Origin: Desulfobulbaceae bacterium
Lineage (GTDB): Bacteria; Desulfobacterota; Desulfobulbia; Desulfobulbales; SURF-16
Direction: 5' to 3'
DNA: 64,000 bases
Assembly: GCA_020444175.1 (NCBI GenBank)
Contig: JAHLLM010000006.1
Span: 68,204 to 132,203, forward strand
Shown here: piece by piece, positions 1 through 64,000 of the stretch
Position numbering within the stretch: the stretch's first letter is position 1
Layout: the number at the start of each line of letters is the position of its first letter
The notes under the pieces: generated by a model
The model's database searches: none
What the model was told of the DNA's origin: nothing
The model's input: the letters and a program-made list of their open reading frames with translations, nothing else
Made by a program: the position numbers and the translations under genes

Positions 1-2
1 CA

Positions 3-1271
3 AGGGTGATTGCAGAGGCCAATGCAAGCATGGTGTATTTGGTAATTCCTAGCCGCTGGAAGAATCGTTTATCAATCGCTCATGCGATTAAACAACGTGA
101 TGCAGGGGTTGAGGTAATCGGTTCATTTGATTTTCATAAAGCTGAACGTCAGGCAAGGGCACAAGTAGATATTTTGGCTATTCGCCTTTACTATAGACGA
201 CGCATAACCTACCGCAGTCATCTTGATCCTATGATTGATCCGTTTTCTGTTTGGTTTGATAACCAGTTTGTCTTTGAAGCAGACAAGGTAAAATCGTCGG
301 AAGGAGAGCCAAAGATTGAAAACGACCTTAAAGAGGAAGTGAAAAATGCAGTAGTAAAAGGCGAGGGGGTAATTTCCACTTTAGTAAAGCTTTATAACAG
401 AAAAATGGAGATTTTATGGAAAAATTATAAAGCTGTTTCGGCTTTAGACCCTTCCATTCTGAATGAACTTGGGGTTGATACTAAAATGCTCAAAGGTTCG
501 TTGAAACAAAAAATTACAGGGTTAAAAAATACATACTGGAAAGAGTTGTTTGATAATTATCACACCATCACAAGCCGCTTAACTCTTTCAAGTCGGGAAG
601 CGATGCTTTCGACATTGCTTGAGAATACCGCTGTAGATTTTACAGAATCAAATGCATATGCTGTGACTGTTTGGGCAATTAAAAACGCAAACAAGTATTA
701 CGATAAGCAGTTAATTGATCTTGTTGAGCAAATGATTGATGCGGCTAATATTAAGTTGTATCAGTCGAATAAAAGAACTTTCGGCAAAGAAGAATGGCGT
801 TATTGCAGGATGCCGGAGGGCTTGAGTCGATTTTCACTTGAATTGCGGGTTGTCCTTTCCCGTAAAGGAGGTATTAATCTAAGCACTTATAGTTTTGAGG
901 CTTGCAATGGCCTTTCAAACCATGCTCATGATTTTTTGTCCGACATATGCACTGTTGCCAACAATCTTGGATATTTTTGTCAAGATAGTTCTAAAGATTT
1001 AGAATGGTGGAGTGGCAAGAAAAATATGTTTTCTACCCACGATTCTTCTCTCATGGAAGTGAAGGCTTTTAAGAACGGGAATATGCACATTAAGTTTAAC
1101 CAAAACTTTCTTAGAAAACTCAATGTTGAATTCGGGAGGCTTAAAGGTTGGTTGAAAAACAAGCAGGAAGCCAGCCAAGAACTTGAAATTCCTCTTGCTG
1201 AACTTGATATGTGTTTTGATGTAAATTTCCAACTTAAATCGTCGGATGTGCCACTGTTAATGGCAGCATAA
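3..1271 (+). CDS. Methyltransferase/DUF4942-type protein, 5' end cut by window
   Basis: The reading frame is open to the left edge, so the true start lies outside; GTG at 6 is only the first possible start seen. The visible N-terminal part (LVIPSRW, then VIGSFDF and ARVDI-like residues) looks like the tail of a class I SAM-dependent DNA methyltransferase fold, but its NPPF-type catalytic motif would be upstream and is not visible. The C-terminal ~200 residues (RTFGKEEWRYCR through KFNQNFLRKLNVEFGRLKGWL) match what I know of DUF4942, a domain common on plasmids and integrative elements and often joined to such methyltransferases. A strong terminator follows. Function is therefore probably DNA modification, by family only. 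The alternative is a DUF4942 protein lacking any catalytic part. Confidence 0.75.
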   Translation, partial: RVIAEANASMVYLVIPSRWKNRLSIAHAIKQRDAGVEVIGSFDFHKAERQARAQVDILAIRLYYRRRITYRSHLDPMIDPFSVWFDNQFVFEADKVKSSEGEPKIENDLKEEVKNAVVKGEGVISTLVKLYNRKMEILWKNYKAVSALDPSILNELGVDTKMLKGSLKQKITGLKNTYWKELFDNYHTITSRLTLSSREAMLSTLLENTAVDFTESNAYAVTVWAIKNANKYYDKQLIDLVEQMIDAANIKLYQSNKRTFGKEEWRYCRMPEGLSRFSLELRVVLSRKGGINLSTYSFEACNGLSNHAHDFLSDICTVANNLGYFCQDSSKDLEWWSGKKNMFSTHDSSLMEVKAFKNGNMHIKFNQNFLRKLNVEFGRLKGWLKNKQEASQELEIPLAELDMCFDVNFQLKSSDVPLLMAA

Positions 1272-1284
1272 TTCTTTGAAACTA

Positions 1285-1320
1285 ACCAGGGGGAAATAAA
1301 TTATCCCCCTGGTGCTTTTT
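1285..1320 (+). terminator. Rho-independent terminator
   Basis: Perfect 10-bp stem ACCAGGGGGA/TCCCCCTGGT with a 9-nt loop, followed by GCTTTTT. It lies 13 bp after the stop of the DUF4942 gene. Confidence 0.9.
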
Positions 1321-1488
1321 GGGGGAAGATTACATCTTCACTGAATGCCATTGCCCTCGGGCATCACGGCAGGCAGTTGAAATTATCTCTTCCGGCTTGC
1401 CATCGATATAAGAATTTTCACCTCTCGACAATCCTGTCCGTTTTCTGTGGGGTGGCGTTGTATGTTTTTTCAGTGTTGGGGTTAACCC

Positions 1489-1638
1489 ATGACGTTGTTT
1501 GCTGGTCTGGTATTGAGCTATGGAGTTGCCTTTGCAGCAGGAGACAAAGAACGGGGAGATTCTGGCAACGGGACAATAACCCAGGATTTGTGTGGGCCTG
1601 AGGATGATTGTGCAGGTGACCCCTATTGGTGGTTTTAA
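1489..1638 (+). CDS. Possible 49-residue secreted small protein
   Basis: A 49-codon frame starts MTLFAGLVLSYGVAFA, a good short signal peptide with an A-A-G cleavage region, and ends in an acidic Cys/Gly-rich tail (DLCGPEDDCAGDPYWWF). The composition looks like a genuine secreted peptide rather than random translation, and the two cysteines could form a disulfide. An in-frame TAA lies only two codons before the ATG and no good ribosome-binding site is visible, so the gene may have lost its 5' end or be inactive. A GC-rich hairpin follows at 1686. No family recognised. Confidence 0.4.
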   Translation: MTLFAGLVLSYGVAFAAGDKERGDSGNGTITQDLCGPEDDCAGDPYWWF

Positions 1639-1685
1639 TTAAGGTTGATCTCCCGGGAGAAGCATAGAGCCTATGTTGATTTCCC

Positions 1686-1725
1686 ATGGCGGCCCTGCAT
1701 CACGCCAGGCCGCCATTCCTTTCAT
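1686..1725 (+). terminator. GC-rich hairpin, possible terminator
   Basis: Perfect 9-bp stem ATGGCGGCC/GGCCGCCAT with a 13-nt loop followed by TCCTTTCATT. The T-run is poor, so termination is only likely. It sits after the small secreted ORF. Confidence 0.45.
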
Positions 1726-1889
1726 TCCAAACATCAACTTCTATTAGTTAGTGTCTTCCCAGAAATGAGAAATTTTGTTCAAAATCAAGGACTGCGAGAA
1801 AAATTACCGCAAGCATATATGCGATATGCTAAGGATATTTTTTTGAGTATGACGCAGAGTTTGGACAAAAGAACCATTTATGGCAGGCA

Positions 1890-2162
1890 CTAGTTTACTG
1901 CATCAGCCAACTTCTTCCCTGCCTTAAACTTAGCAACTGTCTTTGCTGGAATCTTTATATCTTTCCCAGTCTGGGGGTTCCTTCCGGTCCGAGCTGCTCT
2001 TTTAGAAGTGGAAAAAGTACCAAAACCAACCATGGTGACGCTGTTTCCTGACTGCAATGCATCGGTTACTGCATCCATAAATCCCTGTAACGCTTTTTCG
2101 GCTGCTGCTTTTGTAATATCTGCCGACTCCGCCATGGCGGCTACTAATTCTGTTTTGTTCAT
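1890..2162 (-). CDS. hup: HU family DNA-binding protein
   Basis: 90 residues, the standard HU length. It has the N-terminal [12 protein letters not shown] helix, the GFGTF turn and the [18 protein letters not shown] arm that inserts into the minor groove, and ends in [15 protein letters not shown] is a dimeric nucleoid protein that bends DNA and assists replication and recombination. The start is fixed by AAAGGAG seven bases upstream of ATG. It stands alone between the small secreted ORF and selO, so nothing links it to a particular pathway. It could be the chromosomal HU or an accessory copy; the sequence cannot distinguish these. Confidence 0.95.
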
Positions 2163-2299
2163 TGGTTCTCCTTTCTGAAAAATTCTTTGGAAATGTTTGT
2201 TTATAGGGGTTGTGCTCTTCCTTACACAATTTTCTACCCAGCGAGATGTAGAATATCAAGTCAAAACAGTAAACGACCAATTAAAAGCTTTAACTTTCA

Positions 2300-2437
2300 C
2301 CCGGGCAACAGACCGGGGCAGTGTGTATTCTTTCTCATAGGTCACCCTCCCCTGCCCTACCCTTCCACAAAAAAGCTCTTTTCCCTCTTTGGTAACGCTT
2401 AGATCAATAACGTGCTTGATAGAGCTGAAGTTGATGG
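2300..2437 (+). repeat. Dispersed repeat R1, copy a
   Basis: This stretch downstream of selO matches 6187-6312 in the same orientation. Shared blocks include GGC(A/C)ACAG(A/G)CCGGGG, TTCCACAAAAA(A)GCTCTTTT, GGTAACGCT(T/C)AGA and GATAGAGCTGAA(G/A)TTGATGG. It is diverged but unmistakable. No convincing gene lies in it. Confidence 0.7.
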
Positions 2438-2447
2438 CAGTTGAATC

Positions 2448-3899
2448 TCAGGTTCCACAGAAAGTTTGATAATTCTCATCACCATCCTTCGGAGGATCTT
2501 GATACAGAGATGTCTCTGTCAACTCTTCACAGGGAGAGAGAAGCACTTTAAGAAATTTTTCAGCCAATGTGGCCTCACCTGTTTGTTCACAGTCTTGAAT
2601 GACCGCTTCGACATGATGGTTCCTCGGGATTACGACAGGATTGTGTTGTCTCATTAAATCATGAACCTTTTGAAGGTTGGCATCTTGCTCACTTAATCGC
2701 TTTTGCCAAAGGTCAAAGCTGCCCCCAAGTTCATTTTTCAACTGAGAAGCTATAGCCTCAGATTTCAAAGATTTAGTAAGGAGATCAAAAGTGACCGTGT
2801 AGTCCATGTTCCGTTCTTTGATTCTGTTCAAAATAGAAAAAAGAAGTTTCTGATCCTCTTGTTGAAAGGAGATCAGACCGAGCTTTCTTCCGAGCATTTC
2901 CATATATACCTGCATAAATCGATCAGGAAAATCTGCCACAAGAGGTTCGACTTGTTCGATAGCTTTGTTTGTTTCGGCATTAATGAGTGGCAGCAGACAT
3001 TCAGCTAGTCGTGTTATGTTCCAATGTGCAATTTCAGGCTGCTTGCCGAAGGCATACCGTCCCATTGTATCAATCGAACTATAAACCGTCAGCGGATCGT
3101 ATTCCCCCATCATGGCACAGGGGCCATAGTCAATGGTTTCTCCAGAAAGTGATGTGTTGTCCGTATTCATGACACCGTGAATAAAGCCTACCCTCATCCA
3201 TTCTGAGACCAGATGAATCTGTTTTTCTATTACCTTCTCAATCAACCCGAGGTATTTGTTCGGGCTCTCTTTTAACTCTGGATAATGACGTTCAATCGTG
3301 TAGTTGCACAGAGTCTTGAGGGCTTGATGATCATTTTGAGCCGCGAAGAACTGAAAAGTCCCAATACGGATATGACTTGAAGCAACCCGTGTTACGATAG
3401 CTCCCGGCAATAAAGAATTACGAAAAACCTGTTCTCCCGTAGTGACGACTGCCAAACAACGCGTTGTTGGAACTCCTAGAGCGTTCATGGCTTCACTCAT
3501 TATAAATTCGCGAACCGCTGGACCGATTGCACAACGACCATCCCCTCCTCTGGAAAATTTGGTGGTTCCGGAACCTTTGAGTTGAATATCCAATCTTTGT
3601 CCAAATTTATCGATTACTTCTCCGAGAAGATGCGCTCTTCCGTCTCCGAGTTGGGGAACAAAGTGACCAAACTGGTGCCCTGCATAAGCAGTCGCAATGG
3701 GTTCTGATCCGGGCAAAATGCGATTGCCTGAAAAATATTGACCCAAGGCTATTTGATCCTGTTTCAATTCATTTGAAATCATGAGCTGCTCAGCCAAGCG
3801 GGAATTCCACATTATAAGCCGGGGCTCTCGAACGGGTGTAGGTCGGTTTTTCTCGTAAAAATCCTTGCCTAACCCTATGTACGTATTTGAAAAGTTCAT
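2448..3899 (-). CDS. selO: Protein adenylyltransferase SelO (YdiU)
   Basis: 483 residues covering the full SelO/YdiU pseudokinase fold, which transfers AMP from ATP to Ser, Thr or Tyr of target proteins and is linked to redox stress. Visible family motifs are [40 protein letters not shown], the [24 protein letters not shown] block with the metal-binding Asn/Asp, and the C-terminal YQTFCGT. Animal SelO has selenocysteine near the C-terminus; here the equivalent position is an ordinary Cys codon. The start ATG ([11 protein letters not shown]) matches family N-termini, although no strong ribosome-binding site precedes it. It is monocistronic as far as can be seen. Confidence 0.95.
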
Positions 3900-4037
3900 T
3901 AGTCGGATCCGTCACAAAGGAAAAACTATCGGTCTTTGCGTTACCGTAAATAGAGAGATGGAATTTTTGCAGACAAAGCTGGTTCAGAGCGAACCCGATA
4001 GGTCAGGTGGGAGTTGTGCGTGAACTTGTAGGGGGTG

Positions 4038-4166
4038 CTACAGCATAGATACAAGCCAGGCAACAAGCCCTAAGGCTACTATGGCCAAGGCTATAGGTTT
4101 AATTCCGTGCCATATTTTTGCTATCTCATCCGGAGATAGAGTTTTGTTCTGCTTTCATCCGCCCAT
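4038..4166 (-). pseudogene. Small membrane protein ORF interrupted by TGA
   Basis: Reading from ATG at 4166, the frame gives MGG, then TGA at 4155-4157, then 38 residues KQNKTLSPDEIAKIWHGI followed by a clean hydrophobic helix (KPIALAIVALGLVAWLVSML) and a stop. An overlapping frame begins with ATGAAAGCAGAACAA at 4158, so a single-base shift would give a normal ~40-residue small membrane protein. I favour a frameshifted remnant. A selenocysteine reading is possible but has no supporting homology. The rest of 3900-4037 and 4167-4725 shows no gene I can support; a hydrophobic frame at 4248-4475 may be debris of a membrane protein. Confidence 0.3.
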
Positions 4167-4725
4167 TGAATTGCCTTTTGTTATTTTTAGCACTATCTGC
4201 TGTTGGTAAATGTTACCAATAACAAATAAGCTTTTTTATTGCTGCAGTCAACTGATTGATCCCGATTCGTCAACCAATGAAAAACTTTCCGCCTTGAATG
4301 AGGAAGATTGGCCAGGCTCGGATAGAGTTGCTTCATGACTTTTCAAGGGCACAGATGTGTGCAAGTGACCGATGGCCAAAGCGATGAGCCGGAACAGGAT
4401 GAATATTCCCAGTACAGCCGCAGGAAAAGGTAAAGCGGTACTCTTCTGCGACCAGGTATTGCCAGAGTATAGCAATCATCGCCCCTACTGGCGGCAGCAC
4501 ATTCCCCGCAACCTAACCAATATTAAAAAGACCCTCCTTATGAATCAGGTGGTCCCTGGCTGTAAATTCCAGAAACGAAGAAAAAACTGGCAATCCACCT
4601 ATATTGTATCCCGCTCAAGATATAAAGGTTGTCAGCGGCAATCTGATAATGCATTAATAATTCCGTCCTTCTCCATAATGAAACAGCAGGTTTTTTGTTG
4701 ATTTCGTATCATACTGTATTGTAAT

Positions 4726-4745
4726 ATGTATTAATCTTAATACAT
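4726..4745. promoter_or_regulatory. Palindromic operator before kfrA-like gene
   Basis: Perfect 9-bp inverted repeat ATGTATTAA/TTAATACAT with a 2-bp centre, ending 33 bp before the preferred start codon of the KfrA-like gene. KfrA proteins are known to autorepress at such palindromes, so this is a likely autoregulatory site (inference). Confidence 0.6.
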
Positions 4746-4778
4746 CTATCTTCACCATTCCCGATGGAGGACCCTAAA

Positions 4779-5612
4779 ATGCCAAGAACCGGATTAAGCT
4801 TTGAGCAAACAAAAGCAGCATGTGAGAAGATATCTTCCCGAGGGGACAATGTTACATTGGCTGCAGTCCGAGCTGAGCTTGGAAGCGGTTCAAACTCCAC
4901 AATCAACAGACATGTTCGGAAATGGAGGAATCTCCATAGAGATCAGTCAAATGCCTCTCTGCCAGGTATCGACATTTCAGAAAACCTTACCATTGCTTTG
5001 CGAGCTGAAATCGCGCAGCACATTTCAACCGCAAAAAACGAACAGGAAAAGCTGATTGCCGAGCTGAAAGATGAAACAGATGAAGCAACCAATGCCCTTG
5101 AAAAATCAGAACTTGAGATAGAAACGCTTAAATCGGAACTTGAATCGCAGAAGTCAAACTATACCCTGATGGTTCAGGAGCTTGAAAAGGAGCTGGCTGT
5201 TGCTAGGTCAACAGAAGAACAGCAACGTCAGTCAATACAAAACTTGGCAAACAAGCTTGAAAATGAACAAAAAAAATCAAATGAGCTGGAGAAAAATCTG
5301 GCTGTTACTCTCGCTCAAAATAAGTCCCTGGACAAACAGCTTGCCGATACTATCAGCGAGAGAGATGTCACGGTCAAAGAATTGAAACAAAAACTTTCTC
5401 AGACAAGAAAAGACGACCAAAGTGAAATAAAGACATTGACCAAAACAAATAATGAAAACGAGAAGGCCGCTGCGGTTGCACAATCTCAGGTTGCAAGCCT
5501 GAAGTCCTCTGTTGCCGATCTGAAAGAACAACTGAGAGAACTCAAAGCCGCAAATCAGAACCAGAATAAAGAAATAGTTTCACTTCGGAAAGAACTTACG
5601 GCCCAGCACTGA
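4779..5612 (+). CDS. KfrA-like DNA-binding coiled-coil protein
   Basis: About 277 residues. The N-terminal ~110 residues (VTLAAVRAELGSGSNSTINRHVRKW) match the KfrA_N helix-turn-helix domain of plasmid RP4/R751 KfrA. Nearly all the rest is uninterrupted heptad-rich coiled coil (Glu, Lys, Gln, Leu and almost no Pro or Gly). KfrA proteins bind palindromic DNA, autoregulate and can form filaments that assist plasmid segregation; relatives also sit in integrative elements. The start is taken at 4779 because GGAGG at 4766-4770 is 8 bases upstream; the earlier ATG at 4764 overlaps that site. No ParA/ParB partner is in the window, and large palindromes flank the gene on both sides. Confidence 0.85.
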   Translation: MPRTGLSFEQTKAACEKISSRGDNVTLAAVRAELGSGSNSTINRHVRKWRNLHRDQSNASLPGIDISENLTIALRAEIAQHISTAKNEQEKLIAELKDETDEATNALEKSELEIETLKSELESQKSNYTLMVQELEKELAVARSTEEQQRQSIQNLANKLENEQKKSNELEKNLAVTLAQNKSLDKQLADTISERDVTVKELKQKLSQTRKDDQSEIKTLTKTNNENEKAAAVAQSQVASLKSSVADLKEQLRELKAANQNQNKEIVSLRKELTAQH

Positions 5613-5699
5613 ACCAAATGAAAATCTTAATTTGCTTATCGTTGTAAAAGGCATCTGACAAACACGCCCACTGACCCTTGCGAAAGTGTCACTGCATTT

Positions 5700-5718
5700 T
5701 CACAATAGAATATTGTGA
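5700..5718. repeat. Short AT-rich hairpin downstream of kfrA-like gene
   Basis: Perfect 8-bp inverted repeat TCACAATA/TATTGTGA with a 3-nt GAA loop, 88 bp after the KfrA-like stop. There is no T-run, so it is not a classic terminator. The rest of 5613-6423 holds the large palindrome at 5876 and repeat R1b; I see no supportable gene there. Confidence 0.5.
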
Positions 5719-5875
5719 TATTCAAAACGCGTATCCTCTCCCCTCCCCTTATTTGTTCTCCTCGCAACTCATGACTTTCCGATAAACCCCACTACGCAAT
5801 GCGCGGATCAATGCGAAAAGTCGGCATCCCTGCATTGCCTCATTTCACAAAACATCTTGCCGGTTCCCGCCTTTT

Positions 5876-5933
5876 CCGCAATTCGTATTGTATCATATTT
5901 ATAATACATAATATGATACAATACGAATTGCGG
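5876..5933. repeat. 23-bp perfect inverted repeat, large palindrome
   Basis: Arms 5876-5898 and 5911-5933 are perfectly complementary over 23 bp with a 12-nt AT-rich spacer. The arms carry GTATTGTA and GTATCATA/TATGATAC words that also occur just before the operator of the KfrA-like gene (4706-4722). Perfect conservation of long arms suggests a protein-binding or extruding site, or recent origin. It is not followed by a T-run. Confidence 0.85.
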
Positions 5934-6186
5934 GACCTCCCTACCCTGATCTTTTGCTTTTTCCCTCCTACCTGCAACACGAGCCCGGACAGGAATGGAG
6001 GGCTTCTCCAACAAGTGCCTTTTAAAGAACCTCATCACGAAGGATGACACTCTCCCTGGCGGGCAGGGTGTCTGCATTCATCTCCCTAACCCTCACAACG
6101 CGGTGAGGGGATCAAGGTGGACAGTCGACACCCGCGCTGTCTCTTCATCAGAAGCCCCCATACCCGGCACCCCGCCCTACTTTCTC

Positions 6187-6312
6187 CCAGGCCACAGGCC
6201 GGGGGATTGTGTATCTTTTCCCAACACCACCCTCCCCTTCCACAAAAAGCTCTTTTGCTTTGTAGGTAACGCTCAGACCATTAACTTGCCTGATAGAGCT
6301 GAAATTGATGGG
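6187..6312 (+). repeat. Dispersed repeat R1, copy b
   Basis: Second copy of the repeat at 2300-2437, same orientation, diverged. It ends about 110 bp from the 3' end of the TIKI-like gene; copy a ends about 10 bp from the 3' end of selO, so both copies lie at gene 3' ends. Confidence 0.7.
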
Positions 6313-6423
6313 AAAATTGTTCGTGAATCATTGATATTGCAAGAAGTGGTAGGACAAATAGCGCCCTGGATGATCTTTTTATCCTGAAAAGATAAAGAAG
6401 AAACAACTGTATATTTTATACGT

Positions 6424-7182
6424 TCACCAAACAATGACAAAATCAGCCACATCTTTACCGGTCATCTGCTCCGCATGGTTTACGAAACGGATTACCTGCA
6501 TGGCTGCATCAGCGCCAGCTCCGGTGGCCGTGCTTATTAACTGGGGTTCTTGCGGATCATTTTCAAAATGCTGCACGATATTACAAGTGCCATGGTCATT
6601 TTCACGTAATAATCCCCCAAGATATTGACTCTTCCCGATCACATCCTGGTGCCACTTGATTTCTTTTATTGCATGGGTTGAACCGACAAATACAAAAATC
6701 TTATCGTATCGACCTGTTTGAGAAGCTTGATGTATATTGCGATACATCGCGGGATCACGTTTTGCATTTTCATCATCCGTGTCAATGCCATGAACTGATA
6801 ATGGGTACTTTGTCTTCAATTCACCCAGGAACCGAATCATTTCTCTGTATTCTGGTGTGTCTATTATAGGTGAAGCGATTCTTTCTTTATCAGGTCTCTT
6901 CCCTCCCAGTAATTTATCTAAATCATCCTGATTTTCTTCCGGTATCTCCAAACATGCAAATACCGTCTCTCCATTTCTTAAGGCCTTCTCAACGAGAGAC
7001 ACAAATACAGTTTTGCATATTGGGCGATCATGGCTATCGCCAAGTAGAACGATTTTCCTATCACCGCACGAGAGATAAATGTCATCTGTCAGGTGATTAA
7101 TTTGCTCGGGAGTAGCAGTCAATACACTATACTTAAACTGAGGATAAGCATCCCAAGGTTCAAGATCATTCGTTCTTCCCAT
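6424..7182 (-). CDS. TIKI/ChaN-like protein, copy 1, frameshifted N-terminus
   Basis: 252 residues. Motifs GDSHDRP, CLEIPEENQDDL, GIDTD and VFVGSTHAIKEIKWHQ fit the TIKI/ChaN/TraB-type hydrolase-like superfamily. A close paralogue lies at 58654-59451. In that copy the same DNA segment encodes a signal peptide (MILYLGVVFISLCFNV). Here the equivalent reading frame (MILNLGMLILSLSIVY, from ATG at 7169) runs into TGA because one base is missing relative to the paralogue, about 47 bases after that ATG. The long frame starting at 7182 bypasses the signal peptide and would give a cytoplasmic protein with an unrelated N-terminus. It may be a fresh pseudogene, a sequencing error or a relocalised protein. 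It starts 2 bp after the DUF3088 stop, so the two are probably cotranscribed. Confidence 0.7.
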   Translation of the reverse strand: MGRTNDLEPWDAYPQFKYSVLTATPEQINHLTDDIYLSCGDRKIVLLGDSHDRPICKTVFVSLVEKALRNGETVFACLEIPEENQDDLDKLLGGKRPDKERIASPIIDTPEYREMIRFLGELKTKYPLSVHGIDTDDENAKRDPAMYRNIHQASQTGRYDKIFVFVGSTHAIKEIKWHQDVIGKSQYLGGLLRENDHGTCNIVQHFENDPQEPQLISTATGAGADAAMQVIRFVNHAEQMTGKDVADFVIVW

Positions 7183-7184
7183 TT

Positions 7185-7532
7185 TTAAGGATGCGGTTTC
7201 ACCCCGTTATAGTTCTCCCCTAAGAAATTACAAATCTCAATCGCATCATTGATAAATTTCTTCCCTGTGGACATGCTTTGCCGGGCTCCTTCAGGTGTCG
7301 TTGCTTCATCATCAAGGACAAGAACTGGGCAGTCCTGATTCTCCAGGCCAAGCTGACTGACAATTTCATTTCTTGGCCTGAGAAAATTAACCGAGATGAT
7401 TTCAATCTTCTGCCGAATTTCTGGAGAATAAGCCAAAAATCCTTCAACCACCCCGCAGTCAGGGCAATAATATGGTCCCTGGCCATTTGCTTCTGTCCAG
7501 GGGTTAAGCATGAATAGCGTATGTTTCCCCAT
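7185..7532 (-). CDS. DUF3088 thioredoxin-like protein
   Basis: About 115 residues. The pattern TLFMLNP, then YYCPDCGVVEGFLAYSPE, FLRPRNEIVSQLG and NQDCPVLVLDD, is that of DUF3088, a small thioredoxin-fold family of unknown substrate with a conserved CPDC pair resembling a redox CxxC. The start is placed at MGKHTLF (7532) because AAGGAG lies six bases before it; the ATG at 7550 overlaps that site. It forms an apparent two-gene operon with the TIKI-like gene. Confidence 0.75.
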   Translation of the reverse strand: MGKHTLFMLNPWTEANGQGPYYCPDCGVVEGFLAYSPEIRQKIEIISVNFLRPRNEIVSQLGLENQDCPVLVLDDEATTPEGARQSMSTGKKFINDAIEICNFLGENYNGVKPHP

Positions 7533-7595
7533 ACTTTTCTCCTTTTTCACATATGAGTAGGTTGACTTTGTATTAAAACAAACTCAAACCAGAAA

Positions 7596-8765
7596 TCAAC
7601 TCTCCGGCAACTCCGTCCCTTTGCTCATTATCTCCACGTATTGACGGTAACTGAACAGTCGGTTCCGCTTACGGGCAGTTAATTCTCGGACAATACCGAG
7701 CCGCTCCAGATGAGCCAGAGACTTATTGATGGTGGCCGCAGTTCTCCCGGTTTTTTTAACCAACGAGCTTGCTGTGGAAATTGGGTGCTCCATCAAGACC
7801 CGATGTACCAGTAATGTTGATTTCGCCGCCCGCCCAAGTCCGCTGATTTTTTCTTGATCTTGGTTTGAGAGTGTATGCAGTTGCTGGGCAGTCTCTACAG
7901 CCTGAACGGCAGTGACAATGACTGCTTCGGCAAAAAAGTCGAGCCATGCTTCCCAATCTCCTGTCATTCGCACATTGTTGAGTAATTCATAATAGTACTG
8001 CCGGTGGGTTTTGAAGTAGAGGCTTAAATAAAGCATCGGAGTCTGAAGAACTTTCTGTTCACACAATATCAAAGTGATCAGCAAACGGCCAAGACGGCCA
8101 TTACCATCCAGAAACGGATGAATGGTCTCAAACTGAACATGTGCCAGGGCTGCTTTCAGCAGTGCGGGTGTCGGCTCTGGTTGGTTGTGCAAAAACAACT
8201 CTAATTTTCCCAAGCATTCCAGCAACTGATCGGCAGGAGGCGGAACAAAGGCCGCATTCCCTGGCCGTGTGCCGCCAATCCAGTTCTGACTGTTTCTAAA
8301 CTCGCCGGGAGCCTGACTGCTGCCACGGCCCTTGGTCAGCAGCACAGCATGAATCTCTTTGATGAGCCGCAACGACAGAGGAAAACCTTCATCCAATCGT
8401 GACAGACCATGATTCAAGGCGGCAACATAGTTGCTCACTTCCTGCACATCATTGAGGGGCACCCCTGGCTCTTGATCAAGTTCGAACAGCAGAAGATCGG
8501 AAAGAGATGACTGGGTCCCCTCTATCATTGAAGAGAGCACAGCCTCTTTGCGGACATACATATACAAAAACAGAGAAGTTTCCGGTAACAACGCGGAAAC
8601 GCTGTCGAGCCTTCCTACGGCAAGCAGTGCCTGATCGAATTTATTCCGTAACTCAGACGACCACTCGATTGCTGGTTGCGGCGGAAGAGGAGATGGCACA
8701 AAAGCCTGCACCTTCTCTCCCACATTTGATACTGTGATGTAATGTCCCTGGAGTTCTCGTTTCAT
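7596..8765 (-). CDS. Fic family protein AMP transferase
   Basis: About 389 residues. A Fic_N region with the inhibitory helix motif S-x-x-x-E-G/N (SSMIEGTQSS) precedes the Fic domain with the complete catalytic motif HPFLDGNGRLGR. A C-terminal winged helix (TAATINKSLAHLERLGIVREL) follows, so this is a class II Fic protein with a DNA-binding-like tail. Such enzymes transfer AMP to hydroxyl side chains and are restrained by the Glu of the inhibitory helix. The start is taken at ATG 8765; a TTG two codons earlier is the alternative, and no strong ribosome-binding site distinguishes them. No antitoxin-like neighbour is visible, consistent with built-in inhibition. Confidence 0.92.
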   Translation of the reverse strand: MKRELQGHYITVSNVGEKVQAFVPSPLPPQPAIEWSSELRNKFDQALLAVGRLDSVSALLPETSLFLYMYVRKEAVLSSMIEGTQSSLSDLLLFELDQEPGVPLNDVQEVSNYVAALNHGLSRLDEGFPLSLRLIKEIHAVLLTKGRGSSQAPGEFRNSQNWIGGTRPGNAAFVPPPADQLLECLGKLELFLHNQPEPTPALLKAALAHVQFETIHPFLDGNGRLGRLLITLILCEQKVLQTPMLYLSLYFKTHRQYYYELLNNVRMTGDWEAWLDFFAEAVIVTAVQAVETAQQLHTLSNQDQEKISGLGRAAKSTLLVHRVLMEHPISTASSLVKKTGRTAATINKSLAHLERLGIVRELTARKRNRLFSYRQYVEIMSKGTELPES

Positions 8766-9051
8766 TCCCAAAGTATAATAAGAATTTTCGTTATTTTAGG
8801 TTCAAGCCATATCTTAAAATAACAAAACTTGAAACAAAAAGAAAATAAAAAGAGCGCTGCGTGGGACGATACCAGACGTTATCTTAACGTGGCCGCTATC
8901 TTGGTCGGTCTGGGGAGAAATGCCGTGTAGCCAATTCAAAAAATCAGGGATGTTCTTAAGTAAGCAGGACAATCTGGAATATAGGTATATTGGCTCTCTT
9001 TACGGTCAAACATTTAGGGAGGTATCGTTACTTTCATCCCCGTGAAGATTC
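8766..9051. other. Intergenic stretch without recognisable gene
   Basis: AT-rich 5' region of the fic gene followed by a GC-richer segment (about 8855-8940). No ORF, tRNA or clear attachment site was recognised. It leads into repeat R2a. Confidence 0.5.
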
Positions 9052-9170
9052 AATATAGATATCTTGACTTTTGAAATCAGGAATAACTGCATATTCCTGT
9101 GACAGATAATCCGTATTTTCCATCATGTTTTTCGCACGAAGACCCGAATCCTCTTTTAAAGACCACTAAA
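9052..9170 (+). repeat. Repeat R2, copy a (leader of recombinase gene)
   Basis: About 119 bp closely matching 40840-40957 in the same orientation. Shared blocks are AATATAGATATCTTGACTTT, ATTCCTGT(G/C)ACAGA, AATCCGTATTTT(C/T)CATCATG, TTTTTCGC, CCCGAATCCT and GACCACTAAA. Here it sits directly before the tyrosine recombinase; the second copy has no recombinase after it. It may be a conserved leader, a recombination site or the edge of a mobile unit. Confidence 0.8.
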
Positions 9171-9193
9171 TAATCTTGAAAAGGAGGGATACC

Positions 9194-10030
9194 ATGAAAG
9201 TTGCCAATGCCATCAATTTCTGCCAGCAATATCATAAGATAAATTCTAGGCCCAACACCGTAAAAAATTACGAATTTCTCCTTGGCAAGTTTGGGAAATT
9301 ATACAATGATAGAGAAATAGATTCCATTACAACCGAAGAAATCATCTCTTTCCTTGCAGGCATGTCCGAAGGCAGAAAACAGAACACCAAACGGAGCAGG
9401 TTTACAACCCTTTCAGCTTTCCTCAATTTAATTATCAATACGCTTCTACCTGAGATGCGGAATCCTTGTCAGTCTCCTGCTGCCAAGAATCTTTTTCGTA
9501 AACCAAAAACATATCAATGGACCATTTTTGATAAAGACACTGTGGATGAAGCAATTTTTAGAACGCTGAACGCTCGAAACAGAATTATGCTTGAACTCAT
9601 GGCAAGGGGTGGGATGAGAATAAGTGAGGTGCTTGGTCTCAAACCAGCAGATATTGATGACCAAAAACTACTGCTACATGATCCCAAAAGTGGAAGAGAG
9701 CAAGAAATCGTGTTTATTCCTAAAAAAATATGCGGGCGGCTCCTGGATTATGTCAGATACAAGGGCATTCGTGCTGATCAGAGAATATTTCCGATCACCT
9801 ACGCTGGCGCAAGAAAAATGGTGGTAAAAGTTGGAGAGATGGTGGGGATCAAGCTTCGTCCCCATGATCTTCGCCGGCATGCAGCGACTTATGCCTCAAG
9901 ATCTGGTGTACCAATTGAAATTGTCTCGAAGATAATATTGCGGCATTCTGACCTGTCGACCACTCAAAGATATCTTGGAAAGGTGTCAGACTATGAGGCA
10001 ATCAGGTGGATAGAAAATCTGTATGGTTAA
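9194..10030 (+). CDS. Tyrosine recombinase/integrase
   Basis: About 278 residues: an N-terminal SAM-like core-binding domain (NTVKNYEFLLGKFGKL) and a C-terminal catalytic domain with the full tyrosine set: Arg in ARGGMRISEVLGL, HDLRRHAATYA (H-x-x-R), the His of HSDLSTTQRYLG and the nucleophilic Tyr in the same motif. It would catalyse site-specific strand exchange without ATP. The start is ATG 9194 with AAGGAGG at 9180-9186; an upstream in-frame TTG at 9176 lies before that site. Repeat R2a is its 5' leader and a terminator follows at 10042, so it is an independent unit on the left border of the metal island. Whether it moves the island is not shown. Confidence 0.93.
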   Translation: MKVANAINFCQQYHKINSRPNTVKNYEFLLGKFGKLYNDREIDSITTEEIISFLAGMSEGRKQNTKRSRFTTLSAFLNLIINTLLPEMRNPCQSPAAKNLFRKPKTYQWTIFDKDTVDEAIFRTLNARNRIMLELMARGGMRISEVLGLKPADIDDQKLLLHDPKSGREQEIVFIPKKICGRLLDYVRYKGIRADQRIFPITYAGARKMVVKVGEMVGIKLRPHDLRRHAATYASRSGVPIEIVSKIILRHSDLSTTQRYLGKVSDYEAIRWIENLYG

Positions 10031-10041
10031 TTATCGAGACC

Positions 10042-10074
10042 AGGGCGGAGGAGGGAATTGCCCCCGCCCTTTTT
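10042..10074 (+). terminator. Rho-independent terminator of recombinase gene
   Basis: Stem AGGGCGG/CCGCCCT followed directly by TTTT, 12 bp after the recombinase stop. Confidence 0.85.
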
Positions 10075-10176
10075 CGGAAAGACACAGTAGTAGTATCAAC
10101 TTTAAACCAAGAAATTTTTTGGAGACCTTTCCTTTGGCAATTATAAGCGTTGATGAAAGATATCTCTGTTTATCCT

Positions 10177-12315
10177 CTAAAATCTTAGCCTCATTCCAAT
10201 TCCGGCATCATAATCTGAATCATGATTGGCAATAAAGGAAACCTGTTTAGTCAGCATCCACTCCAGACTGTAACTCCACTCATCATCCGTATTGGCCGAC
10301 CAATGGAAAAAAAGGCGGGGGAAAAGCTGGAGTTCACTGCCAAAAGTAAGCCGCCAGTCATTCTCCGTGTCGTAGCGCACTTCGCTCTCGATATACAGGG
10401 GCAGGACATAACGAACACCTAAGGTGCCACGTGTTTCCAGCTCATCATCCTCTTTGGAAAATTCTCCGCCAGCAAAAACAGAGAGAAAACGGCTCAGATA
10501 CCTCGTGTAATAAGGTTCTGCGTCGAAATCACCCTGCCAGTCCGAATTCCACTCAAGGCCAAGCCCATTCCGGGTATTTGAAACGAGCAGTTCTCCGGCA
10601 TTCATGTGACTCATGATATCCGCCTCACCCCAGGCGAAAAAATCAGAATCAAACATCTCATCCTTACTTGCTTTTTTCGCCTCTTCCAGAGCCGGATCGA
10701 TGACGGAGCCCTCATAATGAACCACCCTGGCCATGCCGCCCATCATGTGGTAGAGAATATGGCAGTGAAAAAACCAGTCTTTCTCTTCATTGGCCAGAAA
10801 CTCAAATACCGTGGTAGCCATGGGGGGTACATCAACTGTATGCTTAAGCGGCGCGTGATCCCCCTGACCATTTAACACTCTGAAAAAATGGCCATGCAGA
10901 TGCATGGGATGACTCATCATGGTCTTGTTGACCAGCTTGAAGCGAACATTTTCTCCCTGCCGGATAAGGATCTTGTCTGCCTCAGCCAGGGTGATATTAT
11001 TAAAGGACCAGATGTAACGATCCATATTGCCGGTCAACTCCAGAACAACCTCGCGCACCGGATTTCCTTCAGGTAAACGAGTATTTACCGGTGAGCGCAG
11101 CTGGGAATAGGCAAATATCTCATACTCTTTGATTTCTTCAGCCTGGGACTCCATCTGCATGCCCTTCATGCCATGCTTCATATTATGTTCATGTTTCATA
11201 TCCTGCCCGGATCCCATCTTGTGTTGCATCGTATCGTCACCATGCATGCCAGACATGGAACCATGGTCCATCATGCCCATCATTGTATATGGATTCGGAG
11301 GGGGAATATCGGGAGCCGCCACTTTCCTGCCGGTACCAATAAAGGCGGAGCTATAACCTGAACCATCCTTGGCAGTGGCCCGAAACTCACAGGCAACATT
11401 CTCTGGAACAGTCAGCAGAAAATCATAGGTCTCAGCTATTGCTATGGGGACCTGTTTCACCCTGATCGGTTCCACATCCATGCCGTCAGCGCTTATCAGT
11501 TGCATGAAGCCTTTAGCGTATTGCAGGGTAAAATAACTGGCAGCAGCCCCATTGATCACCCTGAGCCGTATTGTTTCCCCTGGCTGAAACTGATCAATAT
11601 CAAGTGACGGCTGGCCATTCATTAAAAAAGCATCGTAAAATACATCCGAAACATCCATGGGTGGCATGCGGACAAAAGACTGTTTCAAGCGCCCGAGAAC
11701 AGCATCATTAGCAATAATACGGTTCCAACTCTGGGCAGTTCCCTTGCGAATGGAATACCATTCACTGCCGCGTTTTAATGTTCTCAAGACTTCCATCGGA
11801 TTTTCATCAGTCCAGTCGGAAAGAAGCAGTACCAGATCATGATCAGCCTGAATTTTTTTCTGCATCGGCTGGATGACAATGGATCCATACAACCCCTGTT
11901 GTTCCTGTAGATTGGTGTGGGAATGATACCAATACGTGCCGGAGTGCTTAAGCTCAAAGGTAAAGGTGTGATCTTTGCCAGGAAGAATAGGCATGGTGGT
12001 GACATAAGGAACTCCGTCATACTGGTTGGGTAGCAGGATGCCGTGCCAGTGAATCGATGTTTCTTCATCAAGGTTATTTTGTACCCTGATGATCGCCTTG
12101 TCTCCCTCGTCAAAATAGAGGGTGGGGCCGGGAATCTGGCCATTGATTGCCAGTGCCTGACGATCCTGCCCGGCAAAGTTAACTGTTTTTTGATCAATAA
12201 TGAGATTGTATTCCACAATTTTGGCTGAGCTTGTGGAGGCAAAGAAAAAAAACACAACAGCAACAAGAAGAATTTGACAGGTTGACAACGGAAAATACTT
12301 TGGCCTGATTTTCAT
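10177..12315 (-). CDS. Multicopper oxidase (CopA-type) fused to CopB-like barrel
   Basis: 712 residues with a signal peptide (LLVAVVFFFFASTSSAKI). Three cupredoxin domains carry all four copper motifs: HWHG, YWYHSHT, HPMHLHGHFF and WFFHCHILYHMM. A His/Met-rich linker (about 345-395, MMDHGSMSGMHGDDTMQHKM) resembles PcoA/CopA copper-binding repeats. After the oxidase ends (~555) comes a further ~155 residues (YYTRYLSRFLSVFAGGEF, ETRGTLGVRYVLPLYIESEV, then alternating strands ending in GIGMRLRF) that resemble the C-terminal half of outer-membrane CopB and end in the typical terminal Phe. In most bacteria CopA and CopB are separate genes. The fusion would tether the periplasmic oxidase to the outer membrane (inference). 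It is the last gene of the leftward copper cluster. Confidence 0.88.
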   Translation of the reverse strand: MKIRPKYFPLSTCQILLVAVVFFFFASTSSAKIVEYNLIIDQKTVNFAGQDRQALAINGQIPGPTLYFDEGDKAIIRVQNNLDEETSIHWHGILLPNQYDGVPYVTTMPILPGKDHTFTFELKHSGTYWYHSHTNLQEQQGLYGSIVIQPMQKKIQADHDLVLLLSDWTDENPMEVLRTLKRGSEWYSIRKGTAQSWNRIIANDAVLGRLKQSFVRMPPMDVSDVFYDAFLMNGQPSLDIDQFQPGETIRLRVINGAAASYFTLQYAKGFMQLISADGMDVEPIRVKQVPIAIAETYDFLLTVPENVACEFRATAKDGSGYSSAFIGTGRKVAAPDIPPPNPYTMMGMMDHGSMSGMHGDDTMQHKMGSGQDMKHEHNMKHGMKGMQMESQAEEIKEYEIFAYSQLRSPVNTRLPEGNPVREVVLELTGNMDRYIWSFNNITLAEADKILIRQGENVRFKLVNKTMMSHPMHLHGHFFRVLNGQGDHAPLKHTVDVPPMATTVFEFLANEEKDWFFHCHILYHMMGGMARVVHYEGSVIDPALEEAKKASKDEMFDSDFFAWGEADIMSHMNAGELLVSNTRNGLGLEWNSDWQGDFDAEPYYTRYLSRFLSVFAGGEFSKEDDELETRGTLGVRYVLPLYIESEVRYDTENDWRLTFGSELQLFPRLFFHWSANTDDEWSYSLEWMLTKQVSFIANHDSDYDAGIGMRLRF

Positions 12316-12582
12316 TTTTTCCTCATTTCTGGTTTTATTTGGGTAGAACGTCCGTGACGTTATTCATCACTGAAGCATGTTAGAAAAGCAAGTTCCTTTC
12401 TTCATTTCTGAACTCTAAATTAGCCTTATTGGAAAAATGTTTTCCCACAAAAACTTGTTTATCCATTTTTTTAATTAACAAACAAAAGACATAGGCTAAG
12501 TCTATAGGAATGGGAGAAATTCATCAAATAAAACTCTGCTGCAAAAAAGAATTCTTGATTCCAAAAAGAGATCATCCGACAA

Positions 12583-13125
12583 TCAAATAATTTCTTCAAT
12601 ATCAACTGCCAGGCTTTGCTTTTCAGGATGGCCTAGATATTGTTTTTCAATTATTCCTTTATTGTTAACCAGATATAAAATCGGAAAAATTACGCCTGTT
12701 CCAAATTTTTTATGCAAGGATTTATTTTGATCAATTAATAGCGGATATGAAATTTTAATTTTTTTATAAAGTGCGGCCACCTTCTTTGCAGCTATTCTTC
12801 CATGGACTATCGCTACTATAGAAAAATCTTTATCCATAAAAGTGGTCTGCAACTTTTCCATTTCCGCAAGAAAGCTGTAACAGGCAGGACATGTAGGTGA
12901 AAAAAATATCACCAGCAATGTCTTTCCTTGCAGAGATTTGCTTTGAATAAATTCCCCTTGGGCTGATATCAGTTCAAATTCTGGCATCTGGACTTTATCT
13001 GTAAGCACCTTGCTTGATGCCGGTAAATATGATGAGGAATGTTCACTCTCGTCTTTCTCACAACCAGCAAGGACCAAAAGGGTAATGCCAAGCATTATGT
13101 ACAAAACCAAAATGAATCGTTTCAT
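12583..13125 (-). CDS. TlpA/redoxin-like thioredoxin lipoprotein
   Basis: 180 residues. A lipoprotein signal with lipobox LAGC (Cys 22) precedes a redoxin domain with the CPAC active site at 79-82 (LVIFFSPTCPACYSFLAEME) and a late cis-Pro-type segment (GVIFPILYLVNNKG). TlpA-like proteins are periplasm-facing thiol reductases or oxidases that keep cytochrome or copper-binding cysteines reduced. In this copper cluster it may repair copper-damaged thiols or help metallate the oxidase (inference). It lies between the oxidase and the HD-GYP gene on the same strand, with about 270 bp to the oxidase gene, so cotranscription is uncertain. Confidence 0.85.
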   Translation of the reverse strand: MKRFILVLYIMLGITLLVLAGCEKDESEHSSSYLPASSKVLTDKVQMPEFELISAQGEFIQSKSLQGKTLLVIFFSPTCPACYSFLAEMEKLQTTFMDKDFSIVAIVHGRIAAKKVAALYKKIKISYPLLIDQNKSLHKKFGTGVIFPILYLVNNKGIIEKQYLGHPEKQSLAVDIEEII

Positions 13126-13231
13126 TTTATCCTCTGGTTAGGCATTAAGTTGTAATGTCTAATCATTCTTTCTTTCGATGGCTGGCACAAAACAACATGT
13201 TTTCATCTAATTATAATAAGCATTAGCAGCT

Positions 13232-14311
13232 TTAGTTCATTTTTACTTGATCAAACAAAATGTCTGAAAACATATCAAGAAGTTCCGGATCAAAATGAGA
13301 GCCGGCATCTTCCTGTATAATTTTTATCGCAGCTTCTTTTTTCATAGCCTTCCTGTACGGACGATCAGTGGTCAAGGCATCAAAAACATCGGCAATGGCA
13401 ATTATCCTGGCGGCCAGGGGAATGTCATTTTTTCTAAGACCATCAGGATACCCACTGCCGTCAAACCATTCGTGGTGATGACGGACGCCTCTAATGACCT
13501 CTTCCATTTCATCCACATGTTCCAGAATATTTGCTCCGATTTCAGGGTGATTTTTCATTATCTCTTTTTCTTCAGGAGAAAAAATACCACCTTTGCGCAA
13601 TATGGCATCATCAATGCCAATCTTGCCAATGTCATGCAGAATGGCGCCTAGTCTTAAATCTTCTTTTTCTTTTGTGGATAAATTGAGAGCTTCAGCTAAT
13701 TGTAATGAATATTGGCTCACCCGTCTGGTATGTCCACCTGTATAGGGATCCCGGCTGTTGATTGCCTCGGCCAGAGCCTCAGCGGTATGGAGAAAGGCAT
13801 CGTGGAGTTTTTCATATAAAGTAGCATTTTCCAGAGCAATCGCTGCCTGGCTTCCCAGAGAACAAAAAATCTCTAATTCAACACTAGAGAATTCATGGGT
13901 ATTTCCGGATATTCCCAGCAAGCCATATGCCTCTCCTTTTATTTCAAGAGGGGCAAAAACCATGTCAGACAAAAACGGCATTTGGCGACGCTGAAACCGG
14001 AGGTCATCATATGCAAGGACTTCATTCAACGTGATAACAGCGCCCTTGTGAACAATGCAATGATCAAAAGACCTGATGTCATGAAACTCTTTTACCGGCA
14101 TCTCAACCTGATCAAAGCCTTGCGACCTATGCAGAGTCAGAATCGTTTTCGTTTCGTCAAGTAAAAGGATAAGAACCTTTTCGGCTTGCATGAGTTTTGC
14201 TGTTTTTGCCAAAACCATTTCCTCTACCTCGCCTAAATTCAAGGTTGAGTTAATCGCTTTAGACAAATCATGAAGGCTCTTTAACGAATCGATAATCTTT
14301 GCTTCATCCAC
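13232..14311 (-). CDS. GAF-HD-GYP cyclic-di-GMP phosphodiesterase
   Basis: 359 residues. An N-terminal GAF sensor (about 10-160) is joined to an HD-GYP domain with HD at 216-217 (LGAILHDIGKIG), HHEWFDGSGYPDGL at 269-282 and the metal-binding DVFDALTTDRPYRKA. HD-GYP enzymes hydrolyse cyclic di-GMP to pGpG or GMP. There are no membrane segments, so it acts in the cytosol and its GAF probably reads a soluble or redox signal. The same-strand copper neighbours suggest metal or redox stress feeds into c-di-GMP control, which is inference; it may simply be a passenger. Confidence 0.9.
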   Translation of the reverse strand: MDEAKIIDSLKSLHDLSKAINSTLNLGEVEEMVLAKTAKLMQAEKVLILLLDETKTILTLHRSQGFDQVEMPVKEFHDIRSFDHCIVHKGAVITLNEVLAYDDLRFQRRQMPFLSDMVFAPLEIKGEAYGLLGISGNTHEFSSVELEIFCSLGSQAAIALENATLYEKLHDAFLHTAEALAEAINSRDPYTGGHTRRVSQYSLQLAEALNLSTKEKEDLRLGAILHDIGKIGIDDAILRKGGIFSPEEKEIMKNHPEIGANILEHVDEMEEVIRGVRHHHEWFDGSGYPDGLRKNDIPLAARIIAIADVFDALTTDRPYRKAMKKEAAIKIIQEDAGSHFDPELLDMFSDILFDQVKMN

Positions 14312-14369
14312 CGCTCTTCTCTTTTTTTAAATTTTAATAGCGTGTGGGGTCTACAAGTTTCAATTACAC

Positions 14370-14903
14370 CTATAGTTTTAGAATCTGAAAAATTGTATCA
14401 ACAGAAGGACGATCTGCAGGTCCTTCACCAACATGGCATAAACGGACAATACCCTTTGGATCAATTAATACATCGCCCCCTCGTTGGTAAATATCTCCAT
14501 TTGTTTTTTTCAGCTGATGCCCTTTTAATATTTCTTTACAATAGGCCCACCATGTCTTTGGTCCCCAAATGTCCCAAAAGGAGGCGGAGAACATGCCATA
14601 AGCCGCGTATAACTCTCTCGTCTCATCAACAAACAGTGGCCAATTAAAACTCGTTTCGTTTATATATTTGTGAGCAAAATAGCGAGACTCAAAGGTAACA
14701 ATTACAATCTTTACATTGTACTTATTGAATTCTTTTTCGTTTTCCCGCAACTGCGAAAGATGCGCACGGCAAGGCAGTCATCCAAGATGACGGAGGAAAA
14801 CCATGAGCAGCCAATTTCCTGTATAGTCTTTCAAATGATGAATATTATTTTCACTATCTGAAAGGCTAAAAGAAATTGCAGAAAGTCCGGTCATTTTTAT
14901 CAT
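14370..14903 (-). CDS. Selenocysteine peroxiredoxin-like protein (UGA at 14778-14780)
   Basis: The usual ORF here starts only at the internal ATG-like region (14750) and lacks its active site. Reading through one TGA (14778-14780) gives a complete 177-residue protein from ATG 14903, preceded by AGGAAAG. The upstream frame encodes MTGLSAISFSLSD, then NWLLMVFLRHLG, the TGA at codon 42, then LPCRAHLSQLRENEKEF. This is the peroxiredoxin-like (AhpC/TSA-related, SelL-like) active-site context F-x-R-x-x-G-U-x-x-C, with Sec at the first position of a CxxC-type motif and Cys at codon 45. The downstream part (VKIVIVTFES, WPLFVDETRELYAAYG, GGDVLIDPKGIVRLCHVG) is typical of the family. A possible SECIS-like hairpin (CCG-TGCG/CGCA-CGG) begins 9 nt after the TGA. 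Likely role: thiol or peroxide reduction during copper stress. Confidence 0.82.
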
Positions 14904-14928
14904 ATTACTCTTTCCTGTATCAATATAA

Positions 14929-15564
14929 TCATTTTTTCAATCGTGGAAGAAAGGCCGGAACTTTAAGAACATAGGAATTGTAAGCTTCACCAAACTCCTT
15001 TCTCACCAGAGACTCTTCCTGTTTTGCCAGACGGATATAGACAACCAGCAGAATCGGAAACATTATCAAGGTGAGCAGTGTAGGCCACATCAGCAGAAAA
15101 CCAAACATGATTAAAACAAAACCGTCATACTGTGGATGTCTCACCCTTCCATATATCCCGGTGTTAGCAAGTTCCCCTTTTTGCTGAGCAGCATGGAGAA
15201 CCACCCACCCTCTGTAAATGATATAGAACCCGGCAATGATGAACAGATTCGCAATCAGGTGAATAGGGTTACTGTGGGGATCACCTTCAAATCCAAAAAT
15301 TGTATACCAAAGGTGACCGCTGCCGTGGGCAAAGATATCTGTCTGGGGAAATTTGGCCTGCAGCCAACCGGAAAGAAAATAGATGGTCAGCGGGAAGCCG
15401 TACATTTCGACGAACAGGGCCACAATAAAGGCGGAAAAAACACCTAGGCTCCGCCAGTCAAGGCTGGTTTTCGGTTTAATGAAACTGAAGGCAAAAAAGA
15501 TAAATATTGCTGAATTCATTATAACAATAGGCCATAAGCCATATGCAGGAATTGTTTCATTCAT
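14929..15564 (-). CDS. Isoprenylcysteine methyltransferase-like (ICMT/PEMT) membrane protein
   Basis: 211 residues with four to five hydrophobic helices. The C-terminal signature GIYGRVRHPQYDGFVLIMFGF, followed by RLAKQEESLVRKEFGEAYNSY, is the SAM/lipid-binding core of the ICMT/PEMT/NnrU-like family. Members methylate membrane-associated substrates, but the substrate of the bacterial copper-island versions is not known. The ATG overlaps the stop of the DUF2933 gene (ATGA), so the two are translationally coupled, and it is followed after 25 bp by the selenoprotein gene. This pair is often met in copper-resistance clusters, as I recall the family context. Confidence 0.82.
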   Translation of the reverse strand: MNETIPAYGLWPIVIMNSAIFIFFAFSFIKPKTSLDWRSLGVFSAFIVALFVEMYGFPLTIYFLSGWLQAKFPQTDIFAHGSGHLWYTIFGFEGDPHSNPIHLIANLFIIAGFYIIYRGWVVLHAAQQKGELANTGIYGRVRHPQYDGFVLIMFGFLLMWPTLLTLIMFPILLVVYIRLAKQEESLVRKEFGEAYNSYVLKVPAFLPRLKK

Positions 15565-15794
15565 GATGTGCCTCCCTGGTGATTACTGTGGTCATCATGT
15601 TTGCCATTATGCCCTCCATGTCCTTTATGCATGAAAATGTGCATAATTGGACAGAGCAAAAAAATCAGGTATGGTAACGCTCCCATGATATGGGCTCTAT
15701 GCTCGGCCCACAGGAAAAAACCGCCAATTAAAATAAAGAGAAGAAACGCGATCCCCTGACCATTCAAGGTGCTTTTGGAATTATTATCACTCAT
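15561..15794 (-). CDS. DUF2933 small membrane protein
   Basis: 77 residues: two hydrophobic helices (IAFLLFILIGGFFLWAEHRAH and LPYLIFLLCPIMHIFMHKGH) followed by a His/Gly-rich tail (GHGGHNGKHDDHSNHQGG). This matches DUF2933, a short membrane family found beside copper-transport genes. The LCPIMHIFMHKGHGGH segment could bind metal. It overlaps the ICMT-like gene by 4 bp. Confidence 0.85.
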   Translation of the reverse strand: MSDNNSKSTLNGQGIAFLLFILIGGFFLWAEHRAHIMGALPYLIFLLCPIMHIFMHKGHGGHNGKHDDHSNHQGGTS

Positions 15795-15843
15795 AACGCA
15801 CCTCCTGATAATTTCCCTTGGTTAAGAGAATCTTTATCTTGCC

Positions 15844-15871
15844 GGGCAAGTCATCTTTTGACAATTTGCCC
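15844..15871 (-). promoter_or_regulatory. Intra-cluster hairpin
   Basis: GGGCAA/TTGCCC stem with further internal pairing (TTGTC/GATGA-type) between the Met-rich gene and DUF2933. It has no T-run. It may protect or separate transcript segments (inference). Confidence 0.4.
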
Positions 15872-15896
15872 AACACATTTGCCTTTTATTCAGCTG

Positions 15897-16388
15897 TTAT
15901 TTTTCCATCATCATTTCCTGCTGGCTCATCATGCCGCGCATCATTTCCATCATCATTTTCATCTTACCCTCCATCATCTGCATTCGGTTGTCATCTTGAC
16001 CTCCCATCATCATCCCCTTGCCGCCCATCATGCCGCCCTTGCTTTTCATGTTCTCCATCATGGGCATTTGGTCGGACTTCGACATTTTGGATGAATCCAT
16101 GTCGCCCATCATCATTCCCTTTCCCCCCATCATTCCCATCATTTTCATGCCATCTTTCATCTGCTGCATATGCTGATGCATGAGGGCTTTCTGTTCTGTC
16201 GGGCTTTGTGCTGCCTCCATTTTCTGGCGGGACTCTTCCATCTTCATGATGGTAGAGTCTGTTTGGTCCTGAGTCACTTCAATCGTTTGTTGATCTGCAG
16301 ATTCAGGATGATGCGCCTGGTCTGCCCAAGCCGGAAGAGCTGTAGCTATAACTAATATTAAGGTTGAAGCTAAAATAATTTTTTTCAT
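15897..16388 (-). CDS. Methionine-rich periplasmic copper-binding-like protein
   Basis: 163 residues from ATG 16388, chosen because AGGAGG lies nine bases before it. A signal peptide (MKKIILASTLILVIATALPAWA) is followed by a helical segment and a tail dominated by MMGGKGMMMG and MMEMMRGMMSQQEMMM motifs, about one quarter Met. Such clusters bind Cu(I) through thioether sulfur. It sits just downstream of copA on the same strand. A second, independent Met/Gly-rich protein is at 39145-39630. No catalytic domain is visible; sponge or chaperone for Cu(I) is the likely role. Confidence 0.75.
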   Translation of the reverse strand: MKKIILASTLILVIATALPAWADQAHHPESADQQTIEVTQDQTDSTIMKMEESRQKMEAAQSPTEQKALMHQHMQQMKDGMKMMGMMGGKGMMMGDMDSSKMSKSDQMPMMENMKSKGGMMGGKGMMMGGQDDNRMQMMEGKMKMMMEMMRGMMSQQEMMMEK

Positions 16389-16453
16389 TTGAGTCCCTCC
16401 TGAGAACATGATTTAAAAAGAGGATCAACCACCATGGTTGTCCTCCTGTGCAA

Positions 16454-18976
16454 TTACTTGATCTTTACGGTCTTGAGCCGCAGGGCATTCCCTACAACCG
16501 AAACAGAACTTAAGCTCATGGCTGCTGCAGCAATCATCGGGCTGAGCATAATCCCTAAAGCCGGATACAAAACACCTGCTGCTACTGGAACCCCAAGGGA
16601 GTTATAGATAAAGGCAAAGAACAGATTCTGCTTGATATTTGTCATGGTGGCTCGAGACAGCTTCCTTGCCCGTACAATACCTGTAAGATCGCCTTTCACC
16701 AGGGTCACACCCGCACTTTCCATGGCCACATCGGTGCCGGTTCCCATGGCAATACCAACATGGGCCTGGGCAAGTGCCGGGGCATCATTAATGCCATCAC
16801 CAGCCATGGCGACCATCTTGCCCTCGTCCTGGAACCTTTTTACGACAGCAGCCTTTTCATCAGGAAGGACTTCTGCCACTACCTCGTCAATATCAAGTTT
16901 TGCCGCCACCGCCTTAGCTGTTGCCCAGTTGTCACCGGTCAGCATCACGACTCTCAACCCTTCATCATGTAACTGTTTTATGGCTGCCGGGGTTGATTCC
17001 TTAATGGGATCGGAAACAGCCAGGATACCGGCCAATTTCCCGTCAACTGCAACAAACATGACGGTCTGGCCTTCTTTGCGCATTTCTTCAGCACGATTGG
17101 CTAATTCGTCAGTGTTGACACCAGCGTCATCCATCAACTTAATATTACCAAGAAGAACACGCGCTCCCTCAACTGTACCTGCGACACCTTTACCGGTAAC
17201 GGAGTCAAATTCTTCAGGCGTTACAGTGGTGATCTCTTTTTCAGCCGCTCCGGATACAATTGCTGCGGCCAGAGGATGCTCACTTGATTTTTCAAGACTT
17301 GCAGCAAAGCTGAGAACTTTATTGTCATCCATACCTGATGCGGTTATCAGATCAGTGAGTTTCGGCTTACCCAATGTCAGGGTCCCGGTCTTGTCAACCA
17401 CAAGGGTGTCAATCTTACGCATGGTCTCAATTGCCTCGGCATTTTTAAACAGCACGCCCATTGTGGCCCCTTTCCCGGTAGACACCATGATGGACATGGG
17501 TGTAGCCAGACCAAGGGCACATGGACAGGCAATAATCAGAACAGACACTGCGGCAATAAGAGCATAGGCCAGGCGTGGATCAGGTCCAAAGAAATACCAG
17601 ACACCAAAGGCCAGCAATGCGATCGCTATAACCACCGGCACAAAATAACCAGCCACAAGATCTGCCAGTTTCTGGATGGGAGCCCGACTGCGCTGGGCAT
17701 CAGCAACCATCTGAACTATCTGAGCCAGCAATGTATCACGGCCAACTTTCTCAGCCCGCATTGTTAGAGAACCGGTACCGTTGACAGTAGCGCCAATAAC
17801 TTTATCCCCAGCCTGCTTTTTGACGGGAACCGGCTCACCGGAAATCATGGACTCATCCACCGAGCTCGATCCATCAGTGACTTCCCCATCCACCGGAACC
17901 TTTTCTCCAGGTCTTATACGTAATACGTCTCCTGTCTGGACATGCTCCAGGGGAATATCAATTTCCGAACCGTCAGTATCAATTTTTCTGGCCGTTTTAG
18001 GTGCCAGGCCAAGTAATGCCTTAATGGCTGCACCTGTCTGACTACGTGCCCGCAACTCCATGACCTGCCCTAAAAGGATGAGGGTGACAATAACGGCTGC
18101 CGCTTCAAAATAAACTCCCACGGCTCCATCAGGCCCCCGCATGGTGTCCGGAAAAATATCAGGTAATAACACCGCGATAAGACTGTAAATATAGGCCACA
18201 GAAACGCCCAGACCTATAAGGGTAAACATATTGAGGCTTTTATTGATGACAGACTGTATGCCGCGAACATAGAAAGGCCAGCCGGCCCAGAGAACCACCG
18301 GTGTGGCCAGTAAAAGTTCCAGCCAACCCAACGTTCTGGCGGAAGCCATCTCAGAAATAAAGTGCCCGCCGGGAAGCATCTCGCGCATGGCAATAAAAAC
18401 CACTGGCAAGGTAAGGATTGCCCCAAAGACGAAACGTTTCCACATGTAGTTGTATTCAGGGTTTTCTTCCTCAGAATCAAGGGTAATTGTGCGTGCCTCC
18501 AGGGCCATTCCACATTTCGGGCAGCTGCCTGGTACATCCTGTACTATTTCCGGATGCATGGGGCATGTGTACTCCGTGCTCTCTGTCAACTGTGCAGGAC
18601 TTAATGGCTCAAGTCCCATCCCGCACTTGGGGCAGGTTCCAGGTCCTTCCTGTACAACTTCCGGGTGCATGGGGCATGTATAGGTCCGGGATTTTAAAGA
18701 AGGCTTCACCTCTTTGGCTGCACTGCGGTCTGCATGTGTTCCGGAAGTGCCATGGCAGCAACTTTTCGATTCTCCTGCTCCATAATCTCCAGGGTTTTCT
18801 TTAAATTTTGCCAGACAATGATCACTGCAGAAATAATACGTTGTGCCTTTATATTCGTAACCGCTAAAGGCAGACTCATCTTCCGTGCTCATGCCGCACA
18901 CAGGATCAACAAAGTTTTTTGTTTCACCATGTTTCTGGCTGTGCTCATGGTGATGATTATTGGTTGTATTTGTCAT
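16454..18976 (-). CDS. copA: Cu(I)-translocating P1B-type ATPase
   Basis: About 840 residues. The N-terminus has a His-rich stretch, a YHS domain ([18 protein letters not shown]) and two YTCPMHPE-x-CPKCGM heavy-metal-binding domains instead of classical CxxC HMA domains. The core has the actuator loop [11 protein letters not shown], the CPC metal site ([11 protein letters not shown]), the phosphorylation motif DKTGTLT, the SEHPLA nucleotide site and [11 protein letters not shown]. The C-terminal [15 protein letters not shown] and the YN in the penultimate helix fit the P1B-1 (Cu+/Ag+) group. It exports cytosolic Cu(I). The start is ATG 18976 with GGAGG eight bases upstream; an earlier in-frame GTG overlaps that site. 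Third gene from the MerR-type promoter. Confidence 0.95.
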
Positions 18977-19031
18977 GATGCCCACCTCCGTGTCGATAAA
19001 CGACCTGGTTACTTTCCCTTCCTCACATCAC

Positions 19032-19358
19032 TCAAAACCGCACATACTTATTAGGGTCGAGATCAAATAATTTCCTGCAGTGCTCAGAACAGAACCGGAA
19101 GGTCTTGCCATGAAACTCACTGCCTGTGGAAGCGCTGGTGACATTCATCCCGCAAACCGGGTCTTTTTCATTATCATGGCTAGTCATTTGTGCATGATGA
19201 TCCGTGGGAGGAAGAGACGTATCGTGTTGCCCTCCATGGCCGGAGTGATCATTATGCCCATCATGGCTATGGCCACCACAACATCCCCCTCCTTTTTTCA
19301 TCATCATATAAACAACCAGACCAAATACTATTATCCAGAAAAGATTTACCAGTGTCAT
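19032..19358 (-). CDS. YHS-domain small membrane protein
   Basis: 108 residues: one N-terminal transmembrane helix (LVNLFWIIVFGLVVYMMM), a His/Gly/Cys-rich linker (GGGCCGGHSHDGHNDHSGHGG) and a C-terminal YHS domain (DPVCGMNV, FRFCSEHCRKLFDLDPNKY). YHS domains bind metal through the DPVCGM and CxxxC cysteines. Its ATG overlaps the merR stop by 4 bp and copA follows 55 bp later, so it is probably a membrane-anchored copper donor or sensor for CopA (inference). Confidence 0.85.
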   Translation of the reverse strand: MTLVNLFWIIVFGLVVYMMMKKGGGCCGGHSHDGHNDHSGHGGQHDTSLPPTDHHAQMTSHDNEKDPVCGMNVTSASTGSEFHGKTFRFCSEHCRKLFDLDPNKYVRF

Positions 19359-19792
19359 GATCCACCTCCATTATGGTGATGATGTTCTTCCTCAGGGCCA
19401 CTCAGTGCTTCGAGGATAGGACAGGCACTCGCCGGCCCATGACCGTCACATCCTTTTGAAAGTTGCTCAAGTGCCTTGAGGATTCTTGTCAGATCCTTGA
19501 TCCTGCAACGCACATCCCTGATCTTGGCCTCTGTTCGCTCTTTTACGTCAGATTTGGATGCGTCAGGATCATGTTGAATGAAGAGCAGCTCTTTAATTTC
19601 GCTTAAGGAAAACCCAAGATCTTTCGCTTTTTTAATAAAAATCAACCGGGCAACATCTTCTTCAGGATACATGCGATAGTTTGATTGGGTACGTGCAGGC
19701 TCATTAATAAGTCCTCGTCTTTCATAAAATCGAACAGTATCTATTGTCAGTCCTGCTTTTTTAGCCAGCTTGCCTATTGTTAGTCCGTGCAT
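19355..19792 (-). CDS. MerR-family copper/heavy-metal regulator
   Basis: 145 residues. The N-terminal winged helix (LTIGKLAKKAGLTIDTVRFYERRGLI) is MerR-type; a dimerisation helix follows, then the metal-binding loop with two cysteines (GCDGHGPASACPIL), eight residues apart, and a His-rich tail (EEEHHHHN). The Cys spacing is compatible with CueR/ZntR/MerR relatives, and the copper genes downstream favour a Cu(I) sensor. It is the first gene of the leftward cluster and is read from the 19-bp-spaced promoter at 19835-19865, which it probably controls by DNA distortion. Confidence 0.9.
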   Translation of the reverse strand: MHGLTIGKLAKKAGLTIDTVRFYERRGLINEPARTQSNYRMYPEEDVARLIFIKKAKDLGFSLSEIKELLFIQHDPDASKSDVKERTEAKIRDVRCRIKDLTRILKALEQLSKGCDGHGPASACPILEALSGPEEEHHHHNGGGS

Positions 19793-19834
19793 GATAAAAG
19801 CTCCTTAAGGTTTTGTTGTCTGCCTTTATTAACA

Positions 19835-19865
19835 CTATAAACATTGGACCATAGTCAAAGGTCAA
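19835..19865 (-). promoter_or_regulatory. MerR-type promoter with 19-bp spacer and operator
   Basis: On the minus strand TTGACC (19860-19865) and TTATAG (19835-19840) are separated by 19 bp, longer than a normal spacer and typical of MerR-activated promoters. The spacer holds the dyad TTGACTATGGTCCAA (19844-19858). A decayed copy of the same promoter stands at about 40358-40384 on the plus strand. Confidence 0.75.
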
Positions 19866-20015
19866 GGGCTGGTGGTTGTTTTTATATAAAAAAAACAAAA
19901 TCTTGGAAAAATGTATGCTTTAGGAAATATGAGGTTATTTTGCTCATTAGAAAAGATGAAAGCATTTCTTTCATTCCATGAGCCGAGACGCAATGAGACT
20001 TAAAACAGAAACATA

Positions 20016-20618
20016 CTAACCTGTCGAAATATCGACAATTTTTGTTTCACCCTCATACTGTTTCAAGATGAACTGATCCAGAAAGGAGATTTTTTTCACT
20101 AACTGCCTGATAATCTTTATGTTGTTGATTATATTATCTAATTCCTTATAGGTTTCCGATTCCGGCTCAAAATCATCCTGAAGCAATTGAGGACTGCCCA
20201 GAACCACCTGGAGAGGTGAATTGAGTTCGTGGGCTACTGTGCCAGCCAAGGCCAGAATGGCTTCCCGTTTTTCATGTTCTCTTCTTTTCTCACGATCCCG
20301 CAAAACACCCATTATCACTGCAACAACATTGAAAAGAATGATTTCAAGAATTTTGGCGAGATCGTCAGGTGCAAAACCCTGCCAATGCATGAGTACAACG
20401 GGCAAATAGAGGATACTGATGCAAAGAGAAGTTACAATGCCTCCCCGGACGCCAAACCAGAATGTTCCAAAAAGGATGGGCAGGAAATAAAGTTCCCGCA
20501 GGATGATATGGTCATAGTATTGGTTTTGCCGAATGAAAAAATGAAGCATTGTTATAGTTGCCGCCAGTGTCACTATGACGAGCATTTTCAAAACATAAGG
20601 CTTACTCTTTTTCATCAT
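20016..20618 (-). CDS. Membrane HisKA-domain protein without ATPase, copy A
   Basis: 200 residues: about four hydrophobic helices (first ~115 residues, including LRELYFLPILFGTFWFGVRGG), a charged linker (RDREKRREHEKREA) and a HisKA dimerisation domain with the phospho-acceptor box AHELNSPLQVVLG. It then stops at IVDISTG with no HATPase_c domain. It could therefore not phosphorylate itself; it might be a phosphotransfer scaffold or be phosphorylated in trans. A near-identical protein (copy B) lies at 39746-40351 in the opposite orientation, ending at the same residue, which argues that the short form is natural rather than a truncation. Downstream on the same strand is the merR promoter. Confidence 0.75.
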   Translation of the reverse strand: MMKKSKPYVLKMLVIVTLAATITMLHFFIRQNQYYDHIILRELYFLPILFGTFWFGVRGGIVTSLCISILYLPVVLMHWQGFAPDDLAKILEIILFNVVAVIMGVLRDREKRREHEKREAILALAGTVAHELNSPLQVVLGSPQLLQDDFEPESETYKELDNIINNIKIIRQLVKKISFLDQFILKQYEGETKIVDISTG

Positions 20619-21038
20619 GACCTCGCCTTATCCTCTTTACAGGAGAAACCCTCTTTTTGTCACATAGTGATACTTCTTTTCAGTATGCCACAAAGTGCCT
20701 CAAGAGGTCAAATCAATCTCCATGCTGTTCAACAGGTTCCACTCCGAAAAAAAATAAGGAGGTGTTGCCATCTCTTGGAGTTGATATAGAGATAAAATTT
20801 TTCATAAGATATGATATGGCAAGGTTTTTATTTCAAGGATTTGGCAGAGGTTAACATTCTTTCCTGTTCTTCGTAGAGCATACGTAAACACCTCAATCTG
20901 AGGTAGATTGAGAAAATTCTGAGGTTGGATGTGGATATTAACGACCGCAATAACGGGAGCAAAAAAACAGCGTGGATTAGTGAAGATAGAACCGTATTTA
21001 TGGCAGTTGGCTCTTTTGGGGTTCGGCAATTCCCTTAT
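20619..21038. other. Intergenic stretch with one hairpin, no gene recognised
   Basis: AT-rich. A perfect 8-bp stem CTCAATCT/AGATTGAG with a 5-nt loop lies at 20892-20912. No supportable coding frame. Confidence 0.5.
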
Positions 21039-21497
21039 TCATTTTGTTGTTTGCGAATACCAGTATGATGCAAAAATACCATATATGAAATTTAAGCTGA
21101 CAACTACTAAAGGCATAAGGTTGCCAAAGCCAAGTCCAAACATACCTTTACCCATTGAAGGAAGAACCATAAATAGCATCATTGCAGAAGGAAGGATGCT
21201 AATAGTCATTCCTCTCAAAATAATACGGCTTTTCATAACAGGGAGAAGCAGAAGAAGCATCCATATCCCTCCCCAAATCATGCGTTTGTATACCCAGGGT
21301 GCTGTAAAATCTGGTTTCATGGTAATGCCAATGATGTCGGATATACCGAACTTACCCATTGCCCATATGTTGAAACTATCCAGAAGAGCACCCAAAGCTC
21401 CTCCGGTAAAAGCTCCACTTATATTACAAATTATTTCATTAAATACTCCTAGGTTATTCATGCCTAAAATGCCAGTATCAGGTTTCCTGATATCCAC
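21039..21497 (-). CDS. Polytopic membrane protein of unknown function
   Basis: Up to 152 residues with three to four hydrophobic segments (ISGAFTGGALGALLDSFNIWAMG, MIWGGIWMLLLLLPVMKS, ISILPSAMMLFMVLPSMG, LMPLVVVSLNFIYGIFASYW). I do not recognise the family with confidence; the first segment with its GG-ALGALLD motif resembles small YagU-like membrane proteins. The first ~12 codons overlap repeat R3a, so the true start may be the internal ATG (MNNLGVF, 21461). It stands alone and divergent from the ZraP-like cluster. Confidence 0.6.
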   Translation of the reverse strand: MDIRKPDTGILGMNNLGVFNEIICNISGAFTGGALGALLDSFNIWAMGKFGISDIIGITMKPDFTAPWVYKRMIWGGIWMLLLLLPVMKSRIILRGMTISILPSAMMLFMVLPSMGKGMFGLGFGNLMPLVVVSLNFIYGIFASYWYSQTTK

Positions 21498-21531
21498 TTC
21501 GGCCCGACATACTTGACAACGAAATACAGGA
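21476..21531 (+). repeat. Repeat R3, copy a, with hairpin
   Basis: Begins with a perfect hairpin TATCAGG-TTT-CCTGATA (21476-21492) and continues through TGACAACGAAATACAGGA. It matches 43744-43800, where the hairpin reads TATCAAG-TTT-CTTGATA, a compensatory base-pair change. Confidence 0.7.
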
Positions 21532-22037
21532 TACCTGTCATACTTCTACTCTGATTGGATTACAACAGAACATGTCAACATTTGGCAGATTGTCACCGCT
21601 AAGATCTTCGCAATGCCAAGATTAAATGGTGAAACAGAATTCTTACCGGAAGGATGCAGTAGGGGCTTCTCTCAAATATTGGTTTGTAACTGGGTTGTTC
21701 CCAGAACAAGATGTTACCTTCTATAGTGACTACAGCGTTAACTGACCAGCAACTGTAAAAATTCTATGCAAAAATCATCCATCTTCTTCATTAGATTTTT
21801 GTAGCACCTGATATTTTGATCTTCTTATTGCATATTGCCCGGATGTTAAATGACAAACGTATAACAAATTCTTCCGCTAGCTGTCCTATTTTTAGTCACT
21901 CCTTTTATCAACTTCTCACCTCAAAGCGTCTCATAATTGGACACTTTCTTTTTTTTGTCTCACGCCACACTCAGCCTGGAAGCAAATTAATATTTTATTT
22001 CAGCCTGTTACCTTCCTCGTCTCAATTTTTTTTATCT
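21532..22037. other. Intergenic stretch, no gene recognised
   Basis: About 500 bp of non-coding-looking sequence between R3a and the sigma54-type promoter. Long frames in it have no family-like composition. Confidence 0.5.
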
Positions 22038-22040
22038 TAC

Positions 22041-22056
22041 TGGCACGTGTCGTGCT
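22041..22056 (+). promoter_or_regulatory. Sigma54-type promoter
   Basis: TGGCACGTGTCGTGCT fits the consensus TGGCAC-N5-TTGCW with one mismatch, GG and GC being 12 bp apart. It is 81 bp before the small lipoprotein gene, and a ZraR-like sigma54 activator is encoded 3 kb downstream in the same cluster. Confidence 0.7.
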
Positions 22057-22137
22057 CAATAACTTGGCTAAAGAAAAAAACTTGTTTCGGTTTATACACC
22101 CTAAAACTAAACACACAAAAAGCTGGAGAGGATAAAA

Positions 22138-22311
22138 ATGAGAACATCTTTAAAATTGATCTTTTTAGGTTTGGCATTTTTAGGAGTACTTGCCCTTTCA
22201 GGGTGTGGCTTGGGGCATTTCGGTCACGGTTACCACCATTATGGTAACAGCTCCAGTCAAAGTCCTGCTGATAGCAACAGAGGATACCTTGGCGACCAAA
22301 ATCGTTGGTGA
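22138..22311 (+). CDS. 57-residue His-rich lipoprotein
   Basis: A frame from ATG 22138 with GGAGAGG just upstream encodes a lipoprotein signal (KLIFLGLAFLGVLALSGCG, lipobox LSGC, Cys 23) and a short mature part rich in His, Gly and Tyr (HFGHGYHHYGNSSSQSP). It is the first gene behind the sigma54-type promoter and is followed 11 bp later by the zinc-ribbon gene. The His cluster suggests metal binding at the membrane surface. No named family recognised. Confidence 0.75.
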   Translation: MRTSLKLIFLGLAFLGVLALSGCGLGHFGHGYHHYGNSSSQSPADSNRGYLGDQNRW

Positions 22312-22322
22312 TAGGAGTGGGT

Positions 22323-22607
22323 ATGTCTTGTGATTGGGGATGGACTGGGCATTGGCTAGGTGGGAATACGTTAATATTGATCCTCCTGATGATTACAGGA
22401 GCGATTTTAACGATTCTATTTTTAAAAAACAAGGCAGATAAATATCACTGCCCAACCTGCCAAGGCGCTGTTGAAAATGAATATTTGCGTTGTCCCCATT
22501 GTGGAACAACCTTGAAAAAACACTGCCCGGGTTGTTCAGGAATCATCAAAGCAAAATGGAATTACTGTCCTGAGTGTCAGGCGGAAATACACAAAAAACT
22601 TGAGTAA
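22323..22607 (+). CDS. Membrane-anchored double zinc-ribbon protein
   Basis: 94 residues from ATG 22323, chosen because TAGGAG lies five bases upstream. One transmembrane helix (LILILLMITGAILTILFL) is followed by two zinc-ribbon units with eight cysteines in CPTC, CPHC, CPGC and CPEC pairs. Zinc ribbons of this kind usually mediate structure or protein contacts. It lies between the His-rich lipoprotein and the ZraP-like gene, so it is likely part of the same envelope metal-stress operon. Confidence 0.8.
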   Translation: MSCDWGWTGHWLGGNTLILILLMITGAILTILFLKNKADKYHCPTCQGAVENEYLRCPHCGTTLKKHCPGCSGIIKAKWNYCPECQAEIHKKLE

Positions 22608-22641
22608 ACATATAAACAATTCAACTAAAGGAGGCGGTATC

Positions 22642-23145
22642 ATGAAAAAAATAATCGCTGCAATCGCAGTTACTCTCACAGTTGCCACAGCTTCAATCGG
22701 CCTTGCCAATGGCCCATGGGGTGGCCCAATGATGCACGACCAGGTTAACCAAAATTTTTCTGTAGACCAACAGAAACAGATAGAGCAGATAGAGCAGAAA
22801 TATCAACAGCAGCTCACAGAAAAAGAAGAGGCAGTTCGTGGCAGAAGTATAGAGCTGGATAAAGCTCTGGCTAAGGACTCAACTACAATTGCTGAGGCAA
22901 ACCAATTGCGCAGTGAACTCTACACACTGGAACAGGAATACTGGCAGTTGCGCACTGCAATTGATCAGGAAGTTGGAAAAACAATAGGTACCACTTATCG
23001 AGGCACTTACGGCTGGGGACCGGGTTATTGTTCATGGCATGATGATCATAGTGGAATGTACGGCAGAGAACACAATTATAATAAAATGCGTAGAGGCAAT
23101 AACACCAGTTACATGGCCTATGGACCCGGTAATTGCCGTTGGTAA
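22642..23145 (+). CDS. ZraP/CpxP-like periplasmic metal-binding chaperone
   Basis: 167 residues from ATG 22642, set by AAGGAGG seven bases upstream. Signal peptide (KKIIAAIAVTLTVATASIGLANG), then a long helical hairpin (QQKQIEQIEQKYQQQLTEKEE, RSIELDKALAKDS, QLRSELYTLEQEYWQLR) typical of the ZraP/CpxP/periplasmic heavy-metal sensor family, and a Gly/Tyr/His-rich tail (GPGYCSWHDDHSGMYG). ZraP binds zinc, acts as chaperone and dampens the ZraSR system. The cognate-looking kinase and regulator genes follow, matching the known zraP-zraSR arrangement except that here all run in one direction. Confidence 0.85.
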   Translation: MKKIIAAIAVTLTVATASIGLANGPWGGPMMHDQVNQNFSVDQQKQIEQIEQKYQQQLTEKEEAVRGRSIELDKALAKDSTTIAEANQLRSELYTLEQEYWQLRTAIDQEVGKTIGTTYRGTYGWGPGYCSWHDDHSGMYGREHNYNKMRRGNNTSYMAYGPGNCRW

Positions 23146-23165
23146 TGTGCTTTGGAGGAAAAACA

Positions 23166-23417
23166 ATGATGAACTGGATGGGTAATGGCGGTATGGGCTA
23201 TGGCATGTTCCATGGAGGATTCGGCATGATCTTCATGTTCCTCTTCTGGCTTCTGATTATCTGGGGAATCGTGTCGCTGGTCAAATACTTCTTCCCCAAA
23301 AAAGAATACAAGGGAAAGCCGCTGCAATCAGCTACCGAAATTGCTAAAATGCGTTATGCCAGAGGCGAGATCTCAAAAGATGAATTTGACCGGATCATGA
23401 AAGATCTTCAAACGTGA
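23166..23417 (+). CDS. SHOCT-domain membrane protein
   Basis: 83 residues from ATG 23166, with GGAGG seven bases upstream. A Met/Gly-rich start (MMNWMGNGGMGYGMFHGGFG), one transmembrane helix (FMFLFWLLIIWGIVSLVKYFF) and a C-terminal SHOCT motif (EIAKMRYARGEISKDEFDRIMKDL). SHOCT is a short oligomerisation motif. It follows the ZraP-like gene by 20 bp, and a long hairpin follows it. Confidence 0.85.
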   Translation: MMNWMGNGGMGYGMFHGGFGMIFMFLFWLLIIWGIVSLVKYFFPKKEYKGKPLQSATEIAKMRYARGEISKDEFDRIMKDLQT

Positions 23418-23490
23418 ATTTTCACGTAATTAACCACAGAGTTTACCTTGGGGAGAAAAATAACCCTGTTCTCCTCAAGGACTCTATGGT
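23412..23490 (+). terminator. Tandem hairpins between SHOCT and kinase genes
   Basis: A perfect ACGTGAA/TTCACGT hairpin (23412-23427) overlaps the SHOCT stop. A long imperfect inverted repeat follows (23433-23490; ACCACAGAGT...ACTCTATGGT outer, CCTTGGGGAGAA/TTCTCCTCAAGG inner). It may attenuate transcription into zraS. The outer arms resemble dispersed ACCACAGAG-type palindromes of deltaproteobacteria. Confidence 0.55.
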
Positions 23491-23549
23491 AAAAATTTTA
23501 TACAATATCATTCTTTTCATTACATACAATTCAACTGCTATTATTCTTT

Positions 23550-25228
23550 ATGCTGCCTGAAGCGCATCCCCCTTACCGGTTTTCAAAAACTGCGATAATA
23601 ATTATCGTCGCAAGTGCTCTTTTGGCTGCTCTGTTGGCTTTAGTTACGGTTCGTAACATTAACAGAGAGGAACAAATGATGAAGCACTTCCTCCTGCAGG
23701 AAGGGCTGACTCTGATCCGCACTTTTGAGGCCGGTGCACGAACAACCATGATGCATTACATGCAGGGCAGCAACCCCGTTGTGACCCTGGTTCAGGAAAC
23801 TGCAAAAGAAGAAAGCGTTGCCTATATCCGTATTATGGATGACCAGGGCACGCTTATCGCTGAAGGGGGTGAGTTGCCACGCATCCCCACATCTAACAAG
23901 GTCAAGGAGGTGCTTGACCACGAGAGCCCTGTCACTTCTTTAAGCACAGAAAAAAGTATATTTGAAGTTGCCGGTCGTTTTCAGCCTCTTATCGGTGCCG
24001 GAAAGCGGATGGGGATGATGTCTAATCCGCCTGCCTGGTGCAACAACTCATGGATGAATGAAGGAACTGAAACCCATCAGGTGATTTTTCTTGGCCTACA
24101 CACTCAGGAGTTCGACCAGGCTCGTAAGGAGGATATCAAACATAGTCTCTTTATGGGATTCATTCTCTTTTTACTGGGCAGTGCCGGGTTTTATTTTCTC
24201 TTTCTCTATCAGGAAATGCGGGTGGCACGAACCACTCTTGAGGATATGAAATTGTACACCCGCAATGTTATTGAATCCATGCCGGTTGGCCTTATCACTC
24301 TGGACAAAAAGACACATATCGTCTCATGTAACGCGATGGCAGAGAAGTTGACAGGTAAGCCTTTTTCTGAGTGCAAGGGTCAAAAGCTTAACCAGGCCAT
24401 TCCAGCAATTCCGGTAAAGGTCATGCATGAGGAAGTGGCTATGGAGGATGTGACTATGGCTGGTCCTGTTCGTATCAGCAGTTCACGCCTGCTCGGGCAT
24501 AACGGCGCTAATTTGGGTACGGTTATTGTTATTCGGGATATGGCTGAAATACGGAAAATGGAGTTGCAGCTTGAGCTGTCCAGGAGGCTTGCTGCGCTTG
24601 GCAAGATGGCAGCAGGCATTGCCCATGAGATCAGAAATCCCTTGGGCACTTTACGTGGATTTGCCCAGTTCTTCGGTTCGCAGGCAAAGGATGATGCGGC
24701 AAAAGAATATTCAGACCTTATGATAAGCGAGGTAGACCGTTTAAATGAAACGGTATCGGCTTTACTGCAGTTCTCCCGGCCCAGAGAACCGGAATTACAG
24801 AAAGTTGGCATACAGGACTTGCTTGTCAAAGCAAGCAAGTTACTTGAATCCGACTTTGCCGCCCATGGTCTCGATTTTGTTCTTCATTGCGATGACAATG
24901 TTGTACTTCAGGCAGATCCTGACCTGTTGCTCCAGGTCCTGCTAAATCTCATAAAAAACAGCATTGCGGCAACTCCTGAAGATGGAAAAATTTCTGTGAC
25001 AGCATCACAATCAAATAAAACATTGTATCTGCAAATTGAAGATAGCGGTAAAGGTATGACACCTGAAGAACAGGAAAGAATGTTTGATCCATTCTACACT
25101 ACAAAAAAAACAGGAACCGGCCTTGGTCTGGCTCTCAGTCATCAAATTGTGGAGCAGCATCATGGCAATATTGAAGTTAAAAGTAGTCCCGGCCATGGTA
25201 CAACCATAACGATCGTATTGCCTGACGC

Positions 25229-25232
<4 letters not shown>
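23550..25232 (+). CDS. ZraS-like sensor histidine kinase
   Basis: 560 residues. An N-terminal transmembrane helix (AIIIIVASALLAALLALVTV), a periplasmic sensor (about 35-205), a second helix (LFMGFILFLLGSAGFYFLFLY) and a PAS domain (NVIESMPVGLITLDKK) lead to HisKA with the phospho-acceptor His in GIAHEIRNPLGTLRGFAQFF, and to HATPase_c (LLNLIKNSIAA, GKGMTPEEQERMFDPFYTTKKTGTGLGL). This is the NtrB/ZraS-type architecture of envelope sensors that phosphorylate sigma54 activators. Its stop overlaps the regulator's ATG (ATGA), so the two are coupled. The input is probably metal or envelope stress, given the ZraP-like gene just upstream. Confidence 0.9.
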
Positions 25233-26599
<1,367 letters not shown>

Positions 26600-27097
26600 C
26601 TAACTCACCAATTACGAGACAATCGCCTTTTTACAGAAATTTCACAATTGCCATTTCTTTAAAGCAATCTTAGGATTTGAGCAAATGCTCAGACTTCCCG
26701 CTTTTGTCGGAGTATCGGAGTCAGCGATGAGCCATCAGTTACGAATGCTTCGAGAGTTGTAGTTGGTCACCAACCGCCGGGAAGGACCAGTGCTCTCCTG
26801 TCGGCTGGCAGATTTTACCATGTAAGCAAATAAAGCGAATTTGCCCTGGCAACAATTTCGTGTATATACCGATATGGAATCAGATAGTTACAAATTTTGT
26901 AAATTTGATTTCCTTTTGCAAGTTTGCGGGAACTAGTTCTTCTTTTTGGTGTCAAATTATTAACTATTGTCATGTCTGCAACTTTGTGCTGGTTAGGGAT
27001 GTGGTCAGCTGGATGGCTCAACCATAATCCCCCTGACTGTTACTGGATAATTCCAAGAATTTCAGGTCTCTATAAATTTTATGGGTGTTAATGAAAT
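26600..27097. other. Intergenic stretch, no gene recognised
   Basis: Contains a GC-rich patch around 26700-26815 with a short palindrome TTGGT-C-ACCAA (26764-26774). No tRNA cloverleaf, IS ends or supportable frame were found. Confidence 0.5.
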
Positions 27098-27541
27098 ATG
27101 ACGCAAACAAGGCGCCTTCATAATATAATTATTTTTCTTATCGGCCTATTTATTATTTCCCCAGGTGCAGCTCATGGTCTATCCTGGTGTCAGCATAATG
27201 ATTCCCGTGTTGGTGGCCATTTTGTTGCAGAGAATGATTCTGCAAATAACAGCCATACGGCCCATGATTCATATGAACATTCTGATACGGCAGTCGGATC
27301 TTTCGATATCGAACTTCATTGTCACGAATGTATTCATATCCCTGTATCGCTAAAGTTCCTCTCCGAACCCTCAGTCCACTCCTCAACGCGGATTCTTTCA
27401 ATCTGTTCGTCAGCCCCGGTCACTGCTGACAATGCCTTTTCTTTACCCGCCACCGGAATTGCCGCCTGGCAATTCTCCCAAGGTTTTCATCTTCCTAATC
27501 CCCAGCTTGCCGCACTTCGTACCCTTGTTCTCCTTATTTGA
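27098..27541 (+). CDS. Small His-rich exported protein upstream of RND genes
   Basis: 147 residues. A signal peptide (NIIIFLIGLFIISPGAAHG) is followed by a His/Ser/Asp-rich region (ANNSHTAHDSYEHSD), a HCHECIHIPV motif and a C-terminal LAALRTLVLLI. Short exported His/Cys proteins of this layout often precede czc/cus efflux genes and are suspected metal sensors, but I cannot name the family. It is followed by a hairpin at 27619-27642. Confidence 0.6.
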   Translation: MTQTRRLHNIIIFLIGLFIISPGAAHGLSWCQHNDSRVGGHFVAENDSANNSHTAHDSYEHSDTAVGSFDIELHCHECIHIPVSLKFLSEPSVHSSTRILSICSSAPVTADNAFSLPATGIAAWQFSQGFHLPNPQLAALRTLVLLI

Positions 27542-27849
27542 TATGCTTTTATCACTGTAACAATTCAGTACCGGTAGCAGCTAATTATGTATGCAGCCAC
27601 AACTGAAGTTACTCTGGACACTTCATATAACGACGTGAAGTGAAAATAAGAAATCATCAGATCCGTCCCTTGTGGGGATCTTTAAAGGCTAGGCACAGGA
27701 CTCCGTCAGTATTGTTTCAAAACAGAGAAATGATCCCTTATTAGGATAAGGAGTTACACGGGAATCTGGCGGTTTTACCCCGTGTTTGGTTGCAAATGAC
27801 CAAAGGCCCGGAGTCTCAAAAGGAATAAAAAACACGAACGAGGTTTATC
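27542..27849 (+). promoter_or_regulatory. Leader region before RND cluster with hairpins
   Basis: Perfect 7-bp stem CACTTCA/TGAAGTG (27619-27642), terminator-like but without a T-run, then a second TTTGGT/ACCAAA stem around 27786-27805. No known riboswitch class was recognised. Confidence 0.35.
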
Positions 27850-28272
27850 ATGGCAATCCGAAATATTTACATTTTTCTTACCTTACTCTTAGTTGTCGGC
27901 ATGACAATATCCACAAGTGGCTGCAGCACTCTTGGCCGTAATTTGGCTCAAGACAATACTGTAAAAATAGCGCTCTTGGATCAAAACAAAAGAGTGTATG
28001 TAAGTTCAGCAAATGTATATGAAAAAAACAATAAACTGGCTGTATATGGATTAATGAAAAAAACACCGGGCTCCAGTGTAAGATTAAGAGGGCACGTTGA
28101 CATCAATGTCATAGGTCCGGACAACAAAGTCCTTGCTGCTAAGACTGTCCGCCCCCGGCCCGTAAATCCGCATCCAAATGTAAGGACTGCCTCCTTTGCA
28201 GCATTCCTTGACATTGTTCCGCCGTCAGGATCAATTGTTCAAATTGCAGCCCATAAGGGTCTGCATCCGTAA
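27850..28272 (+). CDS. Lipoprotein of unknown function
   Basis: 140 residues. A lipoprotein signal with lipobox TSGC (Cys 25; VVGMTISTSGCSTLG) is followed by a compact beta-rich domain (VYVSSANVYEKNNKLAVYG, VRLRGHVDINVIGPDNKVL) reminiscent of FxLYD-like or Ig-like periplasmic lipoproteins. It precedes the outer-membrane efflux gene by 32 bp, so it probably belongs to the RND operon as an accessory. Confidence 0.65.
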   Translation: MAIRNIYIFLTLLLVVGMTISTSGCSTLGRNLAQDNTVKIALLDQNKRVYVSSANVYEKNNKLAVYGLMKKTPGSSVRLRGHVDINVIGPDNKVLAAKTVRPRPVNPHPNVRTASFAAFLDIVPPSGSIVQIAAHKGLHP

Positions 28273-28304
28273 ATATCTGCAAAAAACAGCAATGGAGACC
28301 AATA

Positions 28305-29630
28305 ATGCGTTTAAAAAAATATCGTCTGAACATCAGCCTGTTGGCCCTGGCGCTCATGATTGGAGGGCCAACCTCTCAACTTGTCTGGGCCGGGTCATCT
28401 GATCCAGATATGAAGTATTCATTTTCTGTTGATGAGAGAAGTAATTTTTCGGAACCAACCGAACAATTAACTAGAGGTCAGGTCATTTCTCTTGTCTTGA
28501 AAAATAACCAGGAGCTTGCCGCCTTAAATTTTCAGGTTGAAGCAGGCAAGTCTGCGACTTTGCAGGCGGGGCTTTTGGCTAACCCTGAACTTGATATTGA
28601 AGTTGAAAATTTTGCCGGTGATAATGAGATGAGCGGTTTCGATGCTGCTGAAACCACTATTGCCGTCAGTCAGCTTGTGCCGCTTGGCGGCAAACGTGAA
28701 AAGCGTCGCAGGGTAGCTGGTTTTGACGCCGCAATCGCGGAACTGGAATATCAGGCCGGCAGACTTAATTTGACTGCCGATGCCGACCGGACCTTTGTTG
28801 CCGTTTTGGCAAGTCAAGAGCGCCTGCAACTTGCAAGGGAGCAGGTACGGTTGGCTGAAGAGGTGCTTTCTACTGTTTTGGCAAGGGTTGAGGCCGGTAA
28901 AGTCTCACCAGTCGAAGCGACAAAGGCCAAGCTTTTACTTTCTACAACAAAAATTTCTCACGAAAAAGCCCGGCGGGATCTTGCTGTAAACCGAAAAAAG
29001 CTTGCCGCCTTCTGGGGAAGTGATTCACCTATTTTTACTGAGGCTGTAGGGAATTTTGATGGATCCAGCCAAACACTTCCAGACCTAAACACTCTTGCCG
29101 ATCAAGCCCTTCAGCATCCTGAAATCAACAAAAGAATACTTCAAGTAGAACAGGCCCAAACCCAGGTTTTACTGGCCCGTGCCACCCGACTGCCGGATAT
29201 AACATTCAGTGGTGGTGTGCGCCGCTTTGAAGAGACCAATGACACAGCCATTGTTGCCGGAGTCTCCATCCCCTTGATGTTTTTTAATCGGAATCAAGGC
29301 GGTATCAGTGAAGCCGGGCATAATGTTTCAAAAGCAAAAGCCACCCTCACAGCAGCCAAAGTCAGTGTCCAGACGGAGCTTGATGCTTTTTGGCAGGATT
29401 TGAAAATTCTTGAGTCAGAGGTCAAAGCCCTGGAAAGTGATGTCCTGCCCGGTGCCAATGCTGCCTTTGAAGCAGTACAGGAAGGATTCAGACACGGTAA
29501 ATTCGGTTATCTGGAAGTGCTTGATGCCCAGAAAACACTCTTTGAAATCACCCGCAGCCATATTGATACCATAGAGGCGTACCAGTTGGCCATGATCGAG
29601 ATTAAGCGGCTGACCGGACTGAATGACTAA
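28305..29630 (+). CDS. CzcC/CusC-like outer-membrane efflux protein
   Basis: 441 residues: a signal peptide, then two OEP repeats of the TolC family (LTRGQVISLVLKNNQELAALNFQVEAGKSATLQAGLLANPEL; VPLGGKREKRR; and the second half ending EAYQLAMIEIKRLTG). Trimers form a beta-barrel and a periplasmic alpha-tunnel. With the MFP and RND genes downstream it is the outer-membrane channel of a heavy-metal tripartite pump. 141 bp with an inverted repeat separate it from the MFP gene. Confidence 0.92.
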   Translation: MRLKKYRLNISLLALALMIGGPTSQLVWAGSSDPDMKYSFSVDERSNFSEPTEQLTRGQVISLVLKNNQELAALNFQVEAGKSATLQAGLLANPELDIEVENFAGDNEMSGFDAAETTIAVSQLVPLGGKREKRRRVAGFDAAIAELEYQAGRLNLTADADRTFVAVLASQERLQLAREQVRLAEEVLSTVLARVEAGKVSPVEATKAKLLLSTTKISHEKARRDLAVNRKKLAAFWGSDSPIFTEAVGNFDGSSQTLPDLNTLADQALQHPEINKRILQVEQAQTQVLLARATRLPDITFSGGVRRFEETNDTAIVAGVSIPLMFFNRNQGGISEAGHNVSKAKATLTAAKVSVQTELDAFWQDLKILESEVKALESDVLPGANAAFEAVQEGFRHGKFGYLEVLDAQKTLFEITRSHIDTIEAYQLAMIEIKRLTGLND

Positions 29631-29675
29631 TGAAAATATTAATTCTCATTCCAATGTCGTTAACGTAAAAAATCG

Positions 29676-29736
29676 GCCACGAACACTACAGAATACAAGG
29701 AAATATAAAGAAATTTTTTTCAGCGTGTTCTGTGGC
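29676..29736. repeat. Imperfect inverted repeat between czcC- and czcB-like genes
   Basis: Arms GCCAC-GAACAC and GTGTTC-TGTGGC (one or two bases of mismatch/bulge). Its arms resemble the other dispersed palindromes at 23433 and 34261. Confidence 0.5.
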
Positions 29737-29771
29737 TTCCGGGGCTTAAAAAATAAACAAGGTTACATAGA

Positions 29772-31079
29772 ATGAAAAAGAACAAATATACTTACATATT
29801 TCTCCTTTTGGCGCTGTTTGCCTTGATCGCTGCCGGCGGCTGCGATTCCGCCGGGAATGCGACTGCATCTCCTGCAGCTATAGAAAAGGACGGTCATGAC
29901 CATGATGAACATACTGGTGATGCTGAGCATGATGAGAGAGATGACCATGATGCGAAAGAAGAACATGGAGCAGACAGCCATGACGATGTCCATGGCGAGG
30001 CAGTTGAAGGCGGTCATGAAGATGTTGTACAACTCAGTGAAGCGGAACGTAATGAATTTGGGATTGAGGTCTCAATAGCTGGCCCGGGACGGCTCACAAC
30101 TTTTATCAACCTGCCCGGTGAGATTGTCATTAACAGTGACACCATGGCCCATATTGTTCCACGAGTTTCAGGAATTGTCCGGCATGTTTACAAAAAACTC
30201 GGTGATACCGTTGAAGCCGGTGAGGTGCTGGCTGAGCTTGAAAGCAGAGAGCTTGCCGAAATGAAGGTGAGTTACCTTTCAGCTCTTGAACGTTTCAACC
30301 TGGCCAAAGAGCTTTTTGACAGAGAAGAAAAACTCTGGAATAAAAAAATCACTGCTGAACAGGATTTTTTAACCACTCGGCAAGTCATGGCAGAGGCCCG
30401 CATTGAACTTCGGTCCGCTGAACAAAAACTCCATTCCCTGGGTTTTACTGAACAACATCTGGCCAGCCAAAAAAATCATCCTGACATCACCTTCACCCGC
30501 TACAAACTAACGGCTCCCTTTGAAGGGACGGTGATTGAAAAACATATAACTCTGGGAGAGACAGTCAAGGACGACAGTGAAGTCTTTATTATTGCTGATT
30601 TACGCACAGTCTGGGCGGACATCAATATTTATCAGAAAGATCTGCCTTTTATCAAAAAAGGGCAAGCTGTGGAAATTGATCAGGGCCACGACATCTCCCC
30701 TGTAACAGGGGTCATTTCCTATGTGGGCCCCATTATCGGTGAATCAACACGTACAGCCCCTGCCCGTATCGTGCTGGATAATTTAGATGGCAACCTGCGC
30801 CCCGGAATTTTTATTACCGCACAAATTGCTACAGGTGATAAAGAGGTTTCCCTGCTCATTCCCCGCAGTTCTCTCCAGACTTTTGAAGGGAAACAGGTGG
30901 TCTTTGTTCTGGATGAGGACGGCTTCGAGCCACGTCCGGTTACAATCGGACAGACAAGTTCCGAACAGGTTGAAGTTATTGAAGGACTCCAGCCCGGAGA
31001 CAGCTATGTGAGCAAGGGCGCCTTTACCCTGAAAGCCCAGCTTTCAAAAGGTGCATTTGGCGACGGCCATAACCATTAA
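29772..31079 (+). CDS. CzcB/CusB-like periplasmic adaptor with His-rich arm
   Basis: 435 residues. A lipoprotein-like signal (LLALFALIAAGGCDSAG) is followed by an unusually long His/Asp/Glu-rich arm (DGHDHDEHTGDAEHDERDDHD, through HDDVHGEAVEGGHED). The HlyD-type barrel-sandwich, lipoyl halves and alpha-hairpin come next (GELVNS-like VINSDTMAHIVPRVSGIV, YLSALERFNLAKEL). Adaptors link the RND pump to the outer channel and in CusB/CzcB also bind metal and hand it to the pump; the acidic His arm fits divalent metal binding. It is 11 bp upstream of the RND gene. Confidence 0.92.
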   Translation: MKKNKYTYIFLLLALFALIAAGGCDSAGNATASPAAIEKDGHDHDEHTGDAEHDERDDHDAKEEHGADSHDDVHGEAVEGGHEDVVQLSEAERNEFGIEVSIAGPGRLTTFINLPGEIVINSDTMAHIVPRVSGIVRHVYKKLGDTVEAGEVLAELESRELAEMKVSYLSALERFNLAKELFDREEKLWNKKITAEQDFLTTRQVMAEARIELRSAEQKLHSLGFTEQHLASQKNHPDITFTRYKLTAPFEGTVIEKHITLGETVKDDSEVFIIADLRTVWADINIYQKDLPFIKKGQAVEIDQGHDISPVTGVISYVGPIIGESTRTAPARIVLDNLDGNLRPGIFITAQIATGDKEVSLLIPRSSLQTFEGKQVVFVLDEDGFEPRPVTIGQTSSEQVEVIEGLQPGDSYVSKGAFTLKAQLSKGAFGDGHNH

Positions 31080-31090
31080 GGAGAAAAAAT

Positions 31091-34000
31091 ATGCAAAATC
31101 TTATCAAATTTCTCCTGGGAAATCGGCTGTTAATTATTATCCTGGCAGTTCTTGTTTTTGCTGCCGGTTTTTTGAGTTATCGCCAACTACCCATTGATGC
31201 CTTTCCCGATGTCACACCTTCACTGGTACAGGTTTTTACGGAAACAGAGGGTCTTGCACCGGAAGAGGTGGAAAAATATGTGACCTATCCGGTGGAAGTG
31301 GCCATGAACGGCCTGCCTGATCTACAGGAGATACGCTCTATTTCAAATTTCGGCCTTTCCGTGATCAATATCTATTTCAAGGATGGTACGGATATTTACT
31401 TTGCCAGACAGCTGGTGAATGAACGGCTGCAAATGGCCAGAGAAGAGATCCCTGAAGGATTTGGTGAGCCTGAAATGGGACCCATTGCCACGGGCCTTGG
31501 CCAGATCCTTTTTTATGTGCTTGAGGATGAAACCGGTAACCGAACACCCCAGGAGATGCGAGAAATCCAGGATTGGCTCATTAAATTTAATATTCAGACC
31601 GTACCGGGTGTGACGGAAATCCTTTCTCTGGGCGGTGAAGTCAAGCAGTTTCAGGTGCAGATCCGTCCGGAGGCCCTGTTGCGCTACGACCTCTCCGTCA
31701 ATGATATTCTGGAGAGGATACAAACCAATAATTCCAATGTGGGCGCTCAGTTCATCGTTCAAAATTCAGAAGAATTTGTTGTTCGGTCAATAGGGCTTGT
31801 GGAACGAATTGAGGATCTTGAAAATGTGGTGCTCAAGGTTCTTGACGGCACCCCGATTTACCTGAAACAAGTGGCTGATATCGTCATCGGCGGTGAAATT
31901 CGCCGGGGACTTGCCACCATGGATGGTAAAGGCGAGGTGGTGGTTGGTATGATCTTAAAGCTCATCGGCACCAACACCTCCACCGTTATCAGCGATATCA
32001 AGACCCGCATGGAAGAGATCAACAAGGCCCTGCCGGAGGGGGTAAAAGTTGTCCCCTATTACGACCAGGGCAAGCTGGTAGGCAAATGTATAAGCACCGT
32101 GACCAATGCCCTGCTGCAGGGCATTGGTCTTGTGGCCCTGGTATTACTGGTTTTCATGGGGGGGCTGCGGCCTTCACTGGTGGTGGCTATATCCATCCCC
32201 TTTTCCATCCTCTTTGCCTTTATTCTCATGAATATTTTTCATATCTCAGCCAATCTCATGAGCTTGGGAGGCCTTGCCATTGCCATCGGCATGATGGTGG
32301 ACGGCACCATTGTTATTGTAGAAAATATCGACCGCATGCTCAAAAAAGCAGACCCCTATGAATCAAGGGCACATGTCATTGTCAAGGCCTGTGCCGAGGT
32401 CGGGCGGCCTATTTTGTTTGCTATTTCCATTATCATTATAGTTTTCCTGCCGCTTTTTACCCTGCAGGGAGTTGAGGGAAAAACCTTTCGGCCTCTGGCC
32501 TATACTGTATCTCTGGCCATGCTTGGTTCGATGATTTATGCCCTGTTCATGGCCCCTGTTGCGGCCGACATATTAATGCGTCGTCCCAAAAAAGACGCCA
32601 AGACAAATGAAACAGCGCTTGTCAGGTTGTTGCTTGCTCCCTACACCCCCATTGTCGAGCTCTTTGTCCGCAAGAGGCTGCTTGCCGTCATCTTGTCAGT
32701 TGCTATGCTGCTTGCCGGTATTCTGATCTATCCGCGGCTCGGTTCGGAGTTTGTCCCCCGATTAAATGAAGGGGATTTGATGGTGCGTGCCACCATGGCC
32801 CCTTCGATTTCACTTGAGGATGCACGGGACACCATGCTTCTTTTTGAGCGGCGCTTGATGACTAAGTTCCCCGAGGTGGTACGAGTTGTCTCCAGGGTTG
32901 GCCGGGGAGAGGTTGGCGCCCATGCTGATCCGGTAAACAGCGCGGAAGCCTTTGTGGGATTAAAGCCGCAGAGTGAGTGGCAGACGGCCCAAACTCCCGA
33001 TGAACTGTACGGTCTGATGAGCGAGGAATTTGAGAATTTCCCAGGAGTGCAGTTTAACTTTACCCAGCCCATTGCCGCAGCGGTTGATGAACTCCTCACC
33101 GGAACCAAGGCAGAGCTTGCATTGAAAATCTTTGGACCGGACATGGAGATTTTGAAAGAGAAATCTGCTGAAATTGAGGCTGTAATCCGTAAAACCAAAG
33201 GAGCCAGTGATGTCCAGAAAGATCAGGTCAGCGGGACTCCCCAACTTCGTATCACGGTGGACCGCCAGGCCATTGCTCGTTACGGGATTAACGTGGAGGA
33301 CGTGCAAAGCGTCATCCGCACAGCGGTTGGCGGTGAGTCTGCCGGACAGATATTTGAAGGGATACGCCGTTTTGATATTCTGGTCCGCTTCACCCCAGAG
33401 GCGAGAAACAACGCCGATGCCATCGGCAGGATCTTGATAACAGGACCGGGCGGCGAAAAACTTCCCCTTGCGCAACTTGCCAGAATTGAGAAGGTGGTCG
33501 GGCCACGGCAGATCACCCGTCAAAACAGCCAGCGCTTTATCACGGTGCAGTGCAATGTGCGTGGCCGTGACATTGGTTCATTTGTGGCAGAGGCCCAGGA
33601 AAATATTGATGCAGCGGTGGATATGCCTCCCGGATATCTGTTAAAATGGGGTGGACAGTTTGAATTGCAGCAGCAGGCAAATAAGCGCCTTGCCCTGGTG
33701 GTGCCCATTACCCTGCTTGCTGTTTTTATTCTGCTTTTTTCTAATTTTAATTCGTTGAAAAATTCCTTGCTGATTATTTTCAATATTCCTCTCGCCCTGG
33801 TTGGGGGTGTCGTGGCCCTGTGGGTTACAGGTCAGAATCTGTCGGTTCCCGCCTCTGTTGGTTTTATCGCCTTGTTCGGCATTGCTCTGGAAAACGGGAT
33901 GGTGCTGGTCACCTACATTAACCAGTTGGTGATGGACGGAGTCAGTATCGGCAAGGCCTCGATACAGGGAGCCTGCCTGCGTTTACGTCCGGTACTCATG

Positions 34001-34180
34001 ACGGCGGTGACCACAGCTCTCGGCCTTGTACCGCTTCTTTTTTCCAGCGGCACCGGCAGTGAGGTGCAGCGTCCCCTGGCCACCGTGGTCATTGGCGGAC
34101 TCATTACCTCAACTCTGCTGACCCTGCTGGTTCTGCCTGCCCTATATAAATGGTTTGCTGTGAGAGTTGAGCATGAATAA
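31091..34180 (+). CDS. CzcA/CusA-family heavy-metal RND pump
   Basis: 1029 residues with the 12-helix RND layout. It starts with NRLLIIILAVLVFAAGFLSYRQLPIDAFPDVTP and has TM4 MSLGGLAIAIGMMVDGTIVIVENIDRML with the proton-relay Asp and Glu, plus the duplicated second half. The first relay Asp found in CzcA (DFG motif) is absent and the SLGGLAIAIG segment is closer to CusA-like pumps, but I cannot confirm the Cu/Ag Met triad, so the substrate is left open between Cu(I)/Ag(I) and divalent metals. It is driven by proton motive force and works with the two genes upstream. The stop is followed by a palindrome and the PII-like gene. Confidence 0.93.
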   Translation: MQNLIKFLLGNRLLIIILAVLVFAAGFLSYRQLPIDAFPDVTPSLVQVFTETEGLAPEEVEKYVTYPVEVAMNGLPDLQEIRSISNFGLSVINIYFKDGTDIYFARQLVNERLQMAREEIPEGFGEPEMGPIATGLGQILFYVLEDETGNRTPQEMREIQDWLIKFNIQTVPGVTEILSLGGEVKQFQVQIRPEALLRYDLSVNDILERIQTNNSNVGAQFIVQNSEEFVVRSIGLVERIEDLENVVLKVLDGTPIYLKQVADIVIGGEIRRGLATMDGKGEVVVGMILKLIGTNTSTVISDIKTRMEEINKALPEGVKVVPYYDQGKLVGKCISTVTNALLQGIGLVALVLLVFMGGLRPSLVVAISIPFSILFAFILMNIFHISANLMSLGGLAIAIGMMVDGTIVIVENIDRMLKKADPYESRAHVIVKACAEVGRPILFAISIIIIVFLPLFTLQGVEGKTFRPLAYTVSLAMLGSMIYALFMAPVAADILMRRPKKDAKTNETALVRLLLAPYTPIVELFVRKRLLAVILSVAMLLAGILIYPRLGSEFVPRLNEGDLMVRATMAPSISLEDARDTMLLFERRLMTKFPEVVRVVSRVGRGEVGAHADPVNSAEAFVGLKPQSEWQTAQTPDELYGLMSEEFENFPGVQFNFTQPIAAAVDELLTGTKAELALKIFGPDMEILKEKSAEIEAVIRKTKGASDVQKDQVSGTPQLRITVDRQAIARYGINVEDVQSVIRTAVGGESAGQIFEGIRRFDILVRFTPEARNNADAIGRILITGPGGEKLPLAQLARIEKVVGPRQITRQNSQRFITVQCNVRGRDIGSFVAEAQENIDAAVDMPPGYLLKWGGQFELQQQANKRLALVVPITLLAVFILLFSNFNSLKNSLLIIFNIPLALVGGVVALWVTGQNLSVPASVGFIALFGIALENGMVLVTYINQLVMDGVSIGKASIQGACLRLRPVLMTAVTTALGLVPLLFSSGTGSEVQRPLATVVIGGLITSTLLTLLVLPALYKWFAVRVEHE

Positions 34181-34260
34181 TAGTGCCATTGAGAGTTTAT
34201 TCAAATTTTTCGACTTTGGCTGAATAGTTACGGACGAAACAAAAATAAACATAAAGACAC

Positions 34261-34309
34261 AAAGAGCACGAGGAAAGATATGGATACAATCTGTTCCTTC
34301 GTGTTCTTT
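34261..34309. repeat. Dispersed-type inverted repeat after RND gene
   Basis: AAAGAGCACGAGGAA pairs with TTCCTTCGTGTTCTTT around an 18-nt loop, with one bulge. The AAGACACAAAGAGCACGAGG style is known from palindromic repeats scattered in deltaproteobacterial genomes. Confidence 0.55.
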
Positions 34310-34384
34310 CTGGTGGGTACAAGGTAACCTTATTTTTTTTAGTGATGTCACTAGGTCTGTGGTTACACTAAAAGAGGAGAAAAC

Positions 34385-34732
34385 ATGAAAGAAATAAAAG
34401 CCTTTATAAAGGAACGCAAGGTTGATGATGTGGTGTTTGCTCTAAGTAAAATACCAGAATTAACAGGTCTAAGCATTTCGAGCAGTAAAGGTTTCGGCAG
34501 GGGCCGGGGAAAAACCAGGGGTGAAAAAATGACTGTATTTGATGATCGTCTCTTTGACGTTCCCGGGGTCAAACTGGAGGTCATGTGCCAGGATGAACTC
34601 GTTAATACAGTCATTGATACCATTGTCAAGCATGCCCATACAGGCCTACGGAGCGACGGCAAAATATACGTTACCCACATTGAAACTGCGGTGAGGATCA
34701 GTAGCGGTGAACGAGGTGAAGCTGCTGTGTAA
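34385..34732 (+). CDS. PII-like signalling protein of the metal-RND-associated type
   Basis: 115 residues with the PII ferredoxin-like fold: MKEIKAFIKERKVDDVVFALSKI, a T-loop region GRGRGKTRGEKMTVFDDR, VPGVKLEVMCQDELVNTVIDTIVKHAHTG, KIYVTHIETAVRISSGERGEAAV. The classical Tyr51 uridylylation site is not evident. A subgroup of PII proteins is known to lie next to heavy-metal RND genes, and this one is 204 bp after the RND gene on the same strand. It may couple nucleotide state to metal export rather than to nitrogen (inference). Confidence 0.82.
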   Translation: MKEIKAFIKERKVDDVVFALSKIPELTGLSISSSKGFGRGRGKTRGEKMTVFDDRLFDVPGVKLEVMCQDELVNTVIDTIVKHAHTGLRSDGKIYVTHIETAVRISSGERGEAAV

Positions 34733-34771
34733 ATGTAATGATAGGAATTTGAACGTGTCAGGTGATTTCTG

Positions 34772-34831
34772 AAGATTGCCTTCCACACAAATTTGAACTT
34801 ATATCAATTACGTATATAGACTGGCAATCTT
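34772..34831. promoter_or_regulatory. Widely spaced inverted repeat before P-type ATPase
   Basis: AAGATTGCC (34772-34780) and GGCAATCTT (34823-34831) are exact inverse copies 42 bp apart in the region before the ATPase start. This could be an operator pair or a leader hairpin. Confidence 0.35.
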
Positions 34832-34909
34832 AAGCGTTCATGCGCCTTCCCTAACCAGGATGACTATTCTATCTACGTAACAAACTTACGCTCTCGTATA
34901 GGAGAACTA

Positions 34910-37078
34910 ATGTCTCGAAGAATTGATTATAAAGTTCAAGGACTAGATTGCTCGGAAGAGGTAATCATTCTCCGCCGCGAGGTCGGAGGGAAACCTGGAA
35001 TCATCGATCTCGAATTTGATGTTATCAATGCCAGGATGACGGTGGAGTTCGAGTCTGATGTACTATCCTCTGACGAGATTGTCCAGGCGGTTCGCGCAGC
35101 AGGTATGGAGGCAACGCCTTGGGAGCTGCGAAAAACCCGTGAGCAGGAATCCTTTTGGAATCGATACGGTAGGTTGATCATGACGGTTATGAGCGGAGCG
35201 CTTCTTCTGACCGCGTTCGGCACCCATTGGGTGTTGCACGGCAGCCTGACAGATGCTTTTGCCGGTGGCCAGAACGAGCAACACATTTTCCCACGATCCG
35301 TGATGTTGCTCTATTTTTTCGCCGCTGTAGCCGGTGCCTGGTACGTCGTACCCAAGGCTTTTCAGTCTGCTAGGCGTCTCCGGCCGGACATGAATTTCTT
35401 GATGGTCGCCGCTGTCATCGGGGCGTTTATCCTCGGCGAGTGGTTTGAGGCGGCCACGGTCGCGTTTCTGTTTGCTCTTTCGTTGTTGCTGGAGCAATGG
35501 AGCGTCGAGCGCGCGCGGAATGCCATTGGTGCGCTTTTGAATCTGGCACCGACCACAGCCCGCTATCGTTTCCCGGACCACAGCGATATCCATGAAAAGC
35601 CCGTGGTGGATATCCCCCTTGGCGCCATCGTCCTGGTCCGCCCGGGTGAGAGGGTTGCGCTGGACGGAGAGGTGGTCAAGGGTGAATCCTCGGTGAACCA
35701 GGCCCCGATCACCGGTGAATCGATGCCGGTCGCCAAACGCCCAGGCGATCAAGTCTATGCCGGCACCATCAATCAGGATGGCGTTCTGGAGTTTCGTGCT
35801 AATCGGATGGCCGGCGATACTACCTTGGCGCGGATTATTGCGATGGTTGAAAGCGCCCAGTCGCGGCGTGCCAGCAGTCAACAATGGGTTGAACGCTTCT
35901 CGGCCTACTACACCCCGGCCATGATGTTCCTGGCGCTTGGTATCGCGGCCCTGTTGCCGATATTGACAGGTATCTCATGGGCAGAGGGAGTTTACCGCGG
36001 CCTGGTGATTCTGGTCATCGCCTGCCCCTGCGCCCTGGTGATCTCCACGCCGGTGAGCATTGTCTCGGCTCTGACAGCTGCGGCTCGTAACGGGGTGCTG
36101 ATCAAGGGCGGCCTTTACCTTGAGTCGGCAGGACGCCTTCGAGTCCTCGCGCTTGATAAAACCGGGACTCTCACCAAAGGTCGGCCTGAGGTGCGACGCC
36201 TGGTGCCCCTCGACGGCCACAGCGAACGGGAGCTTCTGGAGCGAGCTGCAGCACTGGAAGCCGACAGTGAACATCCTCTGGCCAGGGCGATTCTGCGCAA
36301 GGCGCGTGAATCCGAGATTGATGTTGTTCCGACCGAGCAATTTATAGCGGTTCCTGGCAAGGGCGCGGAGGGGCGTATCGCTGGCAGGTTATTCTGGATC
36401 GGCAGCCACCGGATGATGCACGAAAAAGCTCAGGAGACTCCGGAAATACATGCCTGGGCGAAAGAGTTGGAGGATGCTGGCCACTCCGTTGTCGCAATCG
36501 GCAACGAGAGCCATGTCTGTGGGCTGATCAGTATTGCGGATAGCCTGCGCGAGGGCGTTCCGCAAATTATCGCAGATATCAAGCAGGCTGGCGTGAAGCG
36601 GATTGTGATGCTCACCGGTGACAATGAAGGGACCGCCAGGACTATTGCAGCTGAGGCTGGAATCGATGAATACCGCTGTGAACTTCTGCCCGAGGATAAG
36701 GTCGAAGCAATCGGACGGCTTGTCCGCGAGGACAAGTTCGTGGCCATGGTTGGCGACGGTATAAACGATGCCCCGGCGATGGCAGCAGCGACCTTCGGGA
36801 TTGCGATGGGGGCGATGGGGACAGATGCCGCCCTGGAAACGGCAGATATGGCCTTGATGTCCGACGATCTGTCAAAACTACCCTGGCTGATCCGTCACTC
36901 CCGGCGGACCTTACGGAATATCCAGCAGAACATCAGCTTCGCCCTGGGGCTCAAATTAGTGTTTATCGTTTTAACCCTGTTCGGCATGTCTTCGCTCTGG
37001 ATGGCCATCGCCGCCGATACCGGAGCAACGTTATTGGTGGTATTTAACGGCTTGCGGCTTCTAAACGATCTCCCCTGA
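34910..37078 (+). CDS. Zn/Cd/Pb-type P1B ATPase (ZntA/CadA-like)
   Basis: 722 residues. The N-terminal HMA-like domain has GLDCSEEV in place of the GMxCxxC site, so only one Cys with adjacent acidic residues. The core has VNQAPITGESMPV, ACPCALVISTPVSIV, ALDKTGTLTKG, SEHPLA and GDGINDAPA, and the C-terminal AADTGATLLVVFNGLRLL carries the Asp-Gly pair of P1B-2 Zn(II)/Cd(II)/Pb(II) pumps. It exports divalent metal from the cytosol. By eye the coding sequence is distinctly more GC-rich (many GCC, CGC, GGC codons) than its neighbours, suggesting separate acquisition. The start ATG has AGGAG seven bases upstream. Confidence 0.92.
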   Translation: MSRRIDYKVQGLDCSEEVIILRREVGGKPGIIDLEFDVINARMTVEFESDVLSSDEIVQAVRAAGMEATPWELRKTREQESFWNRYGRLIMTVMSGALLLTAFGTHWVLHGSLTDAFAGGQNEQHIFPRSVMLLYFFAAVAGAWYVVPKAFQSARRLRPDMNFLMVAAVIGAFILGEWFEAATVAFLFALSLLLEQWSVERARNAIGALLNLAPTTARYRFPDHSDIHEKPVVDIPLGAIVLVRPGERVALDGEVVKGESSVNQAPITGESMPVAKRPGDQVYAGTINQDGVLEFRANRMAGDTTLARIIAMVESAQSRRASSQQWVERFSAYYTPAMMFLALGIAALLPILTGISWAEGVYRGLVILVIACPCALVISTPVSIVSALTAAARNGVLIKGGLYLESAGRLRVLALDKTGTLTKGRPEVRRLVPLDGHSERELLERAAALEADSEHPLARAILRKARESEIDVVPTEQFIAVPGKGAEGRIAGRLFWIGSHRMMHEKAQETPEIHAWAKELEDAGHSVVAIGNESHVCGLISIADSLREGVPQIIADIKQAGVKRIVMLTGDNEGTARTIAAEAGIDEYRCELLPEDKVEAIGRLVREDKFVAMVGDGINDAPAMAAATFGIAMGAMGTDAALETADMALMSDDLSKLPWLIRHSRRTLRNIQQNISFALGLKLVFIVLTLFGMSSLWMAIAADTGATLLVVFNGLRLLNDLP

Positions 37079-37501
37079 AGCAAAAGACAGGAGACACCCC
37101 CGCTCTGGCCCGGCATTATATTAATGAAAGAATACTGCCTGTAAAGCACACGCATTATTATATAATCGCTTCAGGAATCTGGTACTTTAGAATATTGCCC
37201 GGAAGAGGAAAAATAAGTCTTCCAGGCTCCAGGATAAGGTGCTTCCAGAAAAGCCACATAATCTCATCGCATTACTATCTAAAAAATAGACACCTTCCTC
37301 TTTTTCTTTCCTCTTTAACTGTCTCGTTATTGGGCACTTCTGCTTTACCTCGACAAAGGCACTTCCTTCTGTTTTGGAATAATCCTCTTATTCCTGCTGG
37401 TTATCCTCTTTGTGCAAAAAAAGATTTCTTCCGGCACACCCTCTGCAATAGACAAACTCAAAGTAAAACGTATAATCTCATCTCATTCAGGGAGTCGCAG
37501 T
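37079..37501. other. Intergenic stretch, no gene recognised
   Basis: An in-frame extension of the following gene reaches 37412 but shows no protein-like features before the RRKF signal. No promoter could be assigned with confidence. Confidence 0.45.
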
Positions 37502-38989
37502 ATGAACCGAAGAAAATTTATCAAGGGAAGCTTATCAGCACTGACCCTTACCGGGCTGGCTGGCTATGGTTTGTATGAAATGAATTATCCAGGTTTAAGT
37601 TGGGCCGGAACTGCTGGAAGATTCACATCCTCTCTCTTTGTCCCCCCGCTTCTGGAAAACCTTTCCGATGATCCGGACTTTGCCCGTTTTTCCCTCACCG
37701 TGCAAAGGGGAAATGGTACTTTTTTGCCGGGTCGACCTACGCCAACTATGGGATATAACGGCAATTTTCTCGGACCTACCATACGGGTAAAAAACGGCTG
37801 GCAAGTCAAGATCAATGTTAACAATACTCTGGATGAGCGGACGACTGTTCACTGGCATGGTCTGCATGTTCCGGCCCAGTGGGATGGCGGGCCGAGACAG
37901 GTAATTCCGGCCAAGTCCAACTGGAAACCGGAATTTACCATAAAACAGCAGGCCGCCACCCTCTGGTACCACCCCCATGCCATGGGGCTCACCGGGGAGC
38001 AGGTTTATAAAGGTCTGGCTGGCCTTTTCATCATTGATGACGAGTTTTCGGAAAATCTTGATATTCCGAAAACATATGGCGAGGATGATTTTCCTATTAT
38101 CATCCAGGACCGACGCTTCTTCCACAATGGCCATTTTGCCTATGTGCAGAACATGATGGATGTAACCCGCGGCGTTATCGGCAACAGGCTTCTGGTAAAC
38201 GGTGCGGAACGCCCTTTTCTTGACGTTCTTCAGGGAAAAATCAGGCTTCGTGTACTGAATGGATCCAACTCCAGTATTTACCGTATCGCTTTTGCCGACA
38301 GGAGAACTTTTTTCCAGATTGCCACAGACGGAGGTTTTCTTGAAGAACCCGTGCCCCTTCATTCCATCTTACTGTCGGCAGGAGAGAGAGCCGAAATTGT
38401 GGTTGATTTTGCCAGGGATGAGTTGGGCGCAAACAGCACTCTCATAGTTGAACAATTGCCAGGCAATCGATTTGAGGCCATGCGTTTTCGTGTTGCCCGG
38501 CCTGCTGAAAAAAAGAACCGTCTGCCGCTTTCATTGGCCTCTATACATTGGCATAAAGAGGAAGACGCTGTCAAAACACGAAATTTTATCATGGAAACAA
38601 TGTCCATGGGCCGTGGCAGGATGGGAATGGGTATGATGGGTGGAGGGCGATTGACGATCAACGGCAAAAAAATGAATATGCAGCGTATTGATGAAATCGT
38701 CAAACTTGGCGACACCGAGATATGGCAGATTACAAACCGCTCAGCCATGATGATGAGTATGCCCCATTCCATGCATCTCCATGATGTACAGTTCCAGATT
38801 CTTGACCGGAATGGTAGAGCACCTGAAGCAAGAGAAAAAGGACGCAAAGACACAGTACTCATTAATCCTGGAGAAACAGTGAGAATTATAACACGTTTTG
38901 AAGAGTATACCGGCATCTATATGTATCACTGCCATTTGCTGGAGCATGAAGATGACGGCATGATGGGTCAATTTGAGGTGGTGAGTTGA
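37502..38989 (+). CDS. Multicopper oxidase, CueO/FtsP-like, Tat-type signal
   Basis: 495 residues from ATG 37502 (MNRRKFIKGSLSALTLTG), a twin-Arg-like signal, chosen over an in-frame upstream start because the signal peptide begins here. Copper motifs are VHWHGLHVP, LWYHPHAMG, SMHLHDVQF and MYHCHLLEHEDDGMMG. The second site is HPH rather than HSH, as in CueO-like enzymes. A Met/Gly stretch (SMGRGRMGMGMMGGGRL) precedes the last domain, analogous to the CueO Met-rich insert that captures Cu(I). Tat export means copper loading in the cytosol before secretion. The neighbour downstream is a Met-rich small protein. Confidence 0.9.
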   Translation: MNRRKFIKGSLSALTLTGLAGYGLYEMNYPGLSWAGTAGRFTSSLFVPPLLENLSDDPDFARFSLTVQRGNGTFLPGRPTPTMGYNGNFLGPTIRVKNGWQVKINVNNTLDERTTVHWHGLHVPAQWDGGPRQVIPAKSNWKPEFTIKQQAATLWYHPHAMGLTGEQVYKGLAGLFIIDDEFSENLDIPKTYGEDDFPIIIQDRRFFHNGHFAYVQNMMDVTRGVIGNRLLVNGAERPFLDVLQGKIRLRVLNGSNSSIYRIAFADRRTFFQIATDGGFLEEPVPLHSILLSAGERAEIVVDFARDELGANSTLIVEQLPGNRFEAMRFRVARPAEKKNRLPLSLASIHWHKEEDAVKTRNFIMETMSMGRGRMGMGMMGGGRLTINGKKMNMQRIDEIVKLGDTEIWQITNRSAMMMSMPHSMHLHDVQFQILDRNGRAPEAREKGRKDTVLINPGETVRIITRFEEYTGIYMYHCHLLEHEDDGMMGQFEVVS

Positions 38990-39033
38990 AAACAGAGGCG
39001 AGGTATAAGATTGTCTTGACTTTTGACTGTCGA

Positions 39034-39074
39034 CTTAATTTACTAACACTACAATGTAGTGTTAGTAAATTAAG
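39034..39074. promoter_or_regulatory. 18-bp perfect palindrome, likely operator
   Basis: Arms 39034-39051 and 39057-39074 are perfectly complementary with a 5-nt loop (CAATG). The centre reads ACTACAATGTAGT, resembling TACA/TGTA cores bound by BlaI/CopY-type repressors. It lies 71 bp before the Met-rich gene, after TTGACTTTTGACTG, a possible -35 region. Confidence 0.6.
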
Positions 39075-39144
39075 AGATATCCATTCTGGGAAAAAGTTTC
39101 CAGATGGCTTTTGTTTAACACATTTTACTAAGGAGTATTGTCAG

Positions 39145-39630
39145 ATGAAAAAAACAATTATTGCAGCAGTATTAGCCCTCAGCATGGTAACAGGAACCGC
39201 TTTTGCTCAGCAAGACATGAATATGGATATGGGCGGGCAAGGCATGGGTCAGGGTCAGGGTATGGGCATGATGATGGGAGATGAACAAGACATGATGGGT
39301 ATGGGCAAAGGTATGATGATGGGAGGCGGTATGGGAAAGGGCATGATGGGCCAGGGCAGAATGGGTTGCATGAATATGATGGGTCAGGGCATGGGCATGG
39401 GAATGATGGGTGGTGGTATGATGGGGAATATGAGCGATGAGAATCAGCAGAAATTCATGGATGATACCAAAGAAATGCGTCAGAAAATGCATATGATGCG
39501 TTTTGAACACATGGAAGCCATGAGAAACCCTGACACTCGCCTGAAAGATCTTGCTGACTTGGAACAAAAAATGCTCGATATGCGAAAGAACATGATGGAA
39601 AAAGCAGAGAAATATCAGGATAAAAATTAG
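39145..39630 (+). CDS. Met/Gly-rich periplasmic protein
   Basis: 161 residues from ATG 39145, preceded by AAGGAG nine bases upstream. Signal peptide (KKTIIAAVLALSMVTGTAFA), then ~70 residues of MGxGMGMM-type repeats with more than a third Met, then a helical tail (DENQQKFMDDTKEMRQKMHMM, ending MMEKAEKYQDKN). The tail resembles a short CpxP/ZraP-like helical hairpin. A Cu(I)-binding buffer is the likely role. It follows the CueO-like oxidase and has its own palindromic operator. Confidence 0.75.
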   Translation: MKKTIIAAVLALSMVTGTAFAQQDMNMDMGGQGMGQGQGMGMMMGDEQDMMGMGKGMMMGGGMGKGMMGQGRMGCMNMMGQGMGMGMMGGGMMGNMSDENQQKFMDDTKEMRQKMHMMRFEHMEAMRNPDTRLKDLADLEQKMLDMRKNMMEKAEKYQDKN

Positions 39631-39745
39631 GCTGTCCACTACTTTTTATTAAAGCCAAGGGGACGTTGCTCATCCTGAAATTTCAGGCGAGAGTCGTTCC
39701 CTTTTTTTATTGAGCATGCTGTCCATGTTGTAAGAGGAATGAAAA

Positions 39746-40351
39746 ATGAACCCACCAAACAAGTATACCCAACCTGAATATTTAAAAATTGTTTTGATAA
39801 TTTTACTGGTGGCAATAACAACATTTCTTCATTTTGCCACACAGGAGAGCCAGCATTACTACCATATTGTATTACGAGAACTTTATTTCCTTCCCATCCT
39901 TCTTGCGGCATTCTGGTTTGGTTTACGGGGTGGGCTAGTATCGTCACTGGGGATCAGCGCCCTCTATATTCCATTAGTTATCATGCATTGGCAGGCGTTT
40001 TCACCGGAAGATCTGGACAAATCCCTTGAAATCATCCTTTTAAACGTGGTTGCCCTGGTCATGGGTGTTTTGAGTGACCGTGAGAAGAAAAAAGAGCGGG
40101 AAAAGCAGGAAGCCATTCTGGCGATGGCAGGAACCATAGCCCATGAACTGAATTCTCCCCTGCAGGTTGTGTTGGGCAATTCCCAGTTTCTCCAGGATGA
40201 TTTTGAACCAGAATCAGAAACATACAAAGAACTGCAGACCATCATCGACAATACAAAAACAATTAAGCAGATTGTGAAAAAAATATCTTTTCTCGACCGG
40301 TTCACCTTAAAAGAGTACGCCGGAGACGCAAAAATTGTCGATATTTCATGA
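39746..40351 (+). CDS. Membrane HisKA-domain protein without ATPase, copy B
   Basis: 201 residues, strongly similar along its full length to copy A at 20016-20618 (ELYFLPILLAAFWFGLRGGLVSSL; MAGTIAHELNSPLQVVLGNSQFL; EPESETYKEL; KIVDIS then stop). It has four hydrophobic helices and the HisKA phospho-acceptor box but no ATPase domain. It is followed within 30 bp by a decayed merR promoter and merR start, the same order as around copy A. Two intact copies of the short form argue for a real function. Confidence 0.75.
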   Translation: MNPPNKYTQPEYLKIVLIILLVAITTFLHFATQESQHYYHIVLRELYFLPILLAAFWFGLRGGLVSSLGISALYIPLVIMHWQAFSPEDLDKSLEIILLNVVALVMGVLSDREKKKEREKQEAILAMAGTIAHELNSPLQVVLGNSQFLQDDFEPESETYKELQTIIDNTKTIKQIVKKISFLDRFTLKEYAGDAKIVDIS

Positions 40352-40357
40352 GTGAGC

Positions 40358-40480
40358 TTTGACTATAACTCATGTTTATGTTGTTAATAAAGGCAGAACA
40401 TAAACCGAAAGTAGCTCTTACCATGGACGGACTGACTATAGGAAAAGTAATGAAAAACGATGGGGTTGGCTTTTTACTTT
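40358..40480 (+). pseudogene. Decayed merR gene start with remnant promoter
   Basis: CTTTGACTATAACTC, GTTTATGTTGTTAATAAAGGCAGA and CATGGACGGACTGACTATAGG align with the functional MerR promoter and gene start at 19770-19865 on the other strand. The encoded start MDGLTIGKVMKND matches MHGLTIGKLAKKA, then similarity ends and the frame becomes meaningless. The left operator half (TTTGACTAT) is kept, the right half is not. Confidence 0.75.
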
Positions 40481-40839
40481 GTATTTTTTCGACAGACTTT
40501 TCTGATTATATCCTTACCTGCAAAACCTTACATTTTTCTCACAAAAATTGGAAAATATCGGCCCCAAGAAACCTCTAAATCAGGTGATCATGAAAGTCAT
40601 GATTAGGCAAAATATTTACCATCTTACCCCTGCCAATCTCAAGCGTTAAAGGATCTCCTCAATTTGAGATGTATCGTACTTCACAAACCATTCTGGATCA
40701 CACTCCCCCAAAAGTCATCAATGGTAAAACTGAACAGAAAGACGAAATTATGAAAAAAGAGGATAGGATATAATATTGCCCGATGTAATCTCAAAAATTA
40801 AAAGGCAAATGAGAATTGAAGATGTTTCCTGACTCCCTT
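40481..40839. other. Intergenic stretch, no gene recognised
   Basis: AT-rich sequence between the merR remnant and repeat R2b. No supportable frame. Confidence 0.45.
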
Positions 40840-40957
40840 AATATAGATATCTTGACTTTCGAAAACATAGATAATTGTAGATTCCTGTCACAGAAAATCC
40901 GTATTTTTCATCATGTTTTTCGCCCAGACACCCGAATCCTTTTTTAAGACCACTAAA
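40840..40957 (+). repeat. Repeat R2, copy b
   Basis: About 118 bp matching the recombinase leader at 9052-9170 in the same orientation, but followed by the 3' end of herA instead of a recombinase. Together the copies bracket 31.7 kb containing the whole metal island. Confidence 0.8.
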
Positions 40958-40995
40958 CACAGTGCCGTCTATTGTATGCCATTGGTAGGCGCCGC

Positions 40996-42684
40996 TTATC
41001 GTTCCTGATTGCGCCACCGTTTCACTATTTCGTCAACATCCAGGTCTTCCGGGCCGCCCTTCCACTTGTTGTAAAAGTCGACATCATCGCTGTTTGGAGG
41101 GGGACTTGGTTTATCGAAGATCAATCGAGTTGGTAGCGGGATCGCTTCGCCAAGGACAAGCGCTTCGCCTCGCCCAAGTCCAGCAAGGACACTCACCAGA
41201 TCACCTTCGCTCTCTGGCACAAGTTTCCGAATGTACGCCTGATCGTCTGGGTTCGTGACTCGCAGGCATATGAATGTTCCGCATTGGGAGAGCACAGTCT
41301 CTGAGACCTCGTGCGGCCGCTGGCTGACCACGGCCAATCCGACACCGTACTTCCGTCCTTCCTTTGCAATGCGCTCCATCGACTTTCGCGAGCCTGCAAA
41401 CTGGCTCTTGCTCTCGCGTGGGATGTACGCATGCGCTTCTTCACAAATGAGCATGATCGGAAAGTCGCGATACTCAGGATTCCAATAGTTGAACTCAAAC
41501 GCAAGGCGACCAATCTGTGCAGCAACTGTCGGGCGAACATCGAAGGGAACAGAGGATAGGTCGATGACTGTAACAGCGACCTTGGACTCCCCAAGACCAA
41601 CGAAGTCCCGTAATAGTGTTGAAAGTGAGGCTGAGTTATTTCGTTTCTTTGGGTTTAAGAGGAAATCATATCTCACATCATTCAGTTTACTATCAAGTCG
41701 CATAAGGAAATTATCGAATGCTCCAGTTAGTGGTCCCTTGACCATCTTTGTCGCGCCCTGCACTAATCCATTCTTGGCCTCAAGAGCTTTGCGAATCTCT
41801 CCGATATCAAAATAGACCGGAGTGTCAAGCGTCGTGCGTTCTAGTCCTATCCGCTTGCCCTCTAGGAGTCTCTGTTCACTGAGAGCATCTCGAAATACAG
41901 TTGTCTGGTTGTGCGCGCTAAAGTCGGTTTGATCGATTAGGAGATCACAGAGCTCCGCATAAGTCATTAGCCAGTAAGGAATCTCCAACTCTCTCGCATC
42001 CACATGGCGAACAATCGTATCATCGAATGCATAGTGGTGTTTCCCATCCTTCAACTTCCAGCAATACTCCCCATGCAAGTCTAGAATGATGATGTGCGCC
42101 CTTGGCATCTCAGCAACCGCCTTCTGTACGACCGAGGCCACTGTCCAGGACTTGCCTGAACCGGTTTGACCTAGAATAGCAAAATGCCTGCCGAAGAGAT
42201 TGGTGGCATGCAATGAAACTTTGATTGAAGGGTGTGTCGTCAGTGCTCCGACTGCGAAGCCCTCGGCATGAAACCGCTCGAACATCTTAGTGATCTCGGC
42301 GGATCCAATAGCGTGAACCTCGGCACCAGTTGTCGGATACTGACCGACTCCGCGCTCAAAGTGGCCGCCAGTGGATATCGAACCTATAGGTGTTAATCGG
42401 GCAATACGCTTAGCGTAAGGCAGTCGCGCATTTGGCTCCCCGGGAGTTTCAATAGTCGGTACGGCAAGCGCTTCCTGCTCGGTCATCCTCGAAACCATCG
42501 CGATAATCTGCACCAAGCCCTGCCGAATGACAACATAGGAGCCAATCTGACCAACGGTTATGTCTTCGTCCCCAACGGTAATGGTCGGAACACGACCCTG
42601 TTCATCCTCAACGAGTGTTGCCGTTAGCAGATTGCCTTGCACATCGACGAGATGGCCTATGACGGTATTGGTTTCGCTTGGCAT
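40996..42684 (-). CDS. herA: HerA-type ATPase of SIR2-HerA system
   Basis: 562 residues. An N-terminal HAS-barrel (IGHLVDVQGNLLTATLVED) is followed by a HerA/FtsK-like RecA fold with Walker A LGQTGSGKSW (~175), Walker B IMLICEEAHAYIPRES (~405), and the sensor and arginine-finger region VVSQRPHEVSETVLSQC. HerA forms hexamers that in anti-phage systems assemble with SIR2 rings and support NAD+ depletion or DNA degradation. The ATG is 3 bp after the SIR2 stop, so the pair is cotranscribed. Confidence 0.93.
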   Translation of the reverse strand: MPSETNTVIGHLVDVQGNLLTATLVEDEQGRVPTITVGDEDITVGQIGSYVVIRQGLVQIIAMVSRMTEQEALAVPTIETPGEPNARLPYAKRIARLTPIGSISTGGHFERGVGQYPTTGAEVHAIGSAEITKMFERFHAEGFAVGALTTHPSIKVSLHATNLFGRHFAILGQTGSGKSWTVASVVQKAVAEMPRAHIIILDLHGEYCWKLKDGKHHYAFDDTIVRHVDARELEIPYWLMTYAELCDLLIDQTDFSAHNQTTVFRDALSEQRLLEGKRIGLERTTLDTPVYFDIGEIRKALEAKNGLVQGATKMVKGPLTGAFDNFLMRLDSKLNDVRYDFLLNPKKRNNSASLSTLLRDFVGLGESKVAVTVIDLSSVPFDVRPTVAAQIGRLAFEFNYWNPEYRDFPIMLICEEAHAYIPRESKSQFAGSRKSMERIAKEGRKYGVGLAVVSQRPHEVSETVLSQCGTFICLRVTNPDDQAYIRKLVPESEGDLVSVLAGLGRGEALVLGEAIPLPTRLIFDKPSPPPNSDDVDFYNKWKGGPEDLDVDEIVKRWRNQER

Positions 42685-42687
42685 AGT

Positions 42688-43719
42688 TCAGATCCTTTTC
42701 GAAAGATGTTCAAATTTCCACAGGTCGGGGTGTCCCGCTCCGACTTCGCTCTTGATAGCGCAACGATCCTCGGTCACAATGATCACGTTGCTCTTTGCAC
42801 TCCAGCGATTCCAAGCTTCATCCGACAATTTCTTTGCAAATATCAACACTGTAAAGTTAGTTCGTGCGAGCGCGCTCTCGATTACAGTATTGACGTGTTC
42901 ATCGGCAAATCCGTAGCCGATGCAGGCAAGGCGATGCAAAGGATTGTGATCCTGCCCGAGCGCTCCTCGAAAAGCAGACCACAATGCCTGATAGGGTTGA
43001 GTCATGGTATCATCTGCCTTACGCCGTTGCGGCGGAATCATCAGACGGTTGGTGTTATCTGGAATAGAGACGCCAAAGCCACAACGACGTACACCACGCG
43101 TATCACAGTGATACCATCCGAGAGACCCATGCAATTTGAGCAGATGAAGTGGTTTTGCAGTTTCGTCAGTTTGTCGGCCTTTGTACGTTCCTCTAATCCT
43201 GAAAATGCGTTCTTCGAAAGTAGCTGCGTCAAAGTACGCATGTTCGTGTCCAGCAAAGCCATCGTACAGGCGCACCTTCTCGAGTTCTGCGGCTCGCTCG
43301 ATGAGCGGATCATAGTTCAGATTAAAGACTTTCACGTGCGGTAAAGATTTAGCTGCCAATCGCCTCACAAACTCAACATGAGAGTCCAGCGGAGGAGCAA
43401 GGGGTAGGAACAGGTCAGCGATTGCCTTTGCCACAAGGTGGCGGTGATCGCCTGCTTCCGGTCCGCCACCGTCGAGCAAGTCAAGGGCATTCTCGATGCC
43501 CTTAGTTCCAGGTAAATCGATTTTTCGTTGTATTTCATCGCGCTTCTCAACATCGGAAATGTGGACTTTGATCTTGTCCCATAACTCGAAGGAGAGCGGG
43601 TAACCATTCCCATTAAGGTACGACGAGCCAGCCCCTAACAGATAGCCAACACGTTGTGATTGGAGTTGCTCGGCAATCTTAGATTCGAGTGTTGATGTGA
43701 ATTCCAATGCTGTCCTCAT
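42688..43719 (-). CDS. SIR2-domain effector of SIR2-HerA system
   Basis: 343 residues with SIR2-like Rossmann motifs: GYLLGAGSSYLNG (29-33 GAGSS), VFNLNYDPLIERA (the N-Y-D site) and LLKLHGSLGW (catalytic His). The C-terminal part (IGYGFADEHVNTVIESAL) is typical of bacterial SIR2_2 defence effectors that hydrolyse NAD+. The next gene is herA, matching the known SIR2-HerA anti-phage system. The start ATG has no strong ribosome-binding site. Upstream lie repeats R3b and R2c. Confidence 0.92.
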   Translation of the reverse strand: MRTALEFTSTLESKIAEQLQSQRVGYLLGAGSSYLNGNGYPLSFELWDKIKVHISDVEKRDEIQRKIDLPGTKGIENALDLLDGGGPEAGDHRHLVAKAIADLFLPLAPPLDSHVEFVRRLAAKSLPHVKVFNLNYDPLIERAAELEKVRLYDGFAGHEHAYFDAATFEERIFRIRGTYKGRQTDETAKPLHLLKLHGSLGWYHCDTRGVRRCGFGVSIPDNTNRLMIPPQRRKADDTMTQPYQALWSAFRGALGQDHNPLHRLACIGYGFADEHVNTVIESALARTNFTVLIFAKKLSDEAWNRWSAKSNVIIVTEDRCAIKSEVGAGHPDLWKFEHLSKRI

Positions 43720-43743
43720 TTGGTCTTGCGCCTAACCAGTGAT

Positions 43744-43800
43744 TATCAAGTTTCTTGATATCTACTCCAACCTAACATTTGACAACGAAATATAGGAGCA
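43744..43800 (+). repeat. Repeat R3, copy b, with hairpin
   Basis: Hairpin TATCAAG-TTT-CTTGATA (43744-43760) followed by TGACAACGAAATATAGGA. Matches R3a at 21476 with a compensatory change in the stem. Confidence 0.7.
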
Positions 43801-43918
43801 TTCTACTCTTTTCTAACCCAATATCATTCATCGGGGAATGATAAGCAGAAACTTGATAACATTATCAGATCCATCGGCAATATTAACCGTTCCAGCACAA
43901 CCGTAAGTTGACATTCTT

Positions 43919-43957
43919 TTCCTGATTTCCTTAAAAATATAGATATCTTAACTTCGA
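43919..43957 (+). repeat. Partial repeat R2, copy c
   Basis: TTCCTGATTTCCTTAAAAATATAGATATCTTAACTTCGA-like sequence matches the start of R2b and the ~15 bp before it (40826-40863), then diverges at the 3' end of the GIY-YIG gene. Confidence 0.55.
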
Positions 43958-43964
43958 TTACACC

Positions 43965-45164
43965 TCACCTCTCAACAATCTCCTGACGTTCATGGTCATA
44001 ACGATAATAAAGAATCTCTCCGCTTGTCAGAAGTTGAACAGCAGTCTCAATGACACGCAACGGCACGATGAACCATTCCCGAGGCGTATATCGTTTTCCG
44101 GCATCGTCATACACATCAATATTCAAACATGATTTAGCCAAAAAAGTGTGCAATAATAATTCCATTTTATGAGGATTCAGGTTGAATGTCTGATACTCCG
44201 TCACTAGTTTTACATTTGCCATTAAATAGGTAGGCTCCTGTGCTGCATTCTGGATACGTTGTTGGACAGGTTGGCTGGAAAAACCAACCTTGTATAGATT
44301 TTCAATTTCCTGAATCTTGGGGTCTTCACTTAACGATTTCAGCACATAAATATAACCAGTTGCTTCATCGTCCGTTGCGATCTTATCTAAATCATCAAAC
44401 AATTTCATCTGTTTAGCGTCAACAACGTGACGACTATTTTCATCTTTCCAAAGAGCCGCCGCAAGGGATCGCAGTAGCATGTTCGATTCTGTTCCATTCT
44501 CAAAAACACAATATAATCGGGCATTCACATTGCCAAAGTTTTTCTTTTCCCATTCTCCCTGATTTGCTACATAGACCAGCATGCCTTGCACAAGAAAAAA
44601 TGCCCCAGGAACAATCTGTCTTTCACTGGTAAATGACAATGTCTCTTTTTTCCCGGATGCTAAATCAGAATGCACCTGCTTAAACAATGGTTCAAATTGG
44701 GCAAACTCCTTGCATTTTTTACGCTTGGCAACATAGTCTGGCTTATCTGCTGGTTTTGAGACGTGGGTAAGCTTAAAAATATCGATGGGGTCAGCTTCAT
44801 CTTCCGCACCATCAAGCAATCCTAAAGTGTCATGCTCCAGCACATCGTCAACCGTGTTCAGCTCTACCGGGTCTGCCTCTTCCACTTCCCCAAGCAAGCC
44901 AAAGACATCATACTCTGCCAGCGGTTTAGCTATTTCCGGCTTATTCCGTATCCCCTCCAAACGTTTATAAAGCCGCCGTTCGCCAATATCCCTGCAGGAT
45001 GTTGGTTCTCGGCCATGTTCGCGCAAAAAGGCGTTAATCTCCTCAAAAGAGGCAACCAACCTATCATCCGCGCTCATGGCAGCAGATGGCTTTGGCTTAA
45101 CCGACAACAACCCCAGCGGATCATCCCGCAGGATCGCGTCCAACTCTTTTACAAAATCGATCAT
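43965..45164 (-). CDS. GIY-YIG (T5orf172-type) nuclease with repeated LGLL motifs
   Basis: 399 residues. The C-terminal half holds a T5orf172/MUG113-type GIY-YIG domain (GYIYVLKSLSED, LYKVGFSSQPVQQRI). The N-terminal half has a segment at about 43-77 (INAFLREHGREPTSCRDIGERRLYKRLEGIRN) that recurs at the C-terminus of the neighbouring helicase, and three short repeats DDPLGLL (14-20), YDVFGLL and HDTLGLL in acidic surroundings. The ATG overlaps the helicase stop by 4 bp, so it is the last gene of a methyltransferase-helicase-nuclease operon. Likely role: DNA cleavage directed by the helicase (inference). The family match of the N-terminus is not known to me. Confidence 0.85.
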   Translation of the reverse strand: MIDFVKELDAILRDDPLGLLSVKPKPSAAMSADDRLVASFEEINAFLREHGREPTSCRDIGERRLYKRLEGIRNKPEIAKPLAEYDVFGLLGEVEEADPVELNTVDDVLEHDTLGLLDGAEDEADPIDIFKLTHVSKPADKPDYVAKRKKCKEFAQFEPLFKQVHSDLASGKKETLSFTSERQIVPGAFFLVQGMLVYVANQGEWEKKNFGNVNARLYCVFENGTESNMLLRSLAAALWKDENSRHVVDAKQMKLFDDLDKIATDDEATGYIYVLKSLSEDPKIQEIENLYKVGFSSQPVQQRIQNAAQEPTYLMANVKLVTEYQTFNLNPHKMELLLHTFLAKSCLNIDVYDDAGKRYTPREWFIVPLRVIETAVQLLTSGEILYYRYDHERQEIVER

Positions 45165-47098
45165 ACTGCCCCGCTTGCCTGCTGCCGCTTTTTATTCCGC
45201 AGATAAACCAAGGCCTCTGCCATTCTCTTTTCCAGTGGATCGGTTGCCCTTATATCCGGCTCACGTCCATGGCTTTTAACAAAGGGGCCAATCTTGTCAC
45301 GGTACAGGATCACCGCCTCTTCATCAGTCATCTGGATGCGCCCGGCATCGATGGTCTCCTGGATCACCTTAAGCAGTTTAGCCGTGACTGATTTTGACAA
45401 GATCTCGAAGGCCTTTTGAAAAGGATTGACCCGATCAATCAGGTCAATATGCAGATCTTCAATATTGACAAACTTGCCGGCCATGCGCACAAAACTCTTG
45501 TCGCCCACAGTCTTTATCTCGCCGTTTTTGATGGCGGAATCAGCTACCACATGCTGACGCACTTCTTCCACCTCGTCCGGGGTAAGTTCCGGATATTTTG
45601 TCTGGATCACCTTGGGAATCAGAACCTTGTTGATTACCTCAGGCTCAATGAATTCGCCAGGCAGTGTTTTCAGCAGGGTGCTATCCTGCAAGATGGCCGC
45701 CTTCAGGTCATTCAAATCAGACTCAACAATCTCTTTCACCCGCTTGGAGCTTGGTTCCTTAAAGCCGCGTATCTTGAGGGTGCCTGCTTCTGGCTTGTCA
45801 TCGTCTGATTTTCTGGTCTTAAACTTAAAATTGGGGGCAAGTACCTGCTCCATCAACAGCGAGGCAGTAATTGCCTTGAGCATATTATTGACCGAAAGCC
45901 GCACCTCTTCATCCACTGCATCGGGTTGAGCAATGAGATTGGTGAACTGGGCATGGGTCTTATTGTTGGAGTCACGGGTGGCCCGGCCTATAATCTGGAT
46001 AATCTCAGTAAGAGACCCCCGATAGCCCACTGTTAAGGCATGTTCACAATAGGGCCAGTCAAAACCCTCCTTGGCCATGCCCAGGGCAATGATCAAATCC
46101 ATGTCATCTACATCATCCATGTCACGCAGATAGGCGACAATTTTGTCCCGCTCCTTTGGGGTATCATGTACCAGGTCAGCTACCTTGATAGTCTTGCCGT
46201 CGCTATGTCGCTTGACAAAAATGACCCCAGTGGCCGGATCTTGATGGGTCACCGTGCCGATTATGTCAAGGATGGAATCAACCTCATTGTATTTATCCTT
46301 GGTTGATTCACCGGCATTGACATTGGGAATATGGAGGATCGTCTTTTTGTCCGTATCCAGTATCTCGGGTATGGCGCTGAGATACCGGCCCTGATAAAAA
46401 TGGTAGCCAATGCCCAAGGTCTTCAGGTGCTCATAACCGTTAAGCTGTTCATAGTAATTGTAAGTGACCTTGGCAAACCTAGCCTCGTCTCCCGGCAATA
46501 GCACCGGCACCGAGTCGCCCCGAAAATAAGAACCAGTCATGGCGATGATATGTGCCGAGGTTTTTGCCATAATGGAGCGCATCACCTCTCCCAGTCGGTT
46601 ATCACTGTCAGCTGAGACATGATGAAACTCATCAATGGCCAGAAGGGTATTGTTGAACTTTTCTTCCGCCACCGCATCAAAGGCAAAACGCAGGGTGGCA
46701 TGGGTACAGATGATGATGGTTGCCGCCGGGTCATTCAGGAAATCGGCAAAGGCTGTGACCTTACTCGTTTCTCCGCCGGGAGTACACAGGTTATAAGCTG
46801 GGTTGAAGTCCCAATCAGCAAAGAAACCGTGACTGGTTAGGTCTATTTTATCAAATGAGCTACCAATAGAGCGCTCCGGTACTGCCACAATGACCTTTTT
46901 TAGGCCTTGGTTGAAGAGCTTGTCTAAACCCAGGAACATCAAGGCCCGGGATTTCCCCGAGGCAGGCGGTGCTTTCAGGAGAAGATATTGGGCATTTCTG
47001 GCCTCAAAAGCGCGAGCCTGCATCTCCCGCATGCCCATGGTATTGGTGGAAATGGATTGGCCCGTTTGGGCGTAAGTGACATTGACCAAGTTTGGCAT
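45161..47098 (-). CDS. Superfamily 2 DEAD/DEAH helicase of defence module
   Basis: 645 residues. Helicase motifs: LLLKAPPASGKSRALMF (Walker A), LLAIDEFHHVSADSDN (DEFH box), AMTGSYFRG (motif III) and IIQIIGRATRDSNNKT (motif VI). The C-terminal ~40 residues (about 603-638, IGPFVKSHGREPDIRATDPLEKRMAEALVYLRNKK) recur in the adjacent GIY-YIG nuclease N-terminus. It would use ATP to translocate on or open DNA. The gene follows the methyltransferase by 153 bp that include a perfect hairpin and is coupled to the nuclease by a 4-bp overlap. Confidence 0.9.
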   Translation of the reverse strand: MPNLVNVTYAQTGQSISTNTMGMREMQARAFEARNAQYLLLKAPPASGKSRALMFLGLDKLFNQGLKKVIVAVPERSIGSSFDKIDLTSHGFFADWDFNPAYNLCTPGGETSKVTAFADFLNDPAATIIICTHATLRFAFDAVAEEKFNNTLLAIDEFHHVSADSDNRLGEVMRSIMAKTSAHIIAMTGSYFRGDSVPVLLPGDEARFAKVTYNYYEQLNGYEHLKTLGIGYHFYQGRYLSAIPEILDTDKKTILHIPNVNAGESTKDKYNEVDSILDIIGTVTHQDPATGVIFVKRHSDGKTIKVADLVHDTPKERDKIVAYLRDMDDVDDMDLIIALGMAKEGFDWPYCEHALTVGYRGSLTEIIQIIGRATRDSNNKTHAQFTNLIAQPDAVDEEVRLSVNNMLKAITASLLMEQVLAPNFKFKTRKSDDDKPEAGTLKIRGFKEPSSKRVKEIVESDLNDLKAAILQDSTLLKTLPGEFIEPEVINKVLIPKVIQTKYPELTPDEVEEVRQHVVADSAIKNGEIKTVGDKSFVRMAGKFVNIEDLHIDLIDRVNPFQKAFEILSKSVTAKLLKVIQETIDAGRIQMTDEEAVILYRDKIGPFVKSHGREPDIRATDPLEKRMAEALVYLRNKKRQQASGAV

Positions 47099-47155
47099 AT
47101 TTTTCTCGCCTTAAAATATCTAATGAATTTTATTGAAACAGGTTTAGTTATAATG

Positions 47156-47178
47156 CCCGAAGAGATTTTCTCTTCGGG
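47156..47178 (-). promoter_or_regulatory. Perfect hairpin between methyltransferase and helicase genes
   Basis: Stem CCCGAAGAGA/TCTCTTCGGG with a 3-nt loop in the 153-bp gap. No T-run follows in the direction of transcription, so it may be an attenuator or mRNA-processing site that lowers helicase/nuclease expression relative to the methyltransferase. Confidence 0.6.
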
Positions 47179-47251
47179 ATTACAGTGTTTTGTCATGCTT
47201 GCTCTCATGTATCTTTCAGGAATTATGGCTAAGTTCGCTTTGCGTAACTAA

Positions 47252-49930
47252 TCATGCCTTGCCCTCCGCTAGGGTCATCTCTTCATAGAGTTTGAAGAGG
47301 TATTCCAGCCGTTCTTCATCGCTGACAAAGGGTTTGGTGCGATAGCACTGTTCCACCGCCAGATCCATAGCGTGGTGGGCCTGCCGCAATCCGTCCGGCA
47401 TCTTATCTGGGTCGTAGAGCTGGGCCATGGTCTTTTCCGGGTGCAGCTCCCGCTCATCCAGCACCTGGAAGACAAGATCCTCCAGGGTAGCTTTCTGCTC
47501 TTCTGAGATATCCGGGAAGGGAAAGGTGTTGTAGCACAGGGCTGAGGAGTAGCGGTAATCGGTTTTCAAACGGCCAGCCACGGCCCGTACCCAGGTCATG
47601 TGCATGCGGGAAGAGATGGTGGCGAAGATATAGGGGGTGTTTGTTGGTATTGTGCTCGCAAGGTCGGAAACAATGGTAGTCTCATCAATGAAACCTAACG
47701 GAATATATGTTCTTCGCTCAGATGTTGTTCGGGGAACAATTATTGAAGATGTCTCAATGTGTCTTAGTTGCCCAAAGAGATGGGGAGCCTCCGCAGCACG
47801 CCTGGTTCCCTTGTTTTTACTGGCTAGTCGCATAGCTTTTACCGCTTCAACCCTATCACGAATTGGAGGAATTTTTAGAGCTTTTTCTGAATCATTTTCT
47901 AACCATAAGCACCAACGATGTGTACTTTTCATAAATTCACTTGCGCCGATAAACTTACGAATAAACAGTTGAGATTCAGGATATTGATCTGCTAAAGAAT
48001 GTTTTTCAGCCTCTGTCAAAATGAAGTTGCCATCATCTATCGGCATGTCACCACGAAGCATTTTCGGGAATTTTGATAAAGGAGAATTAGTTCGTTTATT
48101 AACAACTATGCTATTTCCAGTAGCTAAATAAGGGTTAATATTAGCAACTTGCTGTTTAATTTCATCAGTGAAAAGATATTTTGTTTTATCCGACGAATTT
48201 CTGACGCCAACTATAATACAAGTCACGCCTGCATTGCCTTTCGCATTGTTTGTCCATTTAAATGATTTATGTGCAAACGAAATTTCTAGGCCCTTATGGA
48301 AAATATATGGCCAAATAAGAGCAACCTGCTCACCCTGGCAAATAGAATTTGTCGAAACAAAAGAAAATTGAGACTTTGATTGGTTAATATATTTAGCTGC
48401 AATCCAGAACCAACAACTAATGTAGTCAAGGCGCTTGTAATCATTTCTGGGATAAAATACTTTTTTGAGGTCTTCCTTGTGTTCTTTTTCTTGCATTGAG
48501 AAGCCTAAATACGGAGGGTTCCCTAAAACATAAATCTCATACCCATCCTCCTTGGGGCAGACCGTCGCCCAGTCAATTCTGGTGGCATTGCCACAAACAA
48601 TATTGCCACCATCCTGCAGGGGCAGGGTGGGTTTGCATTCGCCAAACACCTCCTTGAAGGACATGTTCATCTGGTGCTCGGCTAACCAGAGGGAGAGCTT
48701 GGCCGTCTCCTGGGCAAAGTCATCCAGCTCAATACCGTAAAATTGGGTGAGCTTGATGTTGGACCAGGACATGCCGCCGGTGAGGTATTTCTGTGAGCCG
48801 TAAAGTCTTTTGATTATTTCAATCTCCAGCCTGCACAGTTCTTTGTAGGCAATAATAAGAAAATTGCCAGAACCGCAGGCCGGGTCAAAGATACGAATAT
48901 TGCGTAAGCGGGTGAGTAATTTTGCCAGCTCTTTCTTCCTCTCTCCCTTTTGTTTCCTCGCATCTGCCTTTTCAAGCTCCTCATGCAGGTTATTCAAAAA
49001 GAGCGGCTCAATGACCTTCATGATATTGGTCACCGAGGTGTAGTGCATGCCAAGGGAACCACGCTGGTCACTATGCACCACGGCCTGGATCATAGAGCCA
49101 AAGATATCTGGGTTGATCTCCTTCCAGTTCAGGGCACCGCACTCAACAATGATCTGCCGCGCCTTACGGCTGAAACATGGCACCGGGTATTCCTCATTAA
49201 ACAGGCCGCCATTGACATAGGGAAATTGTTTGAGGTAATTGGGCAGCCCATCCCGCTCCGGCACTGAGAGGACATGAAAAAGCTTCTGTAGGTACGGCTG
49301 TAAATCGCTGCCATCAGCAGCCGTATGGGAGGCCATGCCATTGGTGAACTGGTCATTGGCAAAGATGCCGGTATCCTCGGCAAAGAAACAGAAGAGTAAG
49401 CGGGAAAGAAAGATATTTAAGGCATGCCGCTCTTTAGCACTGCCGGTATGGTTGGTCTCACAGATAATGTCATAGAGCCGCCCCATGCGCTCCGCCGCCC
49501 GAATATCTGCCAGGCTTTCTCCCTGTACCTTGGTCTTTTCCAGCCCGGCCCAGGGCAGGAAAAAATCAAAATGGTTGGCTAAATCCTTAAAGGGAATATC
49601 AAGGCTGTCATTGGTTTTGGCGTCAATAGCCAGCCAGGTTGTAAAATCGGTAACGATGAGAAAACGGGGCTGGTGCTTTGCTGCATCGCTGCCCTTTTTC
49701 ATATCATCAATGGCGTGATACAGCTCATCCGCCGCTGCAGTCTTAAAATAGAGCTTCTTCTTCCAAAGAATTTCACCTTCCCGGCTCGCTTGGTTATATG
49801 CCCCCTTCTGCAGGCGGGTGATAGACGCCTTGGGTAGACTGTAGACCTGCAACAAATCATAGATAAAAGTTTTTTCATCAAGATTTGCAACAAGGGATTG
49901 GAGCTGGGTTTCTAATTTTTCAATATTCAT
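47252..49930 (-). CDS. MmeI-like class I DNA methyltransferase
   Basis: 892 residues. An N-terminal region (about 1-300) is followed by the N6-adenine methyltransferase core with motif I IFDPACGSGNFLIIAYKEL and motif IV YVLGNPPYLGFSMQ. A TRD-like specificity region (about 600-800) has WCLWLENDSEKAL, IIVPRTTSERRTYIPLG and TDYRYSSALCYNTFPFP. This is the MmeI/type IIG-like architecture, but I see no PD-(D/E)xK nuclease motif at the N-terminus, so cleavage is probably delegated to the GIY-YIG protein. It is the first gene of the module and would protect self DNA. Confidence 0.9.
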   Translation of the reverse strand: MNIEKLETQLQSLVANLDEKTFIYDLLQVYSLPKASITRLQKGAYNQASREGEILWKKKLYFKTAAADELYHAIDDMKKGSDAAKHQPRFLIVTDFTTWLAIDAKTNDSLDIPFKDLANHFDFFLPWAGLEKTKVQGESLADIRAAERMGRLYDIICETNHTGSAKERHALNIFLSRLLFCFFAEDTGIFANDQFTNGMASHTAADGSDLQPYLQKLFHVLSVPERDGLPNYLKQFPYVNGGLFNEEYPVPCFSRKARQIIVECGALNWKEINPDIFGSMIQAVVHSDQRGSLGMHYTSVTNIMKVIEPLFLNNLHEELEKADARKQKGERKKELAKLLTRLRNIRIFDPACGSGNFLIIAYKELCRLEIEIIKRLYGSQKYLTGGMSWSNIKLTQFYGIELDDFAQETAKLSLWLAEHQMNMSFKEVFGECKPTLPLQDGGNIVCGNATRIDWATVCPKEDGYEIYVLGNPPYLGFSMQEKEHKEDLKKVFYPRNDYKRLDYISCWFWIAAKYINQSKSQFSFVSTNSICQGEQVALIWPYIFHKGLEISFAHKSFKWTNNAKGNAGVTCIIVGVRNSSDKTKYLFTDEIKQQVANINPYLATGNSIVVNKRTNSPLSKFPKMLRGDMPIDDGNFILTEAEKHSLADQYPESQLFIRKFIGASEFMKSTHRWCLWLENDSEKALKIPPIRDRVEAVKAMRLASKNKGTRRAAEAPHLFGQLRHIETSSIIVPRTTSERRTYIPLGFIDETTIVSDLASTIPTNTPYIFATISSRMHMTWVRAVAGRLKTDYRYSSALCYNTFPFPDISEEQKATLEDLVFQVLDERELHPEKTMAQLYDPDKMPDGLRQAHHAMDLAVEQCYRTKPFVSDEERLEYLFKLYEEMTLAEGKA

Positions 49931-50089
49931 GGATGAATCAACTTTAGCTAATAATTGACAAAAATTTTTAATTTAATACTTCATACCAGGAGCTACCCAC
50001 CTTATTCCATGATTCTTTTAGGGAGGGTTCTTGACTTTAGGCTGACATATGGGCGGAAATGATATGTTAATTTTCAAGCCAATTATTAT

Positions 50090-53000
50090 TTATTCACTCT
50101 CAAGATTAACTGCAAAAGGGCCTCGATAGTTAAATCCAAGCTCAAAAGTAACTCTTCTGTATGTGCTTAGTTCATTCCAAGTTTTCTTTGGTGTGTAATA
50201 TATGTGGGAGAAAATTTGGTCTTTGAACTTATCTCGTACAATAAAGCAATACGAACTTTCTAATCTGGTTATTAAACCTGCAAATTTTATCTGTTTATTT
50301 CCTTGTTTAACAATTCCCCTTGGTTCTCTTTTTATTTTTATATCAATATTTTTTCTTGATAGTTCGCGGAACATATCCATTGCTTCTGGGTGCTCTCCTT
50401 CAAGATATAAAAGTCTCGCATACCAAAATTGTGCTGCGAAATTTGTATCACCTTTAGTAAATGCTCTTCTGAGATAATGCTTAACTTCTTGAACATCAGC
50501 ATCTGGTTGTCTCTGGAGCAAATAGGATAATCTATAATTAACGTTCTTTTCTGCTGGATTAGCATCAAGACATTGTTTTAATACATTGATTGCTTTATCT
50601 GAGGCATTGTTAAGCTCAAAGAACTTGGACAATCTTAAAGCAACATATGGACTTCTTTTGTTAATAGAATGAGCTTTTTCAAGAGATTTTATCGCAGCTG
50701 GATAATCATTAATTAATTCTTGAAGCCTGGAATCAGCATCAAGCAGGAAAGATTCTTTTGGGAATCGTTGGAGCGCATCGTTGATGTTTCTTTCGATCTC
50801 AACAATCTTATCACCAATCGCCTTTTCATCTTGTATTTGGTCATTTAGCAAATCATTTAATTCATCCAGGCCTATTTTGATTATCGTATGATACGCATGT
50901 CCACCAACAATCTCATCTGATCGTAACAGTTCAAGTGATATGGCTCGTGATTCTTTTCTATATTTTTGCTTTTCAACTTGCTTGTTTGTGTTGTCAGCCT
51001 TTCTTAACGCCAACTCGGACAAAGAATGAGAGATTGCTTTGTTATAAGGTGCAATTTTATGTGCCCTTTGCAGTAACACTGTAGCTTTATCAAGACTTCC
51101 TCCAGTTGAATGCATTTCAAAAAGAGCTTCCTGTTGCAGCAATAAAGCATTATCTCCTATACGGTTATGAGCAGCTTCATATATCTGTCGAATCATTTGA
51201 GGATCACTAAAAAGGTCTAGTAACTGTCTTGCGTTAGAGAGTCCTTTAAAAGCTTCAAAATCTGATTTATAGTCAATGTCTATCTCATTGAGTATTCTGA
51301 TGTATTCGTCAAACCTATCCTGCGAGTTAATCAACACTCTTTCGAAGACCATTTCTGCTATTCTTGGATGACGAGATAAGTATACATAGTCGTTGATTAA
51401 TTCATCCTTTTTAGCAAAGACAACTGACTCTAGAGGATCAAATAATTCTTCTTTGAATTGTCTGAATGGAATACCATGCACCCTTGATATCAAGCCTGCC
51501 CGACTAGGAACTCCTAATCTATGCATGATACATACAGTTAAATATAGTGATTGAGCTTTAGGGGAAGCAATTGATTCATATTCATCAAATACAATATCGC
51601 TAAATGGTTTTCCTAAAGTTGCCTCATGTAGAGCTACAAGCAATTGTCGACCTGCTCGTTGAGCTAATGCATTTTTTTGTTCTTGTAGTAACTTTCCTTC
51701 AAGATGCCCTAAAGATTTATGTTGGCTTAGTAAATGAATCAATTCTTCAAGTTCTTTCTCAGACAAATACCTAATGGAATAATTATCTGTTAAAAAACCT
51801 TTAAGGCTGTCACAGTTTGTGTTCCACTCGTTATCTCTCTCCGCAGCAATAATAGTCAGTGGAAGATTATCTTTTCGTGCTCTAACAATAAAAGACTCAA
51901 CTACGTCAATAAACTCTGATACCGGATCAATAAATAGAAATATTCGCTCCCCATATAGCCTAGAAAGTTCAGCTAGTGCTTCATAGTCCGGTGATGAAGA
52001 AAAGTTTAGCATTAAACAGAGTTTATCAAACTCCGTGGCAGCATCCCAGGCTAACCTTTTGCATATAACGGACTTCCCTGAGCCCGCATGACCTTTAATG
52101 AGATAGAATTCGACCTTTTCCTGCTTCTCTTCTTCTGTTGCTAGTACAACTTCAGACATAATAGCATCAGAAATTGATCGCTTAACATCAAGGTTTGATA
52201 TTATCGGTGACCAATCAACAAAGAATCCTTTATAGAACGATTTTGGGTCTATCTCTTCAGTTTTTAAAGATTTATGAATGTATTCTGTATCTCTACTAAT
52301 AAATGTTTTTAAGCTCTCGCTCGGTTTTATCTTGTCAGAGATCTTGAGCCGGGAGAACAGTGGATGTTCAAGTTGTGTTATTGAACTTGATAATGATCTT
52401 GCTGTCTTGGGAATCTCTCGGTGTATAGTTTCAAGGAAATCTTTAAACGTACTTTCAATACAGGTAATCTTTCGTGATTCCCAAAATCGTTTATCTGGAT
52501 CTGTAACTTTTGGTGCTAACAGATACGACCTTGGCTTTGCCTCCCCCAACTCATTTAACTCAAGCATTATTGCTCTAATGTCTGGATCACTTAGAGTGTA
52601 GCCAACAAAGAGAATAGGATATTCATATGCCAGGCTTTTTAGTCGTTCAAACAATCGACTTCGGCCTTTACGGTGAGTAATATATTGTTCAGGAGTTAAT
52701 ATTAGTGGAATATTTATGTCATTGATATTGGTTATGCATCCATGTAATTTGATATATACAACACTATTGGGAGCTTTTAATTTTTCTTCAACCCGCTCAC
52801 CATTCTTCGTAAAGGCAACAGGGTTCTGCTGTTTCTCTATTGCATCATTATATGCTCTTTCAAGTATTAAATCGTAATTTGTTGTTGCAATTGCACTCCA
52901 TGAAAAGTTTGATATTATTTTGTGGAAATCAGCAGGCGTAAACTCGTTAAAAATACTGTGAATGTAATCCTGAACGGTAAATAGATCTGTTTCAGAAATA

Positions 53001-53200
53001 GCAATTTCAGCTATTTGGTCTAATGGTCTATCAGAGAACCCTTTTACTAAAAACTTATCTGCAATTAGCTCTCCAAGTTGTCGTCCATCTGGTGGACTGA
53101 AATTTTTTGGATGAGATGCTCCCTTTGATGCCCCTGAGCCTAGAAAGAGAACCACTTGCCCTTCTCTTATTTGATCTAAAAGGATTTTTGGAAGATCCAA
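50090..53200 (-). CDS. SIR2-NTPase-TPR protein with C-terminal cold-shock-like domain
   Basis: 1036 residues. SIR2 domain with VVLFLGSGASKG (21-25 GSGAS), ATTNYDLILERAY and YIKLHGC; then a STAND-like P-loop NTPase (LIKGHAGSGKSVICKRLAW, ~370; IFLFIDPVSEF); then about 250 residues of TPR-like helices (LLQRAHKIAPYNKAI, AIKSLEKAHSINKRSPYVA); and a C-terminal domain FAGLITRLESSYCFIVRD...IFSHIYY...VTFELGFNYRGPFAVNL resembling a cold-shock/OB fold. SIR2-STAND proteins (Avs5 and relatives) sense phage and deplete NAD+. The start is taken as TTG at 53200 with AGAGGTG upstream. It is single-gene, between the truncated methyltransferase and the MmeI-like gene. Confidence 0.88.
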   Translation of the reverse strand: MDLPKILLDQIREGQVVLFLGSGASKGASHPKNFSPPDGRQLGELIADKFLVKGFSDRPLDQIAEIAISETDLFTVQDYIHSIFNEFTPADFHKIISNFSWSAIATTNYDLILERAYNDAIEKQQNPVAFTKNGERVEEKLKAPNSVVYIKLHGCITNINDINIPLILTPEQYITHRKGRSRLFERLKSLAYEYPILFVGYTLSDPDIRAIMLELNELGEAKPRSYLLAPKVTDPDKRFWESRKITCIESTFKDFLETIHREIPKTARSLSSSITQLEHPLFSRLKISDKIKPSESLKTFISRDTEYIHKSLKTEEIDPKSFYKGFFVDWSPIISNLDVKRSISDAIMSEVVLATEEEKQEKVEFYLIKGHAGSGKSVICKRLAWDAATEFDKLCLMLNFSSSPDYEALAELSRLYGERIFLFIDPVSEFIDVVESFIVRARKDNLPLTIIAAERDNEWNTNCDSLKGFLTDNYSIRYLSEKELEELIHLLSQHKSLGHLEGKLLQEQKNALAQRAGRQLLVALHEATLGKPFSDIVFDEYESIASPKAQSLYLTVCIMHRLGVPSRAGLISRVHGIPFRQFKEELFDPLESVVFAKKDELINDYVYLSRHPRIAEMVFERVLINSQDRFDEYIRILNEIDIDYKSDFEAFKGLSNARQLLDLFSDPQMIRQIYEAAHNRIGDNALLLQQEALFEMHSTGGSLDKATVLLQRAHKIAPYNKAISHSLSELALRKADNTNKQVEKQKYRKESRAISLELLRSDEIVGGHAYHTIIKIGLDELNDLLNDQIQDEKAIGDKIVEIERNINDALQRFPKESFLLDADSRLQELINDYPAAIKSLEKAHSINKRSPYVALRLSKFFELNNASDKAINVLKQCLDANPAEKNVNYRLSYLLQRQPDADVQEVKHYLRRAFTKGDTNFAAQFWYARLLYLEGEHPEAMDMFRELSRKNIDIKIKREPRGIVKQGNKQIKFAGLITRLESSYCFIVRDKFKDQIFSHIYYTPKKTWNELSTYRRVTFELGFNYRGPFAVNLESE

Positions 53201-53435
53201 TGTGCACCTCTCAAATTATGAATGTTAATTTAGAATTTTTTAGTGGACTATATTCTACCCAAAACCGTTCATTTTACCATTTAGGAGTCTGTTATAAAAT
53301 AGTCAGATTTTTTCATCCATAAAATGGACATTTAATATTCGTTGAAACCTTTTTTGTTTAGGGTACTAAGTAAAGATATTTCCAAAACATCTCGCCATTA
53401 ACAGCAATTCCACTCACCCAACTGCTGATCACGCT

Positions 53436-53822
53436 TCAAAACAGCTCCCTGTCAGCTGGCGCAATATGCATCCAGATCGCACTGAGCCAGATCAAATCAA
53501 AGGTCAAACCTGTGCTCATTACTTTGGATAAATCAGGTAACGCATCATTTACCCAACGAATTTTCGCACTCTGATGATGTTGTTTGGCAAAATCAAGTAG
53601 TTTGGTTGCAGGCTCAACAGCGACAACTTCATGCCCTTTTGAAGCAAACCAGGCTGCATCACGACCAGAACCGGCACCAATATCAAGGACGAAGCCAAAC
53701 TGGTTAGGCAATAAATCTGCAACCCCAGCATGGACATCCAAGAAAGCACATGATTCATACAGATTTATGAATTTTGATGCATTCTCGTTATAAGAAGCTG
53801 TTACTTTGCTTAAGGCTGTCAT
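53436..53822 (-). pseudogene. Truncated SAM methyltransferase
   Basis: The frame from MTALSKVTASYNEN has FVLDIGAGSGRDAAWFASKGHEVVAVEPA (motif I and the acidic end of strand 2) and ends at WLSAIWMHIAPADRELF followed by stop. In intact relatives this is where the second half of the fold begins, so about 80-100 residues are missing. The sequence after the stop does not continue the family in any frame I checked. It partly overlaps the HNH gene on the same strand, consistent with a rearrangement here. Confidence 0.7.
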
Positions 53823-53832
53823 ATTTCCAAAT

Positions 53833-54243
53833 TCATACAACTTCATGCTCTGAAGAGATTTTCTCCCAAAACAATCTGATTTCCTTTCCAATAGCCTTAA
53901 ATTCTTCGGCTGAAAAAATATCGCTTTTTGAATTGTTGCAGTTGAAACAGGCTAAAACCACATTTTTCGCATTGTAATTTCCAAATGGATCGAGCCTGTC
54001 CAATTCGAGCCTTGTTCTCGTACGAGGTCTCTTTGTCCCTTTTATGTCCCAATATATTTTTTCAATTATGCTCTCTGGTATCCCGCAATAATAGCACTTT
54101 GCCTCTTTCGAATATTGTTGTGTGTACCATTCCTTAAACTCTTCGAAACTCCAGAAAGAACCCCTGATGGGAGGATGTTTCTTGAGAGATTGTTTTTTCC
54201 TCGAATAAAGGCTTTTCAATGTTTTTTCATCAATCTCCGGCAT
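53833..54243 (-). CDS. HNH-type nuclease
   Basis: 136 residues. Zinc-finger HNH layout: AKCYYCGIPE, then LELDRLDPFGNYNAKNVVLACFNCNNSKSDIFS, with two CxxC pairs and the D-R-L-D/N-x-x-P/N catalytic region. The N-terminal part (SFWSFEEFKEWY) is basic and helical. Such nucleases cut DNA or serve as restriction subunits. The 67-residue gene lies 5 bp upstream on the same strand, suggesting a two-gene unit. Confidence 0.8.
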   Translation of the reverse strand: MPEIDEKTLKSLYSRKKQSLKKHPPIRGSFWSFEEFKEWYTQQYSKEAKCYYCGIPESIIEKIYWDIKGTKRPRTRTRLELDRLDPFGNYNAKNVVLACFNCNNSKSDIFSAEEFKAIGKEIRLFWEKISSEHEVV

Positions 54244-54248
54244 TATCC

Positions 54249-54452
54249 TTATCCCTCAAGAGCTGCCATTACCTGAGCCTGAAATTCTTCTTCCTCAGAT
54301 AGCATTTTTCCAATAACCGTACAAATATCAGCAGCCAAATTTCCGGCCTCATCGTTCTCCTTAGGGAAAGCAGCATTCACACTGACCTCCCCTTCTGGTG
54401 ACACATCAAGAATGAGAGCTGCCTGGTTTTGTTTTAAGACTATCTCTGACAT
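54249..54452 (-). CDS. Small acidic protein paired with HNH nuclease
   Basis: 67 residues, acidic (LSEEEEFQAQVMAALEG; EVSVNAAFPKENDEAGN). I do not recognise the family. Position directly upstream of the nuclease with 5 bp between them suggests a partner or inhibitor, but there is no direct evidence. Confidence 0.6.
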   Translation of the reverse strand: MSEIVLKQNQAALILDVSPEGEVSVNAAFPKENDEAGNLAADICTVIGKMLSEEEEFQAQVMAALEG

Positions 54453-54500
54453 ATATTTTCATCCCTTTCAGGTTCAGAAACTTCCGTACATGTCGCTCCG

Positions 54501-55328
54501 TTAATTCTTTATAGATCTTGTTGAGCGACATGCAGGAAATCTAGAACATCCCCAGAATTGCTCCCCTGCCCTCGTTCCCTTTTTAGCTATGCGTTTGATC
54601 ATTCCACTCCCACATTTTGGGCAAATCGGATCTTTTTGTGGAGAGACTTGGGCAGTATCTATTTGCTGCGCACTTCTGATCATCCGATGCAACTCTGCAC
54701 CATTAACAAGCTGAATCCTGTTTTCTCTCGCATAGCTTATGGCATCTCGAGAAAACTCCCCGGAAGTGACGACTATCCCTCCTGATGCGCCCGAGCCAAC
54801 CATGACTCCCAACAATTCACGTACCGGTTTGACGCCTACTTTATAAGCTTTCCATTGTTTACATTGGATGAGATATTTCTCTTCATTTTTGTGCAAAATG
54901 AGATCGACACCACCATCAGCTCCGCCACCGCCAACTTCCTCAACCTTATAGCCTTCCTGCCGATAATATTCACCCACCAGTATTTCAAATTGCTGCCAAG
55001 ACATGTCATCCAAAACATCTTTAGACGGACTATTGGTGACATTCTGGTGAATCTTTTTCCGATTAAGACGATTTAATACAGAAATTCCACTGCCGACTAT
55101 AAAAGCTACAGGCAATATGTATTGTCCGAAGAGCGCCAGGGAACGAAAAAGGCCTGTTGCCATTGTCTGACTCAAATTCTGTGAATTTGTGGGAGGTATT
55201 ACCTCACGGATAGCATAGGCGTGTAAAAAAAGATAGGAGACAATTGCCAACAGTATTCCAACCCACCATGGTAATTTGGATGTTATGTCAATAATATCCT
55301 CAAAAGGACTTTGTTTTCTTCTGGCCAC
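54501..55328 (-). CDS. Membrane-anchored Mrr-type restriction endonuclease
   Basis: 275 residues. Two N-terminal transmembrane helices (LPWWVGILLAIVSYLFLHAY and FGQYILPVAFIVGSGISVL) precede an Mrr_cat PD-(D/E)xK domain (WQQFEILVGEYYRQEGYKVEEVGGGGADGGVDLIL, YLIQCKQWKAYKVGV, the D and QxK catalytic set) and a C-terminal topoisomerase-type zinc finger (CPKCGSGMIKRIAKKG...FWGCSRFPACRST). Mrr-type nucleases cut modified DNA; the membrane anchor suggests interception of incoming DNA at the envelope. It sits in the defence island but is not clearly in an operon with its neighbours. Confidence 0.9.
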   Translation of the reverse strand: MARRKQSPFEDIIDITSKLPWWVGILLAIVSYLFLHAYAIREVIPPTNSQNLSQTMATGLFRSLALFGQYILPVAFIVGSGISVLNRLNRKKIHQNVTNSPSKDVLDDMSWQQFEILVGEYYRQEGYKVEEVGGGGADGGVDLILHKNEEKYLIQCKQWKAYKVGVKPVRELLGVMVGSGASGGIVVTSGEFSRDAISYARENRIQLVNGAELHRMIRSAQQIDTAQVSPQKDPICPKCGSGMIKRIAKKGTRAGEQFWGCSRFPACRSTRSIKN

Positions 55329-55586
55329 GAGTCTCGCCCTTGCCTATTCTGCACAAAATACATTTCAAATGGGGGAACATAAAGTTTATGTATTCCAATT
55401 TACTGACACTATCCTATTCGATGCAATAAATTGCAAGGAAAACATAGATCATGCGCCTTTAGATTGCCGATCAACAAAATTGAGGATGTGAATTGGATTA
55501 ATGTCTGGCAGACTTTGCAGAACCGAAGATTCCTGAATTTACAACATCTGTGCAAGCTGGCATTGTCTTAAGCTTTCACTCCCCAC

Positions 55587-56252
55587 TCAGTACTCAATCT
55601 TTCTCATGCACCCCGGCCCCTCGTTTTTCGGATCACTTACCATTCCACTTACCTGATAGCTTGTCATCTTGAACGGAGAATAAGGCTGCATATAGGCTCT
55701 AAATCTCTCCCCATCCCTGGAAGATGACAGCCATAATCCAGAGCTTTCTTGGGGAATAATGACCGGCATTCTGTCGTGAATCTTTCCAACAATGCCGTTG
55801 GCCTCTGTAGTGATAATCGCACATGACTCAATTATTTTACCATCATCAGGATTCCGCCAGGATTCCCATATACCGGCCATGGCAAAAAGAGCTCCATTCT
55901 TCATTTTAATAAAATACGGCCTTTTGGATTTCCCCTCAGTCTTCCACTCATAAAAGCCGGTGGTGGGAATCAAGCATCTTCGGGACTTAAAAGCATCCCT
56001 GAATGAAGGTTTCTCTGCGACCGTCTCTGCCCTGGCGTTGATGAGCTTATATCCAATTTTTGAATCTTTCGCCCAGTGAGGGATAAGTCCCCAACGCACC
56101 ATAGAAAACTTTCTGCCGTCAATTTCTCTTATGATGGGGATTGGTTGTGACGGGGCAATGTTGTAGCGAGGGGCAAGGGTGACCTTTTTTCTCAGGTTGA
56201 AGAAAAGTGAAAGTTGTTCTGCAGTTGTTTCAAGAGCAAAGCGGCCGCACAT
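55587..56252 (-). CDS. yedK: SRAP-domain abasic-site protein (YedK/HMCES)
   Basis: 221 residues beginning MCGRFALE, where Cys2 becomes the N-terminal nucleophile that forms the thiazolidine crosslink to abasic sites in single-stranded DNA. Other conserved parts are RYNIAPSQPIPI, MVRWGLIPHWAKD, NARAETVAEKPSFRDAF, RCLIPTTGFYEWK and IHDRMPVI (catalytic Glu and His). It protects abasic sites at replication forks and is often found in SOS or mobile contexts. The start is certain because Cys2 must follow Met. Confidence 0.97.
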   Translation of the reverse strand: MCGRFALETTAEQLSLFFNLRKKVTLAPRYNIAPSQPIPIIREIDGRKFSMVRWGLIPHWAKDSKIGYKLINARAETVAEKPSFRDAFKSRRCLIPTTGFYEWKTEGKSKRPYFIKMKNGALFAMAGIWESWRNPDDGKIIESCAIITTEANGIVGKIHDRMPVIIPQESSGLWLSSSRDGERFRAYMQPYSPFKMTSYQVSGMVSDPKNEGPGCMRKIEY

Positions 56253-56396
56253 ATCAAATTTTACCTTTGGTCTACTTCTTTACGATCAACCATTGTCAGA
56301 CATCTTGTTTCAGCTCCATTGTTTAGAAGATTGAACCCTGACTCTGTCAGTTTGGGCTCTAATATTTCACAAATATTTACTTCCGAAAAGCGTATA

Positions 56397-56600
56397 TTAA
56401 TTTGAAGTCTTCTTGCTCGCATCACTTGACAAAACAATTCCCTCGCGCACCTTGATCTCTTTTACCTTAGCCATTATTTCATCATGGGTTAGGATTCCCT
56501 TTTCCACAAGAACATCAATAAGTGCCTGGTTGACTACCATCTCAACTTTTAGTGCATCTGCGAGAGCAACAACTTCTTTAGGGTCAAGCATTCCTGCCAT
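56397..56600 (-). CDS. Small helical protein of unknown function
   Basis: About 67 residues from ATG 56600 (MAGMLDPKEVVALADALKVEMVVNQALIDVLVEKGILTHDEIMAKVKEIKVREG). AAGGTG is six bases upstream; a longer in-frame extension reaches 56756 but overlaps the HNH gene and looks unprotein-like. The sequence has two to three helices and resembles short C-terminal segments of replication or coiled-coil proteins, but I cannot name a family. It starts 33 bp after the secreted HNH gene. Confidence 0.55.
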   Translation of the reverse strand: MAGMLDPKEVVALADALKVEMVVNQALIDVLVEKGILTHDEIMAKVKEIKVREGIVLSSDASKKTSN

Positions 56601-56632
56601 ATTCATCACCTTAGCTTTGATATGTAAGATTC

Positions 56633-57259
56633 TTACATTTCCATATCTTCCAATGCTTTTTCTTCTGAAGGGCTGATATACAAGCCGTACTTCTTTTTTA
56701 CTTTCCGCCACCTCAATGCATACTCGTGCCAGTAATTCTTTTGTGGTGGGCGCCATTCATCAGGGGCCTTATCGCCTTTTCCTTGATTAATATTATCCTC
56801 AACAGAAAGGAGATTGAGAGGGTCATTAGCAAATTCCCTTTTCTTCTCTCTCGACCAACCAGCTCCTCCGGTTTTATGTGCATGTGATAGTGGCACAATA
56901 TGATCAATGTCGATATCAGAGGCCTTGGTAAATTCTTTGCCGGTATATGGACATTTCCATTTTCCCCAAGTAACGTTACAATGCTTATTCCTTTTAAATT
57001 TTAACATGCCTATATTGTCACGAATAAGGATTTCCATTCGGGTATTCTGGCAGTCACTGTCTTCATCTGTCCAATGTGGCCAATCTTCACGCTTATAGGC
57101 ATCGCTTGTGGATGGTGGTTGGTTAACTTTTTTGTGAAAATGATATACGCCGGTTTTCTTGTTGGTGTGGCCACCATGACTGTCAAGGCCACCTGGGTGA
57201 GAATATGCAAGTGATACTGTGAGCAGTATTGCCGAAAATATTATGATAATTTTTTTCAT
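56633..57259 (-). CDS. Exported YHYH-HNH nuclease
   Basis: About 208 residues with signal peptide (MKKIIIIFSAILLTVSLAYSHP), a YHYH-like domain (GGLDSHGGHTNKKTGVYHFHKK) and an HNH/DUF1524-type nuclease core (CPYTGKEF, DIDIDHIVPLSHAHKTGGAGWSREKKREFANDPLNLLSVEDNINQGKGDK). The catalytic D-H-I-V-P-L and the late N-x-x-x-N are present. Export places it in the periplasm or outside, where it could degrade incoming or extracellular DNA. Start is taken at the second Met because the signal peptide begins there. Confidence 0.85.
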   Translation of the reverse strand: MKKIIIIFSAILLTVSLAYSHPGGLDSHGGHTNKKTGVYHFHKKVNQPPSTSDAYKREDWPHWTDEDSDCQNTRMEILIRDNIGMLKFKRNKHCNVTWGKWKCPYTGKEFTKASDIDIDHIVPLSHAHKTGGAGWSREKKREFANDPLNLLSVEDNINQGKGDKAPDEWRPPQKNYWHEYALRWRKVKKKYGLYISPSEEKALEDMEM

Positions 57260-57325
57260 TGTAATGTTCATTTAAGTCATCTGGATCACTCTTGTCAGGA
57301 CAGCGCCATATTCTGAATTCCCAAT

Positions 57326-57592
57326 TTATCGAGAACGAAGCAACCTGAAATTATTAGAGTACTCTCCTCCGGTGATTTTAAGATAACCAGGGGGTGTTCT
57401 GCCCGGGAGCATAACCCGCACCCACATTTGGCCGGGAACCTTATTTACTTCTACAACTTGAAGTTCTGTCCCAGGCATCATACCGCCACCGATATCAGAA
57501 CATTCTGCAGAAAAATGCCAATAATTGACCATGGTAGGATTTATAATTCTCGTAGGTGTAATAATATTTCCTGGATTTAATGAAATTATCAT
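57326..57592 (-). CDS. Small SH3-like protein of unknown function
   Basis: About 88 residues from ATG 57592 (MIISLNPGNIITP), preceded by GAGGAG. The middle (MPGTELQVVEVNKVPGQMWVRVMLPGRTPPGYLKIT) reads like an SH3-type beta domain. No family named. It is followed by the YHYH-HNH gene on the same strand. Confidence 0.6.
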   Translation of the reverse strand: MIISLNPGNIITPTRIINPTMVNYWHFSAECSDIGGGMMPGTELQVVEVNKVPGQMWVRVMLPGRTPPGYLKITGGEYSNNFRLLRSR

Positions 57593-57643
57593 ATGACTCC
57601 TCAATTTTACCCATTGGAGTTGTCAAGTATGGCAATGAACTCT

Positions 57644-58048
57644 TCATGATGATTTTTTCCAGATCCTGTACCTGTTCAAATCCTCTTTTGTCAAATCCAT
57701 GCATAGTTTAATAACTGCAGCATCATCTACGTACCCGATTCCCGCCATAAAATCCGGGACAACATCAAAAGGTGAAACGAAATAAATTAAGGCTGCCACT
57801 ATAGCCGATATGGTTCCCCACGGGACATCACCCTTATACTCTTTGGTACAGTAATCTTTTGTCATCAAAATCATGGTCTTTATATCATCCCATGACTGGT
57901 TAAGAGGTTTGGGAATTTTGCTTTCCAGCTCCCTTAACTTTCGCTCTCCTCCGTAATACGCGTCTTTTAAATCTTCTACATTGATATTACTGGATTTTTC
58001 CTTGAAGTAGGCTATTGCCTTGATTAAATCTTCTTTAGAAACAGCCAT
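57644..58048 (-). CDS. YkvA-family DUF1232 protein
   Basis: 134 residues from ATG 58048 (MAVSKEDLIKAI). The DUF1232 core LIYFVSPFDVVPDFMAGIGYVDDAAVI is complete, forming a hydrophobic hairpin that may insert into membrane. The biochemical role of YkvA proteins is not established. Confidence 0.8.
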   Translation of the reverse strand: MAVSKEDLIKAIAYFKEKSSNINVEDLKDAYYGGERKLRELESKIPKPLNQSWDDIKTMILMTKDYCTKEYKGDVPWGTISAIVAALIYFVSPFDVVPDFMAGIGYVDDAAVIKLCMDLTKEDLNRYRIWKKSS

Positions 58049-58099
58049 TCCAAGCCCCACAAATTTAGAGATTATCATGTGTTTTGTTTTGCAAGTATC

Positions 58100-58576
58100 T
58101 TATTTTGCAGACTTTCCAGCTATTAAGGCAGCTTCGAGAACCCTTGTAACAGTATCATAAATTTCAGGATCACCACTCGCTCTTGGTCCAGCAACATTCA
58201 AAATTTTTATACCGTTGTCACTGATCCATGTTTTCAGCATGCGAGCTGCATAGGGGAATGACATATTTTCCATATTGAGATGTATATTCGGCTTACAGTG
58301 TTTCTCAGCGAATTTCATGGTCAAAGCAGATCCACCGGTTAAATGCCCATGAGAAATAATCACTGTGCCATCAGAATCCATGACATTCTGCTCAGTACGC
58401 TTTGAATAACTATCGCTGTCCATTTCCTGCAAATGGTACTTTGCAGGAAGCGCTCCATCCTCAGTTAATCTCTCTTTAGGAATCCAGCCACCATGAGGGA
58501 TATTGTGATTTATCGCAACGTCCAAAGCTGCTTGATCCGCTCCAGTTTGTCCACCTGAAACTATTTTGTTGATCAT
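58100..58576 (-). CDS. SLOG-type putative molybdenum carrier protein
   Basis: 158 residues. IVSGGQTGADQAALDVAI, GWIPKERLTEDG, GTVIISHGHLTGGSALTMKFAEKH and LNVAGPRASGDPEIYD match the cMoCo-binding family of the SLOG nucleotide-binding superfamily. SLOG proteins bind nucleotide-related ligands and some act in defence signalling, while the molybdenum-cofactor role is from structural work on relatives. Which applies here is open. Confidence 0.85.
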   Translation of the reverse strand: MINKIVSGGQTGADQAALDVAINHNIPHGGWIPKERLTEDGALPAKYHLQEMDSDSYSKRTEQNVMDSDGTVIISHGHLTGGSALTMKFAEKHCKPNIHLNMENMSFPYAARMLKTWISDNGIKILNVAGPRASGDPEIYDTVTRVLEAALIAGKSAK

Positions 58577-58653
58577 TGTTTTTTGAAAATGAAAGGTAAA
58601 TTATTCATGCGATATTGCATGGTTCTGTGAGATATTTATGCATTATTATTCAG

Positions 58654-59451
58654 TTACCAAATGATCACAAAGTCGGCCACATCTTTGCCTGCCATCTGAC
58701 TAGAATGATTTACGGCACGTATAACCTGCATGGCAGCATCTGAGCCAGCTTTGCTGGTTGTGCTCATTAACAAGGGAGAATTGCGACCACCGTTAAAGAG
58801 CTGCACGATATTGCAGGTGTCTTGGTTCTTCTCCCGCAACAATCCTCCAAGAAACTGCGTTTTCTCGATTACATCCTGATGCCACTTGATATCTTTAAGC
58901 GTATGGATTGAACCGACAAATACAAAAATCTTGTCGTATAGATCTGTTTCGAAAGCATGGTTTATGTTTCGATACATCACGGGATCACGTTTTTTATTAA
59001 CTTTATCAGTATCAATCCCCTTGATTGTCAACGGGTACTTTGTTTCCAATTTCCCCAGAGATCTAATCAGGGCTCTGTATTCAGCCGTGTCTATTACTTT
59101 TGAACTGATCCAATCTCCAGAAGGATTCTGTCCATTAAGGGCTTTTTCTAAATCGTCCTGATTTTCCTCTGGTATTTCAAGGGCTACATACACTTTTTCC
59201 CCTTGAATTAAGGCTTTTTTGATCAGAGATAAAAAGGCGGCTTTTCCTTCTGGACGATCATGGCTATCACCAAACAGAATGATCCTTTTATCACCACAGG
59301 AATGAATAATGTCATCGGCCAGTTGATTATTTATCCCGGAGGAGCTAGCAGTCAAAACGTTAAAGCAAAGACTGATAAAGACAACCCCAAGATATAAGAT
59401 CATTCGCACTATTTTATTGAAATGAACTGATTTCAAATTTCCAGAAACCAC
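58654..59451 (-). CDS. TIKI/ChaN-like exported protein, copy 2
   Basis: 265 residues, intact paralogue of 6424-7182 (about 60 percent identical by eye). An N-terminal hydrophobic signal (VRMILYLGVVFISLCFNVLTAS) exports it or anchors it. Motifs GDSHDRP, ALEIPEENQDDL, GIDTD and VFVGSIHTLKDIKWHQDVI fit the TIKI/ChaN/TraB superfamily; members include haem-binding, protease-like and erythromycin-esterase-like proteins. The substrate is unknown. Start could be the internal ATG at MILYLG (59403), where the signal peptide begins; the longer version is listed. Confidence 0.75.
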   Translation of the reverse strand: MVSGNLKSVHFNKIVRMILYLGVVFISLCFNVLTASSSGINNQLADDIIHSCGDKRIILFGDSHDRPEGKAAFLSLIKKALIQGEKVYVALEIPEENQDDLEKALNGQNPSGDWISSKVIDTAEYRALIRSLGKLETKYPLTIKGIDTDKVNKKRDPVMYRNINHAFETDLYDKIFVFVGSIHTLKDIKWHQDVIEKTQFLGGLLREKNQDTCNIVQLFNGGRNSPLLMSTTSKAGSDAAMQVIRAVNHSSQMAGKDVADFVIIW

Positions 59452-59710
59452 GTATCGCCTTTAACCCATGCGAGAAATAAATTAATCCCCAGACCTATTC
59501 CTAACAGAACCAACAAAATTATTTACCGATCAAGTTGAGCTTTCAAGTCTACTTTTCCGGTTTCCATATAAAATCTTCAAGCTAAGAAAAAATATTCTCT
59601 TTCGTCTCAATGTGACAAAATGCCACATTTACATTTATCTAGCCAAATGAAATACTTCTATTTGACAGGAATTTCAATAATTAATGTAGAAAATGTGAAG
59701 GGAGGGAAAG

Positions 59711-60301
59711 ATGCAAAAGTACAATCTGGTAATTTGTCTAGTTGTGTTATTCGGCTTTATGGCACCGGAGCAACCAAACGCAGCCATCATCCCGACAGAA
59801 GAGTATGGCCTTATTCTCTATGATGATGTGAATGAATTATATTGGTTCAGGGCAACTTTTTTATACTCAGGTGACTTCAATTCTACTCTGTTCCTCCTCA
59901 ATTTCCTGAACGAAGAAAGGCAAGAGGCAGTCGAATATGGACTTCCAATAGATCAAAGTCCATGGCGTATAGCTACTTCAGCAGATATGGGGGAATTGTG
60001 GTCTCATTATAGCGCCGATGAAATAGCAGCAGCATTCTTGACCCCACCGGATATCAATATCCCGAACTATCTTTTTGGAATTTATGACAGCGTCCCCTCG
60101 CCTGGGTATCATCATGCTGCAGGGAATTACTCGTTAAGCTCTTTGACAGAATACACAATTGGCGATGATGAAGAAAATGCTTGGCTTGGTCAATGGCTTG
60201 CTGCTGATCCCATGCCTGTACCTTTGCCGGGCTCAATTATATTTCTGGCAGCAGGGTTGGCCATGATGGGAACATTGAGCCGCCAACGAAGGAATGAATA
60301 A
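59711..60301 (+). CDS. VPLPGS/PEP-CTERM-like exported protein
   Basis: 196 residues with a signal peptide (NLVICLVVLFGFMAPEQPNAA), a mature region without recognised domains and a C-terminal sorting-like tail: MPVPLPGSIIFLAAGLAMMGTLSRQRRNE, that is VPLPxS, hydrophobic helix, basic end. This is the form recognised by exosortase-type machinery in Gram-negative bacteria. No exosortase gene is in the window. A GGAGG-type site lies just before the ATG. Confidence 0.75.
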   Translation: MQKYNLVICLVVLFGFMAPEQPNAAIIPTEEYGLILYDDVNELYWFRATFLYSGDFNSTLFLLNFLNEERQEAVEYGLPIDQSPWRIATSADMGELWSHYSADEIAAAFLTPPDINIPNYLFGIYDSVPSPGYHHAAGNYSLSSLTEYTIGDDEENAWLGQWLAADPMPVPLPGSIIFLAAGLAMMGTLSRQRRNE

Positions 60302-60576
60302 AGGGCATCAATTCGTAATAATCCTGCCTCAATGCGACAAAGGAAGAACAGTAGACATATTCACTTCTGGTGAGCAGATTCTCTGAAGACCTTACCCTTG
60401 ACAATCACAAAATTTCTTTTTCAAAGAGGTCCATGCCCTCCGATACTTTCGTTGAAAAATTCTTCTCCTGAAGACGAGGGGCTTTGACAATCTCCGAGCT
60501 GTAAGGGGATTTTGGGGAGTACGTTGCTCTCTGCCCTTAGCTGTTATATCCCACAATATAATTTGGAAAATACGAT
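60302..60576. other. Intergenic stretch between convergent genes
   Basis: No gene supported. A weak frame (60392-60673) on the minus strand overlaps the methylase 3' end and is compositionally unconvincing. Confidence 0.4.
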
Positions 60577-61467
60577 TTACCGAAAATGTCTTCTCCAACG
60601 CCTCGGCCATGGTCCTAATGCAAAAACGCATTCTCTTACGAGTCTTCTCCCTTGAACTTTTGGAGAAACGCAACTCATACGATTCAGGATCATAGGACTG
60701 TGCGGAGCATACAATTCTTTAATACATTTATGATAGGCATTGGTCACCATGACTGCAACTCCACGATCTGCCGCCAACGTAGCGCTTCTTACAAGCCGTT
60801 TTTGGTCTTCCCAAGAAAAATTCTTTTCATTGTAACGTCGGAAGGAGTTATTCTCATGTGATACGGTGTAAGTTGGATCGCAGAAAACTACATCTCCTGG
60901 CTTCGCCAATCTAAGAAGGGATTCAAAGTCGCCTGGCCTCAAATTGGCACTACGCAACGCGATAGATGCCTTTTTCAGTAGTTTGTTGCGCCATAGGATC
61001 TCGGGGGTGCGGTCACCACCTCCAAAAGGCACGTTAAATTTCCCGTCCTTATTCAGGCGATAAATACCACCAAAAGCAGTCCGATTAAGATATAAAAATC
61101 TTACAGCTCTTTCTACAGCATTATCAGGTTCTTCGTTTCGAATGCGATAGTATTCCTCTCGGCTAGCAGGCAGTTCTTTTAACAGGGTGATGACCTCCTC
61201 ATGATGGTCTCGAACCTGCACATAGGTGTTAACGAGGTCACCATTTACATCAGAAAGTACAGCACGTTGTGGGCGAAGAACAAAAAATACAGACCCGCCA
61301 CCAAGGAACGGCTCATAATAAGTAGATCGCAGGCATTCCTTGATACAGAGAGCTAGTTTGGGGGCAATCCACCTTTTGCCTCCTGGCCACTTTAGAAATG
61401 GCTGAATCGTACTAGTTGAGACACCAACGGTTTCTTCACTGCAGGAATGCTTTTGACTTGTTCCCAT
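60577..61467 (-). CDS. D12-class DNA adenine methylase
   Basis: About 296 residues from ATG 61467; an in-frame ATG at 61476 is the alternative, and an earlier extension runs into the upstream gene. Family motifs: LKWPGGKRWIAPKL (motif X), YYEPFLGGGSVFF (motif I FxGxG), AVLSDVNGDLVNTY and, as motif IV, VVFCDPTYTVSHENNSFRRYNEKNF. Motif IV is DPTY instead of the usual DPPY, which should still allow catalysis but is unusual. The C-terminal end after VRECVFALG is basic and short. It would methylate adenine N6 in a GATC-like site. Last gene of the ATPase-unknown-methylase operon. Confidence 0.88.
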   Translation of the reverse strand: MGTSQKHSCSEETVGVSTSTIQPFLKWPGGKRWIAPKLALCIKECLRSTYYEPFLGGGSVFFVLRPQRAVLSDVNGDLVNTYVQVRDHHEEVITLLKELPASREEYYRIRNEEPDNAVERAVRFLYLNRTAFGGIYRLNKDGKFNVPFGGGDRTPEILWRNKLLKKASIALRSANLRPGDFESLLRLAKPGDVVFCDPTYTVSHENNSFRRYNEKNFSWEDQKRLVRSATLAADRGVAVMVTNAYHKCIKELYAPHSPMILNRMSCVSPKVQGRRLVRECVFALGPWPRRWRRHFR

Positions 61468-61501
61468 AGCATTCATCTCTTGGCAATTTGATATTGCATT
61501 C

Positions 61502-62500
61502 TTATTCCGGTACACAAAATGAGAAACCGTATGCTGGGCCAAACGGGTTAACATTAACAGGTTCAGACTGCTGGTTTTGTCGACGTGACACATGGAAACA
61601 AACAATTCCGGGATGCCCAAACACTACAGGCACAAGGGATGAGGCGAGGATAAGGGGCTTCGGGCCATCTGGAACAAGGATTACGTCCCCCAGGCGATGA
61701 AACTCGCGTACCACTCCTGCAATTCTGCTATATGCGTAAGCAAAATCGCGCATATCTATTGAGAATACATGGTTTGCACCTGAAAGAATATCCTCATTAT
61801 CACGTTCAACTCTTTCAACATAATCTGGACGAGTTCCAGGTGAAGCAAAGAAACAGACTAGATTGGCGGGGTCAAGCACACTCCAAATCGCGTGCGACCT
61901 GATCCTGTCGAATCCCAAACCTAGACAGTGGGTTCTCACTTCGGGGTTGAGACTTGGTCTACCACTAAATACGCTAAAATCTTCTACCCCCGCCGTTGGG
62001 TACTCAGTTTCTGGATAAGAACCTGGAGTATACCAGAAAAACAATTTGTCACAGGCACGAACTACCTCTGAGAGCACAAATGGCAAATTACAATACCAAG
62101 ACCGCGGCATACTTGAGTAGTCCACATGTACTTCCACAGGGGTATCTCCACTATTCCCTATGCAGTCGATAACAACTTCCTTCACTACATCCAGCACCTC
62201 CGCTCCCTTGTCTTCGGGAACCACCACGGATAGTTTTTTCTCATTATAAAATTTATCGTTATGGGGACGATTCAAAGCTTGCCGGTAATCATTGAACCCA
62301 ATTATACAGTAAGTGTTTCTGCTACCTGGGGTGAGAATTTGCAACGTTTTTTTCATCCAATCACTGCTACGAGACTCATAGCCACTGACGCCAATCATTA
62401 GGCGAATTGTGTTGCTAGAAACGCTCTGATCCAACCATTCTTGATGTTTCCAAGAAGTGATATGCCCAAGAAAAAAGGACTTATTACTTGTTCTTTTCAT
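61502..62500 (-). CDS. Unknown protein between ORC/CDC6-type ATPase and adenine methylase
   Basis: 332 residues, no recognised family. An N-terminal strand-helix pattern (IRLMIGVSGYESRSSDWMKKTL) looks Rossmann-like; the middle has VEVHVDYSSMPRSWYCNLPFVLSE and a C-terminal half rich in beta-strands (VILVPDGPKPLILASSLVPVVFGHPGIVCFHV). The VDYSSMPR loop recalls ligand-binding DISSM/TGG motifs of CARF-like sensors, but this is only a visual analogy. Its ATG overlaps the ATPase stop by 17 bp, implying translational coupling, and the methylase follows within ~35 bp. It is the part of the system whose function is hardest to guess. Confidence 0.8.
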   Translation of the reverse strand: MKRTSNKSFFLGHITSWKHQEWLDQSVSSNTIRLMIGVSGYESRSSDWMKKTLQILTPGSRNTYCIIGFNDYRQALNRPHNDKFYNEKKLSVVVPEDKGAEVLDVVKEVVIDCIGNSGDTPVEVHVDYSSMPRSWYCNLPFVLSEVVRACDKLFFWYTPGSYPETEYPTAGVEDFSVFSGRPSLNPEVRTHCLGLGFDRIRSHAIWSVLDPANLVCFFASPGTRPDYVERVERDNEDILSGANHVFSIDMRDFAYAYSRIAGVVREFHRLGDVILVPDGPKPLILASSLVPVVFGHPGIVCFHVSRRQNQQSEPVNVNPFGPAYGFSFCVPE

Positions 62501-64000
62501 TGAAAGGTAGCTCCAATTGCCCCAAAACCTGTTTTACCTGTTTTCTGTTTAAGGGGGGATCTGATTTTGGTTGTAGACCAGGCAAAACTCCGCCCCTGTG
62601 ACGAAGTCGTGGCGGTTCTCCCACTTCCCTTAAGGGTAACCAAAAGTAGACGCCCAAAAGATAAGACAACCGGAGGGATGATTCCTCTGTAACAGAATAC
62701 AGAAAACTTTGTTCATCCGTCTTGATGAAACAATAAGCAATTCCAAGTTCTAACGCGTTGAAAAGCAATTCATTATTAAGAATGTCATCGCTAACACTAA
62801 ATTTACATCCTACGAACTTCATGTCTGGGCCGTGTACCTTCTCCTGCAATACATTGCCGACTTGATCAATCAAACCACGGAGAACCATACCAAACTCAGG
62901 GTAACCTTCAACTGCTGTATGCATATCGTCACAAAAGTTGCTTATTGCACGATGTTGCTCTTTGGGGGTGAGGGGATTGCAACGAGCTACCTTGAAAATT
63001 GCATTCATGATTTGTATAAAACGCCTTGGGTTACCGTCAGCAACTCTCCTTATCGTTGCAGCTCCTGCGAACCAACCTGTCGTTCTGTTTCCTTTTGAAT
63101 TTTCTTTCCGCATCCGACGGACGTAGTAGATCGGGGCGAATTTTTTGAGGTATGCATGTTTTAACTTCTTCGGTTTTCCTGAAAGCTCATCTATTCGCTT
63201 TTCTCGCTGTTCAGATAGTGCTTCCTTGATACCAGACATGATAGTTTCTTCTGAAGTTTCATCGTCTCCCATTTCAGCACGGTAATAATCCACAAGATCA
63301 TCGCCATGTCCTTCCTTTCCCAAAAAGCTTTGGAGGGTAACATCTTCTGCCTGAATTCCGCATCGTTTTAATCTAGATTGGCACACAAAATTTGTTAAGC
63401 CAATGAAATCAGAGGAGTCGTGATCAAGGTCGATGCGGCGGTAATTGAAGTCACTGCCATGCGGTTCTACAAATATTCCAGGCTGATTAGTCGCACGAGT
63501 GTTGTGCTTATAAGGAAGAGTTGCCATTTTCAGAACGAGGGGACGTTCCGCAGCCCTCATGAAAGTGTTTATGCATTGAAGACAGCTCTTGTCCAAGAAT
63601 TCTGCTTCGTCTATGCAGACTAGCCAATGTGTATGACTCATATCAATATTTAATACAGGTTCTAAGCCCCGGATAGCATTTTTGATCGGCAATAATATAG
63701 GTTGCGCTAAAAGCCGAAATTCTGGTGCTTGATTAACATCTTTTAGGTTGAAAATAGAGTTGAAGCACTGATCCACCACGCCAATTAAATCGGTAATACT
63801 TGCAGGTGGAGGGGCTATGTCTGCGAACCAAAGTGTTGAGAGATACTCGCACAGGTCAAATTCTGCCCCTGCTCTAAGTTTCCTATCTGCAAAGACATCT
63901 TTAAGGACTTCGCGTAATTCAGAAAGGAATGCATGAATTGCTGCGCAATTAAAAGCATACTGAAAAAAAACAATCCTATCCTCCTGTGGGACCCTCTGTC
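62484..64000 (-). CDS. ORC/CDC6-type AAA ATPase, 5' end cut by window
   Basis: The frame is open to the right edge; the visible part is about 505 residues and the Walker A motif must lie beyond 64000. A Walker B-like WLVCIDEAEFLDKSCLQ is followed by an AAA+ lid and winged-helix region (WFAGAATIRRVADGNPRRFIQIMNAIFKVA, which holds the sensor-2 Arg). This matches what I know of the ORC-CDC6-type ATPases found in bacterial defence-like loci. GTG at 63779 is an internal start, not the true one. The gene leads an operon with the unknown protein and the adenine methylase. Confidence 0.85.
   Translation of the reverse strand, partial: QRVPQEDRIVFFQYAFNCAAIHAFLSELREVLKDVFADRKLRAGAEFDLCEYLSTLWFADIAPPPASITDLIGVVDQCFNSIFNLKDVNQAPEFRLLAQPILLPIKNAIRGLEPVLNIDMSHTHWLVCIDEAEFLDKSCLQCINTFMRAAERPLVLKMATLPYKHNTRATNQPGIFVEPHGSDFNYRRIDLDHDSSDFIGLTNFVCQSRLKRCGIQAEDVTLQSFLGKEGHGDDLVDYYRAEMGDDETSEETIMSGIKEALSEQREKRIDELSGKPKKLKHAYLKKFAPIYYVRRMRKENSKGNRTTGWFAGAATIRRVADGNPRRFIQIMNAIFKVARCNPLTPKEQHRAISNFCDDMHTAVEGYPEFGMVLRGLIDQVGNVLQEKVHGPDMKFVGCKFSVSDDILNNELLFNALELGIAYCFIKTDEQSFLYSVTEESSLRLSYLLGVYFWLPLREVGEPPRLRHRGGVLPGLQPKSDPPLNRKQVKQVLGQLELPFNEKNK

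Follow-up and report, generated by a model that had tools for sequence, protein, structure and literature searches.

Peroxiredoxin-like proteins that carry selenocysteine (Sec) are an established group in bacteria. Sec-containing "Prx-like thiol:disulfide oxidoreductases" were catalogued in 2006 from Desulfotalea, Geobacter, Syntrophus, and other Deltaproteobacteria (PMC1794560), and proteins of this type with UxxC or UxxU motifs are listed in current catalogues (PMC9312934, PMC13188914). Prx-like UxxC proteins also occur commonly in metagenomes from the ocean (PMC1088965, PMC2398784). Another Prx-like selenoprotein is selenoprotein L (SelL), which is found in aquatic animals and other organisms (PMC2398784); SelL proper contains two Sec residues (PMC3473315). 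In this study, we analyzed a 64,000-nucleotide stretch of DNA (the window) from a Desulfobulbaceae bacterium and found a gene whose product is a selenoprotein of the kind already known in Deltaproteobacteria, and a well-supported further member of it. That the gene encodes a selenoprotein we regard as nearly certain.

A selenoprotein gene shortened by the standard ORF call

The gene lies at 14370..14903 on the minus strand and runs from an ATG at 14903-14901 to a TAG stop at 14372-14370. Translated with TGA as U, it encodes a Sec-containing peroxiredoxin-like, SelL-related redox protein of 177 amino acids. The single internal stop in this frame is the TGA at 14780-14778, which is codon 42 and falls within the translation FLRHLGULPCR; the TGA/Cys pattern at the homologous column marks it as the Sec residue of the U-L-P-C motif. 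A Shine-Dalgarno-like AGGAAAG (14910..14916, minus strand), recognized by sequence, lies 6 nt before the ATG, and similar purine-rich stretches precede the starts of most homologues. The sequence-only reading had described a good start with a ribosome-binding site at 14903 and had stated that conventional ORF calling gives only the C-terminal 126 residues, and both descriptions are correct: the standard ORF list contains only a TTG-started piece at 14370-14750, so that a selenoprotein gene is reduced to its C-terminal two thirds. The segment upstream of the TGA has conserved sequence of its own, with F36, R38, H39, and G41 invariant among the homologues. The protein is probably cytosolic, as no signal peptide was seen by inspection.

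Once the TGA is read through, residues 9-174 of the protein match the NCBIfam family NF040769 ("SelL-related redox protein") with 199.2 bits against a cut-off of 120. This is a full-length match, and nothing sets the Sec protein apart from NF040769. In Pfam, the read-through protein matches PF00578 with 68.8 bits (cut-off 26) and PF13911 with 58.5 bits. An AlphaFold2 model built from 15 homologues (pLDDT 86, pTM 0.82) places residue 42 directly before the active-site helix 43-54, and its top fold matches in the PDB are Bcp/peroxiredoxins and human prostamide/PGF synthase (TM 0.77/0.83). PRXL2B/prostamide-PGF synthase and other AhpC-TSA_2 (PF13911) proteins share the fold, the CxxC register, and the PF13911 match. 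PGF synthase, for which the structure of a C44S/C47S mutant has been deposited, differs in having Cys where Sec42 stands here and is only ~20% identical, and its prostaglandin substrate is not expected in a bacterium. Residues 34-175 of the query fall on residues 36-180 of the PGF synthase chain, and U42 and C45 would be in register with C44 and C47 provided that the start of this match is gapless. Compared by domain and motif, the protein shares PF00578 and UxxC with the Prx-like thiol:disulfide oxidoreductases typified by WP_010940744.1. The TxxU motif of Sec peroxiredoxin is absent, R-H-L-G being the residues that precede U42. The SelL motif is UxxU. Unlike SelL proper, the protein described here has one Sec in a U-L-P-C motif, and ULPC occurs in all close homologues; it is thus related to SelL and is not a SelL itself.

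Conservation of the TGA and of a downstream hairpin

Genome and contig searches yielded a close set of 20 loci in 19 genomes (that of the window included) of several families, 52-73% identical to the query; two of these loci, L063 and L070, lie on one contig. TGA stands at column 42 in all close loci and a sense codon in none. Among more distant relatives (~20% identical by BLAST), seven have TGA at this column, with the motifs UMFA, UIFA, UVFA, UMFS, and ULFC, and seven others (L075, L078, and L082-L086) have TGT or TGC, with the motifs CPIC, CPLC, CPVC, and CSVC. Within the phylum, most distant homologues, with UMFA, ULFC, and CPIC motifs, score below the NF040769 cut-off. C or U had been predicted at column 42, and the homologues bear this out; the exchange of Sec and Cys at a single column is a classical mark of selenoproteins and supports Sec at position 42. 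Comparison of the homologues with the query gave pN of 0.16-0.45 and pS of 0.36-1.0 before the TGA, and pN of 0.14-0.28 and pS of 0.58-0.97 after it. Substitutions are thus mostly synonymous, and these ratios point to purifying selection before as well as after the TGA. The possibility that the TGA simply truncates the protein in all relatives does not fit a conserved TGA column with constrained flanks. Searches of plasmid collections returned only haloarchaeal redoxins of 22% identity, and those of viral collections returned no homologue.

Several loci at the edge of this family differ from the rest. Six distant loci (L076, L077, L079, L080, L081, and L087) form a Sec branch whose UxFA/UMFS motifs lack the second Cys, so that its mechanism would have to differ; the genome that carries L080 (G124) gave no selA match. 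At another locus (L092 in genome G056, 6004-6494), the homologue of the Sec gene is split by a frameshift, through either decay or an assembly error, and a short fragment of a copper ATPase lies ~2 kb away.

Bacterial SECIS elements lie shortly after the TGA and have a G among the first two bases of the loop. A SECIS-like hairpin, UUUCGC-AGUU-GCGGGA, is located at 14743..14758 on the minus strand (nt 23-38 from the T of the TGA). It starts 22 nt after that T and has six pairs and the apical loop AGUU with G in the second position. In an alignment of 19 distinct sequences from the close Sec members, 99.1% of cells are paired, compared with 33-61% in slid controls. Compensatory changes occur in three of the six pairs (for example, UCACGC/GCGUGA, UCUCGC/GCGGGA, and UUCUGC/GCAGAA), and none of 500 shuffles reached the covariation score. 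The hairpin that had been looked for downstream of the TGA is therefore conserved and covarying, and from its position, loop, and covariation we read it as a bacterial-type SECIS. Cys homologues have no such hairpin at the equivalent place. The case for a SECIS is one of comparison, because folding the window's own hairpin by itself gives an unremarkable result: the region is no more stable than its shuffles (z of +0.6 to +1.3), and two of the six pairs in its stem are G-U. A scan of the window at Rfam gathering thresholds gave no match. An outer second helix at columns 41-52 was considered and dropped as unsupported, with 49% of cells paired.

The genome of the host (5.4 Mb, completeness 100%) encodes selA (contig C28, 622 bits), selB (C49, 368 bits), selD (C79, 379 bits), and selC, a tRNA-Sec with anticodon TCA (UCA) (C44, 67 bits). 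The absence of selABCD, which would have spoken against Sec, is thus not what we find. The gene selA is present in all 21 genome entries with the Sec gene; this co-occurrence is weakly informative because ~90% of the phylum (355 of 395 genomes) has selA. The selD gene of the host (C79:89271-90194, L026) contains one in-frame TGA, and SelD of this bacterium is probably itself a selenoprotein.

An isolated in-frame TGA in a gene with a truncated ORF call looks the same as an ordinary nonsense mutation or a sequencing error in a decaying or misassembled gene. That explanation does not account for the recurrence of this TGA in one column across 19 genomes from several families, for the purifying selection on either side of it, or for the covarying hairpin; conservation of the TGA in independent assemblies refutes it, and we give it practically no weight. 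Scarcely more credible is the idea that the TGA is read as an amino acid other than Sec, through reassignment to Trp or Cys or through leaky suppression. The frame would be open under any reassignment of TGA, and distant homologues do have Cys at the column, but TGA serves as a normal stop elsewhere, as in the methyltransferase gene 25 nt upstream (14931-14929), and the complete selABCD set and the SECIS-like element favor Sec, for which exchange with Cys is the expected pattern. The proposal from the sequence alone of a selenoprotein with an in-frame UGA is thus upheld by the 177-residue frame, the NF040769 match, the conserved TGA, the hairpin, and selABCD.

Copper genes around the Sec gene

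In the window, the Sec gene lies among genes for copper handling and redox proteins. Immediately upstream (25 nt) is a membrane isoprenylcysteine-type methyltransferase (PEMT/ICMT) identified by Pfam at 14929..15564 on the minus strand, which ends in an ordinary TGA stop. Farther upstream lie a Met-rich protein (15897-16409, by inspection), a copper-translocating P1B-type ATPase (CopA) at 16454..18985 on the minus strand (TIGR01511, 617 bits against a cut-off of 397), a small YHS-like protein (19032-19358, by inspection, with no NCBIfam hit), and, at 19355..19792 on the minus strand, a MerR/CueR-like, MerR-family metal-responsive regulator that scores below every equivalog cut-off. Downstream by 58 nt is a GAF-HD domain protein (13232..14311, minus strand, Pfam), homologues of which lie near the Sec gene at L061, L062/L102, and L066. 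It is followed on the same strand by a thioredoxin-like/redoxin protein with a CPAC motif and no Sec (12583..13125, by domain match and ORF list) and by a multicopper oxidase of the copper-resistance type (10177..12315, Pfam; TIGR01480, 426 bits, just under the cut-off of 479). A recombinase-like ORF was noted by inspection at 9176-10030. The window also contains a second heavy-metal P-type ATPase at 35348-37060, whose 391 bits to the copper model are just under the cut-off of 397. Relatives of the PEMT/ICMT protein are adjacent to the Sec gene in L090 (80% identical) and ~2.3 kb from it in L088 (78% identical). The Sec proteins at these two loci are only 59-63% identical to that of the window, which suggests that the methyltransferase is under stronger constraint or has a different transfer history.

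In 6 of 20 genomes (G000, G016, G039, G054, L060, and L065), the Sec gene has a copper-type P-ATPase gene no more than about 2.1 kb away. Given how many such ATPases each genome has, the expected number is about 0.14, an estimate that ignores kinship and joint transfer. With the window, which prompted the question, left out, 5 of 19 genomes have a nearby copper ATPase. The arrangement varies: the ATPase is upstream in G000 and G016, downstream in G054 and L065, and on the opposite strand in G039. In two other genomes (G006 and G038), the Sec gene and a copper ATPase share a contig at a distance of 21-37 kb. The link between selenium use and copper detoxification that had been drawn from the window alone therefore survives as a recurrent gene neighborhood and does not as a statement of function. 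The association is more than anecdotal, and, judged from the neighborhood, a role for the Sec protein in copper stress is plausible. The selenoprotein could nevertheless be real and its copper setting incidental, the gene being a general redox gene in a patchy metal-resistance region. No close copper ATPase is present in 14 of the 20 genomes with the Sec gene (many contigs are short), and the recombinase-like ORF, together with further metal genes, suggests that the region is mobile or patchy; the excess of close associations, subject to the same neglect of kinship and joint transfer, and their differing orders and orientations argue the other way. We give this incidental setting a substantial chance of being correct, somewhat short of even.

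Proposed function and significance

Taken as a whole, we consider it very probable that the gene encodes a peroxiredoxin-fold selenoprotein with UGA 42 as Sec, an oxidoreductase whose likeliest setting is copper stress. UGA 42 would be decoded as Sec by SelB and tRNA-Sec(UCA), directed by the downstream hairpin. Sec42, at the N terminus of the active-site helix, would pair with Cys45 (U-x-x-C) as a selenenyl-sulfide. By family and modeled fold, the protein is likely a UxxC thiol/selenol oxidoreductase that would most likely reduce disulfides or peroxides and may be recycled by thioredoxin or the like. The gene neighborhood suggests the repair of oxidative or thiol damage under copper stress as the likeliest setting. 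We also offer, as a speculation that we think unlikely to be right, the idea that the SelL-related branch has turned into a working part of copper-resistance clusters in which the selenol protects or regenerates copper-sensitive thiols. If this is true, these anaerobes would need a supply of selenium to tolerate copper.

A metal connection has precedents, in that several selenoproteins linked to heavy metals have been described (PMC13188914). An association of the ULPC branch with copper clusters was not found in a limited search of the literature, and the recurrent neighborhood of a copper-export pump is the mildly new part of our findings. The ULPC branch of SelL-related proteins now has a covarying SECIS, and the copper-ATPase neighborhood points to a concrete physiological setting in which the role of this family can be tested.
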